Source: Clostridiaceae bacterium
GTDB lineage: Bacteria > Bacillota > Clostridia > Saccharofermentanales > DTU023
Direction: 5' to 3'
NCBI GenBank assembly: GCA_012841145.1
Contig: DUVH01000033.1
Span: 1-39,146 of the forward strand
Length of the DNA stretch: 39,146 bases
Every line of letters starts with the position of its first letter. Position 1 is the stretch's first letter. The translations under genes were made by a program, and so were the position numbers. This document shows, one piece after another, positions 1-39,146 of this stretch. The notes under the pieces are model-generated. The model saw nothing but the letters and a program-made list of their open reading frames with translations, made no database searches and was not told where the DNA came from.

Positions 1-43
1 AAAAACGCCCGTCTCGGAACCCGATAGGATTCCGGGACGAGCG
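1..43 (-). terminator. T-box terminator hairpin
   Basis: On the minus strand the arms at 43-30 and 19-6 pair at 13 of 14 positions around a 10-base loop and are followed by five T residues at 5-1. Part of the upstream arm lies next to the T-box core, as expected for a terminator that competes with an antiterminator when uncharged tRNA binds. Confidence 0.85.
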
Positions 44-290
44 ATGAACGTCGTGTTACCACCCGGATTCGCCTGCCCCTCACGAGACAAGCCTCATAGA
101 GTACCACCATACTCCGGCGCTATTACGGGCGCACCCGTCAGATCCTTACTTCAACCGACCGTCTCGATCAGCCTCCGCTCAGACCAGCGGCTCAGGGGCC
201 ATGTTCGGCTTTCGGCTCCGCCCCGCTTCCACCTTATCGGGTTCTCTGTTCGTCACCAGCCAGCGTACTCTTCCCGTCACTGCCTTTAAT
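1..290 (-). promoter_or_regulatory. T-box riboswitch leader, probable Met (AUG) specifier
   Basis: Read on the minus strand, this stretch has the ordered parts of a T-box leader: an AGAGTA element in stem I (266-271), a purine-rich kink-turn-like segment, a specifier region ending in CCTGAG, the T-box core GGGTGGTAACACG (about 52-64), and a terminator ending at base 1. The specifier triplet, placed by analogy with canonical leaders (three bases before the conserved run leading to CCTGAG), is ATG at 200-202. The variable T-box base is T, which pairs with a discriminator A as in tRNA-Met and does not fit Trp or Gly tRNA. The controlled gene lies beyond the left edge on the minus strand, probably a methionyl-tRNA synthetase or a methionine uptake or synthesis gene. 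Ala (GCC) is a less likely reading. Confidence 0.85.
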
Positions 291-398
291 AATGATTCAA
301 TTTGTATGCAAGTTTCACATATTTGCGACCATCTGTCAACTTGATCATTCGTAACAAAATAGTCTCTTGCGTCGTCTCTTCTCTTATCTCAAATCGCT

Positions 399-420
399 AA
401 AAACGCACATTTCGGCGCGT
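399..420 (-). terminator. leuS terminator
   Basis: On the minus strand ACGCGC (420-415) pairs with GTGCGT (408-403) around a six-base loop, then runs into a T tract at 403-399. It starts on the leuS stop codon, so leuS transcription probably ends here before the independent T-box transcription unit. Confidence 0.7.
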
Positions 421-2852
421 CATTTTTTGACAACGATATTGACGAGGCGTCCCGGCACGTAGATTTCCTTGACGATTGATTTGCCGTCGATCTCCTGTGC
501 GACAGATTCAACCGCTTTCGCGCACGCGAGCGCCTCCTCTTTTCCGAGATCATGAGCGATATCGATGCGCGCCTTAATTCGTCCGTTCACTTGAATGGCA
601 ATCTCGACAGTCTGTTCGATCGTCTTCGCCTCATCGTAGAGCGGCCACACCTGATCCGTAATGACGCCGGGGTATCCCTGCAGTTCCCAAATCTCCTCCG
701 TGATGTGCGGCGCAAACGGGTTTAACAGGAGCAGGAACGTCTTGAATTCCTCGTTGTTAACGCTTTTCAATTCATAGAAACGATTGCAGAGCGTCATCAG
801 CTGGGCGACGGCCGTATTGCCCTTCAGTGTATCGATATCTTCCGTAACTTTCTTGATCGTCTGGTGCATGAGCGTCTCGACGTCTTGCCTGTATCCCTTT
901 CCGTCGATGACGCGTTCCTGCAGCGCCCACACGCGCTCGAGAAAGCGCGAACAGCCCCTGATTGACGTCGTGCTCCACGGCGCAGGCTTCTCAAAATCGC
1001 CGATAAATACTTCATAAAGGCGCAACGTGTCGGCGCCGTATTCATTGACGATGTCGTCGGGATTGACAACGTTACCTCGTGATTTCGACATTTTCTCACC
1101 GCCCTCGCCGAGGATCATTCCATGGCTCGTGCGCTTGAGATAGGGTTCTTTGACAGGGACAAATCCTTCGTCGTAGAGGAATTGATGCCAGAAGCGCGAA
1201 TACAGCAAGTGAAGCGTCGTATGCTCCATGCCGCCGTTGTACCAATCGACGGGGAGCCAGTAGTTGAGCGCTTCAGGCGAAGCGATCGCCGTCTCGCACG
1301 TCGGATCGGTGTAGCGGATAAAGTACCACGAAGATCCCGCCCAGTTCGGCATCGTGTCCGCCTCGCGCTCGGCAGGGCCTCCGCAGGCGGGACATGTCGT
1401 CTTCACCCAGTCGGTCAATTTCGCAAGCGGCGATTCGCCCGTCTCGGTCGGCTCGTACGATTCGACCTCAGGCAACTGAAGCGGCAGTTCTTCTTCAGGA
1501 ACGGGCTGCCAGCCGCATTTTTCGCAGTGAATCATCGGGATCGGCTCTCCCCAGTAACGTTGACGCGAGAAGACCCAATCTCGTAAACGGTAATTGATTT
1601 TTCGTCGGCCGAGCCCTTGTTCTTCAAGCCAGTCGGTGACGCGCGCGATCGCCTCGCGCACACTTAAACCGTTGATAAACCCTGAATTGACAATGATGCC
1701 GTCTTCGATATCAGTGTAAGCCTCTTCGCTGATGTCGCCGCCTTCGACGACACAGACGATCGGCAAATCGAACACTTTGGCAAATTCATAGTCACGGTCG
1801 TCGTGTCCCGGAACGGCCATGATGGCTCCCGTCCCGTATGTCGTCAAGACATAGTCGGAAATGAACAGAGGAATTTCTTCATTCATTGCGGGATTAATCG
1901 CGGCAACGCCTTCGAGACAAACACCGGTTTTTTCCTTGTTGAGTTCCGTGCGCTCGAACTCCGATTTGCGTTGCGCCTCTTCTCTGTAGGCCGTCACCGC
2001 TTCGACGTTTCGAATCAGCCCCGCATCCAGCCATTTGTCGATCAGCGCGTGCTCCGGCGACATGACGGCATACGTCGCGCCCCAGAGCGTATCGGGGCGT
2101 GTCGTGTAAACGGCGATCGGGTCGCCTGCCGTCGAACCGAAATCGATCTCGGCGCCTTCACTGCGCCCGATCCAGTTGCGCTGTTGCGTGTTCACGCGCT
2201 CAATGAAGTCGATATCGTTCAAACCGTCGAGGAGCTTTTGCGCATACTCGGTGATCTTTAACATCCATTGACTTTTAATCTTGTGCGTCGTCTCGGCTCC
2301 GCAGCGCTCGCATTTCCCGTCGACAACCTCCTCATTGGCGAGGACGCACAGACACGACGGACACCAGTTGACCGCCATCTCCTTTTTGAAGGCTAGACCT
2401 TGTTTATAAAATTGCAGGAAAATCCACTGCGTCCACTTATAGTAATCGGGATCGGTCGTGTTGATCTCGCGCGACCAGTCAAAACTGAACCCGAGCGATT
2501 GAAGCTGTGCTTTAAAGCGGACAATATTGTCGCGCGTGACGATGGCGGGATGGATTTTCTCGGCGATGGCGTAATTTTCCGTCGGAAGGCCGAACGCGTC
2601 CCAGCCCATCGGATAGAGAACATTCCACCCTTCAAGCCGCTTCTTTCTCGCAACTAGGTCAAGGGCAGTGTAACTTCTCGGATGCCCGACATGCAGACCG
2701 TCACCCGAAGGATAAGGAAACTCGACAAGACAGTAATATTTCGGTTTTTCCGGCACGTGATCGGCAGTAGGTTGTTCCGCATGAAAGACACCGGAATCTT
2801 CCCATCTCTTCTGCCATTTCTTTTCGATCGATGCAAAGTCGTATCTGTCCAT
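420..2852 (-). CDS. leuS: leucyl-tRNA synthetase
   Basis: This cytosolic class Ia synthetase charges tRNA-Leu with leucine. The 810-residue length fits bacterial LeuRS. The class I signature HVGH is at residues 54-57 and KMSKS follows in the segment [10 protein letters not shown] near residue 580. A CPSC...CERC zinc-ribbon-like segment and the CP1 editing-domain motifs TRPDTLWG and AVPGHDDRD are present, so hydrolytic editing is probably intact. I place the start at the ATG at 2852 because a GGAGG at 2862-2866 sits nine bases upstream; an ATG seven codons earlier has no ribosome binding site. No T-box is visible in the short upstream region. The gene appears monocistronic, with a promoter at 2914-2944 and a terminator at its stop codon. 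Confidence 0.97.
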
Positions 2853-2913
2853 ATATGTATGCCTCCAAAACATGCCGCATCGAGGCGCGCACGCTCATTT
2901 ACAATCGCCTTCT

Positions 2914-2944
2914 ATCATACCACGTGATGAGGGATCGATATCAA
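2914..2944 (-). promoter_or_regulatory. leuS promoter (extended -10)
   Basis: On the minus strand TTGATA (2944-2939) is followed after 19 bases by TATGAT (2919-2914), preceded by TGG, an extended -10 arrangement. The spacing is slightly long, but the TG extension compensates. The 12 bases at 2914-2925 also occur at the M42 peptidase promoter (20652-20663). Confidence 0.5.
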
Positions 2945-3014
2945 GATCGGGTCGAGACGAGACGACGCGGATGATCATGCCACGCGAGAAAGAATCGTTC
3001 GCTTCGAGAAAAGA

Positions 3015-4145
3015 TCAGCGGGCAGCATCTCTCAGTTGTGCCGCCTCCTCGAGAATCGCTATGACGCCGTCGCGCGTCTCTGACTGCATGATTCGACCTC
3101 TAAGTCCGCTTGCACCGTAAAACCCGCGGAAATAATAGGCAAAATGCGCGCGCATTTCACGAATTGCCGTGTACTCTCCAAGACAGCCAATCATGTCGTT
3201 AAGATGTCGTGTTGTTATGTTTAGCCAGTGCTCGCTCGATACCTCAAGGATAGTCTGCTCACTGAACGTCAGAGCGTGATTGCTCTTTTGTTCCGGAGTT
3301 TCGCAATGCGCGGCATGTATTTTGACGCCCTCTTGATATTCCTTCCTGATAAGCGCGAACAGGAACGGGTTGCCGCGAGCCGCACGACCGACCTGGAATC
3401 CGTCACATTGTGTCTCCTCACCCATCCTGACCAGATCATTGTACGAGTTGATATCGCCGTTTCCGAAAAGCGGGATACGAATGGCGTCGCGCACACGCCT
3501 GATCACCTGCCAGTCGGCACATCCGGTGTAGTATTGATCGCGCGTCCGCGCGTGAACCGTTACGGCGGATGCCCCGGCCTTTTCTGCAATGCGGGCAATC
3601 TCCGGCGCGTTGATGTTTTCCGCGTCAAACCCTGAGCGGATTTTCACGGTGACGAGTTTGCCGAAAGACGAGGCCGCTTCAACGGAAGCGGCTACGATCT
3701 CGCCGGCGAGATCGGGAGTCTTCATTAAGGCGGCACCGGCACCGTCTCGTACAACTTTGGGAACAGGACAACCCATATTGATATCAATAAAAGATGCGGA
3801 AGCATACTCGGGGTCAGACAGAAGTCTTGTAACAGCATAAGAAAAATCGGCGGGATCAAACCCGAACAGCTGAATGCCCCACGGGCGATCGCCTTTTGTC
3901 GGTATGAGGTAACGCCCAGTCCGTTTCAGCTTTTGATCGTACCGAATCCCGCGAGCGGATACGAGCTCGGTCACCGTAAACGAAGCGCCCTCATCGGCAC
4001 AGATCGACCGATAAGGGGCGTCCGTGAACCCGGCCATCGGTGCCAACCCGACGATATGTCCCTGCCCTTGAAAAAGCGACAAAAAGCCCCCCGCCGACGT
4101 ACACTCATCGGCACGGGGGGCTCTCATGTCTTGATTCATTACCAT
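3015..4145 (-). CDS. dus: tRNA-dihydrouridine synthase (DusB type)
   Basis: The product reduces uridines in tRNA D-loops using FMN. From about residue 33 the protein follows the Dus TIM barrel: APMAGFTDAPYRS for FMN and substrate binding, NMGCPVPKV with the catalytic Cys, VKIRSGFD, VHARTRDQYY, and the phosphate-binding segment FGNGDI...QVGRAARGNPFLF. The first 32 residues are atypical and their DNA includes a strong intrinsic terminator hairpin with a T tract (4081-4122), so the true start is uncertain. The ATGs at 4145, 4139 and 4127 lack a convincing Shine-Dalgarno sequence. Downstream, only a TTG at 4082 precedes the conserved domain. Either translation begins upstream and runs through the hairpin, or the start is non-canonical. 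The function call is firm; the start is not. Confidence 0.9.
   Translation of the reverse strand: MVMNQDMRAPRADECTSAGGFLSLFQGQGHIVGLAPMAGFTDAPYRSICADEGASFTVTELVSARGIRYDQKLKRTGRYLIPTKGDRPWGIQLFGFDPADFSYAVTRLLSDPEYASASFIDINMGCPVPKVVRDGAGAALMKTPDLAGEIVAASVEAASSFGKLVTVKIRSGFDAENINAPEIARIAEKAGASAVTVHARTRDQYYTGCADWQVIRRVRDAIRIPLFGNGDINSYNDLVRMGEETQCDGFQVGRAARGNPFLFALIRKEYQEGVKIHAAHCETPEQKSNHALTFSEQTILEVSSEHWLNITTRHLNDMIGCLGEYTAIREMRAHFAYYFRGFYGASGLRGRIMQSETRDGVIAILEEAAQLRDAAR
4081..4122 (-). terminator. intrinsic terminator or attenuator in dus 5' region
   Basis: On the minus strand AGCCCCCC plus GCCGA (4122-4108, two-base bulge) pairs perfectly with TCGGC plus GGGGGGCT (4097-4085), followed by TTTTT at 4085-4081. 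It would end transcripts from the serine operon, whose last stop is at 4218, but any transcript of dus must cross it unless dus mRNA starts after it. Confidence 0.8.
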
Positions 4146-4215
4146 CTACCGATATCCGGGCGATCGAGCGGCGCTCTTCCCGACTTCCGCTCCTTTCCGA
4201 TGGCTGAGTTGATGA

Positions 4216-5463
4216 CTAGTCTTCCAAATCGTGGATGAACAGTCCTGAACGGAGCTTCGGCTCAAACCACGTCGACTTGGGCGGCATGATCATCTCGGCG
4301 TCGGCAACAGTCAGAAGCTCTTCCATGGTCGTCGGGAACATCGCGAACGCGACAGCCCAGTCATCATCATCGACGCGACGTTTCAATTCGCCCAGACCGC
4401 GGATACCGCCGACGAAATCGATCCTCTCACACGTACGAGGGTCATCGACACCGAGGATGGGTGATAGAACATTGTTCTGCAGAATCGAGACGTCGAGGCG
4501 GTTGACAGGGTCAAGCCCTTCGAAGATCGATTCGGGAGCCGTCAATGCATACCACTCGCCGCCTAAATACATGCAAATCTCGCCCTTGCGTTTCGGGTGG
4601 AAAGCGTCCTCCACCTTCTCGATACTGTAGATCTCGCCGAGGCGCCCTAGGAACTCGTCCTGCGACAAGCCGTTCAGATCTTTAACCAGACGATTGTAGT
4701 CCATGATGTAGAGATCTTCATCGGGGAAGATAACGGCCATCGAGAAATTTTGCTCCGCGTCAGCAGGTACGTCAGGGTTTTCCTCGCGGCGCTTCAGCGA
4801 GACATTCGCCGCCGAAGCCGTGCGGTGATGCCCGTCTGCGATGTAGAGCAAATCAACGTCCTTGAACAGATTTTCCAGCGCGACGATCGTCTCGGCGTCA
4901 TCGATCACCCACAGCTGATGCAGGATGTCATCTTCCGTCCTGAAATCGTATGTCGCATCGTTGTATTCAATGAAATCGTCGATCAGCCGCGAGATGTCAT
5001 CGCGCTGACGATACGTCAAAAAGACTGGCTCCGTGTGCGCATTGCAGACGTCAAAGTGGCGTGTCCTGTCGACTTCTTTATCTTTTCTCGTAAACTCATG
5101 GCGGCGGATCCTGTTCGCGACGTATTCATCGACTGAGTAAGTCGCGACGAGCCCTGTCTGCGGGCGGCCGTCCATCACTTGGCGATAAACATAGAAGTAA
5201 GGGCGTTCGTCCTTATTCAGAACACCGTCCGCGATCATCTTGCGGAAATTGGCGCAACCGTGTTCATAGACGGCGTCATCGTAATCACCGACCGTTTCAG
5301 GCAGCTCCAGCTCGGAACGAACAACACGCAGAAAACTGTAAGGATTGCCTTCCGCCATCGCCTTCGCCTCTTGACGATTCATAACGTCATACGGAAGGCA
5401 TGCGACCTTATCAGCAAGGGCGGGATCGGGTCGTATAGCTCTAAAAGGTCTAACAATTGCCAT
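4216..5463 (-). CDS. DUF1015 family protein of the serine operon
   Basis: This 415-residue cytosolic protein belongs to the DUF1015 family. It opens with PFRAIRPDP...LPYDV and carries the family hallmark YIADGHHRTASA with DGHHR at residues 210-214. No signal peptide or membrane segment is seen. The ATG overlaps the serA stop by one base (TAATG) and has its own AAAGGAG site, so translation is coupled to serA. The biochemical role is not established to my knowledge. The DGHHR box resembles the ParB/Srx-fold free serine kinases (SerK type), and no phosphoserine phosphatase is encoded nearby, so a job on serine or phosphoserine is a reasonable inference but no more. The terminator at 4081-4122 could close this operon. 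Confidence 0.9.
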   Translation of the reverse strand: MAIVRPFRAIRPDPALADKVACLPYDVMNRQEAKAMAEGNPYSFLRVVRSELELPETVGDYDDAVYEHGCANFRKMIADGVLNKDERPYFYVYRQVMDGRPQTGLVATYSVDEYVANRIRRHEFTRKDKEVDRTRHFDVCNAHTEPVFLTYRQRDDISRLIDDFIEYNDATYDFRTEDDILHQLWVIDDAETIVALENLFKDVDLLYIADGHHRTASAANVSLKRREENPDVPADAEQNFSMAVIFPDEDLYIMDYNRLVKDLNGLSQDEFLGRLGEIYSIEKVEDAFHPKRKGEICMYLGGEWYALTAPESIFEGLDPVNRLDVSILQNNVLSPILGVDDPRTCERIDFVGGIRGLGELKRRVDDDDWAVAFAMFPTTMEELLTVADAEMIMPPKSTWFEPKLRSGLFIHDLED

Positions 5464-6368
5464 TACAGTCTCTCCTTTATGATTTCGACGATGTTATCGC
5501 CAATTCGCGCCTGCGCCTCCGCCGTCGCCGCGCCGATGTGCGGCGTCATGGAGATCTTGTCGCAATTCCTGATGCGCTCATTTTCGAGCGGCTCTACTTC
5601 AAAAACATCGATGGCGGCGCCACGCACCTTGCCGGCCTCGATCGCATCGACTAACGCGTCTTCATCGACGACTCCGCCTCGCGCCAAGTTGATGATGAAC
5701 ACGCCGTCTTTCATGATGTCAAACTCTTCTTTCCCGATGAACGGTTTTCCGCCTGAAAACGGGACATGAAGAGAGATGTAATCCGATTCGCGCAACACGT
5801 CTTCGAAACTCTTCTGCTCGCAGTCATCACAGTCTTCGCATGCGAGCTGACGTCGCGTGTGGAAGATCACGTTCATGCCGAGCGCTTTGCACTTTTCGGC
5901 AAGCGACCGTGCGATTCGCCCGAAACCGATTAGTCCGAGTGTCTTGCCCGCGATCTCTGTGCCTGAATACTGTTTTTTCAACCATTTGCCTTCGCGCATG
6001 GTGACGTTGGCCGCACCGATGTTACGCGCGCAACAGAGCATGTGGCCGAGAGCAAGCTCCGCCACGGCGCTGCTCGAAGCGGCAGGTGTATTGCGGACTT
6101 CGATACCTTTTTCCTTGGCATAATCGACGTTGATGTTGTCGACACCGACACCGCCGCGGATGATCAGCTTGAGATTGCCCGCCGCTCCGGCATCGATCTC
6201 GGGATTACGGAGTTTTGTCGCGCTGCGGACGATGACGGCGTCAACTTCCGCAAGTCTCGCCAGAAGCGCGTCGCCTTCATATTTTGCCGTATCAACGACG
6301 TGGCCGAGTTCTACTAAGGCCTTCTCCGCCGATTTATCGATACCGTCATTTGCAAGAATTAACGCCAT
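5463..6368 (-). CDS. serA: D-3-phosphoglycerate dehydrogenase, short form
   Basis: The enzyme oxidises 3-phosphoglycerate to 3-phosphohydroxypyruvate with NAD, the first step of serine synthesis. The D-2-hydroxyacid dehydrogenase fold is clear: IIRGGVGVDNIN near residue 70, the Rossmann loop LIGFGRIA at 146-153, and the catalytic set Arg230 (NLARGG), Glu259 (DVFEVEP) and His277 (TPHIG). At 301 residues it lacks the C-terminal ACT domain, so serine feedback through that domain is not expected. It starts two bases after the upstream aminotransferase, with a GGAGG site inside the end of that gene, and overlaps the DUF1015 gene downstream. Other D-2-hydroxyacid substrates cannot be excluded by sequence alone, but the operon supports SerA. 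Confidence 0.9.
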   Translation of the reverse strand: MALILANDGIDKSAEKALVELGHVVDTAKYEGDALLARLAEVDAVIVRSATKLRNPEIDAGAAGNLKLIIRGGVGVDNINVDYAKEKGIEVRNTPAASSSAVAELALGHMLCCARNIGAANVTMREGKWLKKQYSGTEIAGKTLGLIGFGRIARSLAEKCKALGMNVIFHTRRQLACEDCDDCEQKSFEDVLRESDYISLHVPFSGGKPFIGKEEFDIMKDGVFIINLARGGVVDEDALVDAIEAGKVRGAAIDVFEVEPLENERIRNCDKISMTPHIGAATAEAQARIGDNIVEIIKERL

Positions 6369-6370
6369 GA

Positions 6371-7444
6371 TTACGCCTCCAATCCGAGAATTTCATTCAT
6401 TGCAGCGATGACTTCATCGAGCGTCTCGTCTTGGAGCTCGCCCATCGTCGCAATGCGGAACGTCGAGTCTTTAAACGGACCATAGCCGCCGCCGAGCCTG
6501 TATCCGCGCTCGAGCATCGGCTTGCTCAGCTCACTGAAAACGAATCCGGGCGGCGTGCTGATGCAGGTCACCGTATTGGAGCGATAGCCTTCCGCCGCGA
6601 AGAGTCCGAAATTCTTCAGCGCCCAGGCGCGCACTTTGTCTGCCAGCCTCTTGTGGCGGGCGAAACGGTTGTCGAGCCCCTCCTCCAAGATGCGGTCGAG
6701 CTGGTAGTCGAGCGCGAACATGTGGGACAGCGACGGCGTGGACGGATATTGGAAATCTCTCGCGACACGCTTGTAGAGGCGCAGGATGTCGAGATAATAT
6801 CCTCTGTTTTCCACCTGCTCCGCCGCCTTGAGCGCGCGATCCGAGATGGAGCACAGGCTGAGTCCCGGCGGAAGCGCGAGACACTTCTGCGTCGATGTAA
6901 TACAGCAGTCGATTCCCCATGCGTCGACTTCAACTTTGTCGCCGCCGAGCGAGGAGACGGCGTCGACGAGATAGAGGACGTCGTCGTATTTGCGGATCAC
7001 GTCACCGATCTCTTTACACGGGTTGACAACGCCTGAGCTCGTCTCGTTGTGCGTGACAGTGACGACGTCGTATTTACCCGTCTTCAAAGCCTCATCAACC
7101 ATTTCAGGTGTCGTAGGCTGTCCGGGCTCCGACTTGAAAATGTCGGCGGGAACGTTGTTCGCTGTCGCAAGCTGGTGCCAACGATCTCCAAATGCGCCGA
7201 CAGAAAAAACAGCCGCTCTCTTACGCGTGCAGCTGCGAATGGAGCCTTCCATCAAACCTGTCCCCGAAGAGGTCGACAGGAGAATGGTATCTTCCGTATA
7301 CATTAATTTCTGCAGTTTTTCCGAAATACTTTTTTGCAGTTCCGTCGCTTCTTTTGTTCTGTGCCCGATCATGGGCGTCGCCATTTTTTCTAGCACACTG
7401 GGATCCACGTCAGTTGGACCCGGGATAAATAGTTTTTTGTACAT
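6371..7444 (-). CDS. class V aminotransferase, probable phosphoserine aminotransferase role
   Basis: This PLP enzyme of fold type I is the first gene of the serine operon. LFIPGPTDVD is at the N terminus, SSGTG near residues 59-63 binds the PLP phosphate, DAVSS at 161-165 supplies the cofactor Asp, and STQKCL at 184-189 holds the Schiff-base Lys187. The 357-residue sequence looks more like the alanine-glyoxylate / serine-pyruvate aminotransferase group than classical SerC. Being directly coupled to serA and DUF1015, it probably acts as the transaminase making phosphoserine. A serine-glyoxylate activity is the alternative. The ATG is preceded by AGGAGGT at good spacing. A promoter must lie in the AT-rich 7460-7570 stretch, but I see no consensus pair. 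Confidence 0.8.
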   Translation of the reverse strand: MYKKLFIPGPTDVDPSVLEKMATPMIGHRTKEATELQKSISEKLQKLMYTEDTILLSTSSGTGLMEGSIRSCTRKRAAVFSVGAFGDRWHQLATANNVPADIFKSEPGQPTTPEMVDEALKTGKYDVVTVTHNETSSGVVNPCKEIGDVIRKYDDVLYLVDAVSSLGGDKVEVDAWGIDCCITSTQKCLALPPGLSLCSISDRALKAAEQVENRGYYLDILRLYKRVARDFQYPSTPSLSHMFALDYQLDRILEEGLDNRFARHKRLADKVRAWALKNFGLFAAEGYRSNTVTCISTPPGFVFSELSKPMLERGYRLGGGYGPFKDSTFRIATMGELQDETLDEVIAAMNEILGLEA

Positions 7445-7810
7445 GGTACCTCCTGAAAGAAATTGATGGTGATTAGAACGATCAAATATGACCGTTTATT
7501 ATTCTATCATATTTCTTCAAAAATTACTTATTTTTTATGCATATTAATTATGCTGATTCACCAATACAAACTCTATGCAAAGAGCATTTCACACGAACTC
7601 GGAGCGCACAAGCAGAAATAGGCGCAATACGACCGGGATAGCTGGTGAACGAGCTAAGGCGCGTGCAAACGTTGGGGCGTCCGTCCACATGCCTGTAGGC
7701 GAGCGGAAAAGATCTTCAGACTTGACTTTCGCGCGCCTGAGCGTCAAAACGTATGCCTTGCGTGAACGGATCAACAGAGAAGTCACGCTTGACTTTCGCG
7801 CGCCTGTACA
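7445..7810. other. intergenic region with a partial direct repeat
   Basis: No convincing gene is seen here. Bases 7455-7570 are AT-rich and should hold the promoter of the serine operon on the minus strand. The rest has the GC content of the surrounding genes. It carries one full copy and most of a second copy of a 32-bp imperfect repeat (7721-7752 and 7788-7819), the second overlapping the sbcC stop codon. Confidence 0.5.
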
Positions 7811-7819
7811 TCAATACGT
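7721..7819. repeat. 32-bp imperfect direct repeat pair at the end of sbcC
   Basis: 7721-7752 and 7788-7819 match at 28 of 32 bases, including 19 consecutive identical bases beginning CTTGACTTTCGCGCG. The copies lie 67 bp apart in the same orientation. The sbcC stop codon (7811-7813) falls inside the second copy. A local tandem duplication of the gene end, later diverged, is the simplest reading. Confidence 0.7.
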
Positions 7820-10800
7820 TGTCCACTCGACAGAACTTCCCTCTGAGTCAATACGCACGGAGAGTTGCTGATTGATGGCCTGTTTGAGCATCGGAACATG
7901 GGAGATGATGCCGATCAAGCGGTCATCAACGGTAAGATCCTTCAGAACTCCGATCGCGTCCTGAAGCGAGTCATCGTCAAGACCGCCGAAACCCTCATCG
8001 ATAAACAAGGCGTCAACCTCGACACCGCCGGCATGTTCCGACACAACATCCGACAGACCGAGCGCCATGGCGAGCGCCGCCTGAAATTTTTCACCCCCTG
8101 AAAGCGTCGAGACAGGTCGTACTTTCGCCGTCCACAGATCTTCTACGGAAAGATCGAGACCCGTCCTTGAGCGCTGATCAACCCCTCTATCGGATCGACG
8201 CAGTTCATAGCGGCCATTCGTCATCGTCGCAAACCGCTGATTGGCGCGACTGATAACTTGTGAAAAATACCACGTCTGGACAAAAGTCTCGAAACTGATT
8301 TTCTCGGCTTCCTTGTGCCTACCCGAGGCGAGGGTAGCGATGTCTTCGAGCATTTTCTCCTCTTTTGCCAAGTTAACCGCCCTTCCGTAGAGTTTTTCGA
8401 CCTCGGAAGTGCGCTCGTTAAACTGCCTGACACGAAGCGTCTTGTCGGTGTGCGTCGCATCGAGATCAGCCTGCTCTTTTCTCATGGAGCCGACGGCCTC
8501 TGTCTCCGCCACTACATCCTGCCTCTTCAAGCCTTCCGCCTCGCGACTCAATCGCTTCACATCGAGTTCATTCGCTTTGCGGGCGTCCTCTTCTTCGGCG
8601 ACATGTTCTCGCAAAGCCGCTCGCTCGTCGTCGCGCAAGCGTTTTTCACGATAGTCGTTTACCGAGACAAACAGTGCATCATCAAGCGCCTTGAGAAAAT
8701 CCTTTTCCTTGTCTTCACGCGTTTCTTCCGCCTTTTTAAGACTGCGCTCGTTCGCCTGATGCGCCGCCTCGGCCGCCGTGAGTTGTTCGCTCGCGATTCT
8801 CTCAGCCTCGGAAGCTTCCTTAATTTCAGCATTCAGTTTTAGCAGCAATTTCGATTTATTCAGGTGTTCCTCTTTTAATTCGTCTAAGCTGCGTCCGGAG
8901 ACTTTCTTCTTCAAAACATTCAATTGACCCTGAAGATCTGTCACTTCGAGACGCTTAGACTGCATTTCATCCGTCAAGCCTCGCAGCTTTTTCGTATTGT
9001 CGGCCATCGCGCCCTGTTGAGTCTTTAATTCATTGGCAAGAGTTTTGCGACGATCGGCTCGCTCTTTGGTAAAAAGCAACACTTGGTCTGTTTCCGCTTT
9101 CTCCGACAGCAGAAAGTCGCTTGCCGCGACAACTCTCTTTTTCAAATGCGATAATCTCTCCTCAATCATGCCGAGTTCATCGTCTTGATCAATCTGCGGG
9201 TCGGACATTTTCGGTTCGAAAGGCGCCTCGCTTCGCTCTCTGATCTTATCCGTTAAAGCGTCAACCGTGAACGCGAGGCGATCGAGCGTTGACCGTGCAT
9301 CGACAATGCTCTTCTCCATCGCGACGCTCGCGCGGTCGAGCCGCTTGTGCTGTTCTTCTGCTTCTTTCACGAGACGTTCGACGGTCGCCTCATCGTGAGC
9401 TTTTTCGGACAATTTCGCCTTCTTAGGGTGTTCCGTCGATCCGCAAACGGGACAGGGGTCGCCCTCCTGCAGACTTGACGCCAAGTAACCGGCACGCTCT
9501 CGAAAAAGCATATCGGTCGCCGTTTGAGCCGCCCGTTCGGCATTCTCCCATCTGACACGCAGCTTGCCGAACTCTTCCCTTTCTTCAAGTAAATTATTAA
9601 TCTTCGCACGCAAACCGGAGAGCTCTCGGCTCGTCCTCATCGCCTGACCCGAATCATTTTCGACTGCGAGCGATTGTTGCTCCGCAGAACGAAGGTTCTG
9701 CTCCGCATCGATCAAAGCTTCAAGTTCCGCTTCGATGTCTTTAATTGATTTTTCTAATGTCGCGCTTTCTTCGACGTGCTGCCGGTGTGCGCTTTCCAAC
9801 TGCTCCAACACGATTTTCGCTTTTTCGGATGCATCCTCGATCGGTGCGATGGTTTTGAGCGTTTCGAGTTCATCGTTAAGCCTGCTTATCTTTAACGGCA
9901 GTTCTTCACGTCTCGAATCATTCTCTTTTGCTTTCGTCAGGCGCTTCGCTGCCTCGTCTTTCGTCATTATCACTGTTTTCACGTCATCGGCCGATTGTTC
10001 GACTTTCTTCCGCTCTTCGACGACAGTCCCTTTTGCCGTTTGCCACGCGTTCCAAGCAGGATCGACCATGTGGCGAGCACGCTCATCATCTTCCAGACGT
10101 TTTTTGTGCCGTTGAAACGCTTCTTCAGACGCGGCGAATTGTTCGCGCACGGCCAGCGCCTTTTCATACTCGTCAATTATTGTGTTATCCTTGCGAATCT
10201 GCTCCAACGCGATCTCCGCCCGACGCAGTTTTTTCTGCGCATCCTCTTTCTTGCGGCCGAGCTGACGGAGGTCTTCTTTCATTTCCTCTTCGATACGTTT
10301 GAGCTCAACTGAAAAATCGTCAACGCCCCACAATAAGTGTGCATCGAGAAGCTCTTTGCGCCTCTTTATCGCGTCTTCTTCACCTTCAGGCAATTGAATG
10401 CTTTCCAGCTCATGAAACAGCCTGTCCTCAAGTTTTTCGCGCTCGTTCTTAGCGTCTCTCCACTTGTCCGCGAAGAGTTTCTGCATACGTTCATATAATC
10501 CCGTATCAAAGAGTCTTCTGAATATCTCAGATCGATCGCTGCTGCTCGTTCCGATCAGCTCATAAAATTCACCCTGGGCGATCATGGCGACTTGGCGAAA
10601 CTGGCTCTTGTCGAGGCCGAGAAGTTCTTTCACTTCTTCCTCAACGGCCCTGATCATTGTCACGACACGTCCGTCGGGGTAAGTAAATTCGACTTCCGCA
10701 GCATGAGTTGTCATGCCCTGACCTCGCCTCTTAGGTCTCTCGTAGCTCGGGCTTCGCCTGATCGTGTACTCCTCGCCGCGAAGAACAAATTCGAGCTCAA

Positions 10801-11032
10801 CAAACGTCTCGACACCTGCGTCGGCAAAATCGCTTCGCAGCTTGTCGCGACCGCGCGTCATACCGCTCGTATCGTCGTAAAGAGCAAACATGATCGCGTC
10901 GAAAATTAGCGTTTTCCCTGATCCCGTATCGCCCGTTATGAGGAAGAGTCCCTCCTCAAGATGGTCAAATGAAATCGTCGTCTCTTTCGCGTACGATCCG
11001 AAAGCGCTCATCGTCAACTTCACCGGTCTCAT
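7811..11032 (-). CDS. sbcC: nuclease complex ATPase subunit SbcC (Rad50-like)
   Basis: This SMC-like ATPase partners SbcD to cleave hairpins and blocked DNA ends. The N-terminal Walker A loop GDTGSGKT is at residues 34-41 and a Q-loop-like QVAMIAQGEF at 147-156. Long charged coiled coils flank the zinc hook CPVC at 527-530, which dimerises through zinc. The C-terminal lobe has the ABC signature STLSGGEKFQAALA and Walker B DALFIDEGFGGLD. The length of 1073 is normal. Its ATG overlaps the sbcD stop by four bases (ATGA), so the two are translationally coupled. The end of the gene lies in a short direct repeat. Confidence 0.97.
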   Translation of the reverse strand: MRPVKLTMSAFGSYAKETTISFDHLEEGLFLITGDTGSGKTLIFDAIMFALYDDTSGMTRGRDKLRSDFADAGVETFVELEFVLRGEEYTIRRSPSYERPKRRGQGMTTHAAEVEFTYPDGRVVTMIRAVEEEVKELLGLDKSQFRQVAMIAQGEFYELIGTSSSDRSEIFRRLFDTGLYERMQKLFADKWRDAKNEREKLEDRLFHELESIQLPEGEEDAIKRRKELLDAHLLWGVDDFSVELKRIEEEMKEDLRQLGRKKEDAQKKLRRAEIALEQIRKDNTIIDEYEKALAVREQFAASEEAFQRHKKRLEDDERARHMVDPAWNAWQTAKGTVVEERKKVEQSADDVKTVIMTKDEAAKRLTKAKENDSRREELPLKISRLNDELETLKTIAPIEDASEKAKIVLEQLESAHRQHVEESATLEKSIKDIEAELEALIDAEQNLRSAEQQSLAVENDSGQAMRTSRELSGLRAKINNLLEEREEFGKLRVRWENAERAAQTATDMLFRERAGYLASSLQEGDPCPVCGSTEHPKKAKLSEKAHDEATVERLVKEAEEQHKRLDRASVAMEKSIVDARSTLDRLAFTVDALTDKIRERSEAPFEPKMSDPQIDQDDELGMIEERLSHLKKRVVAASDFLLSEKAETDQVLLFTKERADRRKTLANELKTQQGAMADNTKKLRGLTDEMQSKRLEVTDLQGQLNVLKKKVSGRSLDELKEEHLNKSKLLLKLNAEIKEASEAERIASEQLTAAEAAHQANERSLKKAEETREDKEKDFLKALDDALFVSVNDYREKRLRDDERAALREHVAEEEDARKANELDVKRLSREAEGLKRQDVVAETEAVGSMRKEQADLDATHTDKTLRVRQFNERTSEVEKLYGRAVNLAKEEKMLEDIATLASGRHKEAEKISFETFVQTWYFSQVISRANQRFATMTNGRYELRRSDRGVDQRSRTGLDLSVEDLWTAKVRPVSTLSGGEKFQAALAMALGLSDVVSEHAGGVEVDALFIDEGFGGLDDDSLQDAIGVLKDLTVDDRLIGIISHVPMLKQAINQQLSVRIDSEGSSVEWTTY

Positions 11033-12207
11033 ACTTCACCTCCCCCGAGGATGTCCTCCGCCCGTGCTGTCACTTCGCGAACAACGCGCAACTGTTCATC
11101 CGTCAAGGAGCGGTTCAATTGACGATTGAAGAACTCGGAGAAAAGATCGACCGGGCTCTTCTTAGTCAAGTCCGATTTCGCAATAAGTGTCTCCGATTCG
11201 GAAGAACCTGATCGCTTTCTCTCAAATAATAGCCGCATGACGTGAGGATAGACGTCACGAAGGCGGCTCATGGGATCGACGACGGGCCCTTTATCCGTCA
11301 ACGTAACTTCGAGATAGTCGAATCGAGCTTTATCGTCAATACGCTTCAAATGCACTCCCTGTTCGAGCAATTCCGACAGAGTCCCGCGGATACGGCGCAT
11401 GTCGCGCCGCCTCTCAAGCGGCTCCTGCCTGACGGTGACCGTTCCGTCCGCCGTCATGTCGACGATGAGAGCGCCCTTTACTTGATTGACTTCTGAAAAT
11501 GAATAAGGGAGAGGCGACCCGGAATAAAAGACATCGCGCCGGCCGACCCGCTGTTTCCCGTGCAGGTGACCCAAGGCGACGTAATCGAAAGTTGAAAAGA
11601 GCGAGACATCAATTTCATCTGCCGTGCCGACTTGGAGCGTTTCGGAATCTGACCTGACAAGCTCGGAACCGCGCGCGACGACGAATTGATGGGCAATAAG
11701 AACCTGTTGTCCTCTTCCGCGCGTCACGCGCGACAGCGCCGCTTCGACTGCTTCTTCAACCGTCCTGATCTCGCGATCGGGAAAAAAGCGCCGCACGTGA
11801 CCGGCTCGTATGAACGGTAAGAGATGGAACGTCGTCCACTGATCGGCACCGCTCGCCACTTCAACGGAAGGAATGACCCCGTTGAAGACGCCGGCAATAT
11901 GAATGTCGTGTTTTTCGAGGAAGGAACTGCCGAACGACAGACGCTCTCCCGAATCGTGATTCCCGGCAATCATGAGGATCGGTACTGATAATTCCGACAA
12001 CCGTATGAGGAATCGCTCGAAGAGATCGATCGCTTCGATGGACGGTATCGCTTTGTCGTATACATCCCCGGCAATGACGATCGCATCAGGTCGCTCGCGC
12101 TCGCATAAGTCTACGATCGAATCGAGCACAATCATTTGGTCTTCGATCATGGGAAATTCGTGGACGCGTTTCCCGAGGTGTAAATCGGACACATGGATAA
12201 AACGCAA
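11029..12207 (-). CDS. sbcD: nuclease subunit SbcD (Mre11-like)
   Basis: This metallophosphoesterase is the nuclease half of SbcCD. The five phosphodiesterase motifs are visible: SDLHLGK at residues 7-13, AGDVYD, AGNHDSGERL, an IAHQFV segment and GHLHGKQ. The 392-residue length fits the family. The start codon is TTG at 12207, supported by GGGAGG nine bases upstream and by alignment of the conserved MRFIHVSDLHLG beginning. The weaker codon may keep SbcD levels low. It sits four bases after the patatin gene stop and overlaps sbcC by four bases, forming a patatin-sbcD-sbcC transcription unit. Confidence 0.96.
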   Translation of the reverse strand: MRFIHVSDLHLGKRVHEFPMIEDQMIVLDSIVDLCERERPDAIVIAGDVYDKAIPSIEAIDLFERFLIRLSELSVPILMIAGNHDSGERLSFGSSFLEKHDIHIAGVFNGVIPSVEVASGADQWTTFHLLPFIRAGHVRRFFPDREIRTVEEAVEAALSRVTRGRGQQVLIAHQFVVARGSELVRSDSETLQVGTADEIDVSLFSTFDYVALGHLHGKQRVGRRDVFYSGSPLPYSFSEVNQVKGALIVDMTADGTVTVRQEPLERRRDMRRIRGTLSELLEQGVHLKRIDDKARFDYLEVTLTDKGPVVDPMSRLRDVYPHVMRLLFERKRSGSSESETLIAKSDLTKKSPVDLFSEFFNRQLNRSLTDEQLRVVREVTARAEDILGGGEV

Positions 12208-12210
12208 AAC

Positions 12211-13107
12211 TCAGTCCTCCCTTCCGAGAAACGCCAACAAACGAGGCAACTCTCTGTACGCCTGCTCATGCCCCAGCATATACTGCTCCAACAGTTTACT
12301 CTCATCGCGCTCCATGAGCGTGACATCGAGATCTTCGGGATAGAAGACGTAGGCTTTCCCCTGACGCTCAAGCTCTTCAATCTGTTCAAGTGTTTCGTTA
12401 TACCTGATGTATCGCGTCATGATCGCCTCCCCTTCAATCGGCCGATGATTGAACAAAGCGTCCAATATCTTTAACCGCACGGGAGGATTCAGGCGGAAAC
12501 CGCGCTCCCGCGTCAAGACGACCACAAAACGCTCGTACCCATCCTCGATGGCAGGCTCAAGCGCAATGCCCGAGCCCAGCCCGCCGTCAACGTAATCTTC
12601 TCCGTCAATGGTCGTCACGGGCATCAAGTAGGGCATCGTGGACGACGCACGAACGCGCAGAACCAAGTCGTCAAACGTCGGATAGTCTTTTCGATGCCAG
12701 TAAACGACCTTGCCGCGATCTCGGTTAAAAGCGCCGATCACACACTCAGCGTCATTCCTGCAGAATGCATCGTAATTGTAAGGTATAGCTCCTCCCGGTC
12801 TGGGCGCCTCTGAGTAAATGTACTCCGAGTTAAAGAACCCCTCGCCTTTTAGCCATGATTTCAGATCACCGAACGAAGGATCCGACACGAATTCCGTGAA
12901 ACTTCTCCTCGTTCGCTCAATATCGCGCGAGAGATAATTGATGGATAACGATGAGCCTGCCGATATACCGGCGACATAATCGAAAAAAATCTTTTGCTCG
13001 ATAAGCATCGAAACGAAACCCGACGTGTAGCTGGCGCGCATGCCGCCGCCTTCAAAGATTAAGGCCGTATCATGAATATTGCTGACTAAAGGTTGATTCT
13101 GTTTCAT
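12211..13107 (-). CDS. patatin-like phospholipase
   Basis: The product is a predicted cytosolic serine esterase of the patatin family acting on acyl lipids. It has the oxyanion-hole motif EGGGMRASY, the nucleophile elbow GISAG, and the DGG catalytic Asp motif in YVDGGLGSG. I chose the ATG at 13107 (298 residues), which lies close to the patatin fold. An in-frame GTG at 13179 would add 24 residues with no homology, and neither start has a strong Shine-Dalgarno sequence. C-terminal residues are rich in Glu and Leu, as in YjjU-type bacterial patatins. It leads the sbcDC operon with four-base spacing to sbcD. The link to DNA repair looks like co-transcription only. Confidence 0.9.
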   Translation of the reverse strand: MKQNQPLVSNIHDTALIFEGGGMRASYTSGFVSMLIEQKIFFDYVAGISAGSSLSINYLSRDIERTRRSFTEFVSDPSFGDLKSWLKGEGFFNSEYIYSEAPRPGGAIPYNYDAFCRNDAECVIGAFNRDRGKVVYWHRKDYPTFDDLVLRVRASSTMPYLMPVTTIDGEDYVDGGLGSGIALEPAIEDGYERFVVVLTRERGFRLNPPVRLKILDALFNHRPIEGEAIMTRYIRYNETLEQIEELERQGKAYVFYPEDLDVTLMERDESKLLEQYMLGHEQAYRELPRLLAFLGRED

Positions 13108-13262
13108 AGTCAAATTACGCTCTCTATTTAAACCGGCGAGCGACGACGCCGTTGAGATGTCGGACAATGACCGCGCCACTCGGTACGTACTTTTTATGAT
13201 AACGCCCGCTCTGCCTTGCGCATGTCCGTCAACGGATATGCTGAGCTGCCGCTACCCCTTAT

Positions 13263-13291
13263 ATGATAACGCGAACGCGATCATTCGTCAG
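13263..13291 (-). promoter_or_regulatory. promoter for patatin-sbcDC
   Basis: On the minus strand CTGACG (13291-13286) and TATCAT (13268-13263) are separated by exactly 17 bases. The -10 matches consensus at five of six positions. This predicts a leader of about 150 bases before the patatin ATG. Confidence 0.45.
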
Positions 13292-13404
13292 TTTGCGCTC
13301 CGCGGCACGGGCGTCGTTCACGGGATGTGAACCGGTATGCCGATCCGCGGTACAGTGTTTCACATTCTGCCACGCGCGTCATTCCCGCATCGTATTGTCG
13401 TGAC

Positions 13405-13992
13405 TTAGCGACACAGCTCCGTATAGAGATATGTAAGAAGTCCTGTGATCACCAAAAATGAGATCGCAAAACATAACCATGCTCCCCTCACGTTCCGTGA
13501 CTCAACGATCCAAAGATTCTCGTGATCCCAAACGAAAGCGTTTTCCCGTTTGGCATCATGCCAAATCCGGACGAGGCGAACGATCCGAAAAAACGGAATA
13601 CCATACCCGAACGCAAAGCGCCAGATCATGTACGTTCGCGCAAACGATATCGTGGCGGACAGCTTACCGCGATCGCGATTGAGCACGTAGATGCCGAAGA
13701 TTCGCTTTCCGACCGTCGTTCCTGTCCAAGCAATCATGATAATTTCGCACAAGCATGCGATGCCTATAGCGATCAGCTGATCGCACAGGATGGCCGCCAG
13801 ATTCTTATTCGTTGCCCCGCCAAAAAACAGGAGTTCGGCGGCACGCCAAAACATGAGCGTCATCGATAAATCGACGAGCCGCGCACATCCCCTTCTCATG
13901 AGTCCGAAGCGAATATTCCCTTTCTTCTGTTGCTGCACGGACGAAGTATACTCTTGGGGGGAGACTCGTATGCGCATTGTTATTGACTTCAT
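13405..13992 (-). CDS. RDD family membrane protein
   Basis: This 195-residue integral membrane protein has the RDD signature RLVDLSM near residue 39 and the second family motif GTTVGKRIFGIYVLNRDRG near residue 91. Hydrophobic segments appear at about 44-58, 66-88 and 175-190. The function of RDD proteins is mostly unknown, though some have been linked to ion or compatible solute handling. The ATG at 13992 has only a weak GGCGG upstream. It is transcribed divergently from aspS across a 245-base gap and separated from the patatin gene by 297 bases, so it is probably its own transcription unit. Confidence 0.8.
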   Translation of the reverse strand: MKSITMRIRVSPQEYTSSVQQQKKGNIRFGLMRRGCARLVDLSMTLMFWRAAELLFFGGATNKNLAAILCDQLIAIGIACLCEIIMIAWTGTTVGKRIFGIYVLNRDRGKLSATISFARTYMIWRFAFGYGIPFFRIVRLVRIWHDAKRENAFVWDHENLWIVESRNVRGAWLCFAISFLVITGLLTYLYTELCR

Positions 13993-14098
13993 CCGCCGCC
14001 ATCCGTCAAATTGAAAGGAACACCGCCTCTGTCCGGGCCATATACAATCAGAGGATTTTCATCAAATTATCAAGGAGTCTTTTAGAAAACTCGATCAC

Positions 14099-14127
14099 TT
14101 CATGAGAGGGATCTCGTGTGTTAAAAT
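14099..14127 (+). promoter_or_regulatory. aspS-gatAB promoter (extended -10)
   Basis: TTCATG (14099-14104) and TAAAAT (14122-14127) are 17 bases apart, and the -10 is preceded by TGT, giving an extended -10 element. The -10 matches consensus at five of six positions, the -35 at three. Transcription would begin near 14134 and leave a 104-base leader. Confidence 0.5.
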
Positions 14128-14139
14128 GCAAGCACTTGC

Positions 14140-14217
14140 CACCATATGCTTGGAGCTTTTTTTGTGTGCTCAAAAGCCGGGCAAGGGGGCAATCAAGAGA
14201 ACTGAGTCGCACACAAA
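14140..14217 (+). promoter_or_regulatory. structured leader of the aspS-gatAB operon
   Basis: The leader contains a T-run at about 14157-14163 and a perfect 9-base inverted repeat, TTTGTGTGC (14161-14169) with GCACACAAA (14209-14217), enclosing a purine-rich loop with AAGGGGGC. The aspS ATG twenty bases later has only a weak GGA-type ribosome site. The arrangement could control translation or early termination. It does not match a T-box or any riboswitch that I recognise. Confidence 0.4.
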
Positions 14218-14237
14218 GAAATTATTGGAAATAGCGT

Positions 14238-16328
14238 ATGAGACGAACTAATTATTGCGGACTTTTTTCGGAGCGTGACGTCGGGAAACTGACGACAGCT
14301 TGCGGCTGGGTAGAGACGAAGCGCGATATGGGCGGCGTGATCTTCATTGATCTCGTCGATCGCGAAGGTGTGCTTCAAATCGTTTTCAACCCTGCCTACA
14401 CATCACCTGAAGCTTTTGCGCTCGCCGAACGCGTCAGGAACCAGTCAACATTGCTCGTGGAGGGCGAGATGTTCCTCCGTGACGAGGAAACGGTCAACCC
14501 GAAGATCGGTACGGGTACGATCGAGCTGCGCGTTTCCCATGCCGAGCTCCTTTCGGCATGTGGTGATCTGCCGTTCAACCCTGCCGAGGCCGATGACGTT
14601 CGCGAAGATCTTCGTCTCCGTTATCGCTATCTCGACTTAAGGCGCAAACGATTGCGCGACAACATCCGTTTTCGCCACCGCGTCATCTCGTCGATCCGCC
14701 TATTTATGGATGGCGAAGGTTTTATCGACGTTGAGACGCCCATATTGACAAAGAGCACTCCGGAAGGCGCGCGCGATTATCTCGTACCGAGCCGCGTTCA
14801 TCCCGGCTCCTTTTACGCGTTGCCGCAATCCCCGCAACTCTTCAAACAGCTCCTCATGGTCTCCGGATTCGATCGGTATTACCAGATCGCCCGTTGTTTT
14901 CGCGACGAAGACTTGCGCGCCGACAGGCAGCCTGAATTCACGCAGCTTGACTTGGAGATGTCTTTCGTCGAGATGGAGGACGTCCTCACACTGCTGGAGA
15001 ACTTGCTCCGCCATGTGATGGATGAAGTTAAGGGAGTCCGCTTTGACGAACCGTTCCCGCGTTTCACATGGGCGGAAGCCATGGATCGTTACGGCAGCGA
15101 CAAGCCCGATCTACGCTTCGACTTGCCGATTGTCGATATTACGGACCTTGACGCCGTCTCCGACTTTTCCGTCTTCAACAGAGCTGTCGAGGCCGGAGGT
15201 GTCGTCCGCGCCATCACCGTCCCCGGGCAATACGATTTGTCGCGATCGACGATCAACGAATTGACGGATTTCGCGATTGCGGAAGGCGCCGGCGGCATGG
15301 CTTGGATCGCCTGGAGACCTTCAGGCGAGATTTATTCCATCCTGACGAAATACGTCAAGGAAGAAAATCTGCTCGAACTTTTGCGGCGAGTCGATGCCGA
15401 ACCCGGCGATTTCGTCCTGTTTTCGGCCGACAAACTGGACGTCGTCCGACATGTGACGGGCGCGCTTCGCCTAAGACTTGGCGACATGCTCGGCCTTCGC
15501 CAACCTGACAAATTCGCCTTCGCCATCGTGACCGATTTCCCCATGTTCGAGTACGATGAGGAAAGCGGCCGATACACTGCGCAACATCATCCCTTTACGA
15601 TGCCCTTCAAAGAAGATCTGGACTATTTGCTGTCGGATCCGCCGCGTGTACGATCACAAGCGTACGACTTTGTCCTGAACGGGACGGAGCTTGGTTCGGG
15701 CAGTATTCGTATTCATCGAAGCGATATTCAGACGCGCGTTTTCCAAGCGCTCGGTCTCGGTGAAAAGGAGATTGAGGAACGGTTCGGCTTTATCATCAAT
15801 GCATTCAAATACGGCGCGCCTCCTCACGGCGGCTTTGCCTTCGGCTTGGATCGCCTCGTGATGATTCTCGCGGGCGAGCAGTCTCTCCGCGACGTCATCG
15901 CCTTCCCAAAGATAAGAGACGCCTCGTGCCCCATGACGGACGCTCCGACACCGGTTGATGATTTGCAGCTCGATGAGCTTTCCATTCGTCTCGCGGATTC
16001 GATTCGACCGGAGGATGATCGTGCGAGTACAAAAGAAGATAAACGTCGCGCAGAACTCAACGTCAAGCGGTTGGCCGACGACTCGCGTCTCCTGATCTCG
16101 CCTGAAGACGAAGAAAGTGTGCGCGACAGTCTGCTGGAACTCATCTCTTTTGCCGATGCGCTCCACGAGATCGATACGGACGGCTTGGAACCGACTTTCA
16201 GCACATCCGAATCGCATGACATCTGGCTGACACAGCGAGACGAGCGAGCATTGACGGCGGAAGACGCGCTTGCCAACGCGCCCGAATCGCGTCAGCAATT
16301 CTTCTTCGTCCCGCCGGTCGTTGAGTGA
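14238..16328 (+). CDS. aspS-gatC: aspartyl-tRNA synthetase fused to amidotransferase subunit GatC
   Basis: Residues 1-590 form a complete bacterial AspRS: an N-terminal OB-fold anticodon domain (1-110), class II motif 2 around FRDEDLRADRQPEFTQ (221-236), a GAD insertion (about 285-420), and motif 3 GFAFGLDRLVMIL (532-544). Ordinary AspRS stops near residue 590. Here the frame continues through a charged linker (590-606) into a full GatC: NVKRLADDSRLLISPEDEES at 608-627, a helix FADALHEIDTDGLEP at 638-652, and the terminal ANAPESRQQFFFVPPVVE. No internal start in frame serves GatC alone. gatA and gatB follow directly and no separate gatC is present, so the fusion probably supplies GatC to the Asp-tRNA(Asn) amidotransferase. 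Position 31, His in the non-discriminating Pseudomonas enzyme and Leu in discriminating ones, is Met here, so specificity cannot be read off. Confidence 0.93.
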   Translation: MRRTNYCGLFSERDVGKLTTACGWVETKRDMGGVIFIDLVDREGVLQIVFNPAYTSPEAFALAERVRNQSTLLVEGEMFLRDEETVNPKIGTGTIELRVSHAELLSACGDLPFNPAEADDVREDLRLRYRYLDLRRKRLRDNIRFRHRVISSIRLFMDGEGFIDVETPILTKSTPEGARDYLVPSRVHPGSFYALPQSPQLFKQLLMVSGFDRYYQIARCFRDEDLRADRQPEFTQLDLEMSFVEMEDVLTLLENLLRHVMDEVKGVRFDEPFPRFTWAEAMDRYGSDKPDLRFDLPIVDITDLDAVSDFSVFNRAVEAGGVVRAITVPGQYDLSRSTINELTDFAIAEGAGGMAWIAWRPSGEIYSILTKYVKEENLLELLRRVDAEPGDFVLFSADKLDVVRHVTGALRLRLGDMLGLRQPDKFAFAIVTDFPMFEYDEESGRYTAQHHPFTMPFKEDLDYLLSDPPRVRSQAYDFVLNGTELGSGSIRIHRSDIQTRVFQALGLGEKEIEERFGFIINAFKYGAPPHGGFAFGLDRLVMILAGEQSLRDVIAFPKIRDASCPMTDAPTPVDDLQLDELSIRLADSIRPEDDRASTKEDKRRAELNVKRLADDSRLLISPEDEESVRDSLLELISFADALHEIDTDGLEPTFSTSESHDIWLTQRDERALTAEDALANAPESRQQFFFVPPVVE

Positions 16329-16341
16329 GAGGGGAGCGAAT

Positions 16342-17814
16342 ATGGATTACAGATCAATGCAAATACATCAATTGGCAGACGGTCTCCGTTCACGAGATTT
16401 TTCTTCGCGTGAACTTACGGAAGCCGTTTTTACGACGATTGAACAAAACGAACCCACGATCGGCGCCTACATTACGCTGACACACGATTTGGCCTTGAAA
16501 CAGGCCGACCGTGTCGACGAGCTGCTTTCTGAAGGTCGGGTATTGCCGGCGCTCGCAGGCATTCCGGGAGCGTTAAAGGATAACATCGCGACCTCTGACA
16601 TTCGCACGACGAACGCCTCGAAGATGCTCGCGGATTTCGTACCGCCTTACGACGCGTTCGTGTGGCGTGTACTCAAACAACAGGAGATTGTCCTCGCCGG
16701 CAAAACCAACCTGGACGAATTTGCGGCGGGGCATTCGACAGAGACGTCTGCCTTCCACATCACGCGTAACCCTTATGACTCGACGCGTGTCCCCGGCGGA
16801 AGTTCCGGCGGGTCGGCAGCCGCCGTCGCCTCCGGAGAAGCGTGTTTTGCCCTCGGAACCGATACGGGCGGCTCTGTGCGACAGCCTGCGGCGCTATCAG
16901 GAATCGTAGGGATGCGCCCCACGTACGGACTTGTCTCGCGACGCGGCGTGACGTCGTTTTCGTCCTCCCTTGATCAGGTGGGACCAATGACGCGAAGCGT
17001 CCGCGACAATGCGCTGGTGCTCGACGCGCTCGCATTTTTCGATCCTAAAGATGCACAATCGGTCGCGCGGCGGACGGAATCATTCGTTGACGCCATCAAA
17101 CATCCTTTCGGTCAACCTGTGATCGGTTGGCCTCAATCTTACTTTGAATCGGACGATCTTCTCGATGATGTCAAAAAACCGCTCAAAAGGGCTCGCGATT
17201 TCTATGAGTCGATCGGAGCGCGCATCGTCCCGATCGACCTTAAAACACTCGACGCGTGCATGGCGGCATATTACATCCTTTCAAGCGCGGAAGGCTTCTC
17301 GAACTTGAATCGGTTTGACGGCGTTCACTACGGACGCCGCAGCGAGAAAGGAGAGACGCTCGAAGACCTCTACCTTTACTCACGTTCCGAAGGTCTCGGA
17401 GCTGAAGTGAAGAGAAGAATTCTTCTGGGCTGCTTCGCTCTGTCAAGAGAAAATTATGACGATTTTTATCTGAAATCCGCAAAAGTGCGCACCATGGTCA
17501 TCCGCGAGTTTGAGGAGACGTTCCGTACATGTGACGCCATCCTCGCGCCTGTGACTGCGACTCCGGCTTGGCATCTGGGCACACACCCCGAGGAGATGGG
17601 CGGCAATAAGTACAGCAATGATCGCTTTACGCTCCCGCCGTCGCTCACGGGGATGCCGGCACTCGCCATCCCGGCGGGATTGACGGACGCCGGGTTGCCG
17701 GTCGGCATGCAGCTGATCGGGCCGCGCTTTTCGGAAGGGACGCTCTACCGTCTGGCAGCCGCCTATGAAGACGCGCATGGATTGTTGCCATTACCCGCGG
17801 AGGTGAAAGCATGA
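16342..17814 (+). CDS. gatA: Asp/Glu-tRNA amidotransferase subunit A
   Basis: GatA is the glutaminase subunit that releases ammonia from glutamine for amidation of mischarged tRNA. The amidase-signature catalytic triad is complete and at the usual positions: Lys79 in GALKDN, Ser154 in PGGSSGGS, and the nucleophile Ser178 in GTDTGGSVRQPA. The 490-residue length is normal. I start at the ATG at 16342, twelve bases after GAGGGGAG. It follows the aspS-gatC stop by 13 bases and overlaps gatB by four bases, so the cluster should be one transcript with coupled translation and near-equal subunit output. Confidence 0.97.
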   Translation: MDYRSMQIHQLADGLRSRDFSSRELTEAVFTTIEQNEPTIGAYITLTHDLALKQADRVDELLSEGRVLPALAGIPGALKDNIATSDIRTTNASKMLADFVPPYDAFVWRVLKQQEIVLAGKTNLDEFAAGHSTETSAFHITRNPYDSTRVPGGSSGGSAAAVASGEACFALGTDTGGSVRQPAALSGIVGMRPTYGLVSRRGVTSFSSSLDQVGPMTRSVRDNALVLDALAFFDPKDAQSVARRTESFVDAIKHPFGQPVIGWPQSYFESDDLLDDVKKPLKRARDFYESIGARIVPIDLKTLDACMAAYYILSSAEGFSNLNRFDGVHYGRRSEKGETLEDLYLYSRSEGLGAEVKRRILLGCFALSRENYDDFYLKSAKVRTMVIREFEETFRTCDAILAPVTATPAWHLGTHPEEMGGNKYSNDRFTLPPSLTGMPALAIPAGLTDAGLPVGMQLIGPRFSEGTLYRLAAAYEDAHGLLPLPAEVKA

Positions 17815-19235
17815 GCATTAACGATTATGAACGTGTTATCGGCCTTGAAGTTCACGTCGAGCTGAACACGAAACACAAAGCTTTCTGTGAATGTCCGACG
17901 ACTTTCGGAGCTCCGCCCAACTCACAAGTCTGCCCCGTCTGCCTCGGCATGCCCGGCGCACTTCCTGTCCTCAATCGAGAAGTCGTCGATTTTGCTATCA
18001 AAGCGGGGATCGCGACGCACTGCACGATCGAATCTGTATCGCGCTTTGACCGTAAGAACTATTTTTACCCCGACTCGCCGAAGGCATACCAAACGACACA
18101 AAACGACTTCCCCATCTGCACAAACGGCTACGTAGAAGTGGCGAGCGAAGAAGGCACCCGCAAAATTCGCATCTCACAGATTCATATGGAGGAAGACGCC
18201 GGGAAGCTGATTCACCACAGCGAAGGTACAGAGATCGACTGTAACCGCTGCGGCGTGCCGCTCCTCGAAATTGTCTCGGCGCCTGACGCTCGATCGGCGG
18301 AAGAAGCCGTCGCATACCTCCGCAAGCTGAGAGCCATCGTGCGCTACACGGGTATCTCCGACGGCAAAATGAACGAAGGGTCTCTACGTTGCGACGTCAA
18401 CCTCTCCGTTCGTAAAAAAGGAGACGAGGCGTTCGGAACGCGCGTAGAGATTAAGAATATCAACTCCTTTAACTTCGTCGCTCGCGCCATCGAGAGCGAG
18501 TTCAAGCGTCAGGTCGAGGTCCTCGAAGGCGGCGGCCAACTTGTCCAAGAAACGCGTCGCTTCGATGAAAAGACAGGACAGACGTATTCAATGCGCTCAA
18601 AGGAAGACGCTTCCGATTACCGTTACTTCCCCGATCCCGACCTCGTCCCCGTCCGCGTGACGCGAGAGGAAGTGGAAGCGATCAGGAAAACGATCCCGCG
18701 CATGGCGGACGAACGTAAAGCCTCTTACATGGAGGCGTATCAGCTGACGCCGTATGAGGCGGAACGCTTGACGGAAGACAAAGAGATGAGCGACTTCTTC
18801 GAAGAAGCCGTCGCTCATACGAGTTATCCGAAAACACTCGTCAACGTGCTCCTTACCGATGTTTCGCCTTCATTCACGGAAGATACCGTCGAATACCCCA
18901 TGAACCCTATAAGCTTAGGCGTCCTCGCTGATTTGCTTGGGAATGACGAGATTAACAGCAATACGGGACGGCGTCTTGTAAAGGCATTATTAGAAAATGA
19001 TTTCGACCCGAAAGCATATGTTGAGGAGCATCAGCTCGCGCAAATCAACGACCGCACCGTCTTGGAGCCTACCATCCAAGCCGCCGTCGCGGCCAACGAG
19101 CGCGCCGTGAAAGACTATCTCGGCGGCAAGGAAACAGCTCTCCGCGCCATCATCGGTTTCGTGATGAAAAAGACACAAGGCAAAGCCAACCCCCTGCTCG
19201 TCGAGACGATGATACGTGAGGCGATCGAAGAATAA
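17811..19235 (+). CDS. gatB: Asp/Glu-tRNA amidotransferase subunit B
   Basis: GatB activates the mischarged aminoacyl-tRNA with ATP and transfers ammonia to it. The N-terminal kinase-like domain starts with VIGLEVHVELNT, followed by the zinc-binding segment with CxC near residues 26-28 and CPVCLG at residues 42-47. RFDRKNYFYPDSPKAYQ and the later DYRYFPDPDLVPV are characteristic. The C-terminal YqeY-like tRNA-binding tail ends near VMKKTQGKANP. The length of 474 is typical. Its ATG overlaps the gatA stop by four bases. An inverted repeat with a trailing T-run begins 27 bases after the stop. Confidence 0.97.
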   Translation: MSINDYERVIGLEVHVELNTKHKAFCECPTTFGAPPNSQVCPVCLGMPGALPVLNREVVDFAIKAGIATHCTIESVSRFDRKNYFYPDSPKAYQTTQNDFPICTNGYVEVASEEGTRKIRISQIHMEEDAGKLIHHSEGTEIDCNRCGVPLLEIVSAPDARSAEEAVAYLRKLRAIVRYTGISDGKMNEGSLRCDVNLSVRKKGDEAFGTRVEIKNINSFNFVARAIESEFKRQVEVLEGGGQLVQETRRFDEKTGQTYSMRSKEDASDYRYFPDPDLVPVRVTREEVEAIRKTIPRMADERKASYMEAYQLTPYEAERLTEDKEMSDFFEEAVAHTSYPKTLVNVLLTDVSPSFTEDTVEYPMNPISLGVLADLLGNDEINSNTGRRLVKALLENDFDPKAYVEEHQLAQINDRTVLEPTIQAAVAANERAVKDYLGGKETALRAIIGFVMKKTQGKANPLLVETMIREAIEE

Positions 19236-19262
19236 CGGTCGGGAACGGAATTGTTTCAATTT

Positions 19263-19323
19263 CAAGCGGCTTGCACTCAAAGTCAACTTCTTGAACACAA
19301 GCCGCTTGCAACAGACATTTTTT
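19263..19323 (+). terminator. inverted repeat and T-run downstream of gatB
   Basis: CAAGCGGCTTG (19263-19273) and CAAGCCGCTTG (19298-19308) are perfect 11-base complements around a 24-base loop. Six T residues follow at 19318-19323, nine bases after the stem. The spacing to the T-run is long for a textbook terminator, but the position suggests the end of the gatAB transcript. Confidence 0.5.
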
Positions 19324-19355
19324 GTCAGAACAAACGTTTAGCCTGTTAAGCTGGT

Positions 19356-19388
19356 CAAAAATCGAGCTTGACTGAAAATCGCAGTCAA
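19356..19388 (-). terminator. terminator of the M42 peptidase gene
   Basis: On the minus strand TTGACTG (19388-19382) pairs with CAGTCAA (19374-19368) around a seven-base loop. Five T residues follow at 19360-19356. It lies 50 bases after the peptidase stop and faces the gatB end structure. Confidence 0.5.
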
Positions 19389-19438
19389 AGTCAAAATTGT
19401 GACCAAAACCTCCCTGAAATCGCATTGCGTACATACAT

Positions 19439-20539
19439 TTAATAAACTAATTTCCCCAAAGTCGATTCATCAAATGAGCGCAACAGCTCTGTCACAAGTG
19501 CGACGGCAGCTTTGACGTCGCAAAGCTTTGCCCATCCGTAGTGCGTATGGATGTATCTGACAGGAACACCGACGACGATGGTCGGAATGCCTGCGCCTGA
19601 TGAATAGATCATGGCGCCGTTCGTTCCGCCGCCTCTGCGAACAGCTTCCTGCACCGGAATATTGCGCTCACGCGCCAGTTCGAGAGCGTATTTTTGGAAT
19701 CCCGGATGCGTGATCATCGAACGATCGATATGTCGCAACATGGGACCCTTCCCGATAGCCGTCTGCGTCTGATCGGGGTGTTCAAAATAGTCATCGGCAG
19801 GCGTTCCCTCGAAGACGATCGCAAGATCAGCTTTAACCTGGCGAGCCGTTACCACGGCTCCCCGCCCGCCGACTTCTTCCTGTACGGAGTAAGCGGCAAC
19901 GACATCACATGCAAGATCCTCACCGTCAAGCTGTCGCAAAGTCTCAGTCAAGGCGGCACATCCGATTCTGCAATCGAAAGCTTTCCCGAACAGTAAATCA
20001 AATTTCTCGTTATACGCAAACGCGACATCCGGCACAACAGGCGCGGCGACGTACACGCCGAATAATTCTTCCGCCTCATGTTTGCTTCTTGCGCCAACGT
20101 CGAGTTCTATTTCTTCAATCGTTATGCCGCGTTGCTTTTCATCGTCAGACATAAAGTGAGGGGGCGTGCTCACGGAAATGGCGCGAACCCAACTCCCGTC
20201 AAGCGTCCTCACGCGGAACGCATGTGCCGGAATACGCGAGGGAACCCAGCTTCCCAATGCCTGTATCCGCAACATGCCGTCTTTACAGATCGAATGAACG
20301 ATTAAACCGACCTCGTCCAGATGCGCGTCCAGCTGCACTCGAAGGCGATCACCCGTGAACCCCTTTCTCTTCACATATACATTCTGCATGCAATCAATGG
20401 ACGTCTCCCCGTATGACCCCGTAAGGTCGCGCACCAAAGCCGCAACTTCATGCTCAAAACCTGATGGTCCGTTAGCTTCTGAAAGCATCTGAATATAATT
20501 CAGTAGATCCATCTTTCCCATTACATCAAGCGTTTCCAC
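19439..20539 (-). CDS. M42 family metallopeptidase
   Basis: The product is a predicted cytosolic aminopeptidase of the M42 family, large oligomeric two-metal enzymes that trim peptides. Likely metal and catalytic residues are seen in DAHLDEVGL (His and Asp), AFDCRIGCAA (bridging Asp; usually DDR), QEEVGGRGA (general base Glu and ligand Glu), the EGTPADD segment and HTHYGWAKL near the C terminus. The Glu in EGTP replaces an Asp found in some members, a common variant. The start is GTG at 20539, supported by AAAGGGG six bases upstream. The gene is monocistronic between a TGGTATGAT promoter and its own terminator. Confidence 0.9.
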   Translation of the reverse strand: METLDVMGKMDLLNYIQMLSEANGPSGFEHEVAALVRDLTGSYGETSIDCMQNVYVKRKGFTGDRLRVQLDAHLDEVGLIVHSICKDGMLRIQALGSWVPSRIPAHAFRVRTLDGSWVRAISVSTPPHFMSDDEKQRGITIEEIELDVGARSKHEAEELFGVYVAAPVVPDVAFAYNEKFDLLFGKAFDCRIGCAALTETLRQLDGEDLACDVVAAYSVQEEVGGRGAVVTARQVKADLAIVFEGTPADDYFEHPDQTQTAIGKGPMLRHIDRSMITHPGFQKYALELARERNIPVQEAVRRGGGTNGAMIYSSGAGIPTIVVGVPVRYIHTHYGWAKLCDVKAAVALVTELLRSFDESTLGKLVY

Positions 20540-20651
20540 TTTCTGCCCCTTTCCCAGCTGACATCATTCAGTGATGTATCCTTCTTCCGCGATTAATAGA
20601 AATTTCAAAACAGGAGATTTACATATACATTACAATCACCTGCCGCCCAAA

Positions 20652-20660
20652 ATCATACCA
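20652..20660 (-). promoter_or_regulatory. M42 peptidase extended -10 promoter
   Basis: On the minus strand TGGTATGAT (20660-20652) is an extended -10 element 113 bases before the GTG start. No good -35 is present at 17 bases. It shares 12 bases with the leuS promoter. Confidence 0.4.
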
Positions 20661-21022
20661 CGTCTTATGGATCAGACGCTATGTGTCCTGTGTTCTTGAA
20701 TCGTTATTCCGGATGCACATCAGCAGAGCCCTTTTGGTCAAAACCGAGTTTTCGGCTGGGAATATTTCGTATAACAACAGATTATCGACAACAAGATCAA
20801 CAAAAATCACTTGTTTTATAATTGTTAAATCCGCTGTAATGCCTTAGCCACAGCACTTCCGTAAGTTTCAATGACAATCAGTCAGCGTGCCCAATAAACT
20901 CAAAATTAGCTAAAAAGGCAACAAAATGATTCATATTTGCTTGTTTTTACATCAATTGCACAGGCCTCGCTCGTTCCTTCTGACAACCAGGCCAATCATG
21001 CCAAGAGAATAAATAGGTCATT

Positions 21023-21051
21023 TTGACATTTGAAAGGCTTCTTGATATTGA
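21023..21051 (+). promoter_or_regulatory. promoter for cell wall hydrolase
   Basis: A perfect -35 hexamer TTGACA (21023-21028) is followed after 17 bases by TATTGA (21046-21051), a moderate -10. This would give a leader of about 185 bases before the hydrolase ATG. Confidence 0.45.
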
Positions 21052-21120
21052 ACATACTGTTCTTGTTTAATAAATCCCCCCTCTTGCGTCAATCAAGCAG
21101 TTTTTTGTGCTCTTTTTTGC

Positions 21121-21212
21121 GCGCACGGGGAATTAAGCGCACGTACCGTCTTGGTACGGGATGTTGGAAATGCAGGGCAACTAAAGCGGCGAAGTTATTT
21201 ATTTGCTCTGCA
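21121..21212 (+). promoter_or_regulatory. structured 5' leader of the cell wall hydrolase
   Basis: The leader has a hairpin CGTACC-gtctt-GGTACG (21142-21158) and a longer one pairing TGCAGGGCAA (21171-21180) with TTGCTCTGCA (21203-21212), ten pairs including one G-U, with the loop carrying AAAGCGGCGAAG. GCGC segments at 21121 and 21137 may add a third helix. I considered c-di-AMP and c-di-GMP riboswitches, which often precede wall hydrolases, but the conserved cores are not present as I know them. Confidence 0.4.
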
Positions 21213-21242
21213 AAACCGACAGATTAAGAAAAGGAAGATAAA

Positions 21243-22298
21243 ATGAAACATACAACAAAAAGAATTGCCGTTACCATGGCGAGTGCCGTGATGGCCGTTG
21301 TCGCACTTACTGTGCCGGTATCAACTGCCGTACTGCATGGACGTAATGGTGTACCGGAACACAAAAAGGAGATCGTGGACGATTCGAACGATGAGGAGCC
21401 TCCTATACGATATGGCGATGACGGAGCGCTTCTCATATTTGACGATATGGGATTGGACCGTCATATGCTCGTCATAAAGGATGACGCGGAATCGTGGAAG
21501 GATAAACAGCCGGATACGGACGAAACGCGTTCAATCGGGGAACCTGCATCAGCCCCTTTACAAACAATTGATGGACAAGACTTATTCGTCACCGATCCCT
21601 ATTCAAATCAAATCCAACTTGCTGATACTGTCACTAAAACTCCCGTAACTGAAAAGGAGACGAAAGACACTCTAAAGTCACGCCGCAAAACTGATCGGCT
21701 TAAGACAAAACCCACAGAGGCTGAGCCGAAAAGACCGTCTGAACATACGACACAGCCGACACCGTTACCGACAGATCCGATAACGTTGCCGACAGAGCCG
21801 GTGACACCGACGACGGAGTCAACGACACCGACAGTAACGGAGCAGCCGGATACTCACGTTCAGACCGTGACGGAAGCTGAACAGAACCAAAGCGCAGGAA
21901 AATACCTCATCGAGCTGAAAAATCCCGATAAAAATTACGTTGGCAGACCCTTGCAAGTCAAGGACCGTCAATACTTGGAGGGATTGGTGATGGGCGAATT
22001 CGGCAACGACTACCTCGGGTCTGTCTTGGTGGCTCAATGCATTCGCGACTCTATGGTTAAGTCGGGGACGAACAGCGCGGCCGTCATCAAACGCAAATAC
22101 GGATACACGGCGCCCGTGCGCAAGAGAGTCACGCAAGACGTCAAAAGGGCGGTCGCATTCGTCTTTGATGAAGGCGGAAGCGGCGTCCAACATCCGATTT
22201 ATTACTTTTATGCGAGCAACCTCGTCAGAGGACGCTGGCACGAAACACAGAAATTCGTCGTGCAACGTAAAGCCGTTCGCTTCTTCAGCACACGGTAG
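21243..22298 (+). CDS. secreted SleB-like cell wall hydrolase
   Basis: This is a predicted exported peptidoglycan-degrading enzyme. Residues 1-30 form a signal peptide or anchor (KRIAVTMASAVMAVVALTV). An acidic and then a low-complexity Thr/Pro-rich linker follows to about residue 215, containing repeated PT and PTEP units typical of wall-spanning spacers. The C-terminal 125 residues resemble the SleB / Hydrolase_2 fold: YLEGLVMGEFGNDYLGSVLVAQ with the likely catalytic Glu in MGEFG, then a DEGGSGVQHPIYYFYASN-type segment. The ATG at 21243 has AAAGGAAG five bases upstream. SleB relatives act in spore germination, but this architecture and the absence of sporulation genes nearby point to vegetative wall remodelling. 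Confidence 0.75.
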   Translation: MKHTTKRIAVTMASAVMAVVALTVPVSTAVLHGRNGVPEHKKEIVDDSNDEEPPIRYGDDGALLIFDDMGLDRHMLVIKDDAESWKDKQPDTDETRSIGEPASAPLQTIDGQDLFVTDPYSNQIQLADTVTKTPVTEKETKDTLKSRRKTDRLKTKPTEAEPKRPSEHTTQPTPLPTDPITLPTEPVTPTTESTTPTVTEQPDTHVQTVTEAEQNQSAGKYLIELKNPDKNYVGRPLQVKDRQYLEGLVMGEFGNDYLGSVLVAQCIRDSMVKSGTNSAAVIKRKYGYTAPVRKRVTQDVKRAVAFVFDEGGSGVQHPIYYFYASNLVRGRWHETQKFVVQRKAVRFFSTR

Positions 22299-22360
22299 AA
22301 ATATAATAATCGAGTGGAATGTTCGTAAACGACATTTCGCCCGATCGATCACAACTAAAA

Positions 22361-22399
22361 AGAGAGTTGCCTTCCGTAATACTACGGCGGCAACTCTCT
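22361..22399. terminator. bidirectional terminator between hydrolase and ABC operon
   Basis: AGAGAGTTGC (22361-22370) pairs perfectly with GCAACTCTCT (22390-22399), with an inner CCGTA/TACGG helix. On the minus strand it is followed by TTTTTAG and ends the transporter operon. On the plus strand it is followed by ATTCATTTTAA and may also stop the hydrolase transcript. Confidence 0.85.
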
Positions 22400-22435
22400 A
22401 TTCATTTTAATGAGAGAAGGTTGACGGACGATACG

Positions 22436-23968
22436 TTAAGCCGGCCGATCCTCTTCTCCATCTTCGATCCCCGCCATCAGGAGACCGAGTCCGCTCCTCG
22501 TGCAGTCGCACTGATCGAGGCAGGCCAGGATTCTGCCGCTGTAGATGACGAGTACGCGATCGGGTATCTCAAGAATTTCGTCGAGTTCCGTCGAGACCAT
22601 AAGCACCGCGACACCTCTGTCACGGGCTTCAACAATTTGCGACTGAATGTACTTCGTCGCACCGATATCGAGACCGCGCGAAGGGTGAACGGCGATCAGC
22701 AAGTTCGCCTTACGAGAAAGCTCTCGTCCGACGACAAGTTTTTGCTGGTTACCGCCTGATAAATTAATCGCCTTTTCCATGATGCTCGGTGTCTTGACGG
22801 AGAACTTATCGATGAGATTGCGACTGTGATCGTCAATCCATCTCCAATGCATAAACCCGTGTGATGAATACGGCTCGTCACGGCTGTCAACCATCGAGAT
22901 GTTTTCACGAAGGTTCATCTGCCCCACCATTCCCATCGCATGCCGATCTTCAGGTATATGGCCGATCCCCTGTTTGAGAACTTGTTTCGGAGTACATGCC
23001 GTGATGTCATTCCCCATCAGTTCGATTTTCCCCGAGGTGGCGTGGAGCAACCCCGTAAGACACTTGATCAGCTCAGACTGCCCGTTGCCGTCAACACCAC
23101 ATATTCCCACGATTTCTCCTGCACGGACATCAAAATTGACGTCTTTCAGAACGTGAATACCCTTATCGTTCGTATAATTAAGGTTCTCTACGTTGAGTAC
23201 GACCTCGCCGGGTTCGGAGGGCGTCTTCTCCGTCACGAGCTCGACCTCGCGGCCGACCATCAGGCGTGCAAGCTCATTGAGATCTTTAATGTCGGAAATC
23301 GGAAGTCCGGCAGCTGCGACCTTTCCGCGGCGCAGTATTGTGCAACGGTCGCAAATCGCCCTGATCTCGGGCAGCTTATGGCTGATGAAGACGACTGTCT
23401 TTCCCTCCGCGACGAGCTGTCTTATCACCTCAAAAAGGCCATCGACTTCCTGAGGTGTCAGGACGGCTGTCGGCTCGTCAAGAATAAGCGTCTCTACATC
23501 ACGATAGAGCGCCTTCAGAATCTCAAGCCTCTGTTGTTGACCGACCGACAAGTTGCCGACGAGCTCCCAAGGGTCGATATTCATATGATAGCGTTCGGCC
23601 ATTTCCGTAAAACGTTTCGCAGCGCTCTTTAAGTCAAGCACAGCAGAATTGCCTTCGTAGCCGAGCACGACATTTTCAATCGCGCTGTGTGCGGGGATGA
23701 GCATAAAGTGCTGGTGCACCATGCCGATACCCAGATGAATCGCATCGCGAGGCGAACGGATGTTGACCGTCTTGCCCTTGTAGAGAATCTCGCCTGATGT
23801 CTGTTCGTAAAGTCCGAACAGAATGTTCATCAGGGTCGATTTTCCGGCGCCGTTTTCACCTAGTAAAGCGTGAACTTCACCTTTCTTAACGGAGAAGGAA
23901 ACGTCATCATTCGCTACAACGGGGCCAAAGCGTTTCGTGATATTTCTCATTTCAAGAATTGTTGTCAT
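22436..23968 (-). CDS. BMP-type nucleoside ABC transporter, ATP-binding protein
   Basis: This protein with two ATPase domains energises import through the adjacent permeases. The first domain has Walker A GENGAGKST, signature LSVGQQQRLE and Walker B LILDEPTAVL. The second has a degenerate Walker A GVDGNGQSE, signature LSGGNQQKLVV, and AVHPSRGLD in place of the usual Asp-Glu-Pro. Such asymmetry is normal for sugar and nucleoside importers of the RbsA / NupO group. The ATG at 23968 (510 residues) has GGAGGC five bases upstream and lies ten bases after the permease stop. A TTG at 24037 would overlap that gene and is rejected. It is the last gene of the operon, followed by a strong terminator. 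Confidence 0.93.
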   Translation of the reverse strand: MTTILEMRNITKRFGPVVANDDVSFSVKKGEVHALLGENGAGKSTLMNILFGLYEQTSGEILYKGKTVNIRSPRDAIHLGIGMVHQHFMLIPAHSAIENVVLGYEGNSAVLDLKSAAKRFTEMAERYHMNIDPWELVGNLSVGQQQRLEILKALYRDVETLILDEPTAVLTPQEVDGLFEVIRQLVAEGKTVVFISHKLPEIRAICDRCTILRRGKVAAAGLPISDIKDLNELARLMVGREVELVTEKTPSEPGEVVLNVENLNYTNDKGIHVLKDVNFDVRAGEIVGICGVDGNGQSELIKCLTGLLHATSGKIELMGNDITACTPKQVLKQGIGHIPEDRHAMGMVGQMNLRENISMVDSRDEPYSSHGFMHWRWIDDHSRNLIDKFSVKTPSIMEKAINLSGGNQQKLVVGRELSRKANLLIAVHPSRGLDIGATKYIQSQIVEARDRGVAVLMVSTELDEILEIPDRVLVIYSGRILACLDQCDCTRSGLGLLMAGIEDGEEDRPA

Positions 23969-23978
23969 CTGTCGCCTC

Positions 23979-24896
23979 CTATTCCTTGATGTACGGCTTG
24001 CCGCTTCCGAGAGGTTTGTTCGATCTGCGGCTGACAATACAAAGTGACACGATCGTAATCACGTAGGGAATCATCAGCGGGAACTGCGACGGAACGTTCG
24101 TGGCAAGCGCCTGCAGGCGGTACATCAGCGCATTACTCGCACCGAATACGAGAGAGGAAAACATGACACCTCGCGGAGTATAGTTGCCGAACACAACTGC
24201 CGCCAAGGCGATGAAGCCGCCTCCGGCGATCATCCCTTCCGTGAAGAAACTGAGCATACCCATCGAAACGAAAGAACCTGCTATACCTGCGAGAATACCG
24301 CTATATAGGATTGACAGAAAGCGCGTCATCCCCACACGGATACCGACCGTATCACACGCTTTCGGATTTTCGCCGACAGAACGGACTTTCAAGCCCACAT
24401 TCGTACGGAACATAACAAAATGCGCGATGGGCACTAAGAGAAATGCCAGATAGACGAGTATGTGGTGATTGAAGAAGATCGGCCCGATGACCGGTATCTT
24501 CGATAGACCGGGAATTGGGGCAATTACAAATTTGTCGATCTCGGGGGGACTCGTACTCGCTCCGAAGAGAGCGCGGTTAACCGTAATCGTCAACCCGGAC
24601 GCTAACAAGTTCATGCCTGTACCGATCACCGTCTGATCCGCCTTGACGACAACGGTGAAGAAACCGAAGATCGCGGCGAAAAGGACGGTGACAACAATAG
24701 CAATTAAGGTACCGAGCCAGACATTGCCCGTTACGTATGAACCGATTACGCCGGACAACGCGCCGACGAGCATCATGCCCTCCGTACCGATGTTAACTAC
24801 ACCGGCTCGTTCACTGAATACGATTCCGAGTGCCGCGAGCAGAGTCGGCGTCGCCAGACGAAGTGTTGTCGAAAAGAAACTTACAACTTCATTCAT
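23979..24896 (-). CDS. BMP-type nucleoside ABC transporter, permease 2
   Basis: This 305-residue integral membrane protein of the BPD_transp_2 family has about eight to ten hydrophobic segments, beginning LATPTLLAALGIVFSERAG. The motif VVNIGTEGMMLVGA is shared with guanosine and nucleoside importer permeases (NupQ/YufQ-like). The ATG at 24896 follows AAGGAG by nine to ten bases and starts four bases after permease 1, so the pair should be co-translated and assemble as a heterodimer. A longer reading to 25043 would overlap permease 1 with a charged tail and is rejected. Confidence 0.93.
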   Translation of the reverse strand: MNEVVSFFSTTLRLATPTLLAALGIVFSERAGVVNIGTEGMMLVGALSGVIGSYVTGNVWLGTLIAIVVTVLFAAIFGFFTVVVKADQTVIGTGMNLLASGLTITVNRALFGASTSPPEIDKFVIAPIPGLSKIPVIGPIFFNHHILVYLAFLLVPIAHFVMFRTNVGLKVRSVGENPKACDTVGIRVGMTRFLSILYSGILAGIAGSFVSMGMLSFFTEGMIAGGGFIALAAVVFGNYTPRGVMFSSLVFGASNALMYRLQALATNVPSQFPLMIPYVITIVSLCIVSRRSNKPLGSGKPYIKE

Positions 24897-24900
24897 AAGG

Positions 24901-26061
24901 TCACACTCCTTCCTCTGCGGTCGCGGGGGCAAGCGGTGCATCATCATCCTTTGCCTCGTCCGTGACCGTCTTGCCGGCACTTGTTCCGGAAGATGAGCGA
25001 GATCTGTAACGTTTCTTGATCGCGAACATCTGCCTTCCCGCAATAAAGAGAATAATCAGGGCTTGGATGACGACGGCAACCGACGAGCTGACGTTACGCG
25101 TCATGACTTCCATACGTAGTGCCCCGGCAGACAAACCGCCAAACAAAATACCTGAAAATAGAACTCCTAAGGGATTGAGGTTACCGAGCAACGCCACGGC
25201 AATTCCGGTGAAGCCGTAAGGAACTATGAATGATGTCATCATAAGACGTCCCTGGACGGCAATAATTTCAATGCATCCGCCGAGCCCTGCGAGCCCTCCT
25301 GCGAGGAAGAGAGCGAAGATCGTCGAGCGGCCGATGTTCATTCCGGCATACTCTCCGGCAGACGGGTTAAATCCGACTACACGCATGTCAAAGCCTGCCG
25401 TCGTCTTCCAAAGGAAGAAATAGTACAGGAAAATGAACACCAAGGCGATAATGAGCCCGGTATGAACATTCATGCCGGGAATAAACTTGTACAGTCTGGC
25501 TGACGGTTCCATCGGCGCCGATTGCGGGTACGAGCTCGAGGCGCTGTCCATCAGCGGGCCATTGACGAAGAATGAAATCAACTCTTTCGCAATGTAATTG
25601 AGCATGATCGTGATGATAAGCTCCGACGCGCCGAATCTGACTTTTAACACACCGGTGAGAAGTCCGACAAGCGCCCCTCCGAGAAAACCTGCCAACAATG
25701 TGGCAGGCAGGTGTATAATCGCGGGCAGATTAGGTGTCGCCACTCCAACAGCCGTTGCGGCAAGCGCCCCCATCATGAACTGACCTTCCGCTCCAAGGTT
25801 GATAATGCCGCTTCGTCTCGCAAGCGAGAAGGAAAGAGCGGTAAAGATCAAAGGAATCGCCTTAATAAGCGTCGCATCGAAAGCGGCTAAGTTTCCGAAT
25901 GCGCCTTTCAGCATATGTCCATAGGCTGTTAACGGACTGGTAGTGCTTGTCGCAAGAATCACGACACTACCAATTAGAAGTGAGACAACAATCGCCACGA
26001 AAGGGAAATAAATCGACTTCAAGGTCTCCTGAAGTCTCTGCTTAATACCTAAACCCTCCAT
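24901..26061 (-). CDS. BMP-type nucleoside ABC transporter, permease 1
   Basis: This 386-residue integral membrane protein is the larger permease of the pair (NupP/YufP-like). It carries LARRSGIINLGAEGQFMMGA, the family's conserved segment, GASELIITIMLNYIA, and a hydrophilic C-terminal tail ending in acidic and Ala-rich residues. I choose the ATG at 26061 because AAAGGA lies five bases upstream; ATGs at 26082 and 26091 have poorer sites. The gene is separated from the substrate-binding protein gene by 160 bases containing a long hairpin. Confidence 0.92.
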   Translation of the reverse strand: MEGLGIKQRLQETLKSIYFPFVAIVVSLLIGSVVILATSTTSPLTAYGHMLKGAFGNLAAFDATLIKAIPLIFTALSFSLARRSGIINLGAEGQFMMGALAATAVGVATPNLPAIIHLPATLLAGFLGGALVGLLTGVLKVRFGASELIITIMLNYIAKELISFFVNGPLMDSASSSYPQSAPMEPSARLYKFIPGMNVHTGLIIALVFIFLYYFFLWKTTAGFDMRVVGFNPSAGEYAGMNIGRSTIFALFLAGGLAGLGGCIEIIAVQGRLMMTSFIVPYGFTGIAVALLGNLNPLGVLFSGILFGGLSAGALRMEVMTRNVSSSVAVVIQALIILFIAGRQMFAIKKRYRSRSSSGTSAGKTVTDEAKDDDAPLAPATAEEGV

Positions 26062-26143
26062 ACGTGTCCTTTCTGAGGCCATCCGCCTCACCGAATTTCT
26101 TACACGAAGAACATTGCTTCAGTTGTGCGGACGGTTATGAACA

Positions 26144-26180
26144 ATGAAGGCACGCGCAACTGAGTTGCGAGTGCCTTCAT
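26144..26180 (-). other. intercistronic hairpin between bmp and permease genes
   Basis: The arms ATGAAGGCAC and GTGCCTTCAT (26144-26153, 26171-26180) and the inner GCAACT/AGTTGC are perfectly complementary, giving a stem of about 16 pairs with one small internal loop. No T-run follows on either strand. Such hairpins after binding-protein genes commonly protect the upstream message from 3' decay, giving more binding protein than permease. Confidence 0.7.
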
Positions 26181-26220
26181 CATCGTTTTAGATGTTGTCA
26201 TTCGACATAGGCTGTGTTCC

Positions 26221-27225
26221 TTAGTCGAGTTTGATTTTGATTTCGCCGGCCGCCAGCTTTTGTTGAATATCGTTGAGCTTATCTTTGATATCCTGCGAAA
26301 TGTCGTCCTTATAATATTCACCGATGTAGATGACTCCTTGCGCGGCGCCCATAGGGAGAATCTCTTCAGGCATCTTTCCTTCGAGATACGATTTGTACGC
26401 CGCCTCATAGGCGATCGACGTATCTTTTATGATCGCGACGACCGCGGCGTTAGGCGCCACAGTCTCCTGATTCCGACCGGAGCCGATCGCGAGAACGCCC
26501 GTCTCTTCCGCCGCCTCCATGACGCCGAGCGATGCCTGGTTCGCCATCGGACAGAGTACGTCCACGCCTTCGCTCACGAACTGTTTGGCAAGCTCTTTCG
26601 CTGCGACGGCATCGTCGAAGTTACCTGTGTTCTGCGACATGATTTCGATGTCGGGATTGACATATTTTGCACCCTGCTCGAATCCCTTGCCGCCGTTGAT
26701 GATCGGGTTGATCGGAAGACCTCCGATGAAACCGACTTTGTTATTAACCGACAGCAATGCAGCTAAGGCACCCATGAGGAAGCCCTGCTCCGCGTCCTGG
26801 ATCGCAAATGAACGGATATTCGACTCCGTTGCTGCCGAGTTGATCAGGAAGAACTGAACATCGGGGAATTCTTTCGCCGTTTCAACCGCTACGTCCTGAA
26901 AACTGTTCGATGACATGAAAATGACATCGTATCCGTCACTCGCAAAAGCGCGAATCGCGTCGGCCGCGGAGGCAACCGGCGTGTTCTCAGTGTGTCCGAT
27001 CGTGGCGCCGAGACCTTCAATCCTCTTCAGGCCTTCATAAGCTGTCGCGTTCCAGCTCATGTCTGCGATCGATCCTTCAAGAATCAATGCGACTTTTACA
27101 TCTTTCTTCGGGGCATCGGGATCGCTGGCAGAACCCGAATCTTTCTTGTCGCACGCGACAAGCAAACCGAAAGACATGACGAGCACCAGTGCCAGCGCCA
27201 GCATTCTAATCCATTTGTTTCTCAT
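26221..27225 (-). CDS. BMP family substrate-binding lipoprotein
   Basis: This surface lipoprotein captures the substrate for the ABC importer encoded downstream. The signal peptide ends in the lipobox LLVAC with the lipidated Cys25, followed by a flexible Asp/Ser/Ala segment. The Bmp/PnrA-like fold is recognisable in VALILEGSIADMSWN, AYEGLKRIEG, VIFMSSNSFQD and GKVGFIGGLP-like VNNKVGFIGG. PnrA-type proteins bind purine nucleosides, and the divergent xanthine dehydrogenase genes fit a purine substrate, but the ligand is inferred. The ATG follows GGAGGAAAAGAGAAA. It is the first gene of the operon. Confidence 0.93.
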   Translation of the reverse strand: MRNKWIRMLALALVLVMSFGLLVACDKKDSGSASDPDAPKKDVKVALILEGSIADMSWNATAYEGLKRIEGLGATIGHTENTPVASAADAIRAFASDGYDVIFMSSNSFQDVAVETAKEFPDVQFFLINSAATESNIRSFAIQDAEQGFLMGALAALLSVNNKVGFIGGLPINPIINGGKGFEQGAKYVNPDIEIMSQNTGNFDDAVAAKELAKQFVSEGVDVLCPMANQASLGVMEAAEETGVLAIGSGRNQETVAPNAAVVAIIKDTSIAYEAAYKSYLEGKMPEEILPMGAAQGVIYIGEYYKDDISQDIKDKLNDIQQKLAAGEIKIKLD

Positions 27226-27752
27226 TTTCTCTTTTCCTCCTTTGGGCTAATGTCGATCGTTGACAGTCGTAATATTACCGGCATCCGGTTTCCAATCAGG
27301 GTACTGAGAGTATTACCGGCACCCCAAATTGTACGAAATGCCTAAATAAAAACCGTTCCTAGGCATTAGCCGGCTCTATGTTTACTATTATAACAAATGA
27401 ATGTCACTTTGTGTGAGAAAAAAATCATTCTACTGGAAAAACTTACAGTCATTTTACGGTCACGGTTTCTGACTAATAATTTTATTTCCCGACTTTAGTA
27501 CGGGGAAATGATGAAACGAACAAGGGAAAATCAAATTTTTACGTGCAATAGCTACGAAAACTGCTCCGGCAAGTTCACTCACTGATGAAATGATCGCTGA
27601 TTTCCTGTAGAATAAAAAGAAATGTCTTGTTGGTCATTTTGGGCAGTAAAAAATGAATGAATGACAGAGGAATAGGTCGGAATCACAACTCAATCTTCGG
27701 AAATTCGTTTGTTCTAGCCTTGTTCATGTGATTTCACAGATGGAGGGAATTA
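27226..27752. promoter_or_regulatory. divergent control region between bmp operon and xdhABC
   Basis: No gene is seen in these 527 bases. On the minus strand an extended -10 TGTTATAAT (27395-27387) starts a 150-base bmp leader. That leader has a hairpin, AATGCCTA (27367-27360) with TAGGCATT (27344-27337), and an 11-base direct repeat TATTACCGGCA (plus strand, 27273-27283 and 27311-27321). The xdhA side (27436-27752) is AT-rich and carries a TAGAAT -10 candidate near 27608 but no clear -35. The purine riboswitch core was looked for and not found. Confidence 0.5.
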
Positions 27753-30050
27753 ATGGTAATCGGTAAATCTCACAAACGCGTTGATGCGTTCGATAAGGTA
27801 ACGGGGCGTGCCAGATACACGGACGATATGTGCCCTAAGCACGCTTACGTTACCCGTATCTTGCACTCAACGATCGCACACGGACGTGTCGTTAGCGTCG
27901 ATACGTCAGAAGCAGAAAAAATCGACGGCGTCGTCAAAATCCTGACTTGTTTCGATGTTCCTGATCTACCGTTCCCGACAGCGGGACACCCTTGGAGCAA
28001 TGATCCGGCACATCAGGATGTCGCCGACAGAAAATTACTTAACGAGCACGTCAGGTATTACGGAGACGATGTCGCCGCCGTTATCGCCGAAGATTATGTC
28101 GCCGCTGATCGCGCGATTCAGGCACTGAAGGTTGAGTACGAAGAATACCCTTTCGTGATTGATCCCATTAAAGCGGCGCAAGATGGAGCGCCGCTTATTC
28201 ATCCCGAGCGTCAAAACGACAACATCTTGGCACACTCGGACATAAGGATCGGCAATTACGAAGAAGCGATCAAAGAACCGGGACTTATCAAGGTCGAGGG
28301 CTGGTATTACACGCCGACCGTACAACACGCTCATATTGAAAACCACATCTGCTACGCCTATAGAGAGCAAGGTGGCCGCATGACGGTCGTCACTTCGACA
28401 CAGATTCCTCATATCGTGAGGCGTGTCGTGGCGCAGGCGCTCGGTTGGCCTTGGGGCAAAGTGCGCATCATCAAGCCGTACATCGGTGGAGGTTTCGGCA
28501 ACAAACAGGACGCGTTGTATGAGCCTCTCTGTGCATGGCTGTCCTTGCAGGTTGGAGGTCACCCGGTCAAACTCGATGTCAGCCGCGAAGAGACGTTTGT
28601 TAACAACCGCGTGCGCCATGCGATGCCTTGTCACATCATCTCCTGGCTGCGCCCCGACGGAACGTTCGCCGCGAGAAAACTCGAGCTGTGGTCCGACCAA
28701 GGCGCTTACGCCTCACACGGTCACTCCGTAGTCGCCAAAGCGATGGGCGCATTCCCGCAGCTCTACCCGTGTGATAACGTCGAAGCCGACTCTTGGACTG
28801 TCTATACAAACAAGCCGGTAGCCGGAGCGATGCGCGCATACGGAATGCCGCAGGCAACGTTCCACAATGAATGCCACATCGAAGATATCGTCACAAAAAT
28901 GAATCTCGACCCTGTGGAATTCAGAAGGAAAAATTGTATGCCCGTCGGTTATTACGATGATTTCTCAAAGAATGAGCTCTATCACGACACCTTTAACCAG
29001 TGCTTGGATAAAGCAATAGCGCTCATCGACTACGACAAAAAAGTTGAATTGTACAAGAATCAGACAGGGCCCGTTCGCCGCGGTATCGGAACATCGCTAT
29101 TTTGGTATAACACGGCAGTATGGCCAATCAGCGTAGAGACGTCGTCGTGCCGCATGATCTTGAATCAGGACGGTTCTATCCAGCTGATGACAGGTGAAAC
29201 GGAAATCGGGCAAGGTTGCGACACCGCTTTCGCGCAGATGGCTGCCGACACCGTCGGGCTGCGCCTCGAGGACGTGCACGTCTTTACGAACCAAGATACG
29301 GATGTCACGCCTTACGGTTCAGGTGCATATGCTTCGCGTCAAACATACATCGGCGGATTCGCGATCAAGCAGACGGGCGAACTGTTGAAAGCAAAAATCT
29401 TGAGACACGCCCAGAAACTGACGCGTATGCCGGTCGCTATTCTGGATATCGTCAACGGTAATATCGTTAGAACGACCGACAGCAGAATTCTCATGACGGT
29501 CGGTGAGCTGGCGACGAGAATACTCTACGATATGGAGGAGAGCGAACACATTGCCGCAGAGAGTACGTATTCCATCAGGAGCAATGCTTATTCTTTCGGC
29601 GCGTCGATCGCAGAAGTCGAAGTCGACATTCCTCTCTGCCGAGCGAAGCTTCTCAACATTGTCAACGTCCATGACTGCGGCATTCTGATCAATCCGAAGC
29701 TCGCCGAGGCACAGGTGCATGGCGGCATGAGCATGGGTATCGGGTTCGGACTCTACGAAGAACTCCTAGTCGACGAAAAGACGGGGCGTATCCTCAACGA
29801 CAATTTGCTCGATTACAAACTTCCCACGACGGTAGACCACCCCGATTTATTGGTCGACTTCGCGGAAAACCCGGAACCGACGAGTCCCTTCGGAACAAAA
29901 GCTCTCGGCGAGCCGCCTGCATGTTCTCCGGCGCCCGCTATCAGGAATGCAATTCTTCAGGCAACAGGCGTCGCCATCAACTCTCTGCCGATGAATCCGC
30001 ATAAGCTGTTTGCCGAGTTTACAAAAGCCGGGCTTTTCGAGACGCTCTAA
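27753..30050 (+). CDS. xdhA: xanthine dehydrogenase, molybdenum cofactor-binding subunit
   Basis: This is the large catalytic subunit of a trimeric molybdenum hydroxylase that oxidises hypoxanthine or xanthine. It opens with KSHKRVDAFDKVTGRARYTDD. Molybdopterin contacts are seen in GGGFGNKQDALYEP and GAMRAYGMPQATF, the Gln-bearing GETEIGQGCDTAFAQMA, and the C-terminal GEPPACSPAPAI with the likely base Glu. The 765-residue length fits split bacterial XdhA. The ATG has GGAGGG upstream. It is followed by the FAD and iron-sulfur subunit genes in one operon. Related hydroxylases for other heterocycles cannot be excluded, but the divergent BMP importer supports a purine role. No cofactor-insertion gene is nearby. 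Confidence 0.92.
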   Translation: MVIGKSHKRVDAFDKVTGRARYTDDMCPKHAYVTRILHSTIAHGRVVSVDTSEAEKIDGVVKILTCFDVPDLPFPTAGHPWSNDPAHQDVADRKLLNEHVRYYGDDVAAVIAEDYVAADRAIQALKVEYEEYPFVIDPIKAAQDGAPLIHPERQNDNILAHSDIRIGNYEEAIKEPGLIKVEGWYYTPTVQHAHIENHICYAYREQGGRMTVVTSTQIPHIVRRVVAQALGWPWGKVRIIKPYIGGGFGNKQDALYEPLCAWLSLQVGGHPVKLDVSREETFVNNRVRHAMPCHIISWLRPDGTFAARKLELWSDQGAYASHGHSVVAKAMGAFPQLYPCDNVEADSWTVYTNKPVAGAMRAYGMPQATFHNECHIEDIVTKMNLDPVEFRRKNCMPVGYYDDFSKNELYHDTFNQCLDKAIALIDYDKKVELYKNQTGPVRRGIGTSLFWYNTAVWPISVETSSCRMILNQDGSIQLMTGETEIGQGCDTAFAQMAADTVGLRLEDVHVFTNQDTDVTPYGSGAYASRQTYIGGFAIKQTGELLKAKILRHAQKLTRMPVAILDIVNGNIVRTTDSRILMTVGELATRILYDMEESEHIAAESTYSIRSNAYSFGASIAEVEVDIPLCRAKLLNIVNVHDCGILINPKLAEAQVHGGMSMGIGFGLYEELLVDEKTGRILNDNLLDYKLPTTVDHPDLLVDFAENPEPTSPFGTKALGEPPACSPAPAIRNAILQATGVAINSLPMNPHKLFAEFTKAGLFETL

Positions 30051-30135
30051 AAGACAGGGAAGATTGGCACTGACAGAAAAAAGAAAGGATGAACTCCCTA
30101 GTTGCAATCCGGTGACAAGGAGTAGTGAGAAACCT

Positions 30136-31020
30136 ATGTACGATATAAACAAAATTTACGAAGCAAACTCTGTTGAGGATGCCGTCAGACTTCGGATGGA
30201 AGAACCGCAAGCGCGAATCATCGCCGGCGGCTCCGACCTTTTGATCTCGATCAGAGCAGGCGACCTTGCCGGATGTGATCTCATCAGCATTTACACGATC
30301 GATGAACTCCGCGGCGTCTCGCTCGATGACGACGGGACGATTCGCATCGGCTCTTTGACGAGCTTTGCAGCGGTTACGAAGAACGAGATTATTCAGAAAT
30401 ATGTGCGTGTTCTCGGCGAAGCGGCCGATAAGGTCGGAGGTCCGCAGATCAGAAACATCGGCACCATCGGCGGCAACACATGTAACGGCGTGACGTCAGC
30501 CGACACGGCTTCTACCTTGATGGCGTACGATGCGATCATCGAGCTCACAGGTTCTGAAGGCAAACGTCTCGTACCGATTGAAGAATTCTATCTTAGAGCC
30601 AAACGAGTCGACATACACCCCGATGAAATTCAGACGGCGATCCTCATCCGCCCCGAAAGCTATAGAGGCTACGAAGGTTTTTATTACAAATACGCGATGC
30701 GTGGCGCGATGGACATTGCGACGAGCGGCTGTTCCGCCAACGTCAAGTTGAGCGAAGACAAGAAGACAATCGTTGACGCCCGCATCTGCTACGGAGTGGC
30801 GGGACCGATCCCGATGCGGACGAGAAGTGCCGAACAGGCGGTCAAGGGACTACCCGTTTCGAAGGAAATAGTCGAGGCATTCGCCGCAGGCGCATTGCAA
30901 GATGTCAATCCGCGCACGAGCTGGCGTGCGACAAAAGAGTTCCGCCTTCACATTCAGGGCGAGCTGGCGCGACGCTGCCTGACAGAATCAATCAACCGCG
31001 CAGGAGGAATCTGGTCATGA
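30136..31020 (+). CDS. xdhB: xanthine dehydrogenase, FAD-binding subunit
   Basis: This subunit passes electrons from the iron-sulfur centres to NAD through FAD. IIAGGSDLLISIRAG near residues 28-42 and IRNIGTIGGNTCNG near residue 105 are the two FAD-contact motifs of the CO-dehydrogenase flavoprotein family. The 294-residue length is normal. The ATG at 30136 is chosen because the FAD domain begins directly after it; AAGGAG at 30117-30122 is rather far upstream (13 bases). An eight-codon reading frame (30089-30115) with its own AAAGG ends just before that site. The stop overlaps xdhC by four bases. Confidence 0.9.
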   Translation: MYDINKIYEANSVEDAVRLRMEEPQARIIAGGSDLLISIRAGDLAGCDLISIYTIDELRGVSLDDDGTIRIGSLTSFAAVTKNEIIQKYVRVLGEAADKVGGPQIRNIGTIGGNTCNGVTSADTASTLMAYDAIIELTGSEGKRLVPIEEFYLRAKRVDIHPDEIQTAILIRPESYRGYEGFYYKYAMRGAMDIATSGCSANVKLSEDKKTIVDARICYGVAGPIPMRTRSAEQAVKGLPVSKEIVEAFAAGALQDVNPRTSWRATKEFRLHIQGELARRCLTESINRAGGIWS

Positions 31021-31520
31021 TCGAAAAACAATTCAAGACAATTACTTTCACTCTCAACGGGAAGCAAGTCACCACGTCTGTCGACATGCGTGAATCGCTC
31101 TCCGACATGTTGCGCAATGATTTCGGACTCACATCTGTAAAAAAAGGATGTGAAGTCGGAGAATGCGGCGCCTGCACCGTACTCGTCAACGGTGAAGTCT
31201 TTGCGTCCTGTATCTTCTTGGCCATTTGGGCTGACGGAAAAGATGTGCTGACGGTCGAGGGACTCGTCGATGTCGACGGCACCATCTCCGACATCCAACA
31301 GGCATTTATCGATGAAACAGCCGTACAGTGCGGTTTCTGCACGCCCGGCTTTATCATGTCGGCAGAACACCTGCTCCGCACGGGCAAGCGGTACACGCGC
31401 GACGAATTGCGTAAAGAACTCGCAGGGAATATGTGCCGCTGCACCGGTTACCACAACATCATCAATGCCGTAGAAAAAGCGATGAACGCCCGTCTTGCAA
31501 AAAAAGCGGGCAAAGAATAA
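31017..31520 (+). CDS. xdhC: xanthine dehydrogenase, [2Fe-2S] subunit
   Basis: This small electron-transfer subunit carries two [2Fe-2S] clusters. The ferredoxin-like N-terminal domain has Cys45, Cys50, Cys53 and Cys65 (GCEVGECGACT...SC). The helical C-terminal domain has Cys105, Cys108, Cys140 and Cys142 in QCGFCTPGF and MCRCTGYH. All eight ligands are present. It overlaps the xdhB stop by four bases (ATGA), ensuring matched translation. Here xdhC means the iron-sulfur subunit of the XdhABC naming, not the cofactor-insertion chaperone of the same name. Confidence 0.93.
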   Translation: MIEKQFKTITFTLNGKQVTTSVDMRESLSDMLRNDFGLTSVKKGCEVGECGACTVLVNGEVFASCIFLAIWADGKDVLTVEGLVDVDGTISDIQQAFIDETAVQCGFCTPGFIMSAEHLLRTGKRYTRDELRKELAGNMCRCTGYHNIINAVEKAMNARLAKKAGKE

Positions 31521-31525
31521 TCGAA

Positions 31526-31642
31526 AACAGTCCTCGGCGCTATTTCCTCCGGGGACTGTTTAACAGACGACCTGCGCGCACACGGCGTCTTCGCCGCCTA
31601 TGTGCGCGTAGTTTTGTGCACTGTAAATTACCGAGGACTGTT
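31526..31642. terminator. multi-hairpin terminator region between xdhC and nfo
   Basis: AACAGTCCTCGG (31526-31537) can pair with CCGGGGACTGTT (31549-31560) or, perfectly over 12 bases, with CCGAGGACTGTT (31631-31642). Between them sits a strong hairpin, CGCGCACA (31575-31582) with TGTGCGCG (31601-31608) and inner GGCG/CGCC, followed by TAGTTTTG. On the minus strand the first hairpin ends in TTTTCG. The region probably terminates both convergent transcripts. Confidence 0.7.
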
Positions 31643-31652
31643 CTCTTCGACA

Positions 31653-32489
31653 CTAGGCGATTGCTCTCTTTTCCCTCAAGAGAACGATTTCATTCGCGTA
31701 ACCGTCGAGTTCGTTCGGCGTTTCAAGGTTAAACGGCAAATCCCTAAGCTTCGGATGATTCACGATTCGGACGATGGCATCAAGACCGAGCGTACCTTCA
31801 CCGATTTTTGCGTGGCGATCTTTGCCGCTCCCGAAAGGATTCATGCTGTCGTTGAGGTGAAACGCCTTGACACGGTCGAGCCCCACAAGACGATCGAACT
31901 CACCTAACACGCCGTCAAGATCGTTGACTACATCGTAACCGGCATCGTGCATATGGCAGCTGTCCATACAAACGCCGATCTTATCCTTTAAAATCACTCC
32001 GTCAATGATACGCGCGAGCTCCTCAAACGAGCGACCGATTTCACTTCCCTTTCCCGCCATTGTCTCGAGCAAGATCGGTGTTTTGATCTCCTCCGTGAGC
32101 ACGGCATTGATCGCGTCGATGATCATTTCAATGCCCGCATCGACACCTTGTCCGACGTGACTGCCCGGATGAAAATTGTAAACGACGTTGTCGACGTGTT
32201 GCAGACGCTCCAGATCGTCGCGCATCATCTCTCTGGCGAACTCGCGAACTCTCGGCTTATTTGAGCAGAGATTCATCGTGTAAGGTGCGTGCGCCACGAT
32301 CGTTCCGAACGCATTTTCCGCCGCGTATGCGTTGTAGGCGGCGATATCATCGAGGTCAAGGGCCCGAGCGGCACCGCCGCGCGGGTTGCGCGTGAAATAC
32401 TGAAACGTGTTTGCGTCAATCGATACTGCCGTTTCCCCCATTGCAAGATAACCGCCGCTTGCAGATAAATGGCATCCCAAATAAAACAT
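31653..32489 (-). CDS. nfo: deoxyribonuclease IV (AP endonuclease Nfo)
   Basis: The product cleaves DNA at abasic sites during base-excision repair using three zinc ions. The 278-residue protein has GCHLSASGGY, FTRNPRGG, AHAPYTMNL, NFHPGSHVG, ETMAGKG, CMDSCHMHDAGYD, HLNDSMNPFGSGKDRHAKIGEG and LETPNE, the ordered Nfo zinc-binding motifs. The ATG is preceded by AAAAGGA. It follows the divIC gene by 31 bases and is likely co-transcribed from the divIC promoter. Confidence 0.96.
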   Translation of the reverse strand: MFYLGCHLSASGGYLAMGETAVSIDANTFQYFTRNPRGGAARALDLDDIAAYNAYAAENAFGTIVAHAPYTMNLCSNKPRVREFAREMMRDDLERLQHVDNVVYNFHPGSHVGQGVDAGIEMIIDAINAVLTEEIKTPILLETMAGKGSEIGRSFEELARIIDGVILKDKIGVCMDSCHMHDAGYDVVNDLDGVLGEFDRLVGLDRVKAFHLNDSMNPFGSGKDRHAKIGEGTLGLDAIVRIVNHPKLRDLPFNLETPNELDGYANEIVLLREKRAIA

Positions 32490-32520
32490 ATGAAAAATCC
32501 TTTTCTAAATTGATCTGATT

Positions 32521-32841
32521 CTAGTCTACCTGAATGACAATATCACCGGGGCGTACCATACCGAGATAATCGCGTGCGATACGCTCGATATAATCGCGAG
32601 AATCAACAATTTCGTTTAATCCGCGCAATTCTTCATACTGTTCGAACAGCTCGTCACGCTCACGTTCCAACTGGCGGCGTTCCGCCTGCAAGCGGCTAAA
32701 CTCCCGGTTTTGTGAAATAAAAGAGGAAATGCACAGAGCCAGAATGATCACCGTTACGACACCCGCAAACAAGCGCAAAAAGAAAGTCTGCGTCGCAGCT
32801 CTCCGATTATGGCGATTGTCTTCAACGTAACTCGCACGCAT
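32521..32841 (-). CDS. divIC: FtsB/DivIC family cell division protein
   Basis: This small bitopic membrane protein belongs to the divisome core (FtsB/DivIC with FtsL and FtsQ/DivIB). It has a basic cytoplasmic N terminus, a single transmembrane helix (LFAGVVTVIILALCISSFI), an extracellular coiled coil rich in Glu, Arg and Leu (RLQAERRQLERERDEL), and the C-terminal YIERIARDYLGMVRPGD motif of the family. I choose the ATG at 32841 (106 residues), preceded by AGGTG at six bases. The ATG at 32865 lies only a few bases after the predicted transcription start. Its place next to rqcP and mazG matches Bacillus, minus yabP and yabQ. Confidence 0.88.
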   Translation of the reverse strand: MRASYVEDNRHNRRAATQTFFLRLFAGVVTVIILALCISSFISQNREFSRLQAERRQLERERDELFEQYEELRGLNEIVDSRDYIERIARDYLGMVRPGDIVIQVD

Positions 32842-32882
32842 AGTGTTCACCTGTCGACCTGACATCCTGTTGAGATATAGTC

Positions 32883-32911
32883 ATATTAGTGCAGTTTGTT
32901 CGGTTTTGCAA
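32883..32911 (-). promoter_or_regulatory. divIC-nfo promoter
   Basis: On the minus strand TTGCAA (32911-32906) and TAATAT (32888-32883) are separated by exactly 17 bases. The element sits directly after the upstream terminator and 40 bases before the divIC ATG. Confidence 0.55.
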
Positions 32912-32921
32912 CTCAACCAAT

Positions 32922-32950
32922 AAAAAAGGCGCTCTACTGAAAAGGAGAGC
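32922..32950 (-). terminator. terminator of the mazG-rqcP operon
   Basis: On the minus strand GCTCT (32950-32946) pairs with AGAGC (32935-32931), and six T residues follow at 32927-32922. The preceding 137 bases after rqcP hold no gene that I recognise. Confidence 0.55.
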
Positions 32951-33087
32951 TGTAAAGGAGCTGTTCTGTCTTTATGGAATTGAGAAACCAGTAGCAAGTA
33001 TTTACTGCAAGAACCGTACGGCAGCACTCAATGCAACGTTCTCCACAAGGCGTACAAGCGTTCTTCCGTTAGCACCTTTTACGCGTC

Positions 33088-33333
33088 TCAGCCCTCAAGC
33101 ACTTCGTAGAGTGAATCAGCTTCTTCTTTGCGTACGTGCTCGCGCACTTCAAGAATTCGGACTTTGACACGGTTTTTCCCATACCCTATGTCCAGCACGT
33201 CGCCAACCTTGACCGTCGTGCCCGGCTTCCCCTGACGACCATTCACCTCGACACGCCCCGCGGAACACATTTCGTTCGCAACCGATCTTCGCTTGACAAT
33301 ACGCGAGACTTTCAAATATTTATCTAATCTCAT
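33088..33333 (-). CDS. rqcP: S4-domain RNA-binding protein RqcP (YabO-like)
   Basis: This 81-residue protein is a single S4 RNA-binding domain beginning MRLDKYLKVSRIVKRRSVAN, with the AGRVEVNGRQGKPGTTVKVGD core. RqcP/YabO proteins act in ribosome-associated quality control, stabilising peptidyl-tRNA during C-terminal tailing on stalled 50S subunits. The relative Hsp15 is the alternative, but position directly after mazG and near divIC is the yabN-yabO order of Bacillus. The ATG abuts the upstream stop codon (TAGATG), with a GAGAG-type site, so translation is coupled. Confidence 0.9.
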   Translation of the reverse strand: MRLDKYLKVSRIVKRRSVANEMCSAGRVEVNGRQGKPGTTVKVGDVLDIGYGKNRVKVRILEVREHVRKEEADSLYEVLEG

Positions 33334-34746
33334 CTATTCTCTCTCTATCTCTTTTGATTTGTTCCAAAGCCAATCCATCTCTTCAAGCGTCATTTCTTCC
33401 AGCTCAAGATTGTTTTCTCGCGCAAGTTCGTCCATCATCTCAAAACGTCGTATAAATTTCTCCGATGTCGCGTTTAGCGCGGCCTCGGGGTCAATCTTGA
33501 GGATACGGAGCACATTGACTACCGCGAAGAGAAGGTCGCCGGCCTCATCGAAAATGCGCTTTCGCAACAAGGCGTCATCGGAGTACTTCGCAGACTCACC
33601 ACCGCATGTCGCCTTGTTCACCTCGTCGAACAGTTCTCTCGTTTCCTCCGCTATTTTCTCGCGCGCGCCATCAATCGTCGGCCAATCGAAACCGATACGC
33701 GCGGCGCGCTTTTGCAATTTATACGAACGCATGAGCGCCGGCAGAGAGATCGGCACATCTTTTAATTCCTGAACGATACTGTCATGCCCCTTTTCCAGTC
33801 GCTTATTCTTTTCCCACGTGTCGAGCACGTCGCCGGGCGTCGTCGCGACATCATCACCGAAGAGGTGCGAATGGCGCGAGATCAGCTTGCGACAGATACC
33901 CGACACGACATCCTCAAAGGTGAATGCCCCAGCCTCGTCAGCGATCTGCGCGTGGAAGACGACCTGCATCATCACGTCGCCGAGCTCCTCACAGAGCTTG
34001 CCGGCATCCTTGAGACGAATCGCGTCGACGGCTTCGTACGCCTCCTCAATGAGATTTCCCTTAATGCTCTCATGAGTCTGAACGCGATCCCACGGGCAGC
34101 CCTCGTCACTGCGCAAAAACGCCATAATATCGAGGAGCTCCTCAACCGAATAGCGCTCTTTCAACGTAAAAGCGTCAGATGAGCAACCGTCAGCGGCGCT
34201 CTTTTCGTCATCACGGCAATCATTGGAGCGCTCACGATCATACTTCAGATAATGCTCAAAAGCGTTTAAAAAGATCGATCGATCATTGTCGAAAGTCAGG
34301 AGCGGAACGACGTCAGCAGCTCTCATCCAATGAACAGCATAGATTTCACCTTCCTGAGCCTGAATCTCACCGCCAAGCAAATTCCCGATAAAAAAGGTGA
34401 CTGTCTTTCTGATACCCGAACGAGGCGAGTATGTCGATTCGCCCCGAAAGTTCGATGTAATCTCGATCTCAATGCCAGTCTCTTCAGCAACTTCGCGGAT
34501 CGCCGTTTCGTGCTCGATCTCCCCTGCCTCCATATGGCCTTTCGGGAAGGACCAGTGTCCGGCTCCATGCTGGATCACCAAAACATGGAGAACACCCTCA
34601 ATCTCTTTAAATACGATCGCTCCGCACGAACGCTCAAAAGTATTCACCGTTCTTTCAACCAATGACGCGCAGTCATGCGCACACTTTTCGCGGCACTGAA
34701 TATCCAATTCGCGCCCGCTATCATCTCTTTTAGTACAGTCTTTCAT
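33334..34746 (-). CDS. mazG: Nudix hydrolase fused to MazG nucleotide pyrophosphohydrolase
   Basis: Two nucleotide-sanitising enzymes are joined. The N-terminal half is a Nudix domain of the Ap4A hydrolase kind (SCGAIVFKE, HWSFPKGHMEAGE) with a full Nudix box ending REVAEETGIEI. The C-terminal half is a two-lobed MazG: YSVEELLDIMAFLRSDEGCPWD, then the metal-binding EEAYE...EELGD, HLFGDD, and the second lobe EETRE...DEAGDLLFAVVN. In Bacillus the equivalent gene (yabN) fuses MazG to a methylase-like domain, so this partner differs. The start is uncertain: ATG 34746 is used here. ATG 34782 overlaps a TATTAT promoter-like box, and the ATG at 34845 lies inside the 45-bp repeat. A reading from 34845 would add 33 residues. 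Confidence 0.9.
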   Translation of the reverse strand: MKDCTKRDDSGRELDIQCREKCAHDCASLVERTVNTFERSCGAIVFKEIEGVLHVLVIQHGAGHWSFPKGHMEAGEIEHETAIREVAEETGIEIEITSNFRGESTYSPRSGIRKTVTFFIGNLLGGEIQAQEGEIYAVHWMRAADVVPLLTFDNDRSIFLNAFEHYLKYDRERSNDCRDDEKSAADGCSSDAFTLKERYSVEELLDIMAFLRSDEGCPWDRVQTHESIKGNLIEEAYEAVDAIRLKDAGKLCEELGDVMMQVVFHAQIADEAGAFTFEDVVSGICRKLISRHSHLFGDDVATTPGDVLDTWEKNKRLEKGHDSIVQELKDVPISLPALMRSYKLQKRAARIGFDWPTIDGAREKIAEETRELFDEVNKATCGGESAKYSDDALLRKRIFDEAGDLLFAVVNVLRILKIDPEAALNATSEKFIRRFEMMDELARENNLELEEMTLEEMDWLWNKSKEIERE

Positions 34747-34790
34747 CCGATCGCCTAAACTCCCATCACGTTCTGATGACATAATAGCAC

Positions 34791-34835
34791 CGAATTTTAT
34801 CCGGACCTTTTCAATCGCCGTTTTTCCCGATAAGA
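34791..34835. repeat. left copy of 45-bp direct repeat
   Basis: These 45 bases match 38792-38836 at 44 positions in the same orientation. The single difference is T34821 against C38822. Similarity continues more weakly for about 14 bases on the mazG side. The copy covers the mazG upstream region. Confidence 0.95.
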
Positions 34836-34954
34836 AAACCATCAAATCCCAAGGCTCTTAAACATCATGATGGTAAGGAGATAATCGAATACAACCCTAC
34901 TCCTAATTGCATTTCCTGTCTTCCCGCAATATCATTAGAGAAGGAGGAAGCACA

Positions 34955-35845
34955 ATGAAAATCCATTATATTCGAGAATTTTTACTACTGGCTTCCAATA
35001 AAAACTTTTCCAAAACTGCTGATCAACTCTACATGTCTCAGTCGACTCTCAGCCGCCATATTTCGTCCATGGAAAAAGAACTGGGTGTACAGCTTATCGA
35101 CCGTAGCAGCTATACCTTTAAACTAACTCCTGCAGGCTCCATCGCCGTAGAAGGATTTCAGAAAGTGCTGAATGAATATATTAGTGCGCTGAGCGAGCTT
35201 GGCACTTTGTCCCATAAGGCATCCGGTGAATTGCGCCTTGGCATTCTTTACTATGACATTCATCATTACGTCGCAGATATTCGCAATACTATTCGACAAC
35301 ATTATCCCGATGTAAAGCTCACTCTCATCTCTCATCAGCCAGAGCAGGCAGAGCAAGCTCTTTTTGATGGAGAGGTAGACGCAATCCTCATCTACGATGC
35401 TATGCCCACTTTCGGTGATGGTATCAGTACCTATCCTTTCCTGAAAACTCCGTATTATGTTCTTTGTAGCCCCGACCATCACTTCATCCATAAGGAAATT
35501 GTCCTAGTGTCCGACTTAGATGGCGAAGTGTTGCTGAATCCCCCAAGCCCATTCCGGATATCCGGAACTAAACATGTTGTCACATCTATGTTTTCTGAGA
35601 ATCATGTGTATCCCAAAGAAGTGATTTCCGTTACAAACTTTGATGAAGTGCCCGCACTGTTGGCGGAAAATCAGGCTGTTTTCATTTCAAATATGGTAAA
35701 TCCCGATATTTATTTGAATAGTGTTGCCTATCGCTTACTTGAACCGGATCGATACCAGGGACGAATCAGTGTTGTGTGGAAAACTGAGAACCCGAACCCC
35801 CTTATCAGGCTTCTCGTCAACGCCATAAAAATCACATATTCCTAG
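34955..35845 (+). CDS. LysR family transcriptional regulator
   Basis: This 296-residue regulator has an N-terminal winged helix-turn-helix (FLLLASNKNFSKTADQLYMSQSTLSRHISSME as a continuous segment at residues 9-41) and a C-terminal periplasmic-binding-like effector domain starting near ASGELRLGILYY. The ATG at 34955 has AAGGAGG nine bases upstream; an earlier in-frame ATG at 34907 has none. Base composition is clearly richer in A and T than the core genes to the left. A dyad with T-N11-A geometry lies just after the stop, so the gene probably controls the GcvT-like gene downstream. The effector is unknown; a methylated aromatic or one-carbon donor would fit the neighbour. Confidence 0.92.
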   Translation: MKIHYIREFLLLASNKNFSKTADQLYMSQSTLSRHISSMEKELGVQLIDRSSYTFKLTPAGSIAVEGFQKVLNEYISALSELGTLSHKASGELRLGILYYDIHHYVADIRNTIRQHYPDVKLTLISHQPEQAEQALFDGEVDAILIYDAMPTFGDGISTYPFLKTPYYVLCSPDHHFIHKEIVLVSDLDGEVLLNPPSPFRISGTKHVVTSMFSENHVYPKEVISVTNFDEVPALLAENQAVFISNMVNPDIYLNSVAYRLLEPDRYQGRISVVWKTENPNPLIRLLVNAIKITYS

Positions 35846-35846
35846 A

Positions 35847-35869
35847 AGTTATGTCGTTTCCGCATAACT
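35847..35869 (+). promoter_or_regulatory. candidate LysR operator
   Basis: AGTTATG (35847-35853) and CATAACT (35863-35869) form a perfect dyad around nine bases. The central ATG-N9-CAT gives the T-N11-A spacing of LysR-type boxes. It lies 39 bases upstream of the -35 candidate of the next gene. A T-run is absent, so it is not a convincing terminator. Confidence 0.5.
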
Positions 35870-35907
35870 GATCCCAGAAACAGCATCCCTATTCTTATCG
35901 CTGTTCT

Positions 35908-35936
35908 TTTACAGTAGAAGCAACAAACAATATCTA
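35908..35936 (+). promoter_or_regulatory. promoter for GcvT-like gene
   Basis: TTTACA (35908-35913) and TATCTA (35931-35936) are 17 bases apart. The -35 matches five of six positions; the -10 is weak, as expected for an activator-dependent promoter. Confidence 0.4.
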
Positions 35937-35961
35937 TGTCACAGAATAGGAGGGTAAGAAC

Positions 35962-37278
35962 ATGGAAATTAAGATGGATTCTTTAGCAGGAGTTCCCGTT
36001 TATCCAGATGTTAAATTGTACGGAAATGTACTTCTGGATATGAGAGTATGGGAGGGTGACGGGTGGAAAGAAGAAACTATGTCATGGAAAGAAGGTTGTT
36101 ATGTTCATTCTGGCCTGAGTGGACCTACGGAAATAACATTTAAAGGTCCAGACGCTCAGAGACTTTTATCCACTGTAAGCATCAACAACTGTTACAAATG
36201 GCCAATTGGAAAATCTAAACACTTGGTTATGTGCGATGAGAATGGACTTATAGCTGGCCACGGGTTAACTGTTCGTGATAGCGAAGATAGCTTTCGCTCT
36301 TTCGCATGTCCTCCTTGGGCTGTATATCAAAACAGCAAATTGAAATATAATGTAGATATTTTTTTCCGCAATATATTTATTGTGCAAGTTGCTGGCCCCA
36401 AATCCTTGCAAGTTATAGAAGAAGTAACAGGAGAAAATCTTCACGACCTTGAATTCTTAAATGTTCACAAAACAAAAATACAAGGAATTGATGCAGAAAT
36501 TGAGGTCTCCCGTATAGGTATGGCCGGCACTCTAGCTTATGAATTACGTGGAGCTTTTGAATTGGGTGCTGCTGTATATGATCTAGTTTATAATGCTGGC
36601 AAGCCTTTGGGGATAAAAAGGCTGGGATGGCGCTCGTATGTAGTTAACCATGTTGAAGGTGGATTCCCGCAATTCAATTGTACATTTACGGGTTCTTGCT
36701 ATTCAGATGCTGAGTATATGAATCAATTTGGGGCTGCTGTAATAGTCGATCTAAGTGGCAGTGTCGATCCCGCAAATTTAAGGGCACGTTACCGTACTCC
36801 GAGTGAAGTTGGGTGGGACTGGATGGCCAAATTCGATCATGATTTTATAGGTAGAAAGGCAGTTGAATCTGAAGTTAATAATCCTAAAAGAAAAATTGTA
36901 ACTTTGCGCTGGAACCCTGATGATGTTTTAGACACATTTGCTTCACTACTCAAACCTGGTGAAGCATATAAGACAATAGAATTACCCTGTGGTCAACTGC
37001 AACCTGCAGGAGGTCATGCGGATTACGTTACAAAAGATGGAAAACAAATTGGCATCTCATCTGGAACAACCTATAGTTACTATTATCGTGAGGTCATTTC
37101 ACATTGTACGATAGATATTGATCAAGCAGAAATCGGTAATGAAGTTTTGGTACACTGGGGTGATTATGGTAAGCGAATAAAAGAGATTCGCGCCGTAGTG
37201 GAACGTTATCCGTACCTTGACTTGCCTCGTAACGAAAATATCGATGTAAATAAGTTATCTTCTGAATTTAGTATCTGA
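35962..37278 (+). CDS. GcvT-fold tetrahydrofolate-dependent methyltransferase (O-demethylase-like)
   Basis: This 438-residue cytosolic protein has the GcvT folate-binding fold: GPDAQRLLSTVSIN near residues 62-75, DENGLIAGHGL near 92-102, VAGPKSLQVIEE, SRIGMAGTLAYELRG, and a C-terminal barrel with PKRKIVTLRW. No gcvH or gcvP is nearby and the sequence departs from the glycine-cleavage enzyme, resembling instead the LigM/DesA/DmdA-type demethylases that pass a methyl group to tetrahydrofolate. Substrate is unknown. AGGAGGG lies upstream of the ATG. The gene is AT-rich compared with the core genome and follows its likely LysR regulator. A strong terminator follows at 37315. A damaged paralog lies next to it. 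Confidence 0.85.
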   Translation: MEIKMDSLAGVPVYPDVKLYGNVLLDMRVWEGDGWKEETMSWKEGCYVHSGLSGPTEITFKGPDAQRLLSTVSINNCYKWPIGKSKHLVMCDENGLIAGHGLTVRDSEDSFRSFACPPWAVYQNSKLKYNVDIFFRNIFIVQVAGPKSLQVIEEVTGENLHDLEFLNVHKTKIQGIDAEIEVSRIGMAGTLAYELRGAFELGAAVYDLVYNAGKPLGIKRLGWRSYVVNHVEGGFPQFNCTFTGSCYSDAEYMNQFGAAVIVDLSGSVDPANLRARYRTPSEVGWDWMAKFDHDFIGRKAVESEVNNPKRKIVTLRWNPDDVLDTFASLLKPGEAYKTIELPCGQLQPAGGHADYVTKDGKQIGISSGTTYSYYYREVISHCTIDIDQAEIGNEVLVHWGDYGKRIKEIRAVVERYPYLDLPRNENIDVNKLSSEFSI

Positions 37279-37314
37279 GCCTAACATCGCAATATTTAAT
37301 AAATCAATAGTTGA

Positions 37315-37347
37315 GAAAACCCTTAACCAAAAGGGTTTTCTTCTTTT
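37315..37347 (+). terminator. terminator after the GcvT-like gene
   Basis: GAAAACCCTT (37315-37324) pairs perfectly with AAGGGTTTTC (37331-37340) around a six-base loop, followed by TTCTTTT. It separates the intact gene from its broken paralog. Confidence 0.85.
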
Positions 37348-37368
37348 GTCGGGTATAAAAAAAGAATA

Positions 37369-38537
37369 CATGGGGTAGGTACATGCAATCACTTGGTGCA
37401 ACTGGATGGAAATCACGCTCGCAAAAGGCCAGTGCCGCGGAGTTTAGAGCGAGGAGGTGGCCTTCGGCGACCGAGATTTCCAAACTGGATAAGGATGGTC
37501 TCATTGCTAACCATGCGCTCTTCATGAAGGATGCTGACGATGTCTATCGTACTACAGCGGGATGTCCCTACCCTGTGCTTCCTATGGCGACGAGCGGCAA
37601 ATACGACGTTAAGGTAAAGGAAAAGAATGTCTATGTTTTCCAATTTAGCGGCCCAAAATCCCTTACCATCATCGAGAAAGTAACACAGACCGATTTGCAT
37701 GACCTGAAATTTCTGGAGTTCCGCAAAGTGCGCATTCCCGGACTCGACACCGACATTGAAGTCAACCGTATCGGCATGAGCGGCACACTTGCCTATGAGC
37801 TCCGCGGCGAGCAAGAATGGGGACCCGATGTATATAACGCCTGTTTTGAGGCTGGAAAAGAATATGGTATTAAGCGGCTAGGTTGGCGCGACTATACTGT
37901 CAACCACACGTTTGGCGGTTTCCCCCAGATGACAGTTCATTGGGAGATATCCATTTACAACGATCCTGAGTTCCTGAAAGTCTCCCCCTTCAGGTTGATT
38001 TGTACTGGCAGCGTGGATCCCTCCGATTCTCGCGCCCGTTTCCGTACCCCTGTGGAAGTCGATTGGGAATGGATGGCTAAGTTTAACCATGAGTTTACCG
38101 GTCGCGAGGCTCTGGAAAAGGAGATGGCCAACCCTAAGCGCAAAATCGTCACATTGGAATTCAACAACGAAAACATCATTGATGTCTATGCCTCTCAGTT
38201 TACCAACGATCCCTACAAATATATGGATATGCCTTGTGCCGTGCAGGCGATGTGTGGTGGCCACCAAGACTACGTTACCGATCAGGATGGTAAAGTTATC
38301 GGATTCGCCAGTGTTCCCACCTATTCCAGCCATTACGAGGTGATGGCTGCCCATGCTTCTTTGGATATCCCTGAAATCGAAGAAGGTAGGGAAGTCATTG
38401 TCAAGTGGGGCGACTATGACGCAAAACAGAAGGACCTTCGCGCTACGATCCGTCCTTTCCCCTACATCCGCTACATCGGCGATGTACAGGATAACCGTGA
38501 TTACGACCTGAGCTCTGTCCCCAGCGGGCTCGACTAA
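37369..38537 (+). pseudogene. 5'-truncated, element-interrupted GcvT-like paralog
   Basis: From 37485 to the stop the reading frame is an uninterrupted paralog of the preceding gene (LDKDGLIANHALF, FSGPKSLTIIEK, NRIGMSGTLAYELRG, NPKRKIVTLEF). Homology to that gene also exists just upstream in another frame (37369-37404, reading HGVGTCNHLVQL against WPIGKSKHLVMC), where a 75-bp inverted-repeat element with a flanking duplication has been inserted. The first 79 or so codons are missing and replaced by the terminator region of the neighbour. The ATG at 37383 now gives a 384-residue frame whose first 34 residues are largely element sequence. Loss of the first folate-domain segment makes function unlikely. 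Its GC content is visibly higher than that of the intact copy, so the two probably have different histories. Confidence 0.8.
37400..37490. mobile_element. MITE-like inverted-repeat element with 8-bp target duplication
   Basis: The 8-base sequence AACTGGAT occurs at 37400-37407 and 37483-37490. Between them lie about 75 bases whose ends are inverted repeats: 37408-37431 and 37458-37481 are complementary at 20 of 24 positions, with perfect outer (GGAAATC/GATTTCC) and inner (AAGGCCA/TGGCCTT) blocks and a 26-base loop. It encodes no transposase. A T/A pair next to the ends makes the duplication seven or eight bases. Removing one duplication plus the element (83 bp) restores the paralog reading frame, which is strong support for an insertion. 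Confidence 0.8.
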
Positions 38538-38844
38538 AGACTAGGTAAAGAGTAGAGGGAGAATCTCATCACTTATCTGATTGTTCTTCATCAAGCAGGG
38601 CCATATTGAACGATAAATACTCAAGATCAGTTCAATACTGACATTGAATTGCAAGGGTTCTAACGCCATATAACCTTGGGGCCCTTGCCAGTTCGACATC
38701 CATATTTTTCACTGAGTTGTGTGTCTGCGAAATCTTGTGGGAAATCCGCAAGAGTCCGCATAGTTGTTTCTGCCTAGCAACATGAATGCATCGAATTTTA
38801 TCCGGACCTTTTCAATCGCCGCTTTTCCCGATAAGATGATATAT
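38538..38844. other. intergenic region upstream of lplA
   Basis: No gene is seen. It contains an 8-base perfect inverted repeat TATTGAAC/GTTCAATA (38604-38611, 38630-38637), a loose hairpin GCAAGGG/CCCTTGC near 38650-38691, and the right copy of the 45-bp repeat next to lplA. Confidence 0.5.
38792..38836. repeat. right copy of 45-bp direct repeat
   Basis: This copy matches 34791-34835 at 44 of 45 bases, exactly 4001 bp apart. It lies directly upstream of lplA and holds a TTTTCA-N17-TAAGAT promoter candidate (38809-38837) reading toward that gene. Confidence 0.95.
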
Positions 38845-39146
38845 ATGGAAAAGAAGACTGAAATCAATGCAATCAACAAGACAGGTGATGGACTCGCATC
38901 ACACATTAAAAGTGAAGAGACAAGAAAACCAAAGGCGTTGAAGCCGCTGCTCATTCTCACGACCGATCTTACCAATCCATGGAACAACTTAGCGCTTGAA
39001 GAATACCTCATGGGTCTCTGTGAAAGCGATCTTACGGAGGCGGGAGACCGCCCTTATGGCGCCGTTCTCTTTCTGTGGCAAAATCGACACACGGTCGTCA
39101 TCGGGCGCAATCAAAACGCATGGGCGGAATGCAAGACGGGATTGCT
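38845..39146 (+). CDS. lplA: lipoate-protein ligase, N-terminal part (runs off the window)
   Basis: The visible 100 residues contain LTNPWNNLALEEYL and LFLWQNRHTVVIGRNQNAWAEC, the lipoate/adenylate-binding signature of LplA-type ligases that attach lipoate to E2 and GcvH proteins. About 34 residues precede the conserved domain, longer than usual. The ATG at 38845 has no Shine-Dalgarno sequence and lies about one base from the transcription start predicted from the repeat's promoter, so it may be leaderless or the true start may be downstream, for example the TTG at 38940. The C terminus is outside the window. Confidence 0.88.
   Translation, partial: MEKKTEINAINKTGDGLASHIKSEETRKPKALKPLLILTTDLTNPWNNLALEEYLMGLCESDLTEAGDRPYGAVLFLWQNRHTVVIGRNQNAWAECKTGL

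What the first reader, a model, noticed from the sequence alone, without database searches (positions are those of the whole stretch)
4216..7444. DUF1015 protein coupled to serA with a DGHHR box
The serine operon lacks a phosphoserine phosphatase, and its third gene, overlapping serA by one base, is DUF1015 with DGHHR at residues 210-214. This box recalls ParB/Srx-fold free serine kinases. The conserved gene order suggests that DUF1015 acts on serine or phosphoserine, perhaps replacing SerB or regulating the pathway.
Basis: inference. Interest (0 to 1): 0.5.

Follow-up and report, generated by a model that had tools for sequence, protein, structure and literature searches.

The report
Bacterial serine-kinase-fold enzyme in serine operon
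A widespread bacterial protein of unknown function, encoded right behind two serine-making genes, is predicted to have the fold and signature motifs of enzymes that add phosphate to free serine, and it may be the missing last enzyme of serine synthesis in many anaerobic bacteria.

Summary
In detail: serC-like, serA and DUF1015 genes (6371-7444, 5463-6368, 4216-5463, minus strand), a 1-base serA/DUF1015 overlap, and DGHHR at residues 210-214, invariant in 37 of 37 aligned sequences. An AlphaFold2 model (pLDDT 94.5) has nine confident PDB matches, all SerK or SbnI free serine kinases (Z 11.4-13.6; ParB-N 3.4); DUF1015 also shares SerK's C-terminal PKTT motif. SerB (TIGR00338) is above cut-off in none of 38 family or 249 phylum genomes. 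In the family, all 26 DUF1015 genomes have serA adjacent; the 12 others have no close serA. Nine serC-serA-DUF1015 clusters in relatives lie behind T-box leaders, eight assigned a serine codon and one glycine, pointing to synthesis. I conclude that DUF1015 is a bacterial SerK-fold family acting on serine/phosphoserine, most likely giving the missing phosphoserine-to-serine step; the rival is a kinase returning serine to 3-phosphoglycerate. Activity, direction and phosphate acceptor are untested. Against: SerB is missing across the phylum with or without DUF1015, and two of three DUF1015-bearing control genomes do have SerB.

The parts
6371..7444 (-). serC-like class-V aminotransferase (PF00266; below every NCBIfam cut-off), first gene of the operon
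5463..6368 (-). serA, short form (301 aa), no ACT domain found
4216..5463 (-). DUF1015 (PF06245), 415 aa; predicted SerK/SbnI fold; start codon overlaps the serA stop by one base
4822..4836 (-). DGHHR box, residues 210-214; aligned with SerK 69-73
5095..5100 (-). invariant H122-E123; may correspond to SerK H29-E30 (E30 is the residue mutated in the SerK structures)
   Evidence: the pairing is no better than shuffles, so suggestive only
4270..4284 (-). PPKST, residues 394-398; aligned with SerK SPKTT 219-223
5383..5394 (-). PYDV, residues 24-27, conserved N-terminal element (compare SerK YDI at 9-11; by eye only)

Best explanation
DUF1015 is a bacterial branch of the free serine kinase fold (SerK/SbnI) and works on the serine/O-phosphoserine pair. 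In serC-serA-DUF1015 operons it most likely carries out the last step of serine synthesis, phosphoserine to serine, in place of SerB. The DGHHR loop would hold the phosphate, E123 would act as acid/base, and the C-terminal PKST loop would help bind substrate. The phosphate goes to an acceptor bound in the ParB/SerK nucleotide pocket, or to water. Shown: gene order, conservation, predicted fold, no recognisable SerB, T-box control in relatives. Inferred: substrate, direction, acceptor, roles of residues.
For: Fold: Foldseek's nine confident PDB hits are all SerK/SbnI, E 1.9e-7 to 3.9e-5, probability 1.00; VIA Z 11.4-13.6 over 211-227 residues, ParB-N next at 3.4. Profile: hhalign 53 and 61 for two SerK proteins against a best of 22 in 200 shuffles of one of them, on the C-terminal part; DGHHR part 36.1 against 19.1 in 100 shuffles. 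Pathway: serA beside DUF1015 in 26 of 26 family genomes, while the 12 without DUF1015 have no SerA hit above 36% identity. DUF1015 follows SerA forms of about 300, 390 and 530 residues. Direction: 9 of 50 ser-linked DUF1015 loci have a T-box before the cluster; the specifier reads GAA-UCC (Ser) in L013 and L060, UCC by 3' alignment in six others, GGC (Gly) in L103. Gap: no TIGR00338 hit above cut-off in own genome, family or phylum; PMC9026213 (passages) reports 450 gut genomes with SerA and SerC but none of four known phosphoserine phosphatases. One DUF1015-less operon (L178) has a histidine phosphatase after serC-serA.
Against: The relatives of known function are kinases. Passing phosphoserine's phosphate to ADP or AMP is uphill (recalled energetics), so a SerB role needs hydrolysis or an unusual acceptor. 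Two of the three control genomes with DUF1015 (Bacteroides ihuae, Methanosarcina acetivorans) also have SerB above cut-off. SerB is missing in DUF1015-less genomes too: 93 of 127 of them have SerA, so something else does the step there. Weak full-length SerB-like HAD proteins (211-216 aa, 25-32 bits) occur in four family genomes, two with and two without DUF1015. The structural match is distant: rmsd 4.2-5.9 A, 13-16% identity, target TM 0.48-0.64. In six T-boxes a one-base shift would read UUC. The window's own operon has no T-box. 73 of 82 group II DUF1015 genes are not beside serA/serC. The own genome has two HAD-IA proteins and a histidine phosphatase that could act.
Confidence: 0.47

Rival explanations
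1. DUF1015 is a true serine kinase. With SerC and SerA running backwards it turns serine into 3-phosphoglycerate (serine assimilation), as proposed for SerK in Thermococcus.
For: Both characterised fold relatives phosphorylate serine. PMC5120207 (Discussion read) proposes Ser to 3-phosphoglycerate through SerK and reports serK near serA and aminotransferase genes in Desulfurococcales. The route runs downhill in this direction (recalled energetics). The window's SerA has no ACT domain. The own genome has GlyA. No SerB above cut-off in the family; two of three DUF1015-bearing controls have SerB, so DUF1015 need not supply that step there.
Against: T-boxes before nine such clusters, assigned serine or glycine codons, mean expression on serine or glycine shortage, the opposite of what a serine-consuming route needs; Ser T-box induction of serA on serine starvation is shown in Paenibacillus (PMC8002221, passages).
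Confidence: 0.32
2. A generalist phosphatase does the phosphoserine step; DUF1015 is a non-catalytic sensor of phosphoserine, serine or nucleotide that adjusts SerA/SerC.
For: The own genome has two HAD-IA proteins and one CobC-like histidine phosphatase; known or proposed alternative phosphoserine phosphatases come from these superfamilies (PMC9026213, passages). Some ParB-fold proteins act as nucleotide switches (PMC12704722, passages).
Against: HE, DGHHR and the P-K-T motif are conserved in nearly all aligned sequences, which fits an enzyme. The histidine phosphatase is not tied to the operon: hits in 13 of 26 DUF1015 genomes and 7 of 12 without. The HAD proteins were not tested this way.
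Confidence: 0.13
3. DUF1015 is a ParB-like DNA-binding or nucleotide-switch protein that sits beside serA by chance.
For: DGHHR resembles the ParB/Srx phosphate-binding box; ParB-fold proteins are common outside par operons (PMC12704722, passages).
Against: A ParB N-domain aligns only at Z 3.4 against 11.4-13.6 for SerK/SbnI; no ParB or HTH domain in Pfam; linkage to serC-serA recurs.
Confidence: 0.03

Closest known systems
SerK, ADP-dependent free serine kinase of Thermococcus/Pyrococcus (TK0378; PDB 5X0B series, 1VK1)
   Same: Predicted fold over nearly the whole SerK chain (227 of 241 residues, Z 13.4); DGHHR, an HE pair and a C-terminal P-K-T motif in the same order; serA and aminotransferase neighbours in some archaea (PMC5120207).
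   Different: DUF1015 is 415 rather than 242 residues, with an extra N-terminal region and a spacing from HE to DGHHR about 48 residues longer; 14-16% identity; not found by phmmer or a profile search of PDB sequences; bacterial; in operons some of which have T-boxes; activity unknown.
SbnI, free serine kinase of staphyloferrin B synthesis (PDB 5UJD, 5UJE, 6NR6)
   Same: Fold over 211-214 residues, Z 11.4-12.1.
   Different: SbnI serves siderophore synthesis (from the reference title shown); DUF1015 sits with serC-serA.
SerB, HAD phosphoserine phosphatase (TIGR00338)
   Same: Proposed to fill the same metabolic step.
   Different: No HAD domain found in DUF1015.
ParB / sulfiredoxin superfamily
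   Same: Shares a GHHR-like phosphate-binding box (sulfiredoxin motif recalled).
   Different: No ParB or HTH domain hit; weak structural match to a ParB N-domain (Z 3.4).

Membership tests
DUF1015 (PF06245) | Pfam profile above curated cut-off | tested here: met
   361 bits against cut-off 25.8, full profile
Free serine kinase (SerK/SbnI) | Fold of SerK over most of its chain | tested here: met
   Z 11.4-13.6 over 211-227 residues, rmsd 4.2-5.9 A; Foldseek probability 1.00; from a predicted model
Free serine kinase (SerK/SbnI) | DGHHR phosphate-binding box | tested here: met
   Invariant in 37 of 37; aligned with SerK 69-73 by hhalign, score 36.1 against 19.1 in 100 shuffles
Free serine kinase (SerK/SbnI) | Catalytic glutamate (SerK E30; role recalled, E30 mutants named in PDB titles) | tested here: inconclusive
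   H122-E123 invariant in 56 of 56 and paired with H29-E30 in the best local alignment, but 2 of 100 shuffles score higher
Free serine kinase (SerK/SbnI) | SerK-type C-terminal region with the P-K-T-T motif | tested here: met
   hhalign 53 and 61 against best 22 of 200 shuffles
Free serine kinase (SerK/SbnI) | Nucleotide-dependent phosphorylation of free serine | not testable with these tools
   needs purified protein
SerB (TIGR00338) / HAD phosphatase | HAD-family domain | tested here: not met
   no HAD family in Pfam or NCBIfam scans of DUF1015
Canonical ParB | ParB N-terminal (PF02195) plus HTH domain | tested here: not met
   Pfam scan finds only PF06245 above its cut-off

The most novel reading that the evidence does not exclude
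DUF1015 is the missing phosphoserine-to-serine enzyme of many Firmicutes: a kinase-fold protein that runs the serine kinase reaction backwards, or has become a hydrolase, and so replaces SerB in their serine operons.
Probability: 0.42. Interest if true: 0.8.

Novelty: new variant of a known kind. Interest (0 to 1): 0.62.

Why it matters
The final serine step has no known gene in many anaerobes. PMC9026213 counts 450 gut Firmicutes genomes with SerA and SerC but none of four known phosphoserine phosphatases (passages). Dehalobacter restrictus grows without serine although the phosphatase gene is missing from five Dehalobacter genomes (PMC4751268, abstract and one passage); whether these genomes have DUF1015 was not tested. 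DUF1015 occurs in 122 of 249 sampled genomes of the window's phylum. A fold, a likely substrate pair and a one-step assay are now in hand. If it works as a kinase instead, the same operons would define a bacterial serine-to-3-phosphoglycerate route; Makino et al. wrote in 2016 that clear-cut SerK homologues are not found in bacteria.

Tried and rejected
Sequence searches for the link failed: phmmer and a 37-sequence profile find no SerK in the PDB, so kinship rests on a predicted fold plus profile-profile comparison. A tblastn of SerK against plasmids found nothing.

Glycine riboswitch idea: a 2007 paper reports single-aptamer glycine riboswitches before five COG4198 genes (abstract and passages); that COG4198 equals DUF1015 is recalled. 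At gathering threshold, among 67 distinct loci in five calls (24, 26, 54, 55, 66; L013 twice), only L015 and L039 had one, about 3 kb upstream of DUF1015. In L015 the next gene is a Na:alanine symporter; in L039 this was judged by position and size only.

SerB displacement by co-occurrence: no support at phylum level. At E <= 1e-18 SerB-like hits are in 7 of 249 genomes, 3 of 122 with DUF1015 and 4 of 127 without. SerA at E <= 1e-44: 109 of 122 against 93 of 127, Fisher p = 0.0012, not corrected for relatedness; 8 of the 13 apparent misses have a divergent SerA beside DUF1015.

DUF1015-less serA loci: 20 fetched, a hand-picked part of the 93. Of 68 same-strand neighbours, 30 were scanned and 7 more identified by alignment with a seryl-tRNA synthetase. 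One histidine phosphatase (L178) and two PHP-domain proteins (L177, L181; PHP includes phosphatases, recalled) were found; 31 neighbours were not examined.

Fusions: long DUF1015 frames (L141, L093) show no second Pfam domain. The group I/II split is an arbitrary HMM score of 450; L126 is a fragment counted in II. Rows dropped: L071 of 120 fetched loci gave no recognised DUF1015 ORF; five of the first 60 (L048, L058, L071, L094, L097) were not in the 56-sequence alignment; G166 (contig edge) was not fetched. PF00702 and other HAD families were not searched in the own genome. Of four PF12710 matches there, two are HAD-IA, one overlaps the P-type ATPase and one is weak with stops.

Paper searches listed nothing naming this function; only titles and abstract starts were seen except where passages are cited. 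The two DUF1015 papers were not opened. A find for PF06245 in PMC12704722 gave none.

Full report
What is there. The minus-strand operon at 4216-7444 holds a class-V aminotransferase (6371-7444), a 301-residue SerA (5463-6368) and a 415-residue DUF1015 protein (4216-5463). The serA stop and DUF1015 start share one base, with a ribosome-binding sequence inside serA. Pfam gives PF06245 at 361 bits. No NCBIfam model hits DUF1015, and the listed models for the other two proteins all fall short of their cut-offs, so 'serC' and 'serA' rest on family and context. DGHHR is at 210-214 and invariant in 37 of 37 aligned sequences, window included.

Fold. An AlphaFold2 model from 37 sequences has mean pLDDT 94.5 and pTM 0.91. 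Foldseek against the PDB gives 10 hits at E <= 0.001. Nine are SerK (1VK1 and 5X0 series) or SbnI, all with probability 1.00; the tenth is an elongation factor with probability 0.14. VIA-align gives Z 11.4-13.6 over 211-227 residues for these nine, then 3.4 for a ParB N-domain. The match is distant: rmsd 4.2-5.9 A, identity 13-16%, target TM-score 0.48-0.64. Plain sequence searches of PDB chains miss the link. Profile-profile comparison finds it: the 37-sequence alignment against two SerK sequences aligns DGHHR and P-K-S/T-T over 157 columns, probability 74.7, E 2.6e-5 for this one comparison. With the 56-sequence profile the two SerK proteins score 53 and 61, while 200 shuffles of one of them reach at most 22. 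So the kinship extends beyond the ParB/Srx core to SerK's C-terminal part.

Residues. Across 56 DUF1015 proteins (window plus 55 of the first 60 phylum loci), H122, E123, T125, G211-H213, R258, P394, K396, T398, F400, P402 and G407 are invariant; D210 and R214 are kept in 55. SerK has PHE at 28-30, DGHHR at 69-73 and SPKTT at 219-223; DUF1015 has HE, DGHHR and P-K-T in the same order. A single pattern with all landmarks fits 54 of 56 and 35 of 37 sequences. The HE pairing is the best local alignment, but 2 of 100 shuffles score higher, so it is suggestive. That E30 is catalytic is recalled; PDB titles show it was mutated.

Genomic linkage. In the window's family 26 of 38 genomes have DUF1015. 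In all 26 a SerA hit lies beside it on the same contig and strand; the 12 without DUF1015 have only SerA-like hits of at most 36% identity, or none (read). One genus (7 genomes) uses a divergent SerA, also adjacent. In the phylum sample 122 of 249 genomes have DUF1015. I fetched 120 loci from these and recognised the gene in 119. Of group I (close), 27 of 37 are linked to a serC-like or serA gene; of group II (divergent), 9 of 82. In 46 of 51 loci with an upstream ser gene the gap is 104 bases or less. The partner SerA is about 300, 390 or 530 residues long; the 393-residue form of L019 has a sub-threshold ACT-like match (19.1 bits). The pairing thus recurs with different SerA forms.

Missing SerB. 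TIGR00338 finds only a P-type-ATPase-like piece in the own genome. PF12710 finds two HAD-IA proteins resembling PpaX/phosphoglycolate phosphatase, and PF00300 one CobC-like histidine phosphatase. Above the curated cut-off SerB is in 0 of 38 family genomes and 0 of 249 phylum genomes, against 7 of 14 controls. Below cut-off, 37 of 38 family genomes have weak matches; many sit in frames of over 600 residues, but G019, G020, G001 and G004 have 211-216-residue frames matching positions 14-186 at 25-32 bits and could be phosphatases; the first two have DUF1015, the other two do not. The genome is 91% complete. Since DUF1015-less genomes also lack SerB, this shows a gap, not that DUF1015 fills it. 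Of the three controls with DUF1015, Bacteroides ihuae and Methanosarcina acetivorans have SerB above cut-off and Thermotoga maritima does not. The histidine phosphatase has hits in 13 of 26 DUF1015 genomes and 7 of 12 others. Among 20 DUF1015-less serA loci, with 37 of 68 same-strand neighbours identified or scanned, L178 has a histidine phosphatase after serC-serA, L177 and L181 have a PHP-domain gene before serC, and eight have serS-like neighbours.

Regulation and direction. T-box leaders stand upstream of nine serC-serA-DUF1015 clusters, from Tissierella creatinophila (L013) and four unnamed families (L051, L115, L117; L092, L124, L127; L060; L103). This is 9 of 50 ser-linked loci, window included, among 70 sources scanned with a stem-I model built from seven of these T-boxes and the L067 one's kind (alignment; scans). 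The specifier reads GAA-UCC (Ser) in L013 (both copies) and L060, and GAA-GGC (Gly) in L103. In L051, L092, L115, L117, L124 and L127 it reads UCC when aligned from the 3' side, but a one-base shift would give UUC (Phe); I assigned the positions. L103, L051 and L092 score 80-85 bits, below Rfam's cut-off of 93, with E 1e-17 to 1.3e-16; L115, L117, L124 and L127 rest on my model and the core motif. A T-box in L067 precedes serC-serA but not DUF1015 and is not counted. In L051 200 bases separate serA and DUF1015, so co-transcription is less sure there. T-boxes switch genes on when the tRNA is uncharged; for a Ser T-box and serA this is shown in Paenibacillus (PMC8002221, passages). A gene induced by serine shortage should help make serine. 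The window's own operon shows no T-box in its leader.

Mechanism. The fold family moves phosphate between a nucleotide and serine; serine synthesis needs the phosphate removed. By recalled energetics, transfer to ADP or AMP is uphill by about 20 kJ/mol and SerA is also uphill, so a biosynthetic role needs hydrolysis, transfer to another acceptor, or strong pull. This is the main weakness of the best explanation and the strength of the assimilation rival, which Makino et al. proposed for Thermococcus and for archaeal clusters of serK with serA and aminotransferase genes (PMC5120207, Discussion). I weigh regulation above energetics and put 0.47 on phosphoserine to serine and 0.32 on the kinase direction.

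Known or new. DUF1015 appears in two papers and COG4198 in one of the library searched; the two DUF1015 papers were seen only in the listing. A find for PF06245 in the 2025 ParB-fold survey gave none. Pfam still calls it unknown. Two papers state the gap openly: 450 gut genomes with SerA and SerC but no known phosphatase (PMC9026213, passages) and Dehalobacter (PMC4751268, abstract and passage). I file it as a new variant of a known kind: the SerK fold, enlarged, bacterial and built into serine operons.

Noticed in passing
window 181-289 (-): T-box stem-I-like match (23.3 bits, E 0.025), also in L002 at 10243-10351 with a T-box core motif nearby; the gene it would control lies outside the window.
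   Followed up: no
window 7721-7739 and 7788-7806 (-): A 19-base sequence (CAGGCGCGCGAAAGTCAAG) occurs twice in the region upstream of serC (by eye).
   Followed up: no
L178 3060-6563: A DUF1015-less operon has serC, serA and then a histidine phosphatase, perhaps a known type of alternative phosphoserine phosphatase in the DUF1015 slot.
   Followed up: partly
L177 7124-7927 and L181 2403-3209: PHP-domain genes lie just upstream of serC-serA in two DUF1015-less loci and could be phosphatases.
   Followed up: no
L103 8403-8671: T-box before serC-serA-DUF1015 reads GGC (glycine) rather than a serine codon.
   Followed up: partly
G006 contigs C62 and C73: A related genome carries two serA-DUF1015 pairs, one with SerA 97% identical to the window's; possibly contamination by a near relative.
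   Followed up: no
phylum sample, group II loci: Divergent DUF1015 genes (73 of 82) are not beside serA or serC; their role may differ.
   Followed up: partly

Follow-up and report, generated by a model that had tools for sequence, protein, structure and literature searches.

The window analysed here is the whole 39,146-nucleotide contig C13 of a Clostridiaceae draft genome (G000; 1.57 Mb in 41 contigs). It carries two neighbouring GcvT-like genes, the first of which is intact, whereas the second is interrupted by a short element with inverted ends (Table 1). Both genes encode GCV_T proteins, and their nearest NCBIfam profiles are those of the DesA and LigM O-demethylases, with matches well under the cut-offs.

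Table 1 Features of the insertion site and of the two GcvT-like genes, in window coordinates
Feature	Position	Strand	Basis or remark
Intact paralogue, 49% identical, equivalent codon without insertion	35962..37278	+	alignment
Terminator-like hairpin between both genes	37313..37342	+	predicted
Gene remnant left of the insertion (..VGTCNHLVQLD), approximate	37370..37406	+	homology to paralogue
AACTGGA, target duplication, left copy	37400..37406	+	flank comparison
IS21-derived MITE, TGGAAATC...GATTTCCA, 76 bp	37407..37482	+	coordinates, terminal inverted repeats, covariance model
Left terminal inverted repeat, one IstA-site-like unit	37407..37431	+	18-19/25 against complete IS21 ends (G030/G005)
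MITE right 40 bp	37443..37482	-	39/40 with outer end of longer element (C9/C14)
Right terminal inverted repeat	37458..37482		inside MITE right 40 bp
AACTGGA, target duplication, right copy	37483..37489	+	flank comparison
Surviving 3' part of GcvT / O-demethylase-like gene	37490..38537	+	PF01571

The two paralogues differ in G+C content (40% for 35962-37278 vs 50% for 37490-38537, the window being at 51.5%), which hints at different origins. A 57-bp direct repeat (34779-34835 and 38780-38836; 91% identical, E 8e-16) encloses a LysR regulator and the two GcvT-like genes, and divergent NUDIX-MazG and lipoate-ligase-like genes lie outside it. The GcvT pair has no counterpart in 59 relatives, and the LysR-GcvT block resembles a cassette that was acquired and whose junction was duplicated.

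Structure of the element

The sequence AACTGGAT is present twice, at 37400-37407 and 37483-37490, with 75 bases in between. The left copy ends in a T, its eighth base, that belongs to the element itself, so that the target duplication is 7 bp long and perfect (AACTGGA, 7/7; AACTGGAT if the terminal T of the element is included), and the element, with this shared T counted, measures 76 bp and ends in TG...CA. The duplication described in an earlier note, which was made from the sequence alone, is real, but its 8 bp are not needed, as the TG end of the element starts with the last T. The 24-base imperfect inverted ends of that note were confirmed on recounting (20/24 paired, or 21/25 with the T). 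Each end contains one complete repeat unit and part of a second, and the 76 bp hold no gene, hence neither istA nor istB. When the whole window was scanned for 7-bp exact repeats around 40-150 bp with inverted ends of at least 16/20, this site was the sole match, and 20 mononucleotide shuffles gave 0.

State of the interrupted gene

With 83 bp removed, the locus reads VGTCNHLVQLDKDGLI and can be aligned with IGKSKHLVMCDENGLI of the neighbouring gene and with full-length homologues of about 460-477 residues. The excision proposed earlier, in which LVQLDKDGLI is restored and aligned with LVMCDENGLI of the neighbour, thus agrees with both comparisons. The net insertion of 83 bp shifts the reading frame of the gene, and the ORF that begins at ATG 37383 runs through element sequence and, as had been suggested, uses it as a false N terminus. 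The idea that the MITE disrupts the gene holds for the frame but is incomplete, since about 80 upstream codons are missing as well. Only ~8 codons of homology are found left of the insertion; upstream of VGT the homology stops, and the terminator-like hairpin and intergenic sequence stand in place of the gene. The paralogue has about 81 residues ahead of the VGT point, from which the figure of ~80 missing codons is drawn. The MITE sits in a gene that, judged by these alignments, is also 5'-truncated, and it may have struck a gene that was already truncated. An empty site was sought in the 59 relatives, where the GcvT-like gene is absent from all and there was nothing to read, and a search of the phylum sample for the gene gave distant homologues only.

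The ORF at 37383-38537 might still be a functional gene to which the MITE has given a new N terminus: its frame is open from ATG 37383 across the element, and 351 codons stay open downstream. However, in the paralogue and homologues part of the ~80 absent N-terminal residues belongs to the folate-binding domain, no promoter-like match was found near the MITE or near this ORF, and a terminator-like hairpin lies upstream. Retained function is therefore unlikely, and the ORF is probably not functional.

A family of miniatures

DNA searches, pattern searches and a covariance model of the miniatures (ten copies as input) revealed about 15 copies in four species of the genus (G000, G006, G008 and G011, with nine copies analysed in G008), and 3 further miniatures in a genome of the sister genus (G020). 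Their lengths range from 46 to 94 bp; the outer ~25 bp are conserved on both sides, and the middle varies in length and sequence. The covariance model matches the window MITE with an E value of 4.7e-17, the window copy itself being in the model. The window's own genome has 2 miniatures, the second of which (contig C38) is 55 bp long and flanked by CAGCTTGG / GCTTGG. In a genome collection, a search with the end pattern gave 7 stretches, all in MAGs labelled Clostridiaceae bacterium, and no match in the viral contigs searched with it.

Most miniature copies are flanked by duplications, which are 5-7 bp long and in some cases contain one mismatch; a recognisable duplication is missing in 3/18. 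To assess these flanks together, a duplication score was summed across the 18 miniatures together with one complete element, and left and right flanks were re-paired at random. The observed sum was 52, against -45 (sd 12) for the permuted flanks, and 0/20000 permutations scored as high. The other copies that the earlier note proposed to look for are thus present, most of them with duplications of 5-7 bp.

Two of the miniatures deserve mention for their surroundings. The second copy of the window's genome (L004 1440-1620, G000:C38) lies within an apparent remnant of another insertion sequence, a fragment of which is also found in L021. A 51-bp miniature of the sister genus (L157 228-278, G020:C54) lies in an open frame, has a length that is a multiple of three and lacks a recognisable duplication.

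Relationship with IS21 elements

Two complete elements with similar ends were found. The first, in G030, is 2590 bp long, has the ends TGGAAACCGCGCTTTC...GGTTTCCA / TGGAAACC...GGTTTCCA and a CATTT duplication, and carries an IstA-like gene (Mu-transposase C-terminal domain), whose frame appears broken close to its end, together with istB (PF01695, IstB_IS21, E 8e-56). The second, in G005, which belongs to the genus of the window's genome, is 2611 bp long and has no clear duplication; it carries istB (E 2e-47) and an istA gene with rve and Mu-transposase C-terminal domains. The ends of both, as well as partial ends in G027, G028 and G070, contain 4-5 tandem units of ~21-22 bp around GCGGAG...AAGGCCA. 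Aligned with the outermost units of these complete elements, the MITE ends agree at 17-19/25 positions, a similarity reached in 0/20000 shuffles.

A further match was found in the window's own genome. Contigs C9 and C14 break off 126-127 bp into an identical longer element, whose end carries tandem repeats as at the istA side of the G030 and G070 elements. The right 40 bp of the MITE differ from this end by one base (39/40), after which the sequences diverge, and this point of divergence is, as far as the alignment tells, the junction expected of an internal deletion. The equal stopping length of C9 and C14 resembles an assembly break at a repeat, from which we infer at least two copies of the longer element outside the bin; both contigs presumably end in an autonomous relative of the MITE. 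At C14 (L002, 1501-1627), this longer IS21-like end interrupts the frame of an ABC-transporter gene, in which it lies. Searches of the contigs assembled for G000, G006, G008 and G011 gave no IstA/IstB relatives. A pair of ends ~800 bp apart on G011:C8 was considered as a parent and rejected, as it comprises apparent fragments of other insertion sequences and has no istA/istB.

Taken as a whole, the element has the attributes of a MITE, being short and without a transposase gene, with terminal inverted repeats, a duplication, dispersed copies and ends that match those of complete IS21 elements and of the longer C9/C14 element. It shares with autonomous IS21 elements the TG...CA ends and the duplication size, and lacks istA/istB and two or more tandem repeats per end. 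As there is no gene in its 76 bp, the MITE is classed as IS21-derived and not as a member of IS21.

Discussion

In this study we describe a MITE that very probably derives from the outer ends of an IS21 element and was inserted in trans by IstA/IstB into a GcvT-like gene. The MITE would have arisen when an IS21-family insertion sequence lost istA and istB and was left with its two outer ends. The IstA transposase with IstB, supplied by a related full-length element, would then recognise, in trans, ends of the form TGGAAATC...GGCCA, and a 7-bp staggered cut would lead to insertion into the GcvT/O-demethylase-like gene, moving its frame by 83 bp. IstA/IstB acting in trans is thus the machinery that we infer for the MITE. 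The earlier note had proposed a non-autonomous element in need of an outside transposase and had named, among the findings against it, the lack of any other copy and of any related transposase. Instead, there are further copies, with duplications, and parent elements whose ends match, and at the level of sequence they lend the proposal strong support.

The gene probably lost its 5' part in an event separate from the MITE insertion. ISPve1, of the IS21 family, produces unidirectional deletions of 0.5-4.5 kb beside its 5' end (PMC3281130), and the truncation could be an adjacent deletion of this type. However, both copies of the duplication are intact and gene sequence remains left of the MITE, so that the missing segment starts away from the element; such a deletion is on these grounds quite unlikely to be the cause.

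TG...CA ends are common to several DDE families, and IstA/IstB are missing from the element's own assembly, so that mobilisation by another family with such ends (IS3, Tn7-like) and a convergent likeness to IS21 might be proposed. Against this, the match between the MITE and IS21 extends beyond the dinucleotide over the full 25-bp repeat, and the ends in C9, C14, G070 and G027 share the ~21-22 bp tandem units with complete istA-istB elements, which makes convergence very improbable. The palindrome might instead belong to a transcribed or structural class of repeats (REP-like, terminator-like or small RNA) that spread by other means, with a flanking repeat that is coincidental. This view finds some ground in the strong hairpin that it forms as RNA (-39.3 kcal/mol, z -4.1), but is in the main refuted by the duplications at most of 19 copies (0/20000 permutations), by ends that match transposon ends and by the lack of a T tract and of any Rfam match, and it retains hardly any credibility.

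Many families of insertion sequences have known miniatures, and the MITE as a kind of element is ordinary. In Pseudomonas syringae, MITEPsy1 has IS5-type ends and MITEPsy2 Tn3-type ends (PMC3189936). Like both, the MITE described here is short and gene-less, with terminal inverted repeats resembling those of a full-length element, and like MITEPsy1 it has a target duplication and is able to interrupt genes. It differs from both in its parent, the two-protein IS21 (IstA and the IstB ATPase), and in duplications of 5-7 bp. Two MITEs of 227 and 336 bp have been described for the IS6 family (PMC7986276); these also combine both ends of an insertion sequence with no ORF between them, but they belong to another family and are 3-4 times longer. 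In the open-access papers that can be searched (thus without ISfinder and most subscription journals), no report of an IS21-derived MITE was found, and a family of this kind with one-repeat ends appears to be undescribed there.

Related to Tn7 and Mu, IS21 serves as a model of two-protein transposition, and the lower limit of its duplication size is 4 bp. IS21 elements end in CA and carry repeats named L1/L2 and R1/R2, and integration of IS5376 in vitro requires both IstA and IstB and gives 5-bp duplications (PMC10122671). ISPve1, ISPve1a and ISPkr1, of the same family, have duplications of 7-8 bp (PMC3281130). With its TG...CA ends and a duplication within the range of 5-8 bp seen in IS5376, ISPve1 and ISPkr1, as well as a 25-bp terminal sequence in common with the G030 and G005 elements, the MITE resembles this family, and its 7-bp duplication fits IS21 biology. 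These elements have at least two terminal repeats at each end, whereas the MITE has a single complete one. For purified IS5376 IstA, two complete repeats per end are required in vitro (PMC10122671), a rule that the one-repeat ends do not fit. Either this IS21 branch needs fewer repeats, or the miniatures became shorter once inserted. A recent insertion of the window MITE is suggested by its perfect duplication and its 39/40 match and is compatible with both alternatives. It is possible, and we put it forward only tentatively, that this IS21 branch moves elements with single-site ends, with miniatures as small as 46-53 bp spreading in the genus and separately in the sister genus and outliving the resident transposase genes.

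As this locus shows, an insertion of 76 bp can create an ORF with a false N terminus. Moreover, a one-repeat family with duplications at most of its insertions constitutes a natural test of the two-repeat requirement of IS21.
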